A DNA stretch of 37,076 nucleotides from Solirubrobacterales bacterium (GTDB lineage Bacteria; Actinomycetota; Thermoleophilia; Solirubrobacterales; 70-9). Of the stretch, positions 1 to 37,076 are shown in pieces. The position numbers were made by a program, and so were the translations under genes. The stretch covers positions 1 to 37,076 of the forward strand of contig JADGPJ010000019.1 in assembly GCA_017882505.1 (NCBI GenBank), read 5' to 3'. The notes beneath the pieces were generated by a model, which saw only the letters and a list, made by a program, of their open reading frames with translations, did not search any database and had not been told where the DNA came from. Positions within the stretch are counted from its first letter, which is position 1, and each line of letters opens with the position of its first letter.

Positions 1-66
1 GCGTCCTGATTTTCGCAGTGCCCGTCGGCGAGAGATGGAGTGTCAAAGGCGAAAATCCCAGCAAGC
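1..66 (+). repeat. Dispersed palindromic repeat, copy 1 (edge copy)
   Basis: This 66-nt stretch matches the reverse complement of 13319-13384 at 61 of 66 positions. It contains a perfect 9-bp inverted repeat, GATTTTCGC at 8-16 and GCGAAAATC at 49-57, around a 32-nt loop. All five differences from copy 2 (positions 36, 39, 41, 44 and 47) lie in the loop, and both arms are identical. Weaker similarity continues past 66. The window begins inside the element, so its true left end is not visible. It could be a structured RNA, a REP-like mobile palindrome or a small repeated ORF; both copies keep one open frame containing the peptide LIFAVPVGER. Confidence 0.8.
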
Positions 67-127
67 GCGAGAGACCCCCAACCCCTCCACGCCAAACCCG
101 CGCAAGCCTCCCTGTGGAGTCGATCGC

Positions 128-1003
128 CTACCCGCAGTGCGCCAGCGAGTTTGCGTAGAAGCGCAGGTAGGCGGCCCAGTGCTTGTTCCAGTAGCTCCCT
201 TCATGGCCGCCGGGCCAGGAGTGGGCGCTGAGGTCGGCTCCGTCGGCGCGCAGCGCCGAGACGAATCCTTCGTCATAGACGCGGAAGGGGTCTTCGGTCC
301 CGTAGTCGTTCCAGACCCGTATGCCGCCGAACGCTCTCGGGTCCCCTTGGACCATCCTGACGACGTCGTTGCGTTCGAAGTCGGCGGCGTCGTCGAAGGC
401 ACCGGGGGCGGTTTCGCCGCCTTCGAACCAGAGCGCCGGCGAGTGGCCGCCGACGGCGCAGAAGCGACCAGGGTGCAGCAGCGCCAGGTCGTAGGCGCCG
501 AAGCCGCCCATCGAGATGCCTCCGATCGCGATCCGGTGGGGATCGATGCCGAAGCGGCGGCTGACGGTCGGGATCACTTCCCGCATCACGTACCTGCCCC
601 AGTCGCCTTCGGCGCGGTCGTGCCAGTAGCCGTGGTCGCCGCCGTCCGGGAAAGCGACCACGGGCGCCCGCGGCCCGAGCTTCGCCAGGCCCTTGAAGAA
701 GTTCTCGTCTTCGACGGTGGTTTCCTCGGAGCCGCCGCGCCCGTGGAGGAAGACGAGCAGCGGCCGCTTTCCGGCCGCCGGCAGGCGTGGAGGTTCGACC
801 ACGTCGATGCCGAGGTCTTTGCCGACCGCCTTGCTGTGGATCGTCAGGTGGGTGACCTTGGCCCCGTGCTCGTCGACCGGCGCGAACACCGTCGCGGCGA
901 GGACGAGGTAGATGGCGGCGATCGCGAACACGGTGAGGACGGCCAGGGCGCCCAGCCGGCGCCGTCGAATCCGGCGTCGCGTGGGACGGGGAGGACGGCT
1001 CAT
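128..1003 (-). CDS. Membrane-anchored or secreted alpha/beta-hydrolase (esterase family)
   Basis: A 291-residue protein. An Arg-rich N-terminus is followed by one hydrophobic segment (about residues 18-40), so the catalytic domain should lie outside the membrane as an anchored or secreted protein. HGRGG at 87-91 fits the oxyanion loop and GISMGG at 162-167 places the nucleophile at Ser164. An Asp/Glu in the YGTEDP region and a His in GGHEG near the C-terminus could complete the triad. The layout resembles the esterase D / feruloyl esterase / PHB-depolymerase-like group; the substrate cannot be told. The ATG at 1003 has no SD but has a TAACCT -10 box 8 nt upstream, which fits a leaderless transcript. 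It is divergent from the oxidase gene at 1030. Confidence 0.85.
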   Translation of the reverse strand: MSRPPRPTRRRIRRRRLGALAVLTVFAIAAIYLVLAATVFAPVDEHGAKVTHLTIHSKAVGKDLGIDVVEPPRLPAAGKRPLLVFLHGRGGSEETTVEDENFFKGLAKLGPRAPVVAFPDGGDHGYWHDRAEGDWGRYVMREVIPTVSRRFGIDPHRIAIGGISMGGFGAYDLALLHPGRFCAVGGHSPALWFEGGETAPGAFDDAADFERNDVVRMVQGDPRAFGGIRVWNDYGTEDPFRVYDEGFVSALRADGADLSAHSWPGGHEGSYWNKHWAAYLRFYANSLAHCG

Positions 1004-1011
1004 TGGCCGTC

Positions 1012-1021
1012 AGGTTAGTGT
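1012..1021. promoter_or_regulatory. Overlapping divergent -10 boxes for esterase and oxidase genes
   Basis: On the minus strand TAACCT (1017-1012) ends 8 nt before the esterase ATG at 1003. On the plus strand TAGTGT (1016-1021) ends 8 nt before the oxidase ATG at 1030. The boxes share positions 1016-1017, so polymerase binding for one gene should exclude the other. No convincing -35 hexamer is visible on either side. Predicted from sequence only. Confidence 0.5.
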
Positions 1022-1029
1022 CGCGAGAG

Positions 1030-2127
1030 ATGAGCGAGGGTTGGATCAACGTCGCCGATGCCGAGCGGCTCGCCGCCGAGAAGCTCGATCCCGGGCCGCT
1101 CGGGTATTTCGCCGGCGGCGCCGGGGACGAGGTGACCTTGCGGGACAACCTCGTGGCCTGGCGGCGCTGGCGACTGCGGCCGCGGGTGCTGAGCACCGAC
1201 GTCAGCGCCGTCACGACCGCGACCGAGCTGCTCGGGGCGCCGCTCTCGATGCCGATATTGGTCGCACCGGTGGCCTATCAGCGCCTCGCGCACCCCGAGG
1301 GCGAGGTCGGGATGGCCGGCGCCGCCGCCGCGGCCGCAACGGCGATGTGTCTCTCGACGCTTGCGACGGCGCGGCCGAGCGAGGTCGCCGCCTCCGCCCC
1401 CCCGGGTCGGCGCTGGTTTCAGCTCTACTGCTTCGAGGACGAGGCGATCACCACGGCGCTGATGGACGAGGCCGTCGATTCCGGGTTCGAGGCGATCGTC
1501 GTCACCGTCGACCTGCCGCGCGGCGGCAACCGCGAGCGCGACGCCCGCACCGGCTTCAAGCTGCCGGACGGGCTGCACATACCGAGCGTGCGAGCGGCGA
1601 TCGGTGACGACCGCGAGCTGCTGGTCGAGGAGACCTTCACGCTGATGAACCCGGCGCTCGGCTGGTCCGACATCGAGGCGCTGGCGGCGAGGTCGAGCGT
1701 GCCGGTCCTGGTCAAGGGCCTGCTCACCGCCGAGGATGCCGTGCTGGCGGTCGAGCACGGCGTCGCCGGGGTGATCGTCTCCAACCACGGCGGCCGCCAG
1801 CTCGACTGTGTCGAGGCCACCGCCGACGTCCTGGTGGAGATCGTCGACGCCGTCGACGGCCGCGCCGCGGTGCTGGTCGACGGCGGCATCCGCCGCGGCG
1901 TCGACGTCGCAATCGCGCTCGCCCTCGGCGCCGACGCGGTCCTGGTCGGGCGGCCGGCGCTGTGGGGGCTGGCGGCGGGCGGCGAGGCGGGGGCGAGGCG
2001 AGTGCTCGAGCTGCTGCAGGCCGAGCTCGAGCTCGGCCTGGCGCTCTGCGGATGCGCCTCACCGGCGGACCTGAGCCGGGACCACGTGCGCCGGGCACCG
2101 GCCACGTCCGTATATTCGGACCAGTGA
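1030..2127 (+). CDS. FMN-dependent alpha-hydroxy-acid oxidizing protein
   Basis: A 365-residue protein of the glycolate oxidase / lactate oxidase / lactate 2-monooxygenase family (TIM barrel, FMN), which oxidises L-2-hydroxy acids to 2-keto acids. Family signatures: YFAGGAGDE at 26-34, Lys229 in LVKG, the active-site signature SNHGGRQLD at 251-259 with catalytic His253 and Arg256, and the FMN-phosphate loop DGG (284-286) plus GR (307-308). The substrate (lactate, glycolate, mandelate or another) is not resolved. An upstream in-frame TTG at 1003 exists, but the ATG at 1030 fits the family N-terminus and lies 8 nt after a TAGTGT -10 box, so I prefer it as a leaderless start. Confidence 0.9.
   Translation: MSEGWINVADAERLAAEKLDPGPLGYFAGGAGDEVTLRDNLVAWRRWRLRPRVLSTDVSAVTTATELLGAPLSMPILVAPVAYQRLAHPEGEVGMAGAAAAAATAMCLSTLATARPSEVAASAPPGRRWFQLYCFEDEAITTALMDEAVDSGFEAIVVTVDLPRGGNRERDARTGFKLPDGLHIPSVRAAIGDDRELLVEETFTLMNPALGWSDIEALAARSSVPVLVKGLLTAEDAVLAVEHGVAGVIVSNHGGRQLDCVEATADVLVEIVDAVDGRAAVLVDGGIRRGVDVAIALALGADAVLVGRPALWGLAAGGEAGARRVLELLQAELELGLALCGCASPADLSRDHVRRAPATSVYSDQ
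2111..2116 (+). promoter_or_regulatory. -10 box TATATT for the permease operon
   Basis: TATATT lies inside the 3' end of the oxidase gene, 7 nt before a GTG at 2124 that opens a 7-codon ORF. The spacing equals that of the leaderless genes at 6263 and 8793. No clear -35 hexamer is visible. Confidence 0.45.
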
Positions 2128-2147
2128 CTGGTTCCGGCGGCTTCTAG
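2124..2147 (+). CDS. Putative 7-codon leaderless upstream ORF (MTGSGGF)
   Basis: GTG at 2124 opens a 7-codon ORF whose stop TAG (2145-2147) directly abuts the permease ATG at 2148 (TAGATG). It overlaps the oxidase stop in another frame. With TATATT ending 7 nt upstream, the GTG would sit at or next to the transcript 5' end. The permease start has no SD, so ribosomes finishing this mini-ORF could reinitiate on it. This is inference from spacing; the arrangement could be chance. Confidence 0.35.
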   Translation: MTGSGGF

Positions 2148-4058
2148 ATGGCCCAGCGCATCCCCAGAGACGAATCGCTGAGCCGCGTTCACGGCGTCGG
2201 CGCGCTGTTCTCGGCGGCCTACGGCAACGTCGGCTCCTCGATCTACTACGCGCTCGGGGTCACCGCCGCCTTCGCCCTCGGCCTGACCCCGGTCGCCTTC
2301 GTCATCTCCGGCCTGATCTTCGCCGCCACCGCCGCGACCTACGCCGAGGCGACGGTGATCTATCCGGAGGCCGGCGGCTCCTCGAGCTTCGCCCGCCACG
2401 CCTTCAACGAGCTGGTCAGCTTCATCGCCGCCTGGGGGCAGATGCTCAACTACACGATCACGGTCGCGATCTCGGCCTTCTTCGTGCCCCACTACCTGGC
2501 GGTCTTCTGGCCCTGGCTGGGGAACAGCCCCGGCGACATCATCGGCGGCGCGGCGCTGATCGTCGGCCTCGCCCTGATCAACATCCGCGGCACCGAGGAG
2601 TCGGCGAAACTCAACCTGATCCTCGCCATCGCCGACCTCGCGACCCAGGCGGTGCTGGTCGGGATCGGCCTCGTACTCGTCTTCAGCCCGCAGGTGCTGG
2701 TCGACAACATCCATCTCGGCGTCGCCCCGAGCTGGAGCGATTTCGCCCTCGGCATCGCCGTCGGGATGATCGCCTACACCGGGATCGAGACGATCTCCAA
2801 CATGGCGGAGGAGGCCAAGGACGCGGCGAAGACGATCCCGCGCAGCGTCGGTCTCGTCGTCGTCGCCGTACTCGGCCTCTACCTGCTGATCCCGATCGTC
2901 GCCCTGTCGGCGATGCCCGTCGTCAAAGACGCCGCCGGCCACTACTCGACCGCTCTCGGCACGACCTTCGCCGACGACCCGATCCTCGGCATCGTCGAGA
3001 ACCTCGGGCTCTCCTCCGGCCCGACCGAAATCCTCCGCTACTACGTCGGCGTGCTGGCGGCGGTGATCCTGCTGATCGCCACCAACGCCGGCCTGATCGG
3101 CGTCTCCCGCCTCACCTACTCGATGGGCCAGCACCGCCAGCTGCCGGAGGGTCTGCGGCAGGTCCATCCCAAGTACCGAACGCCGTACATCGCGATCCTG
3201 ATCTTCGCCGCGATCGCGATCGTCACCCTGATTCCGGGCCAGACCGACTTCCTGGCGACGATGTACTCGTTCGGCGCGATGCTCTCGTTCACGATCGCTC
3301 ATGTGGCGGTGATCCAGTTGCGGCGCAAGAATCCTGATGTCGAGCGCACCTGGAAGCCACCGCTGAACTTCCGTGCCTTCGGCTTCGAGGTGCCCATCAC
3401 CGCGGTCCTCGGCGGCCTCGGCACCTTCGCGGCCTGGATCGTGGTGATGGCGCTCAACCCGCGCACGCTGATCGTCGGCACCGGCTGGATGGCGCTGGGA
3501 ATCGCCGTCTACGTCCTCTACCGGCGCAACCAGAAGCTGCCGCTGACCGAAACCGTGAAGGTGGTGACGCCGGAGCCGCTGGGGGTCGAGGAGGTCGAGT
3601 ACCGCAGCGTCCTGGTTGGCTTCGAGGACGGCGAAGCCTTCTCGCCGGAGATGGTCGCGACGGCGGTCAAGCTCGCCTCCAAGCGCCGCCGCGGCATCCA
3701 CGTCCACTCGATGCTGACCGTCCCCACCCACCTGCCGCTGAACGCCGAGATACCGGATCAGGAAGCCGGTGCCCAGCGCAAGGTCGAGGAGGCGAGGCTG
3801 ATCGGCGGCCAGCGGGTCACCGGCCACGTCGCCCGGGTCCGGCCCGGCCAGGCCGGCTACTCGGTCGCCGAGGAGGCGAAAAAGATCAAGGCCGCCGCGA
3901 TCGTGATCGGCCTGCGCCGTCGTGGCGGCGTGCCCCTCTACGACAAGATGCTGCAGACGGTGCTCGGCGAGCGGCCCTGCCGCGTCATCGTCGTCTCCGA
4001 CCCCACCGACAAGCCGGTCGCGATCCCAACCGAAGCCCTGGCGGAGGTGGCGAAGTGA
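2148..4058 (+). CDS. APC-superfamily permease with C-terminal USP domain
   Basis: A 636-residue integral membrane protein. Residues about 15-465 form an APC-fold transporter with about twelve hydrophobic segments, including the helix-1 region SAAYGNVGSSIYYALG and GGSSSFARHAFNE. Residues about 485-625 form a cytosolic universal-stress-protein (USP) like domain starting YRSVLVGF and ending in CRVIVV. The usual USP ATP loop (GxxG then GS) is not obvious. The layout resembles mycobacterial Rv2690c, encoded beside ceoB/ceoC, and the APC-type K+ importer KimA, which also has a cytosolic C-terminal domain. Potassium is therefore as plausible a substrate as amino acids (inference). Its stop overlaps the next gene (GTGA at 4055-4058). 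Confidence 0.85.
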   Translation: MAQRIPRDESLSRVHGVGALFSAAYGNVGSSIYYALGVTAAFALGLTPVAFVISGLIFAATAATYAEATVIYPEAGGSSSFARHAFNELVSFIAAWGQMLNYTITVAISAFFVPHYLAVFWPWLGNSPGDIIGGAALIVGLALINIRGTEESAKLNLILAIADLATQAVLVGIGLVLVFSPQVLVDNIHLGVAPSWSDFALGIAVGMIAYTGIETISNMAEEAKDAAKTIPRSVGLVVVAVLGLYLLIPIVALSAMPVVKDAAGHYSTALGTTFADDPILGIVENLGLSSGPTEILRYYVGVLAAVILLIATNAGLIGVSRLTYSMGQHRQLPEGLRQVHPKYRTPYIAILIFAAIAIVTLIPGQTDFLATMYSFGAMLSFTIAHVAVIQLRRKNPDVERTWKPPLNFRAFGFEVPITAVLGGLGTFAAWIVVMALNPRTLIVGTGWMALGIAVYVLYRRNQKLPLTETVKVVTPEPLGVEEVEYRSVLVGFEDGEAFSPEMVATAVKLASKRRRGIHVHSMLTVPTHLPLNAEIPDQEAGAQRKVEEARLIGGQRVTGHVARVRPGQAGYSVAEEAKKIKAAAIVIGLRRRGGVPLYDKMLQTVLGERPCRVIVVSDPTDKPVAIPTEALAEVAK

Positions 4059-4261
4059 GCCCGGAGCGGGGGGCGGGGGAGCGCGTCTACCGCGGGGCGA
4101 TAAGGGGGTTCTCGCTCGTCTTCATCGCCGTCGGGCTCGTCGTCTTGGTGGTGACCCTGGCCAACGGGGGTGGGCCGCTCTCGGTCGGGTTCCTGATGGG
4201 CATCGCCTTCGTTGGCGTCGGCGCCGGCCGGCTCTGGGTCGGATCGAGGATGGGGCAGTGA
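4055..4261 (+). CDS. Small two-helix membrane protein
   Basis: A 68-residue protein with a short charged N-terminus and two hydrophobic segments (about residues 19-37 and 42-61). It starts at a GTG overlapping the stop of the upstream permease and ends overlapping the GTG of the next permease, so all three should be translated together. I do not recognise the family. Its place between two APC-USP permeases suggests a small accessory or assembly subunit of one of them, but this rests on context alone. Confidence 0.7.
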   Translation: MSPERGAGERVYRGAIRGFSLVFIAVGLVVLVVTLANGGGPLSVGFLMGIAFVGVGAGRLWVGSRMGQ

Positions 4262-6234
4262 GCCAACCCGAGGGGGGGATGCCTCCGGGCGCGCCCGGCA
4301 AGGAGGGAAGGGAGGGAAAACTCCAGCGCGGCCTCGGCGTCCCCTGGCTCTTCGCCGCCGCCTACTCGGCGGTCGGCTTCTCGATCTACTTCGCCCTCGG
4401 CGTCGTCGCCGAGCGCGGCCTCGGGCTGACGCCGCTGATCTTCCTCGCCTCGGGCCTGCTCTTCGCCCTGACCACGCTCAGCTACGTCGAGGGCGGCGCG
4501 ATGTTCCGTGAGCGCGGCGGCTCCTCAACCTTCGCCCGCCACGCCTTCAACGAGCTGATCGCCTTCGTCGCCGGCTGGGCGATTCTCATCGACTACCTGA
4601 TCGTGATCGCCCTGGCGGCGCTCTCGGTGCCGCACTACCTGGCGCCGATCTCCGGCAGTTTCGACAAGCCGGCATTGGAGATCGGCGTCGCCGCCGCGGT
4701 GATCGCCGCGGTCTGCGTGCTCAACATCCTCAACGTCACCGGGCGTGGCAAACAGCGCTCTCTCGCGTTTCTGGCCCTCGCCGACCTCGGCCTGCAGCTG
4801 GCGGTGATCGTCGTCGGGCTACTGGTCGTCTTCCACCCCGACCGGCTGACCGCCCAGCTCGACCTCTTCACCCAGCCCAACTTCAAGGACATCGTCTACG
4901 CCGCCGTGGTCGCGATGCTCGCCTACGCGGGGATCGAGGCCGCCTCGGACCTCGCTCCCGACATCGAAGTCAACAAGCGCGACCTCAAGCGGATCGCCTC
5001 GCTGGGGGCGGTCGCGGTGCCCCTGGTGTACGCCGGTATGGCGGCAATCGCGCTGATGGCCGTGCCCGTGGTCGCCGGGCCGCACGGCCCGGAAACGGCG
5101 CTCGGCGGCCAATACCTCAAGGATCCGGTGCTCGGCGTCGTCTCCGCCTTCCACCCGCACTGGGTGGCGGAAACGATGCGCTGGATGGTGGCGCTGATCG
5201 CCGCCCCGGTCCTCTTCTGGGCCGCCAACACCTCGATGCTCGGCGTCTCCCGCCACATCTACACGCTGGCGATCAACCGCCAGATCCCGAGCTGGCTCGG
5301 CAAGCTCGAGAAGCGCAACGCGACGCCCTACGTCGCGATCACGATCTGCGGCTTCATCGCCCTCGGTCTGGTGATCCCGACCAACGTCAAGCTGCTGGCC
5401 GGGATCTACGCCTTCGGAGCGACGCTGGCGATCACGATCGCCCACCTCTCGATCATCCGCCTGCGGGTCAAGGCACCGGACAAGTCGCGGCCCTTCCGGA
5501 TTCCGCTCAACGTTCGCTGGGGCGGGGCCGATCTGCCGCTGCCGGCCATCCTCGCCGCGATCCTCAGCGGCCTCGCCTTCATCAGCGTCCTCGCCTACCA
5601 CACGACCGCCCGCTGGGTGGGGATCGGCTGGATGGCCTTCGGCCTCCTCTTCTACGTCGTCTACCGCAAGGTCTTCGAGGGGACGACGCTGACCAAGCGG
5701 GTCTCGGTTCCCGAGCACGCCCTGACCAAGCAGGTGCCGGAGGCCGAGTTCCGCAACATCCTCGTGCCTGTCTTCGGGACCAAGTTCGACGACGACATCG
5801 TCGCCACCGCCGGGCGCCTGGCGGCGGCCGAGCTCGAGGGCTCCGACGGCGGCGATTCCCACCTCGATGTCGTCTTCGTGATCGAAGTGCCGCTGACCCT
5901 GCCGCTCGACGCGAAGCTGCCGCAGGAGCGCGAGGACGAGGCCCAGCGGGCTCTGGCCCGGGCCCGCGAGGTCGGCGAGGAGTACGAGGACGTCGACGTC
6001 AATACCGAGGTGATCCGGGCCCGCAAGATAGGTGCCGGGATCCTCGAGGCCGCCCGGCGCGCCGGCTCCGAGGCGATCGTGATCGGCGGTGAGCCGCCGA
6101 CCAAGATCCGCGGCGGCGCGATGATCGGCGGGATCGGCGCCGCCAAGCCGGCCGAGATCGGGGCCGCGACGGAGTACGTGCTGAAGAAAGCCCCCTGCCG
6201 GGTCCTGCTCACGGCACCGCCCGAACCCGAATAG
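4258..6234 (+). CDS. Second APC-superfamily permease with C-terminal USP domain
   Basis: A 658-residue paralogue of the gene at 2148. It has the same helix-1 motif (AAYSAVGFSIYFALG), the same GGSSTFARHAFNE motif, about twelve membrane segments, and a C-terminal USP-like domain from about residue 495 (FRNILVPVFG) to the end (CRVLLTAP). The frame stays open back to 3922, but that extension would run through two upstream genes. The GTG at 4258 overlaps the preceding stop (GTGA) and is preferred; ATG at 4279 is the alternative. The USP part is better kept than in the paralogue (VIVIGGEP followed by a Gly-rich loop). Followed 28 bp later by an RCK protein gene. Confidence 0.85.
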   Translation: MSQPEGGMPPGAPGKEGREGKLQRGLGVPWLFAAAYSAVGFSIYFALGVVAERGLGLTPLIFLASGLLFALTTLSYVEGGAMFRERGGSSTFARHAFNELIAFVAGWAILIDYLIVIALAALSVPHYLAPISGSFDKPALEIGVAAAVIAAVCVLNILNVTGRGKQRSLAFLALADLGLQLAVIVVGLLVVFHPDRLTAQLDLFTQPNFKDIVYAAVVAMLAYAGIEAASDLAPDIEVNKRDLKRIASLGAVAVPLVYAGMAAIALMAVPVVAGPHGPETALGGQYLKDPVLGVVSAFHPHWVAETMRWMVALIAAPVLFWAANTSMLGVSRHIYTLAINRQIPSWLGKLEKRNATPYVAITICGFIALGLVIPTNVKLLAGIYAFGATLAITIAHLSIIRLRVKAPDKSRPFRIPLNVRWGGADLPLPAILAAILSGLAFISVLAYHTTARWVGIGWMAFGLLFYVVYRKVFEGTTLTKRVSVPEHALTKQVPEAEFRNILVPVFGTKFDDDIVATAGRLAAAELEGSDGGDSHLDVVFVIEVPLTLPLDAKLPQEREDEAQRALARAREVGEEYEDVDVNTEVIRARKIGAGILEAARRAGSEAIVIGGEPPTKIRGGAMIGGIGAAKPAEIGAATEYVLKKAPCRVLLTAPPEPE

Positions 6235-6249
6235 CCCGGCGCATCCATC

Positions 6250-6255
6250 TAGTAT
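6250..6255 (+). promoter_or_regulatory. -10 box TAGTAT, leaderless promoter of the RCK pair
   Basis: TAGTAT ends 7 nt before the ATG at 6263, and no SD lies between. It should give a transcript beginning at or within a few nt of the start codon, separate from any read-through from the permease genes. Confidence 0.5.
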
Positions 6256-6262
6256 CCCGGCC

Positions 6263-6727
6263 ATGTTCATCGTCATCGTCGGCTGCGGCCGAGTCGGCTC
6301 ATCCGTGGCCCGGGGAATGCTCCGCGAGGGACACGAAGTCTCGTGCCTCGATGAGGACCCCGAGTCGCACGCTCGCCTCGAGGTGGGCCTGGAGAAAAGC
6401 TGGGAGGACCTCGGCGGTCAGTTCACAGTCGGGGCCGGGCTCGAGATAGAGGCGCTGGTCGCCGCCGGGACCGAGAAGGCGGACGTCTTCATCGCCTCGA
6501 CCGACGGCGACAACACCAACATCATCATCGCCCAGATCGCCCAACGCCGCTATGAGGTTCCGACCGTGATCGCCCGGGTGCTCGACCCGCTGCGGGCCGA
6601 GTGGTACCAGCGCCAGGGCCTGCACACGGTCTGCCCGACCCGGGTCGCGATCGACATGCTGGAGACCGCGGTCCGCGAGTCCGGCGGCCGCGACGGGACT
6701 CCCGACGACGCCTCGGAAGCCGCGTAG
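6263..6727 (+). CDS. RCK_N (TrkA-N) domain protein, CeoB-like
   Basis: A 154-residue cytosolic Rossmann protein. The nucleotide-binding loop GCGRVG is at residues 8-13, with an acidic cluster (LDEDP) ending strand 2, as in NAD(H)-binding RCK domains of potassium channels and transporters. It is shorter than typical TrkA/KtrA proteins (about 220 residues) because it ends after RCK_N and lacks the RCK_C ligand-binding domain. It probably pairs with the full-length RCK protein encoded 20 bp downstream, as CeoB and CeoC are encoded side by side in mycobacteria. No TrkH, TrkG or KtrB pore gene is in the window. Confidence 0.85.
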   Translation: MFIVIVGCGRVGSSVARGMLREGHEVSCLDEDPESHARLEVGLEKSWEDLGGQFTVGAGLEIEALVAAGTEKADVFIASTDGDNTNIIIAQIAQRRYEVPTVIARVLDPLRAEWYQRQGLHTVCPTRVAIDMLETAVRESGGRDGTPDDASEAA

Positions 6728-6747
6728 AGAGGGAGGTCCGGGTCCGC

Positions 6748-7428
6748 ATGTACATCATCGTCGTCGGAGCGGGCAAGGTCGGCTGGAACCTGGCGCGGGA
6801 GCTGCTCGAGAAGGAGCACGAGGTGACGCTGATCGAGAGCGACCGCCGCCGCTACCTGACCGTCGAGCAGGAGCTCGAGCACAACGTCTCCTATGGCGAC
6901 GCCTCCGAGCTCTGGGTCCTCGAGCGCGCCGGCGTCCAGCGCGCCGACATGGTCATCGCCGTCACCGGCGATGACGAGGACAACATGCTGATCTGCCAGG
7001 TCGCGCGCGAGAAGTACCTGGTCGACCAAATCATCGCCCGGGTCAACAATCCGCGCAATCGCCAGCACTTCGACCTGCTCAACGTCAAGCCGTCGGTCTC
7101 GGCGACCGACCTGATCCTGCGCCTGCTCGAGCATGAGGTGCCCGAGTACGGCCTCGTCCACCTGCTCGACCTGCAGGAGGAGCAGCTGGAGATCATTGAG
7201 ATGCTGCTCGGCAAGGACTCCGGCCTGATCGGCCGCCGCGTCGGCGACCTCAGCATGCCGGAGGGAAGCCTGTTGATTTCGGTGCTGCGCTCGGGCAAGG
7301 GGTTCGTGCCGAGCGCCGACACCGTGCTCGAGGAAGGCGACGAGGTTCTGGCGGTGCTGGACCCCGGCAAGGAGGACGACCTCAAGCGGCTCTTCGGACC
7401 GGAAGGCGCCAGCGCCAACGGTGGCTGA
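6748..7428 (+). CDS. RCK_N-RCK_C potassium transport regulator, TrkA/CeoC-like
   Basis: A 226-residue protein. RCK_N (1 to about 125) has the nucleotide loop GAGKVG at 7-12 and an acidic residue in LIESD. RCK_C (about 140-220) is the regulatory ligand-binding domain (GLIGRRVGDL to VLAVLDPGKEDDL). Such proteins sense NAD(H), ATP/ADP or c-di-AMP and gate K+ transporters. The frame is open further upstream, but ATG 6748 has a GGGAGG at 6731-6736 and starts exactly at the first Rossmann strand. Its stop overlaps the next gene by 8 nt. Confidence 0.9.
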   Translation: MYIIVVGAGKVGWNLARELLEKEHEVTLIESDRRRYLTVEQELEHNVSYGDASELWVLERAGVQRADMVIAVTGDDEDNMLICQVAREKYLVDQIIARVNNPRNRQHFDLLNVKPSVSATDLILRLLEHEVPEYGLVHLLDLQEEQLEIIEMLLGKDSGLIGRRVGDLSMPEGSLLISVLRSGKGFVPSADTVLEEGDEVLAVLDPGKEDDLKRLFGPEGASANGG

Positions 7429-8653
7429 CCGCGAGGTCGACTTTCTGCTCATCGGCGGCGGCATGGCCTCTGCCCACTGCGCGGCGGAGCTGCGCAAGCG
7501 CGGTTCGGACGGATCGGTGCTGCTGGTCGGCCGCGAGCCGGAGCCGCCCTACGAACGTCCGCCGGTCTCCAAGGAGTACCTGCGCGGCGAGTCCGAGCGC
7601 GCCGACGCCTACGTCAACCCGCCCTCCTGGTACGAGGAGAACGGCGTCGAGCTGCTCACCGGCCGCAACGTGATGTCGCTCGACACCGAGGCGCGGACGG
7701 CGAAGATCCAGGGCGGAGAGGAGGTCGGCTTCGGCAAGGCGCTGATCGCCACCGGGGCGATGGTCAACATCCTCCGCGTCGAGGGCGCCGAGAACGAGGG
7801 CATCCACTACCTGCGCGCCTTCGGCAACTCCGACGCGATCCGCGCCGACGCCGAGGCCGCCGAGCACGTCGTCCTGATCGGCGGCAGCTACATCGGCACT
7901 GAGGTCGCCGCTTCGCTGTCCGCCCAGGGGACCAGGTGCTCGATCGTGGCGATGGAGGACGTCGCCCTCTCCCGAACCTTCGGCGCTGATGCCGGCGGCT
8001 GGTTCCAGTCGCTGATCGAATCGAAGGGAGTCTCCTTCCACGGCGGCGAGGAGCTCGAGGCCTTCGAGGGCGACGGCCGGGTCGGCGCGATCGTGACCAA
8101 GAGCGGGCTCAGCATCGAGTGCGACGCGGTCGTCGTCGGCGCCGGGGTCCGCGCTGACGCGATGCTCGCGCAGCGGGCCGGGCTCGAGGTCGACGACGGG
8201 ATCGTCTGCGACTCGAAGCTGCAGACCTCGGTCGCCGGCATCTACGCAGCCGGCGACTGCTGCTCCTACGACAGCGTCGTCCACGGCCGGCGGTTGCGGG
8301 TCGAGCACTGGGACGTGGCGATGCAGCAGGGCATCCACGCCGCCGGAAACATGCTCGGCGAGGACCGCGATTATGACGTCGTCCCCTACTTCTTCAGCGA
8401 TCTGGCGGACTGGGCAAGCCTCGAGTACGTCGGCCCCGCCCGGGACTGGGACGAGGAGGTCTGGCGCGGCGACCGCGACGGCGGCGAGTTCTCGGTCTGG
8501 TACCTGAAAGACGGCCGCGTCGCCGGCGCGCTCAGCGTCGGCCGCTCGGAAGACCTCGCCCAGGCGCGGCGGATGCTCGCCGACGGCGTCGACGTCTCAG
8601 CTGCCCGCGAGGCGATCGCCGACGCTGGCAGCGACCTCTCGTCGATCGGCTAG
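7421..8653 (+). CDS. FAD/NAD(P)-dependent oxidoreductase, ferredoxin-reductase-like
   Basis: A 410-residue flavoprotein of the pyridine-nucleotide oxidoreductase family with a C-terminal reductase domain, like ferredoxin/rubredoxin reductases and AIF-type proteins. The FAD loop GGGMASA is near residues 12-18, PPYERPPVSKEYLRG follows as in ferredoxin reductases, the NAD(P) loop IGGSYIGTEVA is near 153-163, and the second FAD motif IYAAGDC is near 274-280. No redox-active CxxC is seen, so electrons should pass directly to a protein partner. The GTG at 7421 overlaps the RCK gene by 8 nt, suggesting co-expression. No ferredoxin gene is nearby, so the partner is unknown. Confidence 0.88.
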   Translation: MADREVDFLLIGGGMASAHCAAELRKRGSDGSVLLVGREPEPPYERPPVSKEYLRGESERADAYVNPPSWYEENGVELLTGRNVMSLDTEARTAKIQGGEEVGFGKALIATGAMVNILRVEGAENEGIHYLRAFGNSDAIRADAEAAEHVVLIGGSYIGTEVAASLSAQGTRCSIVAMEDVALSRTFGADAGGWFQSLIESKGVSFHGGEELEAFEGDGRVGAIVTKSGLSIECDAVVVGAGVRADAMLAQRAGLEVDDGIVCDSKLQTSVAGIYAAGDCCSYDSVVHGRRLRVEHWDVAMQQGIHAAGNMLGEDRDYDVVPYFFSDLADWASLEYVGPARDWDEEVWRGDRDGGEFSVWYLKDGRVAGALSVGRSEDLAQARRMLADGVDVSAAREAIADAGSDLSSIG

Positions 8654-8673
8654 ATATCCTCAGACGGTCTCTT

Positions 8674-8744
8674 TGCGCCCTGGTGTAATGGCAGCACGCC
8701 TCGCTCTGGACGAGGAAGTCGGGGTTCGAGCCCCTGGGGCGCAG
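8674..8744 (+). tRNA. tRNA-Gln (anticodon CUG)
   Basis: The cloverleaf folds completely. The acceptor stem TGCGCCC (8674-8680) pairs with GGGCGCA (8737-8743), and the discriminator is G8744. A D-arm (GTG/CAC) is present. The anticodon stem CCTCG/CGAGG holds loop CTCTGGA with anticodon CTG at 8706-8708. The T-arm has loop TTCGAGC at 8725-8731. The U1-A72 pair and G73 are typical bacterial glutamine identity elements. The 3' CCA is not encoded. It lies in the gap between the flavoprotein and lipoprotein genes. Confidence 0.95.
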
Positions 8745-8779
8745 CTCTAAGTACCTGCATAAGCGTCGATTCGCTCTGC

Positions 8780-8785
8780 TAGCGT
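8780..8785 (+). promoter_or_regulatory. -10 box TAGCGT, leaderless promoter of the lipoprotein gene
   Basis: TAGCGT preceded by TGC (extended -10 like) ends 7 nt before the ATG at 8793. No SD is present. Confidence 0.45.
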
Positions 8786-8792
8786 CGCTCCG

Positions 8793-9515
8793 ATGAGATC
8801 TTTCAAGTACCTGACGATCGCAATCTCGCTGGCCGGGCTCCTGGCGCTGGTCGCGGCCGGCTGCGGCGGCGGTGGTGGCAGCGAAAGCACCGCCACGGCC
8901 GAAAAGACGACCGAATCGAAGCCGACCCTGAGCAAGGAAGAGCTGATCACCCAGGGGGACGGGATCTGCGCCGAGGTCAACGTCGCGGTCAGCTCCGTCG
9001 GCTCCTCGGCCGCGGACACGCAGAGTCAGACCAGTCAGGTCGCCGACCTCTACTCCGGGATGGTGCAGAGGCTCAAGGATCTGGGCGCGCCGGCCGAATC
9101 CTCCGCCGAGTACACCGAATTCATCTCGGCCGCGGAAGAACTCTCGAAAGTCGAGGGGGAAGTGAAACTGGCCGCCGAACGCGAAGACACCACTGCACTG
9201 GGCGAAGCCGCGACCAGAGCCACTCCGGCCCTCGAAAACTTCGAGACGACGGCCGCCGTGTACGGATTCGAAGAATGCAGCGAAGGCCCGCATGCCCCGA
9301 CCGTCGCGCCGTCGACCTCGGGCCCTGAATCCGAAGCCGAAGAAGGTGGCGTCGAAGCGGCCCCCGAAGAAATCGAAGAAATCGTGCCCGAAGAAGCGGC
9401 GCCCGAAGAAGTGGTGCCGGAAACCGGCGGTGCCGGCGGCGGCGAAATCGAAGAAGTCGCCCCCGAAGGCGGCGGCGAAAGCGGTGGGAGCAGCGGCGGC
9501 GTTGGTCCGGGTTGA
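8793..9515 (+). CDS. Secreted lipoprotein with acidic low-complexity tail
   Basis: A 240-residue protein. It begins with a lipoprotein signal (hydrophobic residues 8-22, lipobox LVAAGC), then a Gly/Ser/Thr linker. A helical domain of about 120 residues carries two further cysteines (DGIC and FEEC) that could form a disulfide. From about residue 175 the tail is Glu/Pro/Ala/Gly-rich with repeated PEE/EEV blocks and ends in Gly/Ser. It should be anchored to the outer face of the membrane. The function is not recognised. The ATG at 8793 follows a TAGCGT -10 box by 7 nt. It converges with the ABC exporter genes. Confidence 0.8.
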   Translation: MRSFKYLTIAISLAGLLALVAAGCGGGGGSESTATAEKTTESKPTLSKEELITQGDGICAEVNVAVSSVGSSAADTQSQTSQVADLYSGMVQRLKDLGAPAESSAEYTEFISAAEELSKVEGEVKLAAEREDTTALGEAATRATPALENFETTAAVYGFEECSEGPHAPTVAPSTSGPESEAEEGGVEAAPEEIEEIVPEEAAPEEVVPETGGAGGGEIEEVAPEGGGESGGSSGGVGPG

Positions 9516-9576
9516 CCGGGGTCCGGCCCGGTCGCGGTCCGAGTTCAGCTCGACTCCGCGAAGTGAGGTCGGTCGC

Positions 9577-11418
9577 CTACGCGGCCGAGCTGTCGGACCA
9601 GGCACCGTAGAGCTGCGCGTAGGCGCCGCCCGCGGCGATCAACTCGTCGTGTGTGCCCTGCTCGGCGATCCGCCCGCCTTCGAGGACGACGATCTTGCCG
9701 GCACGCCGGATCGTCGAGAGGCGGTGGGCGATGACGATCGCGGTACGACCCTGGAGCAGGCGCTCGAGGCCCTTCTCGATCGTTTTCTCGGTCCGCACGT
9801 CGACGTTCGAGGTCGCCTCGTCGAGGATCAGGATCCGCGGCTCGGCGAGCAGGGCGCGGGCGAAGGCGACGAGTTGGCGCTGGCCTGACGACAGCTGCAC
9901 GCCGCGCTCGCCGACCTCGGTCTCGATCCCCTCCGGCAGCGCCGTTACGAACTGGCTCGCGCCGACCGTGGCGACCGCGGATTCGATCTCCTCCAGGCTC
10001 GCCTCGGGCCGGCCGAAGGCGATGTTCTCGCGGACGCTGCCGGAGAAGAGGAAGCCCTCCTGGGGAACGATCCCGAGCTGGCGGCGCAGCGCCTGCTGGC
10101 GAACCCCGCGCAGATCATGGCCGTCGACCAGGACCCTGCCTTTCTGCGGGTCGTAGAAGCGGGCGACGAGCTTGGCGAAGGTCGACTTTCCGGCCCCCGT
10201 GGCCCCGACCAGCGCCAACGTCTGCCCCGGCGGCACGTGGAGATCGACGTCTCGCATCGCCCACGAGTCCTCCGCGGGCTCGGCATCGTCGCTGTAGGAG
10301 AACCAGACGCCGTCGAGCTCGATCTCACCCCTCAGCGTGCCCGGGTCGATCGCGTTCGGAGCGTCGACCATGTCGGGCTCGGTGTCGAGCAGGTCGAAGA
10401 TCTTGTCGAGCGCGGCCATCCCCTGCTGGTAGGTCGTGTACAGCTGCGAGAGTTCCTGGATCGGTTCGAAGAAGGTCGCCAGGTAGCCGACGAAGGCGAC
10501 GATGACGCCGATCTGGATCGCGCCTTCGATCGCCTGCTTGCCGCCGTAGAGCAGGATCACCGCGGTCCCGATCGCGGCCAGCAGTTCGACCGCGGGGAAG
10601 TAGGAGGCGTTGAGGTAGACCGTCTTCATGTTCACGGCGCGGTTCTGCTCGTTGAGGTCGGTCATCACCGCCTCGTGGCGGGGCTCCTGGCCGAAGCTGC
10701 GGACGACGCGGACGCCGCTCAGCGTCTCCTGCAGGTAGGAGGTGACTGCGGCGATTCGCTCCCTGGTCGCCCGGTAGGTGCCGGCGGAGACGATCCGGAA
10801 GACGACGCTGGCGACCGCGAGCAGCGGCAGGGTGATGAAGGTGACCAGGGCCAGCTGGACGTCGAGGAAGAGCAGGATGACGACGACACCGACCAGGGTC
10901 AGCGTGGCCGAGAACATCGTCACCACGCCCGAGGTGACGAGCTGGTTCAGCGCCTCGACGTCGTTGGTCATCCGCGAGATCAGCACGCCCGGGCTGCGGC
11001 GGGTGAAGAACCCGATCGACATCGACTGAATGTGGGCGAAGAGGCGCTCGCGCAGGTCCTGGAGGGCGCGGGTGCCGACCCAGCCGACCAGGTAGGTCTC
11101 GGCGTAGGTGCCGACCGCGTAGAGCAGCGCGGCGACGACGAAGGCGGCGACGGTCAGGTCGAGGGCGTTGAGGTCGCCGGTTTCGATCCCGGCGTCGATC
11201 GCCTTCCCGGCCAGGAAGGGAGGGGCGAGACCGGCACCGGTCTCGATCAGCAGCGCCACGAACATCAGCGCCATACGGCCGCGGTAGGGACGCAGCAGCC
11301 CGATCATCCAGCGCACCTTGCGCCCGCGCTGGTCCTCGCCCCGGACCAGGCGCCAGAGCGCCCCGAAGAGCAGGAAGACGTTGCGCAGCCTGTTGGTCCC
11401 GGGCTCGCGATCCCTCAT
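9577..11418 (-). CDS. ABC exporter half-transporter, catalytic-Glu subunit
   Basis: A 613-residue protein with an N-terminal six-helix exporter domain (about 50-350) fused to an ATPase domain. Walker A is GATGAGKST (about residue 405), the signature is LSSGQRQ (about 508) instead of LSGGQ, and Walker B is ILILDEA (about 527) with the catalytic Glu. Q-loop (VPQEGFLF) and switch His (IVIAHRLS) are present. It starts at an ATG overlapping the stop of the upstream subunit by 4 nt. The two complement each other's deviant motifs as in heterodimeric exporters such as TM287/288 and BmrCD. The substrate is unknown; lipids, peptides or drugs are possible. Confidence 0.92.
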   Translation of the reverse strand: MRDREPGTNRLRNVFLLFGALWRLVRGEDQRGRKVRWMIGLLRPYRGRMALMFVALLIETGAGLAPPFLAGKAIDAGIETGDLNALDLTVAAFVVAALLYAVGTYAETYLVGWVGTRALQDLRERLFAHIQSMSIGFFTRRSPGVLISRMTNDVEALNQLVTSGVVTMFSATLTLVGVVVILLFLDVQLALVTFITLPLLAVASVVFRIVSAGTYRATRERIAAVTSYLQETLSGVRVVRSFGQEPRHEAVMTDLNEQNRAVNMKTVYLNASYFPAVELLAAIGTAVILLYGGKQAIEGAIQIGVIVAFVGYLATFFEPIQELSQLYTTYQQGMAALDKIFDLLDTEPDMVDAPNAIDPGTLRGEIELDGVWFSYSDDAEPAEDSWAMRDVDLHVPPGQTLALVGATGAGKSTFAKLVARFYDPQKGRVLVDGHDLRGVRQQALRRQLGIVPQEGFLFSGSVRENIAFGRPEASLEEIESAVATVGASQFVTALPEGIETEVGERGVQLSSGQRQLVAFARALLAEPRILILDEATSNVDVRTEKTIEKGLERLLQGRTAIVIAHRLSTIRRAGKIVVLEGGRIAEQGTHDELIAAGGAYAQLYGAWSDSSAA

Positions 11419-13250
11419 AGCCGCGCCATCTCCTCGCGGCTCTCGAGGTCGCGCTGGAGGAAGACGGAGTCGGCGAGCCCGTGCTCGGCGATCTCGCGGT
11501 AGAAGCCACAGCCGGCGAGAAGCTCCTCGTGGCTGCCCCGGTCGACGATCCGGCCGCCGTCCATCACCACGACCTCGTCGGCCAGGGAGACGGTCGAGAG
11601 CCGGTGGGCGATGATGAACGTCGTCCGTCCCGTCATCACTTCCTGGAGGCCGGACTTGATCGCCCCCTCGGTGGTCGCGTCGACCGAGGAGGTGGCGTCG
11701 TCGAGGATCAGGATGCGAGGATCGGCGAGCAGGGCGCGGGCGATCGCGACGCGCTGGCGCTGGCCGCCGGAGAGGGTCAGGCCGCGCTCGCCGACTCGGG
11801 TCTCATAGCCGTCGGGCAGATCGCGGATGAAGCCATCGGCCTGAGCGCGCCGTGCCGCCGCTTCGATCTCCTCCATCGTCGCCTCCGAACGCGCATAGGC
11901 GATGTTCTCGGCGACACTGGCGGTGAAGAGGAAGCTGTCGTCGGCGACGAAGGCCACCTCCGAGCGCAGCGAGCCGACGTCGACCTCGCGGATGTCGGCG
12001 CCGTCGACCAGCACCGTCCCCTCGCTGGGGTCGTAAAGGCGGGCGATCAGTCCGACCATGCTGGTCTTGCCGGCGCCCGAGGGGCCGACCAGCGCCACCG
12101 TCTTGCCGGCCTCGACATGGAGGTCGACTTCGGTCAGGGCATCATGGGCTTCGCCTCCGTGAGCGCGTGAAGAATCAGATATGGGCCCGCGCTCACTCCG
12201 ACTCGCAGGGGCCGAGCCGTCGTAGCGCAGCGTCACCCCGCGCAGCTCGACCTCGCCGCCGCCCGCCGGCAGCGCCGGGGCCCCGGGCGGGCTCTGGATC
12301 GCCGGTTCGCGGTCGATGATCTCGAACATCCGGTTGCCGGAGGCGACCGCGCGCTGGGCCATCCCCATCGCCATCCCGAGCATCCGCATCGGCCCGGCGA
12401 GCATCACCATGTAGGTGTAGAAGGCGGTGAAGTCGCCGAGGCTGAGGGTGTTGTTGATCACCTCGCGGCCGCCGAACAGCAGCACCAGGGCGATGCCGAT
12501 CTGAGGCAGCAGCCCGATCAGCGGCGAGAAGAACGCCTGCAGCCGGGTCGAGTAGATGCTCTGGTCGAAGACCCGGGCGACGGAGCGCTGGAAGCGGTGC
12601 AGCTGGTGTTCCTCACGGGCGAAGGCCTTGACGATGCGGATCCCGGAGACGTTCTCCTCGGCCTCCGCGGTCAGCTCGGCGATCCGCTGCTGCACCTCCT
12701 GCAGCGCCGGCCGGGAGATCCGGTTGTAGCGCGAAGCGGTGTAGACGACGAAGGGGGCCGGAATCAGCGCGATCAGCGTCAGCAGCGGGTTGATCGCGAT
12801 CATCACCGCGCTCGCCAGGACGATCGTCAGCAGGTTCTGGGTGATGAAGATCAGGCCGTAGCCGAGGAAGAAGCGGATCGCCGAGAGGTCGACCGTCGCC
12901 CGCGACATCAGCTGGCCGGTCTGCTGGCTGTCGAAGAAGCCGAGATCGAGCTTCTGCAGGTGGGCGTAGAAGACCTGGCGCAGGTCGAATTCGACCGCCA
13001 GCGAGACCTTGCCGGCGACGAGGCGCCTGACCACGGTCAGTCCCAGCCTGAGGATGCTGGCGCCGACGATCGCCAGGGCGAGCGGCAGCAGGTCCGGCTG
13101 GTTGCCGTCGCGGATCGCGTTGACGGCCCGCCCGACCAGCCACGGGATCAGCACCGTCATCCCCATCGCCGCCCAGGCGAACGCCAGCGAACCCCAGAGC
13201 GAGGCCCTGTAGGGACGGAGGTAACCCAGCAGCCGGCGGTACGTACGCAT
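11415..13250 (-). CDS. ABC exporter half-transporter, degenerate-site subunit
   Basis: A 611-residue protein with an N-terminal six-helix exporter domain and C-terminal ATPase. Walker A is GPSGAGKTS (about residue 388), the signature is canonical LSGGQRQ (about 490), and Walker B is ILILDDA (about 513), with Asp replacing the catalytic Glu, so its own ATP site should hydrolyse poorly. About 25 extra residues lie between the A-loop Tyr (LRYDG) and the next strand. Part of that insertion (residues 352-364) is encoded by the palindrome at 12159-12196. The ATG at 13250 lies 8 nt after a TATAGT box. First gene of a two-gene operon. Confidence 0.92.
   Translation of the reverse strand: MRTYRRLLGYLRPYRASLWGSLAFAWAAMGMTVLIPWLVGRAVNAIRDGNQPDLLPLALAIVGASILRLGLTVVRRLVAGKVSLAVEFDLRQVFYAHLQKLDLGFFDSQQTGQLMSRATVDLSAIRFFLGYGLIFITQNLLTIVLASAVMIAINPLLTLIALIPAPFVVYTASRYNRISRPALQEVQQRIAELTAEAEENVSGIRIVKAFAREEHQLHRFQRSVARVFDQSIYSTRLQAFFSPLIGLLPQIGIALVLLFGGREVINNTLSLGDFTAFYTYMVMLAGPMRMLGMAMGMAQRAVASGNRMFEIIDREPAIQSPPGAPALPAGGGEVELRGVTLRYDGSAPASRSERGPISDSSRAHGGEAHDALTEVDLHVEAGKTVALVGPSGAGKTSMVGLIARLYDPSEGTVLVDGADIREVDVGSLRSEVAFVADDSFLFTASVAENIAYARSEATMEEIEAAARRAQADGFIRDLPDGYETRVGERGLTLSGGQRQRVAIARALLADPRILILDDATSSVDATTEGAIKSGLQEVMTGRTTFIIAHRLSTVSLADEVVVMDGGRIVDRGSHEELLAGCGFYREIAEHGLADSVFLQRDLESREEMARL
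12159..12196 (-). repeat. In-frame palindromic element inside the ABC gene
   Basis: A perfect 9-bp inverted repeat, GTGAGCGCG (12159-12167) and CGCGCTCAC (12188-12196), encloses a 20-nt centre. On the coding strand it encodes residues 352-364 (SERGPISDSSRAH), within an extra loop of the ATPase domain where related exporters have only a few residues. The local Ser/Arg-rich composition is unlike the flanking protein. It looks like an insertion of a small palindromic element that kept the reading frame, comparable in concept to Rickettsia palindromic elements. No second copy was seen in this window. Confidence 0.6.
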
Positions 13251-13258
13251 TACTCCTC

Positions 13259-13264
13259 ACTATA
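13259..13264 (-). promoter_or_regulatory. -10 box TATAGT of the ABC exporter operon
   Basis: On the minus strand TATAGT ends 8 nt before the ATG at 13250; the gap (GAGGAGTA) also holds a GAGGAG that could act as a very short SD. The palindromic repeat copy 2 begins about 55 nt upstream of this box. Confidence 0.5.
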
Positions 13265-13318
13265 CAAAGTGAAGTGGTGCTCCTCGGCGGGGTGGGAGGG
13301 GGTCGGCGTGTCCCTCCT

Positions 13319-13384
13319 GCTTGCTGGGATTTTCGCCGTTAACGCCCCGTCTCTCGCCGACGGGCACTGCGAAAATCAGGACGC
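13319..13384 (-). repeat. Dispersed palindromic repeat, copy 2
   Basis: Inverted copy of the element at 1-66 (61 of 66 identical). Arms are GATTTTCGC at 13328-13336 and GCGAAAATC at 13369-13377, with a 32-nt loop. It lies upstream of the ABC exporter promoter. It falls inside a 66-codon minus-strand ORF (13460-13260) that I do not call as a gene because nothing outside the repeat supports it. The rest of 13385-13550 shows no feature I can name. Confidence 0.8.
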
Positions 13385-13554
13385 CGCCGCGCTGGAGGGA
13401 CACCCCGGTCCCCTCCAACGAAGCCGACGAAGAAATTTCAGCTGGCGAGGGACGGGGCATGCCGGTGGTCTCAGCTGGCGAGTTCTTGCCTCGGCTTGTT
13501 GCTGAGCTTGCGAGGGTCCGCGCCCTTGCCGATCCTTCGAAGCTCTGTGCTGTT

Positions 13555-13576
13555 CGAACCCCGCAGGAGGGGTTCG
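13555..13576 (-). terminator. Hairpin just past the secreted protein gene
   Basis: A perfect 8-bp stem, CGAACCCC (13555-13562) with GGGGTTCG (13569-13576), has a 6-nt loop, immediately downstream of the minus-strand stop at 13581. There is no T-run, so it would be a weak or factor-assisted terminator. Confidence 0.45.
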
Positions 13577-13580
13577 CGAC

Positions 13581-14213
13581 TCAGCGCAGACTCGCCGCGG
13601 CCTTGGCGCTTGGGACTTTGCCCTTGGCACAGGGTTTCGGGCCGTGGCCGGGATGGGGGAGGATCTGGAAGTTGGTGACGGCGTGGAAGGGCGTCGTCGC
13701 GCCGTTGTTCTGGGCGAGGTTGACGATCATCCGGTAGAAGCCGGGGCGAAGGCCGTGGTAGTAGATCTCCGGCCGGGTCCCCGGCGAGTAGCTGCCGGCG
13801 GTGCCGATCTCTTCGGCGAGCACGCCGTTGGGTCCGGAGTACTGCGCGTAGTCGAAGGAGGCTCCGATCAGGCGGCCTTTGCCGATCGGGCTGTTGATCG
13901 CGTGCAGCAGTTTGACCGGGTCGACGCAGTCTGGGACCCGGTTGAGCCTGAAGCGGAGGTGACCCTCGCCGAGCTGCGGCTCGCGGCCGAACTGGCGCGG
14001 GGCTAGGCGGAAGTTTTCGACCGCGACCTTGACCACGACCGCGCGACTGGACTGGCGGGCGCCGTTGCGGGGCGAGACGATCGAGACCGTCGGTTCGCCC
14101 GCGCCCGCAGCCGCAGCCGCGGCCGCAGCCGCAGCCGCGGGTTGCGATTCGTCGGTGCCGCCGAACAGGAGGGCAACGGCGACGGCGACGGCGGTGACCG
14201 CAAGAGCTGCCAT
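13581..14213 (-). CDS. Secreted or anchored protein of unknown function, poly-Ala linker
   Basis: A 210-residue protein. A hydrophobic N-terminal segment (about residues 2-18) is followed by an almost pure alanine stretch of about a dozen residues encoded by GCAGCC-type hexamer repeats near 14106-14140. A domain beginning VSIVSPRNG follows and reads like an immunoglobulin-like or cupredoxin-like beta sandwich (YYHGLRPGFYRMIVNL, TTPFHAVTNFQI). I chose the ATG at 14213 because GGAG lies 7 nt upstream; ATG 14234 is possible and the frame is open to 14417. Divergent from the GH92 gene, with which it shares a very short start region. Function not recognised. Confidence 0.7.
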   Translation of the reverse strand: MAALAVTAVAVAVALLFGGTDESQPAAAAAAAAAAAGAGEPTVSIVSPRNGARQSSRAVVVKVAVENFRLAPRQFGREPQLGEGHLRFRLNRVPDCVDPVKLLHAINSPIGKGRLIGASFDYAQYSGPNGVLAEEIGTAGSYSPGTRPEIYYHGLRPGFYRMIVNLAQNNGATTPFHAVTNFQILPHPGHGPKPCAKGKVPSAKAAASLR

Positions 14214-16668
14214 TGTTGATCTCCGTCGGGGCATTGGGAGAGGGAACATTACGCGCAACTTCCAGATCTCAATCTCACAGGTCGCCCTCGCCGCCCTCGT
14301 CATCGCCCTCGGGCTCGTCATCGCGGCTCCCGCCGCCCTGGCGGCGGGCTTCGCCAGCCACGTAGACCCCTTCGCCGGCACCCGTGCGGGCCCGGGAACC
14401 TTTGGCGGCGGGCACAACTTCCCCGGCGCGTCGGTTCCGTTCGGAATGGTTCAGTGGAGCCCCGACACGACGCCGGCGGACACGCACCTGGGTGGCTACA
14501 ACTACCGCGACAACCACCTCAAGGGCTTCAGCCTCACGCATCTCAGCGGCGCCGGCTGCTCGCTCTATGGCGATTTTCCCTTCCTCCCCACGACCGAGCC
14601 GATCGAGGGCTCGCCGCAGGGATCGGGCCCGGGTCTGGACGGCAACTTCCAGCCCGGCTTCTCGCACGCCGGCGAGTCCGCCCGCCCCGGCTACTACTCG
14701 GTTCGCCTCAACCCGGCCCACGGCGGCGCCATCGACGCCGAGCTCACCGCCACGACGCGAACCGGCATGGCCCGGTTCACCTTTCCCTCGAGCCCACACG
14801 CCAGCGTTCTGATCGATGCGGGCGGCAGTGCCCAGCCCGACGACTTCGCCGAAGTCCAGCTCGATCCCGGCGCCCGTGAAATCTCCGGGACCGCCTCGAG
14901 CGGGCTCTTCTGCGCCCAGCGACCGCGTTATCGGGTCTACTTTGCGGCGGTCTTCAACCGTCCGTTCAGCGAATACGGCAGCTGGGAAGGCAGCCTGCTC
15001 AAGCCCGGCTCGACCTCGGCCAGCGCCAGCCAGACGCCCGCCGCCAACCCGCGGAACACCGCCGCCGCAGGCGCCTATGCGAGCTTCAATACCGACAGGA
15101 ACAGGGTGGTGCTGGCCCGGGTCGGCGTCTCCTTCGTCAGCGTCGAAGACGCCCGGGCGAACCTCGCCGCGGAAAATCCCGGGCACGCCTTCGGAGCGGT
15201 CGCAGCGAGGGCGCAGCAAAGCTGGAACTCCTCGCTCGGGCGGATCCGCGTCAGCGGCGGCTCGGCCTCGCATCTAAGGAGCTTCTACACGGCGCTGTAC
15301 CACGTGTTCCTGGCGCCGCGGACCTTCAGCGACGTCAACGGAGCCTATCCCGGCATGGACGGCCAGATCCACAACGCCGGCAAGCACATCCAGTTCGCAG
15401 ACATCTCCGGTTGGGACATCTACCGGACCGAGGTGCAACTGCTCTCGATCCTCGCCCCGAAGCGGGCCGCCGACCTGATCCGCTCGTTGCTTGCCGACAC
15501 GCGCCAGAGCGGTTGTCTGCCGCGCTGGCCTTACGCGAACGGTCAGAGCATGACGATGGTCGGTGACTCCGCCGCCCCGATCATCGCCTCGGCCGCGGCA
15601 TTCGGCGTCGGCGGCTTTGATAAGCAGATGGCCCTGGAAGCGATGGTCAAAGGGGCGACCGAACCGTGCCACAGCGCCAACGGCGAATACGTCGAGCGCC
15701 AAGGGTTGGCCGCCTACCTGGCAAGCGGATACGTGCCTTTCGAACTCGACACCAACACCGGCAACGCCAACTCGATCTACGGCAGCCCCGAAGCGGTCTG
15801 GGGCTCGGCGGCGACCTCACTCGAGTACTACGTAGACGACTTCGCGATCGCCCAGTTCGCCGCCCGCTCGCTCCACGACCACTCCACGTACGCGGCGTTC
15901 ATGCGTCGGTCCGGCGACTGGCGTCGCCTCTACGACCCCACCAGCGGGATGATCGAGCCGCGCCTCGCCAGCGGCGCCTTTCCGAACCCGTACGACAACC
16001 TCACGGGTGGTGGGTTCGTCGAGGGCGACTCAGCCCAGTACACCTGGATGGTGCCCCAGGACCCCGCCGGGCTCATCGGCCGCATGGGCGGACGGGAAAA
16101 AGCAGCCGCCCGACTCGCGTACTTCCTGCGAGACCTCAACGGCGGATCGGGCGGGCCCTACACCGATCACGCGTTGCTCGGCAACGAGCCGACCCTGCAG
16201 ACGCCGTGGCTGTACGACTGGATGGGCAGCCCCTACCGCACCCAGGAGGCGGTGCGCCGCGCCCTCACCCTCTACAGCCCCACCCCCGACGGCTACCCCG
16301 GCAACGACGACCTGGGGACGCTTTCGGCCTGGTACGTGTTCTCCGCTCTGGGCCTCTACCCGGAGGTTCCCGGCGTCGGCGTCCTGGCGATCTCCAGCCC
16401 GCTCTTCGGCCACACCGAAGTCCGCCTTCCGCACCGTCGGCGCGCCTTGCTCACGGTCAGCGGTCACGGGAAGTACATCCGCTCCCTCGGCCTCGGCGGG
16501 CACGCCTACCGGCGTCCCTGGATCGGCTACTGCGAACTGGGCGCCGGCGCCAAGCTTGAATACCGGTTGAGCAGGCGCCCAAACCGCCACTGGGGGACCG
16601 CCGCCGCGGCCTCGCCGCCTTCCTACGGCCCCCAGCGCAGCATGCCCAAGAGCACCTGCGGCCCATGA
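14194..16668 (+). CDS. Secreted GH92 alpha-mannosidase
   Basis: Glycoside hydrolase family 92 protein of about 800 residues, calcium-dependent exo-alpha-mannosidases acting on alpha-1,2-, 1,3- or related mannosides. Family motifs: DPFAGTRAGPGTFGGGHNFPG near the mature N-terminus (first 18 residues shown by family as the sugar-site entry), SGWDIYRTEVQLL, GDSAAPIIASAAAFGVGGFD and GNDDLGTLSAWYVFSALGLYP, which holds the acidic catalytic residues. A signal peptide ends at APAALAAG. The start is uncertain: GTG 14194 is the nearest canonical codon, but the only SD (GGGAGAGGG, 14236-14244) points to ATT 14248. The glycosyltransferase genes downstream suggest a shared role in mannosylated surface glycans. 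Confidence 0.88.
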   Translation: MTARAAIVDLRRGIGRGNITRNFQISISQVALAALVIALGLVIAAPAALAAGFASHVDPFAGTRAGPGTFGGGHNFPGASVPFGMVQWSPDTTPADTHLGGYNYRDNHLKGFSLTHLSGAGCSLYGDFPFLPTTEPIEGSPQGSGPGLDGNFQPGFSHAGESARPGYYSVRLNPAHGGAIDAELTATTRTGMARFTFPSSPHASVLIDAGGSAQPDDFAEVQLDPGAREISGTASSGLFCAQRPRYRVYFAAVFNRPFSEYGSWEGSLLKPGSTSASASQTPAANPRNTAAAGAYASFNTDRNRVVLARVGVSFVSVEDARANLAAENPGHAFGAVAARAQQSWNSSLGRIRVSGGSASHLRSFYTALYHVFLAPRTFSDVNGAYPGMDGQIHNAGKHIQFADISGWDIYRTEVQLLSILAPKRAADLIRSLLADTRQSGCLPRWPYANGQSMTMVGDSAAPIIASAAAFGVGGFDKQMALEAMVKGATEPCHSANGEYVERQGLAAYLASGYVPFELDTNTGNANSIYGSPEAVWGSAATSLEYYVDDFAIAQFAARSLHDHSTYAAFMRRSGDWRRLYDPTSGMIEPRLASGAFPNPYDNLTGGGFVEGDSAQYTWMVPQDPAGLIGRMGGREKAAARLAYFLRDLNGGSGGPYTDHALLGNEPTLQTPWLYDWMGSPYRTQEAVRRALTLYSPTPDGYPGNDDLGTLSAWYVFSALGLYPEVPGVGVLAISSPLFGHTEVRLPHRRRALLTVSGHGKYIRSLGLGGHAYRRPWIGYCELGAGAKLEYRLSRRPNRHWGTAAAASPPSYGPQRSMPKSTCGP

Positions 16669-16744
16669 GCGCGGAATTTGCGCCTTTATGCCCGCCTTAG
16701 GCGCCCTTGATCTTCGGCTCAGCTCGCGGGTCAATCTTTAGGCG

Positions 16745-18358
16745 GTGAGCATCAATGCCGTCGCCCCAGTGCCAGCCTCCGAGGCCGGTACTGAGTGGAA
16801 GGCGGCGCCGCGTCCCAACGCGCGCCGCTCGGCCGTGCTCTGGGTTCTCGCCGGCCTGACCGCGGCCGGCGTCGCCATCCGCCTCTGCACGCTCGGCCTG
16901 CAGAGCTACCACCACGACGAGGTGATCACCGCCGGCCGGGTCCTCGGCGGCAGCTTCGGCCACATGCTCCACGAGGTGAAGACGAGCGAGTCAAACCCGC
17001 CCCTCTACTACGTGCTCGTCTGGGGCTGGTCGAAAGCGCTTGGGACCGGCGAGGTCGGCCTGCGCTCGCTCTCGGCCCTGTTCGGGGCGGCGACCGTGCC
17101 CGTCGGCTACCTGATCGGGCGCCAGCTCTCGACGCGACGGGTCGGCCTGATCCTGGCGGCCCTGCTCGCGTTCAACCCGATGCTGATCTGGTACTCGCAG
17201 GAGGCGCGCTCCTACGCACTGCTGGTCTTTTTCGCCGCGGTCTCCCTCTATTTCTTCGTCAGGGCCCTAGATACGCGTCGCGGTCGCGATCTCGGGCTCT
17301 GGGCCGCCGCCTCGGCGCTGGCGCTGTGCAGTCACTATTTCGCCGTCTTCGCGGTCGGGATCGAGGCCGTTTGGCTGCTGGTGGCGCTGCGCTCGAGCTG
17401 GCGGCTCGTCCTGCCCGCGGTCGCGGCAGTGGGTGCGGCCGGTCTCGCCCTGCTGCCGCTGATCGCCGCCCAGGTCAATCCGAGCCACCTCGGCTGGATC
17501 GAAGGGAGCCCGCTCTCGAAACGGCTGCTCGAGACCGGGGTCAGCTTCCTGATCGGCGAAACCGGGTGGGTGATCGCCGAGCCGCCGCGGGACCGCTACG
17601 CCCTGGTGCCGGTGGTGCTGTTCGCGGCCGGAATCGTGCTGGTCCTGCTGCGCGGCAGCCGCCGCGAGCGCCGCGGCGCCTCGATCGGCGCGGTGATCGG
17701 GCTCGGCGTGATCGGCCTGGCCTCGCTCGCGGTCCTGTTCGGCAAGGACTACGTGGTCGAGCGCAACCTGCTCCCCGCCCTGATCCCGCTCGGGGTGGCC
17801 GCGGCGGTCGGGTTCGGCACCGGCGGCGCCCGCCGGTTGGGCTTGCTGCTTGCGGTCGCCCTCTGCGCCTACTGGCTGGCTTTCGACATCTACGTCACCC
17901 AGACTCCGAACCTCCAGCGCCCCGACTACCGCGCTCTCTCCGGAGAACTGGGAGCGGCGAGCGGCAGGAGGGCGATCGTCACCTGGCGGCTCGCCGCCGA
18001 CCCGGTCCGGTGGTACCTGCACGATCACGCGCTGCGTATGCTCGGGGGAAAGGAACCCGTGAGCGAAGTCGATCTAGTCAGCAAGCCTCGCGGCGCCGTT
18101 TCGGCCGTTAAGCTGCCAGCCTCCTTCCGCCTTGTTCAGCGGCGGCGACTCGACCGGCTGACCCTGACCCGCTACCGATCGAGATACCCGATGCCACTCT
18201 GGTTTCACACCCTCCGCGCCCTGCCGACCGGATTCGGCGTGAACGCCGTAGTCCTCGATGGGCCCCGCTTCAAACCGGCGGCCCCGGCCGCGCCGCGCCG
18301 CGCCGCGGCCGCTCTGCGTCCGCAGATCGGGCTCAGCCAGAGGCTGGTGGCGCGATGA
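16745..18358 (+). CDS. GT39-like polytopic membrane glycosyltransferase
   Basis: A 537-residue protein with about ten to twelve hydrophobic segments. The first extracytoplasmic loop carries HHDEV (residues 56-60), the acidic motif of GT-C enzymes that use polyprenyl-phosphate sugars, as in protein O-mannosyltransferases and ArnT-like proteins. NPPLYYVLVWGW and GLRSLSALFG follow as in this family. The C-terminus is a soluble domain of about 130 residues with an Ala/Pro/Arg-rich tail. The stop overlaps the GtrA gene (ATGA), a usual pairing in which GtrA supplies the lipid-linked sugar. The acceptor is unknown. The GTG start has a weak CAATCT box 7 nt upstream and no SD. Confidence 0.82.
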   Translation: MSINAVAPVPASEAGTEWKAAPRPNARRSAVLWVLAGLTAAGVAIRLCTLGLQSYHHDEVITAGRVLGGSFGHMLHEVKTSESNPPLYYVLVWGWSKALGTGEVGLRSLSALFGAATVPVGYLIGRQLSTRRVGLILAALLAFNPMLIWYSQEARSYALLVFFAAVSLYFFVRALDTRRGRDLGLWAAASALALCSHYFAVFAVGIEAVWLLVALRSSWRLVLPAVAAVGAAGLALLPLIAAQVNPSHLGWIEGSPLSKRLLETGVSFLIGETGWVIAEPPRDRYALVPVVLFAAGIVLVLLRGSRRERRGASIGAVIGLGVIGLASLAVLFGKDYVVERNLLPALIPLGVAAAVGFGTGGARRLGLLLAVALCAYWLAFDIYVTQTPNLQRPDYRALSGELGAASGRRAIVTWRLAADPVRWYLHDHALRMLGGKEPVSEVDLVSKPRGAVSAVKLPASFRLVQRRRLDRLTLTRYRSRYPMPLWFHTLRALPTGFGVNAVVLDGPRFKPAAPAAPRRAAAALRPQIGLSQRLVAR

Positions 18359-18783
18359 GTAGCGCCTCCGAGCTCGCTTACCGGTTCGGGACCGCCGCCC
18401 GACAGCCCGCCAACTGGGTGCAGCTGTTCAAATTCGGCCTCGTCGGTGGCTCCGGCTACCTGATCAACCTCGGGGTGTTCGCCCTGCTGGCCGGAACCGT
18501 CAGCGTTCACCATCTGCTCGCCGCGATCGGCGCCTTCTGCGTCGCGGTGACGAGCAACTTCCTCTGGAACCGTTACTGGACCTTCGGTCCCGGGGACGGG
18601 CTGGCGCGCTTCCAGGCGGTCCGCTTCTTCATCGTCAGCCTCGCCTCGCTGGGTCTCAACCTTGCTGTTCTCGAGGCGCTGATCGCCTCCGGCAGCGTCG
18701 GGGAACTGGCGGCGCAGGCGATCGCGGTCGCCGTCGCGATGCCTTTCAACTTCCTCGGCAACAGGCTCTGGACCTTCGCCTGA
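18355..18783 (+). CDS. GtrA-family membrane protein (lipid-linked sugar flippase)
   Basis: A 142-residue protein with four hydrophobic segments and the GtrA patterns FKFGLVGGSGYLINLGVF and FLWNRYWTF, ending in the paired NRLWTFA. GtrA-like proteins move polyprenyl-phosphate sugars across the membrane for extracytoplasmic glycosyltransferases. The ATG overlaps the stop of the GT39-like gene by 4 nt, so the two should form one unit. Confidence 0.9.
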   Translation: MSSASELAYRFGTAARQPANWVQLFKFGLVGGSGYLINLGVFALLAGTVSVHHLLAAIGAFCVAVTSNFLWNRYWTFGPGDGLARFQAVRFFIVSLASLGLNLAVLEALIASGSVGELAAQAIAVAVAMPFNFLGNRLWTFA

Positions 18784-18834
18784 GCGTCGTCCCGGCTTTC
18801 GCAAAAACTCCGCTGAGTTAGCCTTGAGCGCGAG

Positions 18835-21063
18835 ATGAGCAAGCAGAAGCCGAGCTACGACGCGGGCCGGATCGAGCCGGCCAGACAGGCCGCCTGGATC
18901 GAGCGCGGCGACTTCGAGGCGCCGCGGCCGGCCGCCGGACAGGCGCGGGTCTACGTCAAGCCTTCGAGCCCGTTCACCTCCGGCAACCTGCACATGGGTC
19001 ACGTTCGCGACTACTCGATCGGCGACGCCTATGCCCGCTTCCGCCGCGCCCGCGGTGACGCCGTCCTCTTCGGCTTCGGCTTCGACGCCTTCGGCCTGCC
19101 GGCTGAGCTGGCGGCAATCGAGCGCCAGGAGCCGCCGGCCGATTGGGTGGCGCAGTGCGGCGAGCGGATGCTCGACCAGATGAAGCGGCTCGGGTTCTCC
19201 TTCGACTACGACCGCGTCTTCTACAGCTCCGACGAGGGCCAGTACCGCTGGTCGCAGTGGCTGTTCCTGGCCCTGCTCGACGCCGGACTGATCTACCTCG
19301 ACGACGCCACCGTCGACTGGTGCGACACCTGCCGCACCACCCTCGCCTCGATCCAGGTGGAGGACGGGCGCTGCTGGCGCTGCCACAACGAGGTCCGCCT
19401 GATTCGCCGCCCAACCTGGTTTCTGCGCATCACCCCGTATCTCGAGGAGAACGACGCCAACACCGACGAGCTCGAGAACTGGGACGACCTCGCGCTCGCG
19501 ACCCAGCGCTACATCCTCGGCCGCAGCGACGGGGTGGAGCTCGACCTCGAGGGCAGCGGCGGCCCGCTGACGGTCTTCAGCCCCCACGGCGACGCGGTCG
19601 GTCTCGCCGGTTTCGTCCTGCTCTCGCCGCGCCACCCCGCGGTCGACGCCTGGGTGAGCGACGCCGAGGTTGGTGAGCAGCTCGAGCAGATGCGCTCGGG
19701 CGGCTGGGATCGCAGCGCCCGCGACGCTCGCTCGGTCCCCGTGCTCGACACCGGAGGCAGCGTCAGCGCTCCCGACGGCACCGATCTGCCGGTCCTGATC
19801 TCACCGATCGTCGACGCCCGCTTCGGGCCGACCGCGGCCTTCGGCATTCCCGCCGTCGACGAGGCCGATCGCGACGTCGCCGCCCGCTTCGACCGCGTCG
19901 CCTCCTGGCGGGAGCCGGAGGACGGCGAGGACCCCGTGGCCCCGCCGGTGGACGGCGCCCGCCCGGCGAAGCGCTACCGCGCCAACGACTTCTCGATCTC
20001 ACGCCAGCGCTCCTGGGGTACGCCGATCCCGGTCATCCATTGCGAGGATTGCGGCCCGGTGCCGGTGCCCGAGGCCGACCTGCCGGTGGTGCTTCCGCGT
20101 GACATCAAGCCGACCGGCGAGGGCAACCCGCTGGCCGAGCGACCGGACTTCGTCGATGTCGCCTGCCCCAAATGCGGCGTCCCGGCCAGGCGTGAGACCG
20201 ACACCCTCGACTGCCATTTCGACGCGCTCTGGCTCTGGGTCCCGGCGGCGGTCCCGCCCGAGGCCCGCGAGAAGCAGATGTTCGACCACCCCGACCTGCG
20301 GGAGTGGCTGCCTGCCGAGCGCCTGGTCGCAGGCGGCGACAGCGGCGGCTTCGTCTTCGACCAGCGCATCGTCACCAAGGCGCTGCGCGATCGCGGCACC
20401 TTCGACTTCATCGAGAACGGAGAGCCGTTCGCCGGCTGCCTCTTCCACGAGATGGTGATCGCCGACGGGCGCAAGATGAGCAAGCACCTCGGCAACGTCG
20501 TCAACCCCGACGAGCTGGTCGAGCAGTACGGGGCCGACACCGTGCGGCTGGCGATCCTCTACGCGGCGGGGCCGGCGAAGACGCTGAACTGGAGCGCCGG
20601 AGCCCTGCGCTTCGCCAACCGCTTCCTGCGCAACCTCTGGACCTACTCGCAGGACCGCATCGCGGCGCTCGAGGACGCCCGGCACGACGAGGCGGCCGCC
20701 GCCGATACCGAGCACATGCGCGACCGCCTCGGCAAATGGTGCGACAACGGCCTCGAGCGGATCACCGCCGACATCGAGCAGCTGCAGATGCACAAGGCAA
20801 TCCGCAACCTCACCCGGCTCTTCGAGCGGATCCAGGACTTCGAGAAGAGGGTGGTGAAGCGCCGCGGCCAACTCGACCGCGCCGACGCCGAGGCGCAGAT
20901 CGCCGCTCTGGTCCTCCTCGCGCAGGCGCTGGCGCCGTTCGCGCCGCACGCCGCCGAGGAGCTGCTGATCGCTTCCGGCAGGGGGGACGGGCCGGACCTG
21001 CTCGGCGCCTGGCCCGAGCCCGCGGCGATACCGGTTTCCGCCGCCGGCGCGGCGAGTCCCTGA
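18835..21063 (+). CDS. LeuRS-like class I aminoacyl-tRNA synthetase paralogue
   Basis: A 742-residue class I synthetase closest to leucyl-tRNA synthetase. Signatures: HMGH at 53-56 in SGNLHMGHVRDYSIGD, a Cys4 zinc-like site (Cys163, 166, 180, 183), RQRSWGTPIP at 390-399, a second Cys set (403, 406, 444, 447), and KMSK at 547-550. Three features differ from normal LeuRS (typically 800-970 residues). The editing-site threonine motif TTRPDT is replaced around 246-254 (TVFSPHGDA). The EHA-HLLY element after KWLP is replaced by GGDSGGFVFDQ. The C-terminal tRNA-binding domain with QVNGK is absent. Probably not the housekeeping leuS. The ATG lies 10 nt after TAGCCT without an SD. Confidence 0.85.
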   Translation: MSKQKPSYDAGRIEPARQAAWIERGDFEAPRPAAGQARVYVKPSSPFTSGNLHMGHVRDYSIGDAYARFRRARGDAVLFGFGFDAFGLPAELAAIERQEPPADWVAQCGERMLDQMKRLGFSFDYDRVFYSSDEGQYRWSQWLFLALLDAGLIYLDDATVDWCDTCRTTLASIQVEDGRCWRCHNEVRLIRRPTWFLRITPYLEENDANTDELENWDDLALATQRYILGRSDGVELDLEGSGGPLTVFSPHGDAVGLAGFVLLSPRHPAVDAWVSDAEVGEQLEQMRSGGWDRSARDARSVPVLDTGGSVSAPDGTDLPVLISPIVDARFGPTAAFGIPAVDEADRDVAARFDRVASWREPEDGEDPVAPPVDGARPAKRYRANDFSISRQRSWGTPIPVIHCEDCGPVPVPEADLPVVLPRDIKPTGEGNPLAERPDFVDVACPKCGVPARRETDTLDCHFDALWLWVPAAVPPEAREKQMFDHPDLREWLPAERLVAGGDSGGFVFDQRIVTKALRDRGTFDFIENGEPFAGCLFHEMVIADGRKMSKHLGNVVNPDELVEQYGADTVRLAILYAAGPAKTLNWSAGALRFANRFLRNLWTYSQDRIAALEDARHDEAAAADTEHMRDRLGKWCDNGLERITADIEQLQMHKAIRNLTRLFERIQDFEKRVVKRRGQLDRADAEAQIAALVLLAQALAPFAPHAAEELLIASGRGDGPDLLGAWPEPAAIPVSAAGAASP

Positions 21064-21110
21064 GCGCTCGACCCCTTGCCTTGGGGTGGCAAAGGAGGAC
21101 CGGTCTTGAC

Positions 21111-21129
21111 GCGCCGGCAATGTCGGCGC
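21111..21129. terminator. Hairpin between convergent genes
   Basis: The 6-bp stem GCGCCG (21111-21116) with CGGCGC (21124-21129) and a 7-nt loop lies between the convergent synthetase and XRE genes. No T-run follows, so the terminator role is tentative. Confidence 0.35.
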
Positions 21130-21154
21130 CGCTCCGCCTCACTTCACCGACTTC

Positions 21155-21418
21155 TCAGCTGGGGCGAGGGGCTTGCCTGACGTCGAAGCGACGCTGCTGG
21201 GGAAGCCAGGAGATGCCGGCGCAGAGCTCGGCCGGGGTCGTCTCCAGGGCGCCGGCGAGCTTGACGATCGTCCCCAGACGCGGCTCGCGTCCCGCCCGCT
21301 CCAGCAGCGAGATCTCGGTCCGGTGCAGATCGCAGCGATTGCCCAGCTCTTCCTGGGAGATCCCGACCTTGACGCGGGCCTGGCGAAGGTTGACGGCAAA
21401 GCGCTCCTGGGGGCTCAC
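21155..21418 (-). CDS. XRE-family helix-turn-helix regulator
   Basis: An 87-residue single-domain DNA-binding protein. The helix-turn-helix runs over about residues 9-65 (LRQARVKVGISQEELG, then HRTEISLLERAGREP), the Cro/CI type fold. It begins at GTG 21418 without a clear SD. An imperfect palindrome, CTAC-N5-GTAG, lies about 35-50 nt upstream and could be its own operator. It converges with the LeuRS-like gene and is divergent from thrC, so thrC is a possible target; no evidence fixes this. Confidence 0.85.
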   Translation of the reverse strand: MSPQERFAVNLRQARVKVGISQEELGNRCDLHRTEISLLERAGREPRLGTIVKLAGALETTPAELCAGISWLPQQRRFDVRQAPRPS

Positions 21419-21551
21419 GGCGGTGATTCTTCGGGGCCGACGACAGAAACTCTACAGACAGTAGGCTTCCTCAGCCTGGCGCGGGCCGCCGGTTCCGCTA
21501 CCTTCCAGTCTGCGCCGCAACGAAGATCTCCGGATATTTGCGCAGGGGTCG

Positions 21552-21580
21552 TTGAGCGCTGACAACCTATGTGTTATACC
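21552..21580 (+). promoter_or_regulatory. Sigma-70-type promoter of the thrC leader
   Basis: TTGAGC (21552-21557), a 17-nt spacer and TATACC (21575-21580) form the best full -35/-10 pair in the window. Transcription should begin near 21587, giving a leader of about 68 nt before thrC with two small overlapping ORFs. Confidence 0.55.
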
Positions 21581-21590
21581 CGTGCGAACA

Positions 21591-21658
21591 ATGGAAGAGC
21601 GCCGAAAGTGACCTTGGCCCAGGCGGTCGGGTTCGCGGCAGCAAAGGAGGAGTCATGA
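21591..21658 (+). promoter_or_regulatory. Two chained mini-ORFs in the thrC leader
   Basis: ATG 21591 opens a 6-codon ORF (MEERRK) whose TGA overlaps the GTG at 21608. That GTG opens a 16-codon ORF (MTLAQAVGFAAAKEES) whose TGA at 21656-21658 overlaps the thrC ATG at 21655. Both junctions are 4-nt overlaps, GTGA and ATGA. The strong SD AAAGGAGG (21643-21650) serves thrC. The peptides are not threonine- or isoleucine-rich, so this is not a classical attenuation peptide. Confidence 0.35.
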
Positions 21659-22968
21659 GTGACGCGGTCGATCCGCATCTGGGAGGCCCCACCGGGCCAC
21701 GAACCAGCTCCTGCGCCACTGAACTCATCTGCCGCGATTGCGGCTACCGGACGCCGCTGCTCGACACCGCCTTCAAGTGCCCCGCCTGCGGCGAGGGCCT
21801 CGACATCGACTATGACTACGGGCGGGCGAAGACGCTGATCGCCGAGCGCGGCCCCGACCAGCGCCCCCTGAACATCTGGCGCTTCGAGGAGCTGCTGCCG
21901 ATCACCTCGCGCAGTGCCCAGTCCAGGGTCGGTCAGTTCTCCGGCAAGACGCCGCTGATCCGCGCCGACCGGCTCGGCGCCGAGCTCGGCCTGCGGAACC
22001 TCTACCTGAAGGACGACTCGACCAACCGGCCGACCCTCTCCTACAAGGACCGGGTGGTCAGCGTGGCGATCGCCCGGCTGCTCGAGCTCGGCAAGGACGA
22101 GGTCGGCTGCGTCTCGACCGGCAACGTCGGCACCGCGGTCGCGGCGCTCGCCGCCAAGGCTGGCGCCACCGCCTACATCTTCTACCCGGGCAACATGGAG
22201 AAGGGCAAGGCGAAGGCCTGCCGGGCGCTGGGCGCCCAGGTCTGCCAGCTCGACGGCAACTACGACCAGGCCAACCGCGCCTGCCGCGAGCTCTCATTGG
22301 CCAGCGGCATCGAGTTCGCCAACATCACCCTGCGGCCGTTCTACGCCGAGGGGGCGAAGACGATGGCCTTCGAGGTCGTCGAGGAGTTCGACTGGGTCTC
22401 CCCGGACCATTTCGTGATCCCGGCCGCGGGGGGGACGCTCTCCTCGCGCGTCCACAAGGGGCTCAACGAGCTTGAGCTGGTCGGGCTGGCGGAGACCGCG
22501 GGGACCAAGATCAACATCGCCCAGGCGAGCGGCTGCGGGCCGATCGCCAGGGCCATCCTCGAGGGCGGCGAGATCCATCCCCAGACCCCCGAGACGGCGG
22601 CGCACTCGCTGGCGATCGGCGCTCCCGGCGATGGCGCTCTCGTCGTCGACGCCGTCCGCAGTCGCGGCGGCTCGGCCGCCACCGCTTCGGACCCGGAGAT
22701 CTTCGAGGCGATCGACCTGCTCGGCAAGACCGAGGGCATCCTCACCGAGCCGGCCGGCGGCACCACGGTCGCCTGCACCGCGCGGCTCGCCGCAGAGGGG
22801 AAGATCGGCGCCGACGACACCGTCGTCGCCGTGATCAGCGGCAACGGGTTGAAGACGCTTCAGGAGCACCCCGACAAGCCCTGGCCGGAAATGGTCAGCT
22901 GCGACGCCGAAACGATGGGCGAGATGCTCAACGACTTCCGCCAGGCGGCCGCGGCCGCGCTGCACTGA
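21655..22968 (+). CDS. thrC: Threonine synthase
   Basis: A 437-residue PLP enzyme that converts O-phospho-L-homoserine to L-threonine in the cytosol. An N-terminal zinc-ribbon-like motif uses Cys26, Cys29, Cys42 and Cys45, as in some threonine synthases. The PLP lysine is Lys131 in TLSYKDR, where most members have GSFKDR, and the phosphate-binding loop is STGNVGT at 154-160. The C-terminal GNGLKTL is also typical. Start chosen at ATG 21655 because AAAGGAGG lies just upstream; the open frame from 21571 has no such site. A hydrolase gene follows 11 bp after the stop. The LSY variant deserves note, but the overall family match is good. Confidence 0.85.
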   Translation: MSDAVDPHLGGPTGPRTSSCATELICRDCGYRTPLLDTAFKCPACGEGLDIDYDYGRAKTLIAERGPDQRPLNIWRFEELLPITSRSAQSRVGQFSGKTPLIRADRLGAELGLRNLYLKDDSTNRPTLSYKDRVVSVAIARLLELGKDEVGCVSTGNVGTAVAALAAKAGATAYIFYPGNMEKGKAKACRALGAQVCQLDGNYDQANRACRELSLASGIEFANITLRPFYAEGAKTMAFEVVEEFDWVSPDHFVIPAAGGTLSSRVHKGLNELELVGLAETAGTKINIAQASGCGPIARAILEGGEIHPQTPETAAHSLAIGAPGDGALVVDAVRSRGGSAATASDPEIFEAIDLLGKTEGILTEPAGGTTVACTARLAAEGKIGADDTVVAVISGNGLKTLQEHPDKPWPEMVSCDAETMGEMLNDFRQAAAAALH

Positions 22969-22979
22969 GCGGAAGGGGA

Positions 22980-23936
22980 GTGGGCGACTGGCGCGATCCC
23001 GGCGCGCTGCCGGTCGCTGCGCCCGTCGTTCGCGTGAGCGATCCACCGTTTGTCGCGGGCGTCTCCCACCGCACCGTGCGGGCGCGGGGAATCGACTTCC
23101 ACGTCGCCGAAGCCGGCGCCGGCGACGACGTCGTGCTCTGCCTCCACGGCTGGCCGCAGCACTGGTACGAGTGGCGCCACCTGATGCCGGCGCTAGCCGA
23201 CCGCCACCGGGTGCTGGCGCTCGACCTGCGTGGCTTCGGCTGGTCCGACGCCCCCCTCGACGGCTACGAGAAGGAGGAGATGGCGGCGGACGTCCTCGCC
23301 GTCCTCGACGAGCTCGGCCTCGAGCGGGTGAAGCTGGTCGGCCACGATTGGGGAGGCTGGATCGGCTTCCTGCTCTGCCTGCGGGCGCCGCAGCGCTTCG
23401 AGCGCTTCCTTGCCCTCAACATCCTGCCGCCTTGGGTCAGTGCCCGGGCGATGGCGCCGCACCTCTGGCGCTTCTGGTACCAGTGGCTGGTCCTCAGCCC
23501 CGGGGTCGGCTACCGCCTCCATCGCAGCGGCAAGTTCGTCCCGAAAGTGCTGGTCGGCGCCTCGACCAGGCGCGAGTCCTGGGACCAGCAGACGCTGAGC
23601 TGCTTCGCAGACAACCTCGCCGAGCCGGCCCGGGCGCGGGCGGCGGTGCAGATGTACCGGGTCTTCAACCTGCGCGAGGCGCCGGCGATCATGCGCGGCC
23701 GCTACGCCCACCAGATGCTGACCGTGCCGACCCGCCTCGTCTTCGGCACCGACGACGCCGCCCTGCGCCCTGAGCTCCTCGCCGGCTACGAGCGCCACGC
23801 GGAGGACATGAAGGTCGAGCTGGTCAAGGGCTGCGGCCACTTCATCGCCGACGAGCAACCGGAGCTGGTCGCCGCCCGGGCGCGTGAGTTCTTCGCCGCG
23901 AGCAGGCTCGGAGCGGTCGTAGATCCCTCCGGATAA
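22980..23936 (+). CDS. Alpha/beta hydrolase, epoxide-hydrolase or dehalogenase-like
   Basis: A 318-residue soluble alpha/beta hydrolase. HGWPQHWYEW (56-65) carries the oxyanion and cap-facing motif of epoxide hydrolases. GHDWGG (121-126) has an Asp nucleophile (Asp123), which fits epoxide hydrolases and haloalkane dehalogenases rather than esterases. An acid in FGTDDAALRPE and the His in GCGHFIADEQPE complete the triad. Two start candidates exist: GTG 22980 with GGAAGGGGA directly before it, and GTG 23034, which fits the family N-terminus better but has no SD. It lies 11 bp after thrC and may be co-transcribed with it. The substrate is unknown. Confidence 0.85.
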   Translation: MGDWRDPGALPVAAPVVRVSDPPFVAGVSHRTVRARGIDFHVAEAGAGDDVVLCLHGWPQHWYEWRHLMPALADRHRVLALDLRGFGWSDAPLDGYEKEEMAADVLAVLDELGLERVKLVGHDWGGWIGFLLCLRAPQRFERFLALNILPPWVSARAMAPHLWRFWYQWLVLSPGVGYRLHRSGKFVPKVLVGASTRRESWDQQTLSCFADNLAEPARARAAVQMYRVFNLREAPAIMRGRYAHQMLTVPTRLVFGTDDAALRPELLAGYERHAEDMKVELVKGCGHFIADEQPELVAARAREFFAASRLGAVVDPSG

Positions 23937-23961
23937 CGGAAGGAACTACGACCGCTTGGCG

Positions 23962-25500
23962 TCAGGAGCGGATGCGCGCCTCCTCCAGATCGAGGTCGCG
24001 CTCGATCTGGCGCATCGTCGTGTTGCGCAGTCGGCCGGCGCTGCGCAGGTTGAGCAGTTCCTCGCGCTCGATCCCGATCAGCTCCCGCCGCAGCTCGCCG
24101 TAGTCGGCGATCCGCTGCTCGCGCGCCGCCGTCTCCGGGTCCTCGCCGCCGAGCACCATCTGGCACATGCGGAAGCGGCCGCGGTAGAGGTCGCGCAGGC
24201 GCTTCAGCTGCGACTCCGAGGCGCGCTCCTCGGCCTCGATCTGGTCGAGGCGGTCGAGCGCCGACTGGGCTGCCTCCATCCGCGCCACCGCCTCCTCCTC
24301 GCTCCACCGCCGCGGCTCCTCAAGCTTCAGGGCGCGGACGATGAACGGAAGCGAGAGGCCCTGGCCGACCAGGGTGACGAGGATCAGGGCGAAGGTCAGG
24401 AAGATGATCTGCGGCCGGGCGCCGACGCTGAGCGGCACCGCCAGCGCGGCGGCGAGGGAGACGGCGCCGCGCATGCCGCTCCAGCCCACGGCGAAGCGCT
24501 GGCCGGCGGTCTCGCCGGCGTCGGAGCCCATTGCGAAGACGAAGGCGAGCCGGACCGAGATCGAGACGGCGGCGATCGCCGCCACCGGCAGCAGCAGGTC
24601 GCCGACGCCGGCGGGGCTCTGGTTGAGGGCGTCGACGACTCCCGGAAGCTGCAGCCCGAGCAGGACGAAGAGGGTGATCTCCAGCCCGAAGACGAGCACG
24701 CCCCAGAAGGCGACGGCGCTGAGACGGATGTCGGCGTCGAGCGAGCGCGGCGACTGGTAGCCGCCGTAGACGCCGGCGACGACCGCCGCCAGCACCCCGG
24801 ACACGTGCAGCTGCTCGGCGCCGACGTAGGCGCCGTAGGCGGTGAGGACGGAGAGGAAGATCGAGAGCCCGCCGTCGGTCTGGCGGCGGACTACGAGGTT
24901 GGAGAAGGCGCCGACCGCGAGACCGACGGCGATCCCGCCGGCGGAGATGCCGATGAACTCGAGCACGGCGCCACCGAAGCTGAAGGCGGTGCCGGTGGCG
25001 ACGCCGATCGCGATCCGGTAGAGGACGAGAGCGGTGCCGTCGTTGATCATCGACTCGCCTTCGACCAGCAGTCGCACCCGCTCGGGTGCCCCGAGCCGGC
25101 GGAAGATCGAGGTCGAGGAGACGGCGTCGGTGGGGGCGAGGATGGCGCCGAGGACCGCGGCCTCGGCCCAGCCGAGTTCGGGGACGAGGGCGTGGGCGAC
25201 GAGGGCGACGGCGGCGGCGGTGACGAAGACGAGGCCGACCGAGAGCAACGCGAGCGGCCGCATCAGCGCCCGCAGCTCGAGCGGCGAGGTGCGCCAGCCG
25301 GCGGCGTAGACGAGCGGCGGCAGGAAGACGAGGAAGACGACGTCGGGGTCGAGTTCGATTTCCGGCAGGCCCGGGATCAGCGCGATTCCGAGGCCGCCGA
25401 CGACGAGGACGATCGGCGCCGGGATCTTGCCGAAATCGGCGAGGCGGACCAGCAGCGCCGCCGCCAGCAGCAGGATCAGGACGGACTCGACGTCGTGCAC
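23962..25500 (-). CDS. CPA1-family Na+/H+ antiporter
   Basis: An integral membrane antiporter of 512 residues. About twelve hydrophobic segments carry the CPA1 signatures FLVFLPPLVYAAGW, GAILAPTDAVSSTSIF (ion-site Asp) and EGESMINDGTALV. A cytosolic tail of about 110 charged residues (EEEAVARMEAAQ onward) is predicted to be helical or coiled coil and may regulate activity. It exchanges Na+ (or K+) for H+ in pH and salt homeostasis. A GTG at 25506 is also in frame, but a TGTTAT -10 box ends at 25507, six nt before GTG 25500, so the latter is favoured as a leaderless start. Divergent from a DsbA-like gene. Confidence 0.9.
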   Translation of the reverse strand: MHDVESVLILLLAAALLVRLADFGKIPAPIVLVVGGLGIALIPGLPEIELDPDVVFLVFLPPLVYAAGWRTSPLELRALMRPLALLSVGLVFVTAAAVALVAHALVPELGWAEAAVLGAILAPTDAVSSTSIFRRLGAPERVRLLVEGESMINDGTALVLYRIAIGVATGTAFSFGGAVLEFIGISAGGIAVGLAVGAFSNLVVRRQTDGGLSIFLSVLTAYGAYVGAEQLHVSGVLAAVVAGVYGGYQSPRSLDADIRLSAVAFWGVLVFGLEITLFVLLGLQLPGVVDALNQSPAGVGDLLLPVAAIAAVSISVRLAFVFAMGSDAGETAGQRFAVGWSGMRGAVSLAAALAVPLSVGARPQIIFLTFALILVTLVGQGLSLPFIVRALKLEEPRRWSEEEAVARMEAAQSALDRLDQIEAEERASESQLKRLRDLYRGRFRMCQMVLGGEDPETAAREQRIADYGELRRELIGIEREELLNLRSAGRLRNTTMRQIERDLDLEEARIRS

Positions 25501-25506
25501 GAGCAC

Positions 25507-25513
25507 ATAACAT
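25507..25513. promoter_or_regulatory. Overlapping divergent -10 boxes, antiporter and DsbA-like genes
   Basis: ATAACAT serves both strands. TGTTAT (25512-25507, minus) ends 6 nt before the antiporter GTG at 25500. TAACAT (25508-25513, plus) ends 8 nt before the DsbA-like GTG at 25522. No SD is present on either side. The architecture matches 1012-1021. Confidence 0.5.
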
Positions 25514-25521
25514 CGAGTTCC

Positions 25522-26055
25522 GTGGACGAACGACTTTCACCCCCGCTGGAGGACGTCGATCACCTCCGCGGCGAGCGCTCCGCTCCGCTCGAGTTGGTGA
25601 TGTTCGGCGACTTCCAGTGCCCCTTCTGCCTCGGCGCCCAGTCGGTCCTGCGCCGGGTCCGCGAGCGCCTCGGAGACCGCCTGGTCTTCGCCTTCCGCCA
25701 CCTGCCGATCGTCGAGCGCCACCCTCTGGCGCTGATGGCCGCGCAGGCGAGCGAGGCGGCGGCGGCCCAGGGCCGCTTCTGGGAGTTTCACGACGCCCTC
25801 TTCCCGGTCCAGCCGAGACTCTCCCGCGAGACGATGCTCGAGGTCGGCCGCGAGCTCGGCCTCGATGTCAAGCTGATGGCAATCGAGATCGACTCCGAGG
25901 CGTATGGCGAGCGGATCGCCCGCGACGTCGCCTCGGCGGCGGCCAGCGGCGCCACCGGCACCCCGACCTTCTTCGTCAACGGAGCCCGCCACTTCGGCGC
26001 CTACGACGCTTCTTCGTTGGTCGAGGAGCTGGAAACCGGCGCCGCGGAGGCCTGA
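25522..26055 (+). CDS. DsbA-family thioredoxin-fold oxidoreductase
   Basis: A 177-residue protein. The redox motif CPFC is at residues 33-36 after the first strand (ELVMFGDFQ), a helical insertion follows, and the cis-Pro loop is GTPTFFVNG. No signal peptide is seen, so it may act in the cytosol, as do FrnE-like or antiporter-fused DsbA domains. The frame is open to 23956 but that part is antisense to the antiporter; GTG 25522, 8 nt after TAACAT, is the natural start. In other actinobacteria similar domains are fused to the C-terminus of NhaA antiporters, so its place beside a CPA1 antiporter may not be accidental. Confidence 0.87.
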   Translation: MDERLSPPLEDVDHLRGERSAPLELVMFGDFQCPFCLGAQSVLRRVRERLGDRLVFAFRHLPIVERHPLALMAAQASEAAAAQGRFWEFHDALFPVQPRLSRETMLEVGRELGLDVKLMAIEIDSEAYGERIARDVASAAASGATGTPTFFVNGARHFGAYDASSLVEELETGAAEA

Positions 26056-26071
26056 TTACTCACCACCTCAG

Positions 26072-26866
26072 GCCGTCGCCGCGGCGGGGTCGATCTCCGG
26101 CGCACCCCCGGGGACCGAAGTCGAACTTGGCGCCGGTGAAGACAAGACCCTGCCCGTCGCCGAAATGCCGGAAGGCGGCTCGATCGCCGGGACGGTGACC
26201 GACGCCAGTGCCGCCGAACCGGTCGTGGGGCGCTCGCTGCACCCACACGGGTGTCGGCGGCAAATACAGGACCAATGGGCTTCACGCCACGCCCGAACAC
26301 GAATACCTGGTCGAATTCGCGGGCGGGGGCGAGTTCAGCTTCCAGACTCGGTACTTCGATGGGACCCTCGACCCGGCGACGGCGAACTCGAGCCAGGCGC
26401 CGAAATCGCCGGCACCCTGACCGAATCCGGCACCCACAAGCCGCTTGCCAGGATCGCCGTCAGCCTGCTGAGTCCGGGAAGTCAGGCACTCGAAAGCTCG
26501 GTCGAAACCGATTCCTCCGGCCACTACGCCTTCCGCGAGTTGCCCGGCCGGCGGCCACCTCGTCGCCTTCTCCTGCGAACGCTCGTCGGCGGACTTCGAC
26601 GGCTTCTCGACCTCGTTCTACAACCATGTCTCCTCGATCGACGCCGCCAGCGTCCTCAGCCCGGCGCCGCCGCAGGCGCTGACCGCGATCGACGGCGAAG
26701 TGGCGAAGGAACCTGCGCCGGCGGGGACCGGGTGACGCTGGTGCCGACGGCGCGGGCGGCGCTCAGGTGCAAGAAGGGCTTCCACCGCAAGAGGGTCCAC
26801 GGCAGGGCGAAGTGCGTGAGGCGCAAGCACCACCATTACCACCACCGGCACCGCTCCCATCGCTAG
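26072..26866 (+). pseudogene. Decayed surface protein gene with carboxypeptidase-regulatory-like repeats
   Basis: The reading frame switches at least four times. Frame a carries GGSIAGTVTDASAAEPV, frame b THTGVGGKYRTNGLHA, frame a again EIAGTLTESG and DSSGHYAFRELPG, frame b GHLVAFSCERSSADFDG, and frame a the basic tail CKKGFHRKRVHGRAKCVRR with a His-rich end. Put together, these read as two or three carboxypeptidase-regulatory-like (Ig-like) domains and a C-terminal tail of a style common in Solirubrobacterales surface proteins. No signal peptide or start remains. Multiple shifts over 800 bp favour true decay over a single sequencing error. Confidence 0.7.
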
Positions 26867-26885
26867 CGGCCACCCGCCCTTTCGC

Positions 26886-26891
26886 TAGGTT
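26886..26891 (+). promoter_or_regulatory. -10 box TAGGTT, leaderless promoter of dtd
   Basis: TAGGTT ends 6 nt before the dtd ATG at 26898, and the octamer TAGGTTCG also occurs at 28347 before another start codon at the same spacing. No SD. Confidence 0.5.
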
Positions 26892-26897
26892 CGCCCG

Positions 26898-27314
26898 ATG
26901 AGGGCGCTCGTGCAGCGGGTAAGCCAGGCCGCGGTCGACGTCGAGGGCGATCGCGTCGCCCAGATCGGGCCGGGGATGCTGGTCCTGCTCGGAGTCGGAG
27001 TGGGGGACACCGAGGCGGAGGCCGACCGCCTCGCCGAGAAGGTCCGGGCGCTGCGGATCTTCGACGATGCCGAGGGCCGGATGAACGAGCCGCTGGGGGA
27101 GCGCGAGGTGCTCTGCGTCAGCCAGTTCACCCTCTACGGCGACGCCCGCAGGGGCAACCGGCCCAGCTACGTGGACGCCGCCCGGCCGGAGGTCGCCGAG
27201 CCGTTGTACGACCGCTTCTGCGAGAGGGTTGGTGCCGCCAAGGGTGTGTTCGGGGCCTGCCTGGGCGTGGCGCTGATCAACGACGGCCCGGTCACGCTGA
27301 TGGTCGAAGTCTGA
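26898..27314 (+). CDS. dtd: D-aminoacyl-tRNA deacylase
   Basis: A 138-residue cytosolic homodimeric proofreading enzyme that hydrolyses D-aminoacyl-tRNAs and glycyl-tRNA-Ala. Signature motifs SQFTLYGD (75-82) and NDGPVTL (128-134, with the Gly-cisPro chirality filter) are intact, and length and N-terminus MRALVQRVSQA are those of the family. It is a healthy gene standing alone between two decayed genes and has its own leaderless promoter. Confidence 0.97.
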   Translation: MRALVQRVSQAAVDVEGDRVAQIGPGMLVLLGVGVGDTEAEADRLAEKVRALRIFDDAEGRMNEPLGEREVLCVSQFTLYGDARRGNRPSYVDAARPEVAEPLYDRFCERVGAAKGVFGACLGVALINDGPVTLMVEV

Positions 27315-27379
27315 GCCGGTGCGGGGCGCGGACCGCTAAGGCATCCCCGTGCGGTTCGAGGCTCAGGCGGTGAGCCGCG

Positions 27380-28315
27380 ATGAGTGAGAGGCCGTGGGCG
27401 GTGCTGGTCCCGGCCGCGCTGGCCGCGGGTCTGCTGGCGGGGTGCTTCGGCGGCACCGTTCGCTCCCCGCCCGAAGCGAGCGGGCAACGGCCCGGACACC
27501 ACCGGCAGCACCACCCTACGCAGCGCCCGGGGCACGGGCGCGAACAGGAGGGCAAGGACGGCGGCAAGGTGGTGACGATCGCCGCGGTCGGCGACACGGC
27601 GATGGGAATCACGCCGACGCTGCCGCCGGAACCGGCCAGCTACTTCGACCCGATCAAGGGTGGGCTCAAGGGCGACGTCGTCTTCGGCAACCTCGAGGGC
27701 ACCCTGACCGATGTCTCCGAATCGCCCAAGTGCGGGGAGGGCTCGAGCGAATGCTTCGCCTTCAGGGCGCCGCCGGAGTACGCCGAGTACCTCGCTGAGG
27801 CGGGCTTCACGATGATGTCCACGCCAACTGCAGGGGGAGCCAGATCGTCAAGGCCGGCGGCCGCAGGGTCGTTTTCCTCGGCTTCGCTCCCTACTCCAAC
27901 ACCGCCGCGCTCACCGACCTCGGCGCGGCGCGAGAAATGATCCGCCAGGCACGCCAGCAGGCCGACATCGTCGTCGTCGCCTTCCACGCCGGCGCCGAGG
28001 GGTCAGACGCCCAGCACGTCACCCGGCGAAGAGGAGACGTACCTCGGCGAGGACCGCGGCAACGCCGAGGAATTCGCCCACATTGCGATCGAGGCCGGTG
28101 CCGACCTGCTCCTCGGCTCCGGACCGCATGTCCTTCGTGGCATGGAGATTTACCGCGGCCGGCTCGTCGCCTACAGCCTCGGCAACTTCTCCGGCTTCCA
28201 CAACTTCACCCTCGAAGGGGTGCGCGGCGAGACGGTGGTCGCTGATCTCTCGGCGCAAGACCTCGGGTCCCCCGCGGTCGAGGTCAGCTCGGATGGGCGA
28301 ATCACGGCGCCGTAG
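27380..28315 (+). pseudogene. Broken CapA-family (poly-gamma-glutamate synthesis type) lipoprotein gene
   Basis: Starts as a lipoprotein (lipobox LAGC near residue 21) with the CapA N-terminus VTIAAVGDTAMG and GDVVFGNLEGTLTD. The frame is lost after GFTMMS, where the family's metal-site ANNH segment should follow; about 40 residues appear deleted. A second frame gives IVKAGGRRVVFLGFAPYSNT and ADIVVVAFHAGAEG. Near 28022 it returns to the first frame for GEEETYLGEDRGN, LLLGSGPHVLRG and YSLGNFSGF, ending at TAG 28313. With the catalytic segment missing and two shifts, it cannot make an active metallophosphoesterase-fold protein. Confidence 0.8.
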
Positions 28316-28346
28316 ACCTCGTTCGCACCGGCGGCCATCCGCCATG

Positions 28347-28352
28347 TAGGTT
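28347..28352 (+). promoter_or_regulatory. -10 box TAGGTT, leaderless promoter of the hydrolase gene
   Basis: TAGGTT ends 6 nt before the GTG at 28359, matching sequence and spacing at dtd (26886). No SD. Confidence 0.5.
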
Positions 28353-28358
28353 CGCGGC

Positions 28359-29174
28359 GTGGGCGCGTCCGAACCCGTCGGGGAGATCGAGGTTGAAGGG
28401 CGCAGGCTCGCCTGGCGGACGGTCGGGCGGGGGCCGGAGCTGCTGCTGATCAACGGCTACGGGGCCACGAGCAATGACTGGGATCCGACCTTCCTGGTGC
28501 GGCTGGCTCGCTCGAACCGGGTGATCTGCCCGGACAACCGCGGGATCGGGGAGTCGGAGCTGGGCGAGGATGGGCTGACGATCGACGGCATGGCCGCCGA
28601 CCTCGAGGCGCTGCTCGACGGCCTGGGGATCGACAGCCTGCCGGTCGTCGGCTGGTCGATGGGGGGCTTCGTCGCCCAGCAGCTGGCGCTGCGCTCTCCC
28701 GACCGGGTCGCGACGCTGACGCTGATCGCCAGCGACCCCGGCGCTCCGGAGGCGGTCCCGCCGGCGCCCGAGGTCTGGTCCCGCCTGATCGACCACTCGG
28801 GGACGCCCAGGGCCCAGGCGACGCGGCTGATCTCGCTGCTGTTCCCGCCCCACCTGGCCACGGAGATCGACAGCCAGTTCGGCGAGGTGGTTGCCGCCGC
28901 GCGGGCCGAGCTGCTGCCCCGGGCGCTTGCCGCCCAGGAGGCGGCGATGGAAGCCTGGCACGGCCGCGACCAGCCGCGGCCTGACAGGGCCGCGGTGCCG
29001 CCAACCTTGATCGTCCACGGCAGTGACGACGTCGTGATCCCGGCCGCGAACGCCGATCTGCTCGCGCGGCGCTGGCCCGGCGCGCAGGTCGAGCTCTTCG
29101 AGGGCTGCGCCCACGCCGTGATGGCGCAGGAGCCGCAGCGGGTCGCCGCCGCGATCCGCGCCCAGGCCGGATAG
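28359..29174 (+). CDS. Alpha/beta hydrolase (Ser nucleophile)
   Basis: A 271-residue soluble alpha/beta hydrolase. The oxyanion region is INGYGATSNDW, the nucleophile elbow is GWSMGG (98-103, Ser100), the acid is in VHGSDDVVIP, and the His is in GCAHAVMAQEP. The set is complete, so activity is likely; the group includes 3-oxoadipate enol-lactonase-like and general esterase members, and the substrate is unknown. GTG 28359 is a leaderless start. It converges with the next gene. Confidence 0.87.
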   Translation: MGASEPVGEIEVEGRRLAWRTVGRGPELLLINGYGATSNDWDPTFLVRLARSNRVICPDNRGIGESELGEDGLTIDGMAADLEALLDGLGIDSLPVVGWSMGGFVAQQLALRSPDRVATLTLIASDPGAPEAVPPAPEVWSRLIDHSGTPRAQATRLISLLFPPHLATEIDSQFGEVVAAARAELLPRALAAQEAAMEAWHGRDQPRPDRAAVPPTLIVHGSDDVVIPAANADLLARRWPGAQVELFEGCAHAVMAQEPQRVAAAIRAQAG

Positions 29175-29185
29175 ACGGCGTTCTC

Positions 29186-29989
29186 TCAGCCCTGCGGGGG
29201 CGGGAACTTGGGTGGCGCCGGGGCCGAACGTCCCTGGGCGGGGCCGAGGCTCTCCTTGATCTCCTCGCGCATCCGCGCCACCAGCGAGACCGTCGCGTCG
29301 CGCAGCCCGTCGAGGTCCTCGGCAAGGGTGCGCCTGCCGACCAGGCTGACGCAGAGGGTTCCCGCGACGTACTCGAAGGCCAGCCCCGTCGGCGCCTGTT
29401 CGAGCAGGAAGACGATGAACTGCGGGGAGAACAGCTCGTGCAGCCAGGTGTCGTCGTGGTCGGGCGAGGCGTAGATCCGATAGCGCTGGTCGAGCTCGGT
29501 GCTCTCGAGCCGAACCCGCTGGTCGCCGTGAATCAGGGCGTCGGCCGCGCGTCCGACCAGGTTCGCGTCCCCGACTCGCTGGCAGAGCAGCCAGGGGATG
29601 AAGCGCTTCGCCTTGGGGACGTGCGTGACGGCGACGGTGAAATGCGCCTCTCCCTTCGTCTCGACCCCCTGGGCGTCGGTGGTCACCTCGTTGCGGGTGA
29701 CGAGCGCCATCTGGGCTTCGACATAGGTCGAGAGCCAGCCGGTCATCACCGCGTCGACGCTGCGCAGCTCGCCCTCGGCGAGGAGCGGCGTCGTCCGCGG
29801 CAGGCGGGCACCGGCGTCGAGCGTGAGCCCGCGCGAGGCGGCGTAGCTGGCGAAGTCCTCGATCCCGTCCGGAGCGGCGATGGGAGGCAGAATCGCACGG
29901 TTTCCGCCGCCGGGCAATTGGGCCGAAGCGCGAAACGAGCGAAGGGGAGAGCGGCATCCTCGCAACCGAAGTTTGATCCAGGGCGGCAT
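29186..29989 (-). CDS. Conserved hypothetical protein
   Basis: About 267 residues with no signal peptide or membrane segment. From PPIAAPDGIEDFASYAASRGL onward it reads as one compact domain with a tail rich in Pro. I do not recognise a function; the mix of short strands (EAHFTVAVTHVP, YRIYASPDHDDTWL, FEYVAGTLCVSLVG) suggests an alpha/beta fold. The start is doubtful: ATG 29989 is in frame, but the first 30 residues look non-coding, and a neighbouring frame gives MPLSPSLVSRFGPIA, so an N-terminal frameshift is possible. The frame is open to 30064. Confidence 0.6.
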   Translation of the reverse strand: MPPWIKLRLRGCRSPLRSFRASAQLPGGGNRAILPPIAAPDGIEDFASYAASRGLTLDAGARLPRTTPLLAEGELRSVDAVMTGWLSTYVEAQMALVTRNEVTTDAQGVETKGEAHFTVAVTHVPKAKRFIPWLLCQRVGDANLVGRAADALIHGDQRVRLESTELDQRYRIYASPDHDDTWLHELFSPQFIVFLLEQAPTGLAFEYVAGTLCVSLVGRRTLAEDLDGLRDATVSLVARMREEIKESLGPAQGRSAPAPPKFPPPQG

Positions 29990-30188
29990 TGCCGGCGTAG
30001 TTGACGACCAATACTCGATCACCGGCAAGAGCGTCAAGACCTTCACCAGAGTGGACAGGTGCACAACGACGAAATGCCGGGACTCCCGGCCGCCCCCCTG
30101 TCGCCTTCCACAAGCTGAGTCGAGGAGTTTCCTCGGAGATCTCCTCCAGCCGCGAGGATCGAGGGGTCATCGCAAACAGAGGAGAGAC

Positions 30189-31001
30189 ATGAGTCAGGAC
30201 AGCGGCAGCGGCCGCCTCGCAGGCAAGGTCGCGGTTATCTCCGGCGCGAGCAGCGGCATCGGCCGCGCCACTTTCGAGCTCTTCGGGCGCGAGGGCGCCA
30301 AGGTTGTCGCGACCGCCCGCCGCGAGGAGAAGCTGCAGGAGGGCTTGGACGCGGTCAAGGCCGCCGGCGGCGAAGGGATCATCGTCCCCGGCGACCTCGA
30401 GGACGACGCGACCGCGGAGAAGGTGATGCAGGCGGCGGTCGACGAGTACGGCCAGGTCGACGTCCTGATCTGCAACGCCGGCGTCGGCTGGCAGTACGGG
30501 GAAGAACACCCCGGCACGATGGCCGGCGTGCATGAGGCGACGGTGGAGAACTGGCGCGCTGTGATCGGCGGCGTCGACCTCGAGGGCTATTTCACGATGA
30601 TCCACGCGGCGCTGCCGCGGATGCTCGAGCGGGAAAGCGGCTCGATCGTCAACGTCGCCAGCATGGCCGGCGTGACGGGGCTCTACGACGGACACGCCTA
30701 CACTGCGGCCAAGGGTGCGATCGTCAACCTGACCCGCTCGATGGCGATCACCTACGCGAAGCAGAACGTCCGCGCCAACTCCGTCTGCCCCGGCTTCATC
30801 GACACGGCGATGATCGCCCCGGTGATCGGCGTCTTCGACGACCCCGACGCGGCCCACGCGATGGTTCCGCTGGGGCGCGCCGGCCAGCCCGAGGAGATCG
30901 CCAACGCGCTGCTCTTCTTCGGCTCCGACGAGTCCAGCTACTGCACCGGCTCCAACCTGCTGGTCGACGGCGGCTGCACCTCGCGCTCCTTCGCCGCCTG
31001 A
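30189..31001 (+). CDS. SDR-family oxidoreductase
   Basis: A 270-residue classical short-chain dehydrogenase. Cofactor loop GASSGIG at 19-25, NAG at 96-98, catalytic Ser158, Tyr171 and Lys175 (YTAAK), and a C-terminal DGG motif. Basic residues after strand 2 (TARREEK) suggest NADP(H) preference. The substrate is unknown. ATG 30189 is chosen for the SD AGAGGAGA just upstream; the frame is open to 29880 without a comparable site. Confidence 0.92.
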   Translation: MSQDSGSGRLAGKVAVISGASSGIGRATFELFGREGAKVVATARREEKLQEGLDAVKAAGGEGIIVPGDLEDDATAEKVMQAAVDEYGQVDVLICNAGVGWQYGEEHPGTMAGVHEATVENWRAVIGGVDLEGYFTMIHAALPRMLERESGSIVNVASMAGVTGLYDGHAYTAAKGAIVNLTRSMAITYAKQNVRANSVCPGFIDTAMIAPVIGVFDDPDAAHAMVPLGRAGQPEEIANALLFFGSDESSYCTGSNLLVDGGCTSRSFAA

Positions 31002-31018
31002 GCGGCGGCCCGAAACGA

Positions 31019-31046
31019 GAGAGGCCCGCTCGCCGGCGGGCCTCTC
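31019..31046. terminator. Bidirectional terminator hairpin
   Basis: A perfect 11-bp stem, GAGAGGCCCGC (31019-31029) with GCGGGCCTCTC (31036-31046) and a 6-nt loop, lies between the convergent SDR and IPT-PASTA genes. It is the strongest terminator-like hairpin in the window, although no T-run follows. Confidence 0.7.
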
Positions 31047-31065
31047 GGTGATGTCTTGGCCGGGC

Positions 31066-32121
31066 TTACTTGCCCAGCTTGATCGCGACCTTGGAGCCCG
31101 GAGCCAGCACCTTGCCGGGGGCGGGATTCTGCCTGACGACCTTGCCCTTCTTCGAGTCGGCCGCGTGGACCTTCTTCACCTTGCCGGGCTTGCAGCCGGC
31201 GCCCCTGAGGCTCCTCTTGGCGGCCCTCAACGTCTTGCCCTTCAGCTTCGGGACGGTGCAGCCCCTGTAGGTGAAGCCGTCGGCCCGTACGAGTGGGCTG
31301 GTCCCGGCGAGGGTGGTCGCGGTGATGTCGACCTTGCCGACCTTGGTCGCTGCCGGCGCCGTCGCCGTGATCTGGGTTTCGGAGTCGACGGTGAAGCTTG
31401 CCGCCACCTTGGTGCCGAACTTGACTTCGCTGGCGGCGTTGAGATTCGTGCCGGTGATTTTCACCGAGGTGCCGCCGACGACCGAACCGGTGCTCGGGGC
31501 GACCGCGGTGATTGCCGGAGCCGGCTGGACTTCGGCGCTGAGCTCGATCTCCAGCCCCGATTTGGTTTCGGTCGGGGCCACGGTCGCGCCTTCGAGCAGC
31601 GACGGGACGACGAAGCTGTAGCTGGCGCCCGCGGCGGTAGCGATCCCGATTTCGTCGCTGGTGTTGGTCGGATCGACGCCGATCAGATCTCCGGCGTGGA
31701 TTGGAAGGTTCGCCGGGAAGGTCTGGATACCGGGCCCGGACGGGGTCGCCGGTCCACTGGTGCCGACCGCCTGGTAGGCGCCGCTGCCGTTCGGGTGCAG
31801 CACCCGCAGGAAGAACGGGCCGCCCACGGCTCCCTGAACTCGCCAACGCACGACCGCGCCGGTGACCGGCGAGACCAGGCTCGCGCCTTTCTCTGGCAGC
31901 GCCGTGTTGAAGAGCGTTTTCACCTGTTCGAATTTCACCGAAGGGGCGCCGATCGGCAGCACGCTGCCGACGGTCACGGTCGTAGCCTGCGCTCCCGCGG
32001 CCGCCAACAGCGACAGGGCCCCGGCGGCGGCGATTGCAGCGATGCCGAGCCGGCCCGACCTTCTCCTTCCGGTCCCAGCACCGACACTCGCTTCGTCTCC
32101 CTGTTGCCGTCGACCCCTCAT
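31066..32121 (-). CDS. Secreted protein with IPT/TIG and PASTA domains
   Basis: A 351-residue surface protein. An Arg-rich N-terminus and hydrophobic segment (about residues 25-47, ending AAAGAQA) form a signal peptide. Residues 48 to about 195 are an unassigned beta-rich domain (RWRVQGAVGGPFFLRVL). An IPT/TIG Ig-like domain follows (about 203-283, PAITAVAPSTGSVVGGTSVKI). The C-terminus is one PASTA domain (about 288-351, CTVPKLKGKTLRAAKRSL), a fold that binds muropeptides or beta-lactams, which suggests cell-wall association. The SD AAGGAGG lies 6 nt before ATG 32121. Confidence 0.85.
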   Translation of the reverse strand: MRGRRQQGDEASVGAGTGRRRSGRLGIAAIAAAGALSLLAAAGAQATTVTVGSVLPIGAPSVKFEQVKTLFNTALPEKGASLVSPVTGAVVRWRVQGAVGGPFFLRVLHPNGSGAYQAVGTSGPATPSGPGIQTFPANLPIHAGDLIGVDPTNTSDEIGIATAAGASYSFVVPSLLEGATVAPTETKSGLEIELSAEVQPAPAITAVAPSTGSVVGGTSVKITGTNLNAASEVKFGTKVAASFTVDSETQITATAPAATKVGKVDITATTLAGTSPLVRADGFTYRGCTVPKLKGKTLRAAKRSLRGAGCKPGKVKKVHAADSKKGKVVRQNPAPGKVLAPGSKVAIKLGK

Positions 32122-32272
32122 CCTGCTCCTCCTTGGCTGATCCCGCGCTTGGCAGATGGACAGTTCGTTGTCTCGGTAGAGCTAAACACGATGCTCAACC
32201 AGAGTTGCGGCAATCGGGCCGCGACCGTGGATGCCGCGCCGGGCGTTGGCCTGCCTATGCTTGCTCGGCTGG

Positions 32273-32875
32273 TTGTGGAGAACCCGGACGCGCAAAGGGA
32301 GGCGCATCATCGCCAAGCTGATCTACTCGACGATCGCCTCGCTCGACGGCTACGTCGCGGACGAGGACGGCAAGTTCGACTGGGCGGCTCCGGGCGAGGA
32401 GGTGCACGCCTACGTCAACGACCTCGAGCGGCCGGTCGGCACCTACCTATACGGGCGCCGGATGTACGACACCATGGTTGCCTGGGAGACGGCCGAGACC
32501 TTCACCGACCAATCGCCCGTCGTGCGGGACTTCGCGGCGATCTGGCAGGCGGCCGACAAGATCGTCTACTCGAAGACGCTGGAGTCGGTCTCGAGCGCCA
32601 AGACGCTGATCGAGCGGGACTTCGACCCCGAGGCGATCCGGCGAATGAAGGCGTCAGCGGAACGTGACATCAGCGTGGGTGGTCCCGGCCTCGCCGCCCA
32701 GGCGATCAAAGCCGGGCTGGTCGACGTGTTCCACCTGTTCCTGGCTCCGATCCTGGTCGGAGGCGGCAACCGGTCCCTCCCCGACGGCGTCCGCTTGGAG
32801 CTCGAACTGCTGGGCCAGCGCCGCTTCGACAACGGCATGGTTCATCTGCACTACTGCGCTCGAGCTGGTCGGTAG
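32273..32875 (+). CDS. RibD_C/DHFR-fold family protein
   Basis: About 190-200 residues of the dihydrofolate-reductase-like RibD_C superfamily, typical stand-alone members with N-terminus AKLIYSTIASLDGYVADEDG, then LYGRRMYDTM, ISVGGPGLAAQAI and LFLAPILVGGG. The precise reaction is unknown for these proteins; NADPH binding is expected. The start is unusual: the family N-terminus begins at the codon after ATC 32309, which is also the only position with a well-spaced SD (GGGAGG, 32297-32302). The nearest canonical in-frame codon is TTG 32273, used here. The stop abuts a DoxX gene remnant. Confidence 0.8.
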   Translation: MWRTRTRKGRRIIAKLIYSTIASLDGYVADEDGKFDWAAPGEEVHAYVNDLERPVGTYLYGRRMYDTMVAWETAETFTDQSPVVRDFAAIWQAADKIVYSKTLESVSSAKTLIERDFDPEAIRRMKASAERDISVGGPGLAAQAIKAGLVDVFHLFLAPILVGGGNRSLPDGVRLELELLGQRRFDNGMVHLHYCARAGR

Positions 32876-33075
32876 CTCTGGGCCTCGGCTGGATATTCCT
32901 CTGGGCGTTCCTGGACAAGGCGTTCGGACTTGGCCACGAGACGCAGACCGCGGACTCCTGGTTCAACGGAGGCAGCCCGACGGAAGGGTTCCTCGGCGGC
33001 TCGGTCGGCCCTTCTCCTCGATTTTCCACAGCGTTGCCGGAGGGGTACCCCTGGCCCACCTGATCGCAACGCCGC
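32866..33075 (+). pseudogene. DoxX/DoxD-like membrane protein remnant
   Basis: A frame overlapping the RibD_C stop reads LGLGWIFLWAFLDKAFGLG, then SWFNGGSPTEGFLGGSVGP, the typical first helix and loop of DoxX/DoxD-like proteins. Near 33012 the match moves to another frame (FSSIFHSVAGGVPLAHLI), then stops being recognisable. The N-terminus and the last helices are gone. It accounts for most of the 293-bp gap before the cyclase gene. Confidence 0.7.
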
Positions 33076-33156
33076 GGGGCTGGAGTAGAGAGCGAACCGA
33101 GACCAAGAACGGTCCCTCCTGAGGGGCCTGGTATCTGGCCTGAAGCGCTCCGGGTT

Positions 33157-33162
33157 CATACT
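33157..33162 (+). promoter_or_regulatory. -10 box CATACT, leaderless promoter of the cyclase gene
   Basis: CATACT ends 6 nt before the GTG at 33169. No SD. Confidence 0.45.
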
Positions 33163-33168
33163 TGCCCC

Positions 33169-33966
33169 GTGAGCGAAGCTGGCGATCTGGCGTTCTTCCG
33201 GTCCCTCGAGACGCACCGGGTGCGCCTGTTCGTGCGGCTGATGCGCCACCTTCCCAGCGACCCTCGCTGCGCGGTCTGCCGAGCGCCCTATGGCGGCCTC
33301 GGCGGGCGCATCATGGGTCGCCTCGGTTTCGCTCCGTCGCGCAAGAACCCGCGCCTGTGCAGCGAGTGTTTCGAGAAGGCTCCGATGGGCGGCGTGGAGA
33401 TGGAGGTCGGCATCCTGTTCGCGGACGTGCGCGGCTTCACCTCGCTCGCCGAGCGGCAGGCGCCGGACGCGGTCGCCACGCTGCTGAATCGCTTCTACGC
33501 CAGTGCCGTCGACGTTCTCTGCGAGCACGCGATCATCGACAAGCTGGTCGGCGACCAAGTGATGGCCCTCTATCTCCCAGGCATCTTCCCCGGCGAGCTC
33601 GCACGCCACATGGTCACCGACGCGAGGGCGCTGCTGGTCGCCGCGGGCTACGGCGAGGGCCGGCCATGGGTGAAGCTCGGCATCGGACTCGACTTCGGGA
33701 CCGCCTTCGTGGGAAACGTCGGCGCGGGCGATGTCAAGGACTTCACGGCAATCGGCGACGTGGTCAACACGGCCGCGCGTCTCCAGGCCGCCGCGGCGAG
33801 CGGGGAGATTCTCATGTCCAGCCGCGTGCACGACCGCGCCGGCGAGCTCGCGGCCACCGCCGAGCCGCGTGAGCTGACCATGAAGGGCAAGAGCGAGCCT
33901 GAGATCGCGATGGTTAGTCATGTCGATTTCGCGACGCATCCACCCGGTGCGGGGCAAGGTTCGTAG
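33169..33966 (+). CDS. Class III adenylate/guanylate cyclase with N-terminal Cys4 motif
   Basis: A 265-residue soluble protein. Residues 34-67 hold two CxxC pairs (Cys34/37 and Cys64/67) around PYGGLGG and PSRKNP, a probable zinc site seen in front of some actinobacterial cyclase domains. The cyclase domain (about 78-245) keeps both metal-binding Asp residues (Asp86 in FADVRGFT, Asp129 in KLVGDQV) and the transition-state pair Asn200 and Arg204 (VNTAARL), so it should be active and make cAMP or cGMP as a dimer. The zinc module may be its sensor; this is inference. GTG start, leaderless. Confidence 0.88.
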   Translation: MSEAGDLAFFRSLETHRVRLFVRLMRHLPSDPRCAVCRAPYGGLGGRIMGRLGFAPSRKNPRLCSECFEKAPMGGVEMEVGILFADVRGFTSLAERQAPDAVATLLNRFYASAVDVLCEHAIIDKLVGDQVMALYLPGIFPGELARHMVTDARALLVAAGYGEGRPWVKLGIGLDFGTAFVGNVGAGDVKDFTAIGDVVNTAARLQAAAASGEILMSSRVHDRAGELAATAEPRELTMKGKSEPEIAMVSHVDFATHPPGAGQGS

Positions 33967-34107
33967 AGGCGCCAGGTCGGTTGGGCGCGAGAAGACCGCC
34001 CTGCCCCGGGGACCCTTCATCTGCGGCCGTACCCCGCGGACGGCGGCCGTACTTTCCCGCTGAAAAGTGGTCGGTGTTCTACCGTTGGCTCGGCGGCAGT
34101 CGCGAGA

Positions 34108-34113
34108 TACGGT
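34108..34113 (+). promoter_or_regulatory. -10 box TACGGT, probable leaderless promoter
   Basis: TACGGT ends 8 nt before the ATG at 34122. No SD is seen. Confidence 0.35.
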
Positions 34114-34121
34114 CGCCGCAC

Positions 34122-35183
34122 ATGACTCGGCCGAGAATACTCCGCGTTCTCCCCGCCGTCCTCGCACTCGTGGGCCTGCTGATGCTGGCCCAAGCGCCGG
34201 GAGCGCTCGCCTCGTCGGGATCGATCAACAACGTCCATGCCATCGGCGGCAAAGTCCAGGCTACCTACACGACCAACTTCGACGTCTGCACGGGAAGCTA
34301 TTGCGGCTGGTACCCGCACGCCTGGCAGGTTCCCGCCTCACAGCCCTGCTCGCCCGGCGGATCACACTTCACTTATGTCGGCGAGGTCCACACCCTCTCG
34401 GGCAGCGAGACCGCGACCGACGACTTCTACCCGGCCTACGCTGGCTCGCTCAAGATCTGCCTCTACGCGTACCACAGCGGCAACGAGTACTTCATCGCCG
34501 AGGCGGTCTTCACCCCCTCCTCGAGCCTCTCAGGCTCGATCACCAACGTGCACGCGCTCGACAGCAGCAAGGCGGTGGCCACCTACACGACCAACTTCGA
34601 CATGTGCACGGAAGGAAGCTGCAGCTGGTATCCACATGCCTGGCAGGTCCCTGCTTCGCAGAGCTGCCAGCCCGGCGGAACGCACTTCACCTACGTCGGC
34701 GACTTCCACAGCGAACCCGGAAGCGAGACCACCACCGACGACTTCTTCCCCACGTCCGGCGCCATTCGGATCTGCCTTTACGCCTACCACCACGGCACCG
34801 AGTACTTCATCGCCGACGCCGTCTACTTCCATACGCCCGCGCCTACTCTCAAGACGCAAATATCCGTGGGCGACCAGTACGTCTGGTTCTATTACCCCAA
34901 GTCCTGCGTCATCGCCGGTCGCAAGATCCAGCTGAGCGTCATCACCAAGCCGAACCACAAGCGCGGCCAGCCGAAGACCTCCATCTCCCTGGTCGTCTTC
35001 TCGCTCGATCAGTCGAAGAAGACCGACAGGAAGAAGAAGTGGCAGGCGACCTTCCCGACGACGGCCCTCGCGCCCAGCTCGACCCACCGGGCCAAGGCCA
35101 AGATCACCTTCAAGCAGAAGGGGACGAGCAGGAAGCTCGTGCGGACCCTGAGCAAGAGCTTCCGCATCTGCCCCGCAAGCTGA
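34122..35183 (+). CDS. Secreted protein with two Cys-rich tandem repeats
   Basis: A 353-residue protein. A signal peptide (about residues 1-30, ending GALAS) is followed by two repeats of about 95 residues, each with the order GSI-NVHA, ATYTTNFD-C, WYPHAWQVPASQ-C, HFTYVG and ICLYAY-G-EYFIA-AV. Each repeat has four conserved cysteines (two disulfides). A basic C-terminal domain of about 120 residues (KKTDRKKKW and so on) contains one further Cys pair. I do not recognise the repeat; it is probably an extracellular beta-rich module. ATG 34122 is chosen because the signal peptide begins there; the frame is open to 33981. Confidence 0.8.
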   Translation: MTRPRILRVLPAVLALVGLLMLAQAPGALASSGSINNVHAIGGKVQATYTTNFDVCTGSYCGWYPHAWQVPASQPCSPGGSHFTYVGEVHTLSGSETATDDFYPAYAGSLKICLYAYHSGNEYFIAEAVFTPSSSLSGSITNVHALDSSKAVATYTTNFDMCTEGSCSWYPHAWQVPASQSCQPGGTHFTYVGDFHSEPGSETTTDDFFPTSGAIRICLYAYHHGTEYFIADAVYFHTPAPTLKTQISVGDQYVWFYYPKSCVIAGRKIQLSVITKPNHKRGQPKTSISLVVFSLDQSKKTDRKKKWQATFPTTALAPSSTHRAKAKITFKQKGTSRKLVRTLSKSFRICPAS

Positions 35184-35481
35184 GCGCCGGAGGAGGATTT
35201 GAATCCCCGAGATGCGGATGGTGATCGCATCCCACGACCCCCGGCACACGGCTGCCGACTCGGGCATGATCGGAAGACGAACATGATCATGGCCAGGAGA
35301 GAGGGGTGGCGCCCGGCTCGCCCTTGGACGGTCGCCTGCCTACCAGCGATGCGATCGCGTCGCAGCGCGAATCTGCGAGCCAACCGGCATCGCCGCGATT
35401 CCGATCACCACGCCCTCTTCCGTTTGGTGTGACGATCCTCAGGGTGCGGGGCGGACCGTCAGAACGAAGCTCCTTCCCTCC

Positions 35482-35844
35482 CTAGATCAAGAAGCAGTGG
35501 GCGCTTCCGACTCCCATCAGGCGGATATCGCCCGAGTAGTTCATGCCCCAGTGCAGGGTTGTGTTGCACCCCTTCTGTTCGCCAAATTCCGAAGCATTGT
35601 CGACAAATTCCGGAATATCAGCCCAGAACGTCACAATCTTGCAGGCGAAGCTGCTTTCGGACTGGCGGTAGCACTGCCCCACGGCGTAGCCAGTGCATTT
35701 GCGTTCTTTGCCGCACAATTCTTTGACGAAGCCTCGACTTTCGTGCTCGGCTTCGCCGTAGCGCATATGCCGCTGAGACGCCTCCGCGCTGCCCGCCAAG
35801 ATCAGGAACGCAGATATCGCGAGAGCCAAGACTCTCAGTTTCAC
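35482..35844 (-). CDS. Small secreted Cys-rich protein
   Basis: A 120-residue protein. A signal peptide (about residues 1-22, ending GSAEAS) precedes a mature part of about 98 residues with six cysteines, enough for three disulfides. No family is recognised. GTG 35844 is chosen because the strong SD GGGAGGGGAG lies immediately upstream and the signal peptide starts there; the frame is open to 36000. The 298-bp gap on its 3' side (35184-35481) holds no gene I can support, only a tRNA-like fold near 35184-35246. Confidence 0.72.
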   Translation of the reverse strand: MKLRVLALAISAFLILAGSAEASQRHMRYGEAEHESRGFVKELCGKERKCTGYAVGQCYRQSESSFACKIVTFWADIPEFVDNASEFGEQKGCNTTLHWGMNYSGDIRLMGVGSAHCFLI

Positions 35845-36079
35845 GCTCCCCTCCCGTTGAGGTTCAGCCAAGTGCGGCACCGTGCACCAAGCGTAGACCT
35901 CCAGGTGCGCCCAAGCCTGGCCCGGCGCCCAACCGCAACATGTAGATGAGGCCGCCGAACCCACGTCTCGTGCACCGCGGGCGCAGCCTGGACTAGGCAC
36001 CCTTGGACGCCAGGGCTGCTGGGGATTCCGCCGGTCGAGAACGTGGGAGCCGCTATCGGGTACAGGGCCCGGTCCTGGG

Positions 36080-36415
36080 CTACGCCCCCCCGCTGACCCC
36101 GCCCTCGATGAAGCGCGAGATCGACGCGCTCAGGCCGAGGTCGAGCGAGACCGAACCGCCCGACAGCCGCAGCCGGGCGTTGTCGTCGGTCATCTCGACC
36201 TCCCAGCCGTGAAGCTCCACGTTGCGCAACGCCAGGTCGAGCACCCGGTCACCCCGCTCCTCTCGCGTGTCGCTTATCGGGGTCCGATTTGTCGCCAGCT
36301 GCAGTGCCGCCTCGATCTCCTCGGCCGTCGCTTTCTCGCGTAGGGGCTGCAGGTTGCTGTCGATCTCCGCGGCCACCGGGGCCAGCGACAAGTCCATTGA
36401 AGCCTTCGGTCGCAT
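36080..36415 (-). CDS. Small conserved-looking protein of unknown function
   Basis: A 111-residue soluble protein with no signal or membrane segment. The N-terminal half is helical and charged (ATAEEIEAALQLATNRTP); the C-terminal half reads as strands (RNVELHGWEVEMTDDNARLRL, first 19 residues typical beta pattern) ending SISRFIEGGVSGGA. The SD AAAGGTGG lies 4 nt before ATG 36415, which supports a real gene. No family recognised. Confidence 0.6.
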   Translation of the reverse strand: MRPKASMDLSLAPVAAEIDSNLQPLREKATAEEIEAALQLATNRTPISDTREERGDRVLDLALRNVELHGWEVEMTDDNARLRLSGGSVSLDLGLSASISRFIEGGVSGGA

Positions 36416-36965
36416 CCGTCCACCTTTCGTTCAGTTCTATTTCGCCTTAGTCGAGTCCGGCACCTTCGACCGACCCGGCGGGCGACGCCCGACCGGAATG
36501 TTCCGTCGTGGCGCTCAGCGCGACCGTACTACGCCATTCGCTCCGTCGGTGATCGGCCGAGGGAGGATCCCCGCGCTTCGGGGTGTTCTACTCGATCCAG
36601 CTCGGTAGTGGTTAGGGATCCAAATGGGATCAGGCGGGCTCGGCCAGGCGGTAGAGGCTCTGGCGATTGCGGCGAGCCGCTCCCAGGCAGCGTTGGAGTC
36701 CCTGGCTTTCAGCGGCCTACGTCTTTGCTACACGCATTGATCTTCTCCGGGGACGGCGCGCATCATGTCCTCCATCACTGCAGAAAGCGGCCGGTTCATC
36801 CGTGGCCGGCAGACCACGGCCTTTGGCTCGATTCGCAGCAACTCCGAACACTCGACACAGTCCTCGACGGATCGGTATTCGCATGAATGCGGACAGCAAA
36901 CCTCGTTATCTAAGCCTCAATCCACCGCCCGATCACACCTGATCCGTCCGGCTCGGTCATGAAAA
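36416..36965. other. Non-coding or decayed stretch of about 550 bp
   Basis: No ORF here has an SD, a leaderless -10 box or recognisable protein motifs, and composition appears less GC-rich than in the neighbouring genes. A short hairpin, CCCCG-N5-CGGGG (36569-36583), is followed by TGTTCT and could terminate plus-strand transcripts. I see nothing else that can be named. Confidence 0.4.
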
Positions 36966-37027
36966 TGACCTCCTGAGCAGGCAAATAGCGGCTGATTCGG
37001 CAGCCGCGGCCTGACATCAGGAGGTCA
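36966..37027 (+). promoter_or_regulatory. Long hairpin sequestering the Shine-Dalgarno site of the next gene
   Basis: Three stacked stems: TGACCTCCTGA (36966-36976) with TCAGGAGGTCA (37017-37027), 11 bp; CAGGC (36978-36982) with GCCTG (37009-37013), 5 bp; GCGGCTG (36988-36994) with CAGCCGC (37001-37007), 7 bp with a 6-nt loop. The outer 3' arm contains AGGAGGT, the SD of the ATG at 37033, so in the folded mRNA ribosome access should be blocked. It could be a translational switch, a thermosensor-type leader, or the protected end of a mobile element. Confidence 0.7.
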
Positions 37028-37032
37028 CTCAC

Positions 37033-37076
37033 ATGGTGAAGGTCTTTGCGGGGCCCGTGCGTCCCGACTCGGTGGG
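37033..37076 (+). CDS. Start of a gene running off the window
   Basis: ATG 37033 with the perfect SD AGGAGGT 7 nt upstream opens a frame to the window end, reading MVKVFAGPVRPDSVG. Fifteen residues are too few to identify the family. The SD lies inside the hairpin described at 36966-37027. Confidence 0.6.
   Translation, partial: MVKVFAGPVRPDSV

What the first reader, a model, noticed from the sequence alone, without database searches (positions are those of the whole stretch)
18835..21063. LeuRS-like paralogue with eroded editing site and missing C-terminal domain
HMGH, KMSK and RQRSWGTPIP are intact, so adenylation should work. The editing threonine motif (TTRPDT) is replaced, the EHA-HLLY element is replaced by GGDSGGFVFDQ, and the C-terminal tRNA-contact domain is absent. 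This suggests an enzyme that no longer proofreads or charges normal tRNA-Leu: a resistance copy, a synthetase for another acceptor, or an amino-acid activating enzyme.
Basis: partly seen in the sequence, partly recalled or inferred. Interest (0 to 1): 0.65.

Follow-up and report, generated by a model that had tools for sequence, protein, structure and literature searches.

The report
Leucine-enzyme cousin with its own tRNA
A broken-looking copy of the leucine-tRNA charging enzyme turns out to be a conserved enzyme family that travels with its own oddly built tRNA, so it probably feeds a separate, still unidentified amino-acid channel into protein synthesis in these bacteria.

Summary
In detail: window 18835-21063 encodes a 742-aa LeuRS-like protein with intact HIGH and KMSK, a decayed editing site and no C-terminal domain, and a canonical leuS exists elsewhere in the genome. 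It is not a decaying copy. It belongs to a clade found in 49 of 232 genomes of the order, with the leucine pocket replaced by other, family-conserved residues. Every genome with the sister type (B) carries a ~205-nt tRNA with a ~140-nt insertion in the D-loop, beside the gene in 12 of 12 loci. Genomes with the window's type (A) carry an unlinked 96-nt tRNA with an extra covarying D-loop hairpin and anticodon UUC (35 of 39 genomes; in the window's genome at G000:C19:155-250). So this is probably a LeuRS-derived synthetase dedicated to a D-arm-extended tRNA, like ProRSx/tRNAProX but with a new tRNA architecture. In A genomes GAA and GAG are not used interchangeably: GAA is avoided in the enzyme's own gene and, in the window's genus, favoured in exported proteins. 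By conservation GAA still reads as Glu or something Glu-like. The amino acid charged is unknown.

The parts
18835..21063 (+). LeuRS-like synthetase gene (type A), 742 aa, no C-terminal domain
   Evidence: tree; model m85a531bc5431, fold matches
18964..18987 (+). SSPFTSGN: stands in place of LeuRS MLPYPSGE (Ec M40, L41, Y43 positions become S, S, F)
   Evidence: alignment: M40 position S in 30 of 30 A; Y43 position F in 41 of 41 A+B
18991..19002 (+). HMGH (HIGH motif), intact
   Evidence: both His kept in 41 of 41
19516..19893 (+). remnant of the CP1 editing domain; T252 position is Ala, D342 and D345 kept
   Evidence: PF13603 match; residue table
20209..20232 (+). DCHFDALW: stands in place of LeuRS DTFVDSSW (Ec F493 to His, S496 to Ala; the following Y499 position to Leu)
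20329..20367 (+). AGGDSGGFVFDQR: stands in place of LeuRS GGVEHAILHLMYAR (H533 to Ser, H537 deleted)
   Evidence: deletion in 41 of 41 A+B
20473..20484 (+). KMSK, followed by His (KMSKH) instead of Ser
   Evidence: His in 41 of 41 A+B
21571..22968 (+). threonine-synthase-like PLP enzyme, the only gene kept near type A genes across genera (20 of 22 A loci)
   Evidence: third ThrC-family copy in this genome
21158..21418 (-). small Cro/C1-type helix-turn-helix gene between the two, found in genus g1 loci only (9 loci)

Best explanation
The gene encodes a LeuRS-derived aminoacyl-tRNA synthetase that has become dedicated to one unusual tRNA. It keeps the class I adenylation machinery, has lost leucine recognition and editing, and has shed the C-terminal domain. 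The tRNA it serves carries an extra hairpin in its D-loop (96 nt in the window's clade, ~205 nt in the sister clade). In the window's clade that tRNA has anticodon UUC and so most probably reads GAA. Shown here: the protein family, the tRNA, their co-occurrence, the covarying D-loop helix, the lost leucine pocket, and the GAA anomalies. Inferred: that this protein charges this tRNA; that the product is used on the ribosome at GAA; and that the amino acid is Glu or something Glu-like. The fit of a missing C-terminal domain to an insertion at the tRNA elbow is also inferred, from recalled LeuRS-tRNA structures.
For: Co-occurrence: giant tRNAs found in exactly the 12 genomes holding a type B gene, out of 232; 96-nt tRNA in 35 of 39 type A genomes among the listed rows and in no listed non-A genome; the four not listed (G039, G145, G165, G167) are at most 78% complete. 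Linkage: 12 of 12 type B loci examined have the giant tRNA next to the gene. Structure: 96-nt RNA, 17 distinct sequences, 10 of 27 pairs with changes on both sides, 5 of 6 in the D-loop helix, 0 of 500 shuffles as high; giant RNA, 11 of 36 pairs. A and B tRNAs share the acceptor stem, A73, D-stem and insertion site. Own-gene GAA avoidance: 28 GAA of 1722 GAR codons in 30 type A genes, against 29 of 488 in six canonical leuS of A genomes (Fisher 1.8e-6); in the window's genus the nine lowest of 41 genes with at least 45 GAR codons are this gene. UUC tRNA: in G041 (100% complete) and G153 (97%) the 96-nt RNA is the only UUC tRNA found, all other expected isoacceptors being present. GAA and GAG partition by site across A genera (odds ratio 11-19; non-A controls 1.1-4.4).
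Against: No charging was shown. In the window's genome and in the 22 type A loci examined the tRNA is not linked to the gene. Among type B tRNAs the anticodon varies (UAG 7, UUC 2, UUG 2, UAA 1, CCU 1), which suggests no fixed decoding role there. The narrow pattern for canonical tRNA-Glu(UUC) fails in 164 of 232 genomes, many without any LeuRS-like gene, so its absence is not specific to A; an intron-split tRNA-Glu is not excluded. By likelihood GAA fits Glu best in cytosolic and in secreted genes, and GAA sits at invariant Glu sites (38 of 612 GAR codons there), so nothing shows a new meaning. AAA/AAG also shows raised site partition in A. In G146 (genus g31) the secreted-gene bias is not significant (4 secreted genes).
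Confidence: 0.75

Rival explanations
1. The enzyme charges the odd tRNA, but the product is an amino-acid donor for a non-ribosomal reaction (ligase, lipid or peptide aminoacylation); the anticodon is free to drift.
For: Five different anticodons among 13 type B tRNAs; a ~140-nt insertion at the elbow looks hard to fit on a ribosome (recalled).
Against: The type A anticodon loop CUUUCAA is invariant in 17 of 17; no conserved acceptor-enzyme neighbour was found; GAA usage is anomalous in type A genomes only, among those compared.
Confidence: 0.17
2. The 96-nt RNA is simply this clade's tRNA-Glu(UUC), charged by the ordinary GluRS, and the LeuRS-like protein is unrelated to it.
For: GAA fits Glu best; no other UUC tRNA seen in G041 and G153.
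Against: Same D-loop insertion site and acceptor stem as the giant tRNAs that sit beside type B genes; co-occurrence in 35 of 39; avoidance of GAA by the LeuRS-like gene itself. Its D-stem and variable loop are unlike this genome's tRNA-Glu(CUC).
Confidence: 0.08
3. A spare or drug-resistant LeuRS that charges tRNA-Leu with leucine (like agnB2).
For: LeuRS fold: best matches include agnB2 5ah5, Z 37.9.
Against: Ec F493, S496, Y499, H533 and H537 positions are all replaced; 0 of 41 keep H533 or H537; no C-terminal domain; below the leuS cut-off.
Confidence: 0.04
4. A tRNA-free amino-acid ligase of the MshC type, or an adenylating pseudo-enzyme.
For: Loss of editing and C-terminal domains; one degraded relative, L069, has lost HIGH and KMSK.
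Against: The anticodon-type helical bundle is kept (PF08264) and a partner tRNA was found with both types.
Confidence: 0.03

Closest known systems
ProRSx / tRNAProX pairs of Streptomyces (PMC9437257, passages and section 13 read; PMC10365949, passages read)
   Same: A duplicated synthetase that ignores the anticodon, with an odd tRNA often encoded next to it, anticodons varying between lineages, beside the intact canonical synthetase.
   Different: Parent is LeuRS, not ProRS; the amino-acid pocket is replaced rather than kept; the tRNA has a D-loop insertion of 22 to ~140 nt; in type A genomes it may be the only UUC tRNA.
CysRS*/SelC* of Desulfobacterales (PMC9437257, section 13 read)
   Same: Truncated synthetase co-evolved with an unusual tRNA.
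   Different: Works at UGA together with a SelB homologue; none was seen beside the genes here.
LeuRS-I of Sulfolobaceae and LeuRS2 of Halobacteria (PMC9437257 passages; PMC3436685 abstract)
   Same: Second LeuRS with disrupted editing or low activity.
   Different: Archaeal; bind ordinary tRNA-Leu; no dedicated tRNA reported in what was read.
Agrobacterium agnB2 LeuRS (PDB 5ah5)
   Same: Second LeuRS, close in fold to the model (Z 37.9, rmsd 5.0, 680 residues).
   Different: Structure solved with tRNA and a leucyl-adenylate analogue (entry title), i.e. a leucine enzyme.
Bacterial LeuRS, TIGR00396
   Same: Fold, HIGH, KMSK, relic editing domain.
   Different: Score under the cut-off; pocket, editing Thr and C-terminal domain gone.

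Membership tests
Leucine--tRNA ligase (TIGR00396 equivalog) | Whole-protein score over the curated cut-off | tested here: not met
   441 bits against 548.4
Leucine--tRNA ligase (TIGR00396 equivalog) | Class I HIGH and KMSK signatures | tested here: met
Leucine--tRNA ligase (TIGR00396 equivalog) | Leucine side-chain pocket (Ec F493, S496, Y499, H533, H537; residues and numbering recalled) | tested here: not met
   all five replaced in the window; H537 deleted in 41 of 41 A+B
Leucine--tRNA ligase (TIGR00396 equivalog) | Editing threonine T252 (numbering recalled) | tested here: not met
   Ala in the window; Thr in 1 of 41
Leucine--tRNA ligase (TIGR00396 equivalog) | C-terminal tRNA-binding domain | tested here: not met
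   lengths after KMSK
Dedicated synthetase / dual-identity tRNA pair (ProRSx type) | Paralogue beside an intact canonical synthetase | tested here: met
Dedicated synthetase / dual-identity tRNA pair (ProRSx type) | Odd tRNA co-occurring with the gene | tested here: met
   12 of 12 type B genomes; 35 of 39 type A genomes in the listed rows
Dedicated synthetase / dual-identity tRNA pair (ProRSx type) | tRNA encoded next to the gene | tested here: inconclusive
   12 of 12 type B loci; none of the 22 type A loci, the window included
Dedicated synthetase / dual-identity tRNA pair (ProRSx type) | The enzyme charges the odd tRNA with an amino acid that does not match its anticodon | not testable with these tools
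   needs aminoacylation assays
Altered genetic code at GAA | GAA aligns with a canonical amino acid other than Glu in conserved positions | tested here: not met
   Glu fits best in cytosolic and secreted genes

The most novel reading that the evidence does not exclude
In the type A clade the pair inserts a non-canonical, glutamate-like amino acid at GAA, so GAA and GAG spell two different residues. GAA would be enriched in exported proteins and kept out of the synthetase's own gene, as expected of an expanded genetic code that a conservation test reports as Glu; the adjacent threonine-synthase-like enzyme would make or process the amino acid.
Probability: 0.15. Interest if true: 0.97.

Novelty: new variant of a known kind. 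Interest (0 to 1): 0.8.

Why it matters
Natural synthetase-tRNA pairs that stand apart from the host's own set are rare and are the raw material of genetic-code expansion. LeuRS-type enzymes do not read the anticodon (recalled), so this pair could be pointed at many codons, and its tRNA is marked by a D-arm insertion that I did not meet in any paper seen here. If GAA and GAG really carry different residues in these bacteria, the question of hidden amino acids in the standard code becomes testable by mass spectrometry of one isolate.

Tried and rejected
Wholesale reassignment of GAA to another canonical amino acid: rejected. First site-partition odds ratios were inflated by antisense ORFs, in which GAA is TTC of the true frame; repeated with a codon-position GC filter that keeps 1094 of 1368 ORFs, and only those values are used. 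The idea that the window's intergenic stretch 21064-21570 is the giant tRNA: rejected, it holds a helix-turn-helix gene. Next-base context as the cause of GAA choice: too weak. Neighbour-residue profiles to guess the amino acid: uninformative. Other neighbours (IMPDH, GMP synthase, L13 in g31; hydrogenase maturation in G045/G155 second copies; alcohol dehydrogenase in g22) differ by lineage and look like local synteny. Two patterns for canonical tRNA-Glu(UUC) were poorly designed and found nothing useful. First structure prediction failed on a three-row alignment (pLDDT 39). Viral contigs hold no relative of the protein at the sensitivity used. Outside the order, the drawn phylum sample gave only proteins with TTRPDT or a near variant among those looked at.

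Full report
What is there. The reported ORF is real and intact: 742 aa, 18835-21063 +. Pfam and PDB comparisons place it with bacterial LeuRS (1h3n, 364 bits), yet it scores under the leuS cut-off. The same genome (G000, 2.63 Mb, 127 contigs, 93% complete) has a canonical 829-aa LeuRS on contig C44. The nearest named records are a Thermoleophilia MAG (80% identity) and a Solirubrobacterales MAG (63%, partial). A second AlphaFold2 run on 11 rows gave a usable model (mean pLDDT 78, pTM 0.79). Its best solved matches are LeuRS (7nu9 Z 38.0, rmsd 5.4, 671 residues; 5ah5 Z 37.9; 4aq7 Z 36.9). The alignments run to model residue ~727 and LeuRS ~789-808, so the LeuRS C-terminal domain has no counterpart.

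It is a family, not a wreck. In a search of 232 genomes of the order, full-length or partial relatives occur in every genome of genera g1 (12), g11 (3) and g31 (24), called type A. A sister set, type B, occurs in g22 (7 genomes, one with two copies), G192, G045, G155, G204 (fragments) and G059 (a copy that lost HIGH and KMSK). G045 and G155 carry both types. The tree of 62 rows separates A+B from 20 canonical LeuRS with SH-aLRT 100 on both sides of a long stem; A is one group with support 100; B is not cleanly one group. In a phylum sample of 396 genomes, the best hits outside the order that I aligned keep TTRPDT (one has TTTPEL) and look like LeuRS variants.

The amino-acid pocket has changed as a unit. 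Residue table over 30 A, 11 B and 16 canonical rows (E. coli numbering recalled): M40 is Ser in 30 of 30 A; Y43 is Phe in 41 of 41; F493 is His in 40 of 41; S496 is Ala or Gly; Y499 is Leu in A and Gln, Met or Thr in B; E532 is Asp in 41 of 41; H533 is Ser in A and Gly, Ala or Thr in B; H537 is deleted in 41 of 41. HIGH, D80 and the KMSK lysines are kept in 41 of 41, and KMSKS reads KMSKH in 41 of 41. The editing threonine T252 is kept in 1 of 41, while D342 (40 of 41) and D345 (41 of 41) remain. So adenylation is plausible, but leucine specificity is not.

The partner tRNA. All 12 type B loci examined carry, beside the gene, an RNA with a complete cloverleaf whose D-loop is interrupted by ~140 nt. 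It lies 30 to 222 nt upstream in nine, just downstream in L054 and L060, and divergent in L069; in G204 gene and RNA are on different contigs. RNAalifold finds the four arms plus a helix inside the insertion; 11 of 36 pairs keep pairing through changes on both sides. Rfam sees only a tRNA at the 3' part, in 6 of 7 sources. Anticodons are UAG (7, all g22), UUC (G082 second copy and G204), UUG (G045, G155), UAA (G192) and CCU (G059).

The window's own genome. A covariance model of the giant RNA, searched in the 232 genomes, returned 13 giant hits in exactly the 12 type B genomes. It also returned a second class of 95-97-nt hits at 71-85 bits, against up to 77 bits for ordinary 71-76-nt tRNAs. 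These occur in 35 of the 39 type A genomes and in no other genome among the listed rows. The list was cut, and the four type A genomes without a listed hit are at most 78% complete. In G000 it lies at C19:155-250 (-), on another contig than the gene. Seventeen distinct sequences align without gaps. Counting pairs: 99.6% of cells paired, 10 of 27 pairs with changes on both sides, 5 of 6 in the extra D-loop helix, 0 of 500 shuffles as high. The anticodon loop CUUUCAA (UUC) never varies. Acceptor stem, A73, D-stem and insertion site match the giant RNAs.

Is it the GAA-reading tRNA? Full tRNA lists of G041 (100% complete, 48 hits) and G153 (97%, 45 hits) contain every other expected isoacceptor and tRNA-Glu(CUC), but no UUC tRNA except the 96-nt one. 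G000 looks alike but also lacks Asp and Phe, probably an assembly gap. Type B genomes keep an ordinary tRNA-Glu(UUC) (9 of the 10 that lack a type A gene; checked by ARAGORN in five of them, and in G086). Against this: the narrow pattern for that tRNA also fails in many genomes with neither gene (164 of 232 have no match), so absence by pattern is not specific to A. The hits themselves are sound: 15 of 16 fetched were tRNA-Glu(UUC), three of them from non-A members of the window's family (G020, G021, G026). An intron-split tRNA-Glu was not excluded.

Codon behaviour in type A genomes. (1) The LeuRS-like gene avoids GAA: 28 of 1722 GAR codons in 30 genes, against 990 of 7106 in cytosolic-class genes of genus g1 (g1 LeuRS-like genes alone 11 of 700, Fisher 2e-29) and 29 of 488 in six canonical leuS of A genomes; the window's copy has 0 of 48. 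(2) GAA share in genes with an N-terminal hydrophobic segment and few other membrane segments (a crude hydropathy class, called secreted here) against cytosolic: g1 568/1067 against 990/7106; g11 34/99 against 95/1242; g31 59/148 against 604/5625; three non-A genomes 40/782 against 351/5833; type B loci 9/223 against 92/1579. In regions picked because they flank leuS (G041, G033), medians are 0.389 and 0.149 (25 and 152 genes, Mann-Whitney p 0.0023); in G146, around the LeuRS-like locus, the difference is not significant (4 secreted genes), nor in the three controls. The window's lipoprotein at 8793-9512 has 35 GAA and 5 GAG. (3) Between orthologues of different A genera the GAA/GAG odds ratio is 19.4, 11.4 and 18.9 in three identity bins, against 2.8, 1.1 and 4.4 among non-A genomes; most other two-codon pairs are near 1, AAA/AAG up to 5.5 across genera and 17 within g1. 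Pairs share genomes, so these are not independent counts.

But GAA still looks like Glu. Against non-A homologues, Glu is the best-fitting amino acid for GAA in cytosolic genes (log-likelihood gain 665, next Gln 353) and in secreted genes (132, next Gln 89; only 10 genes, three dominating), with less information per site than GAG in the same class. GAA occurs at invariant Glu columns (38 of 612, against 20 of 678 in non-A). In the secreted GH92 enzyme, of the nine columns that are Glu in all six type A orthologues, five are GAG throughout, two are GAA throughout and two are mixed. So the data exclude a switch to another canonical residue. They do not exclude a Glu-like non-canonical one; [quoted passage not shown]

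How it most likely works. The protein activates an amino acid that is not leucine and transfers it to the D-arm-extended tRNA, selected by acceptor stem, A73 and D-arm rather than by the anticodon. In type A genomes the product feeds GAA codons. Why exported proteins should prefer this route is open: a special residue, or translation of a set of genes made dependent on one synthetase. The neighbour kept across A genera, a threonine-synthase-like PLP enzyme (20 of 22 A loci; the third ThrC-family copy in G000), could supply the amino acid, but its presence elsewhere in the order was not tested.

Relation to what is known. The nearest published kind is ProRSx with tRNAProX (PMC9437257, PMC10365949). 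Differences are the LeuRS parent, the changed pocket and the tRNA architecture. In the held library, searches listed no paper that I could recognise, from titles, abstract starts and the five papers opened, as describing a LeuRS paralogue with a D-loop-extended tRNA. Most subscription journals and preprints were not covered.

Noticed in passing
window 8793-9512 +: Lipoprotein-like 240-aa gene, next to tRNA-Gln(CUG) at 8674-8745, with 35 GAA and 5 GAG codons and no Pfam match; orthologues in L047, L048, L081 hold 37-46 GAA, many in a proline- and glycine-rich C-terminal part.
   Followed up: partly
L069 (G059) around 9030-11083: Degraded type B relative (HIGH and KMSK lost) that still has a giant tRNA with anticodon CCU beside it, on the opposite strand.
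   Followed up: partly
L045 (G509:C121): LeuRS copy in a genome of another class with TTTPELI in place of TTRPDT and a changed pocket segment (GGVEHATTVYIHDRF); on the canonical side of the tree but on a long branch.
   Followed up: no
L056, L059, L075, L076, L077, L079, L083: An ordinary 87-90-nt tRNA-Leu(GAG) lies a few kb downstream of the type A gene in seven g31 loci; probably plain synteny.
   Followed up: no
L054 and L060: The second, type B copies in G045 and G155 sit beside isochorismatase, an AIR-synthase-related and HypF genes in two different families, with the giant tRNA directly downstream of the synthetase gene.
   Followed up: no
window 2148-6231 +: Two consecutive amino-acid permease genes with C-terminal universal-stress domains.
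   Followed up: no
type A genomes generally: AAA is also more used than in non-A relatives (share 0.23 in g1 against 0.03 in non-A, cytosolic-class genes), without a secreted-gene bias in the unbiased regions.
   Followed up: partly

Follow-up and report, generated by a model that had tools for sequence, protein, structure and literature searches.

A ribosome-site-hiding hairpin at the left end of an IS1380-family insertion sequence: a probable guard against outside transcription

The window analysed here, the whole 37,076-nucleotide stretch of DNA, makes up contig C50 in a draft genome; its last position, 37076, is the contig end, where a transposase gene can be read for 14 codons only. The gene lies downstream of a long hairpin (36966-37027), which the sequence-only reading had placed before an unknown gene, proposing a regulated or mobile left end. 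Comparison with relatives identifies the region 36915-37076 as the left end of an IS1380-family element, comprising the terminal repeat, the leader and the first 14 transposase codons. The features are as follows:

36910-36914, forward strand: CTAAG, probable left copy of a 5-bp target duplication (by the NTWAG-type duplications of complete relatives; the right copy would lie past the contig end)
36915-36931, forward strand: left terminal inverted repeat, CCTCAATCCACC... (by homology with contig C14 and the repeats of the copy in genome G021)
36961-36966, forward strand: GAAAAT, predicted -10 element (-10 score peak across the window's clade)
36966-36976, forward strand: 5' arm of the outer stem (anti-SD), TGACCTCCTGA, a perfect 11 bp with 37017-37027
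36978-36982, forward strand: 5' side of the middle stem, CAGGC, 5 bp with 37009-37013
36988-36994, forward strand: 5' side of the apical stem, GCGGCTG, 7 bp with 37001-37007
37001-37007, forward strand: 3' side of the apical stem, CAGCCGC, pairing with 36988-36994
37009-37013, forward strand: 3' side of the middle stem, GCCTG, pairing with 36978-36982
37017-37027, forward strand: 3' arm of the outer stem, TCAGGAGGTCA, holding the Shine-Dalgarno (SD) sequence AGGAGGT and pairing with 36966-36976
37033-37076, forward strand: start of the IS1380-family transposase gene, MVKVFAGPVRPDSVG..., cut by the contig end (by its match to contig C132 of genome G010 and the relative in G021)

Upstream of the element, a minus-strand ORF has its upstream end at 36415, and the ~490 bp between this ORF and the left end (36416-36909) hold no convincing gene. 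The earlier statement that the preceding 550 bp lack genes was therefore roughly right, the terminal repeat beginning at 36915.

The last 99 bases of the window recur exactly at the end of another contig of the same genome, C25, and a diverged copy is found at the end of a third, C14. Homology with C14 starts at ~36910-36915, at CTAAGCCTCAATCC (36910), and the flanks differ. The shared contig ends with differing flanks indicate that the window breaks off within the left end of a repeat: the element is multicopy, and the assembly could not pass it. In the relative G017, several contigs also end within the same leader.

Assignment to the IS1380 family draws on the relatives. The transposase start at 37033 is 96% identical over 53 bp to G010:C132 (loci L006/L021), itself a degenerate, internally deleted relative in which the transposase start and a right-end-like repeat are kept and the leader hairpin is lost. 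The copy in G021, in which the left end and the leader are the same, is bounded by perfect inverted repeats of 17 bp (CCTGAATCCACCGTTTC/GAAACGGTGGATTCAGG) and encodes an IS1380-type DDE transposase, a 435-residue protein scoring 320 bits against the IS1380 family model NF033539 (cut-off 180, E=1.7e-95) and also matching PF13701. Terminal repeats beginning with CC, a mark of the family, are present in this copy, the window holding the left repeat only. Target duplications of 4-5 bp, another such mark, are seen in complete Conexibacter and Paraconexibacter copies, where they are 5 bp long and of the NTWAG type (e.g. TTTAG/TTTAG, CTAAG/CTAAG), the window copy being without its right end. As expected of a multicopy element, three left ends occur in this genome (C50, C14 and C25), and Conexibacter sp. 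DBS9H8 carries six near-identical full copies.

The hairpin consists of an 11-bp outer, a 5-bp middle and a 7-bp apical stem, nested as first described and at the same coordinates. AGGAGGT, at 37019-37025, does lie within the 3' arm, with the ATG at 37033 7 nt further on. The low chance that had been attributed to such pairing is borne out by folding, as the segment 36950-37050 has a minimum free energy of -48.4 kcal/mol, against -30.95 +/- 3.32 for shuffled sequences (z -5.26; 0/200 shuffles as good). In RNA read through from outside, the predicted probability that the SD of the window is unpaired is 0.00.

Compensatory changes in homologous leaders, proposed at the outset as the check on this structure, were found by pair counts, arm swapping and a covariance model. 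Leaders of relatives were gathered by genome and contig searches, the contig scan using a protein alignment of four closer sequences, as a first alignment was too diverse. A long hairpin with the SD in its 3' arm is present in nearly all leaders close to the window's and also in many from distant actinobacterial elements with only 25-50% protein identity, and its arms vary by clade: TGACCTCCTGA/TCAGGAGGTCA in the window, GTGCCTCC/GGAGGCAC or GGTCTCC/GGAGAC in Acidimicrobiia and GGTGTCC/GGACACC in others. Among 23 leaders of the window's clade, 88.9% of cells are standard pairs, vs 24-55% with slid partners; 30 cells are doubly changed (shuffles, 8.8), and the covariation score reaches 0.186 (shuffles, 0.087; 0/500). 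Most of this signal comes from the apical stem, in which both sides have changed among relatives in 5/7 pairs; the outer stem of these leaders is nearly invariant, since it accommodates the SD.

For the Acidimicrobiia leaders, a plain MAFFT alignment was unfit for RNAalifold, and both this failure and the weak outer-stem pair counts arise because the stems are out of register. We used instead an alignment-free arm swapping, in which the 5' half of one member is paired with the 3' half of another. Native combinations were more stable than swapped ones in the Acidimicrobiia clade (-36.9 vs -25.4 kcal/mol, mean cost 11.5) and in the window's clade (-41.8 vs -36.6 kcal/mol, mean cost 5.2). In addition, a covariance model of the window's clade matched leaders of other IS1380 clades at the expected place (L042, E 2e-8; L116, E 4e-8; L107, L034, L155 and more), and no match was obtained in 12 IS110/IS256 control loci. 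Leader stability at z <= -3 was reached by 9/22 IS1380, 0/25 IS110 and 2/19 IS256 leaders, the controls being from the same phylum; the two control families thus have neither the hairpin nor exceptional leader stability.

Named elements with an SD-hiding hairpin are ISRer1, elements of Mycobacterium, Streptomyces and Pseudonocardia, and IS1678 of Enterococcus faecium, the single case outside Actinomycetota and one identified by folding alone. In IS1678 (L163, on an E. faecium plasmid), the hairpin is A/T-rich and located just 5' of the ATG (~510-590). No such hairpin was found in some IS1380 members, namely ISEcp1, ISEnca1 and several deep-branching actinobacterial copies, and none was clear in IS1380A. 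In the distant IS1380 relative L038, a second, very G+C-rich hairpin (CGCGCCCCGGGCTTGCCGGGGCGCG, ~1400-1450) lies upstream of the SD-hiding one and could slow or stop incoming transcription.

The position of the element's own promoter bears directly on the role of the hairpin. When 26 leaders of the window's clade were scored for a -10 element, the maximum fell exactly at the offset of GAAAAT (mean 4.27 bits; next best -1.07), and a TCCG block 10 nt upstream of this predicted -10 is conserved, while the spacer between them is not. The clade hexamer, NNNAAT, has no A fixed at its second position, and a typical -35 was not seen. The hexamer of the Acidimicrobiia and actinomycete clade, NANNAT, is located just inside the 5' arm, in a bulge; its A and final T are invariant in 45/45 leaders, the facing strand varies, and as a -10 element it scores 4.0 at its one offset (next -0.04). 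In ISRer1, the hexamer at this position is TGGGATAAT. Since the -10-like hexamer occupies a fixed place within or next to the 5' arm, transcription from the element's own promoter probably begins inside the anti-SD arm or downstream of it; in the window, the native start is predicted at ~36973-36976. Across 23 leaders of the window's clade, the predicted probability of an unpaired SD is 0.0006 in read-through RNA, against a median of 0.60 when the RNA begins at the predicted start; in the other (Acidimicrobiia/actinomycete) clade, RNA beginning at the predicted start gives 0.35 vs 0.17. The gain in access upon 5' truncation is partly automatic.

We consider it likely that the hairpin is a guard of the IS10/IS50 kind, its full 5' arm being present only in mRNA read in from outside, in which it hides the ribosome site. 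A polymerase coming from a neighbouring host gene would enter the element and produce a transcript with the whole hairpin; the SD of this read-through mRNA would be locked in the 3' arm, and little or no transposase would be made. The -10 of the element's own promoter would fall at the base of this arm in the window's clade and in the bulge just within the 5' arm in the Acidimicrobiia and actinomycete clades; mRNA made from this promoter would begin inside the anti-SD arm or beyond and keep the SD mostly accessible. Such a guard would probably limit excessive jumping of the element, with a presumed benefit in avoiding transposition driven from outside. The feature by which these guards are recognised, a transposase ribosome site within a stem of the read-through RNA, is present here by prediction and is accompanied by covariation. 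A start downstream of 36976, which the sequence-only reading had counted against the hairpin, is no refutation of insertion-sequence protection, since it comes close to what that mechanism requires of the own promoter.

The main rival turns on the position of the mRNA start. The hairpin might also be part of the element's own mRNA and keep transposase translation constantly low, perhaps being opened by an antisense RNA as in IS200 or ISPpu9. Leaders that hide the SD are known in both elements (PMC12594629; PMC8450116), and a promoter could fit into the ~50 nt that separate the hairpin from the terminal repeat; but the sole conserved -10-like hexamer lies at the base of or inside the 5' arm, a position from which transcription would start within that anti-SD arm or downstream of it, and we regard this explanation as rather unlikely.

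We give very little weight to the palindrome acting as DNA, either as a subterminal transposase-binding site or as a cruciform at the left end. Its location ~50 nt inside the left end and the conserved TCCG block adjoining it would suit such a role; yet protein sites keep their sequence, whereas these stems change and remain paired, the SD is always within the 3' arm, and the G-U pairs among the stem variants favour RNA over double-stranded DNA. A signal-sensing leader, whether riboswitch, RNA thermometer or under protein control (the sequence-only reading had listed the first two and a protein-bound operator beside insertion-sequence protection), would likewise have a long hairpin occluding the SD, but is the least probable explanation of all, as nothing in Rfam matches above threshold, the alignment is without a conserved loop or aptamer-like nucleotides, the stems change freely and stay paired, the structure is very stable (~ -48 kcal/mol), and the association is with transposases across many taxa. 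Of that list, insertion-sequence protection is the option favoured by the IS1380 transposase, the covarying stems and the placement of the -10-like element.

The other two copies of this genome count against the guard proposal, as the 5' arm is missing in both (2/3 copies). In C14 (L018; reverse strand, last 154 bases), the terminal repeat is intact and a 23-nt deletion (GAAAATGACCTCCTGAGCAGGCA) removes the 5' arm; the deletion junction leaves CATAAT, a fair -10 hexamer. In C25 (L017; reverse strand, 1-1750), the leader is fused to one end of an IS66-family element, at a point that also costs it the outer 5' arm. Predicted SD unpaired probabilities are 0.29 and 0.33 for the C14 and C25 leaders, i.e. 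partly free, vs 0.00 for the window. The loss of the arm in these copies may reflect chance, assembly or selection for unguarded copies. More tentatively still, and with rather less confidence than in the guard itself, one could picture a single IS1380-family-wide palindrome, with the promoter in its 5' arm, that would serve to initiate native transcription and to silence mRNA read in from outside, the arm-less copies then being unguarded alleles whose transposase is activated by neighbouring transcription.

In C25, the IS66-family element is ~1.65 kb long and has its end precisely at CAGGCAAATAGC within the IS1380 leader; on its other side it is flanked by a tRNA-like stretch and not by the rest of the leader, which shows the junction to be rearranged. 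In three other genomes, IS66-type ends (ACTGAACGGTTAC or ACTGAACGCTTAC) abut an IS1380 leader (L082:1-40; L153, upstream of the transposase; L150:95-125), and the leader sequence right after them is TTAAATGACC or TTAAATGTCC. These junctions suggest that IS66 elements have repeatedly been joined at or near the IS1380 leader.

The proposed mechanism is of a known kind, and the RNA element matches no Rfam family: a scan returned sub-threshold chance matches only, none above the gathering score. Literature searches for a leader structure in IS1380 found no paper. The guard hairpins on transposase mRNA known so far belong to a few model elements. Compensatory change allows one to be followed here in Solirubrobacterales, Acidimicrobiia, Mycobacterium, Rhodococcus and Streptomyces, and Enterococcus may hold a further case. 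Its presence across so much of a large family speaks for outside transcription as a general selective problem of IS1380 elements. The covariance model can also mark IS1380 left ends at contig breaks, and the natural arm-less copies provide material for testing the guard proposal.

In IS10 and IS50, the ribosome site of the transposase is covered by a stem-loop that only transcripts coming in from outside can form, and the element's own promoter starts transcription inside the 5' arm. The window element resembles them in that the transposase ribosome site is hidden, here by prediction, by a stem-loop of the read-through RNA. It differs from them, members of the IS4 group, in its transposase family and its unrelated sequence, in the covariation by which the hairpin can be followed through much of the family, and in an own start that is a prediction only. 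In IS200, a stem-loop in the 5' part of the tnpA transcript sequesters the ribosome-binding site, the structure being within the element's own transcript and acting together with an antisense RNA (PMC12594629); IS200 is an unrelated element. In ISPpu9, the structured leader of tnp is long and buries the ribosome site, mutations that weaken it leading to a 26-fold rise of a reporter; opening of this leader is aided by the antisense RNA Asr9, whose effect a second RNA counteracts (PMC8450116). Within its own transposase family, the window element is unlike ISEcp1 and ISEnca1, which are without an SD-hiding hairpin, and IS1380A, where none is clear, and it shares both the transposase family and the kind of hairpin with ISRer1, IS1678 and the mycobacterial and streptomycete IS1380 members.
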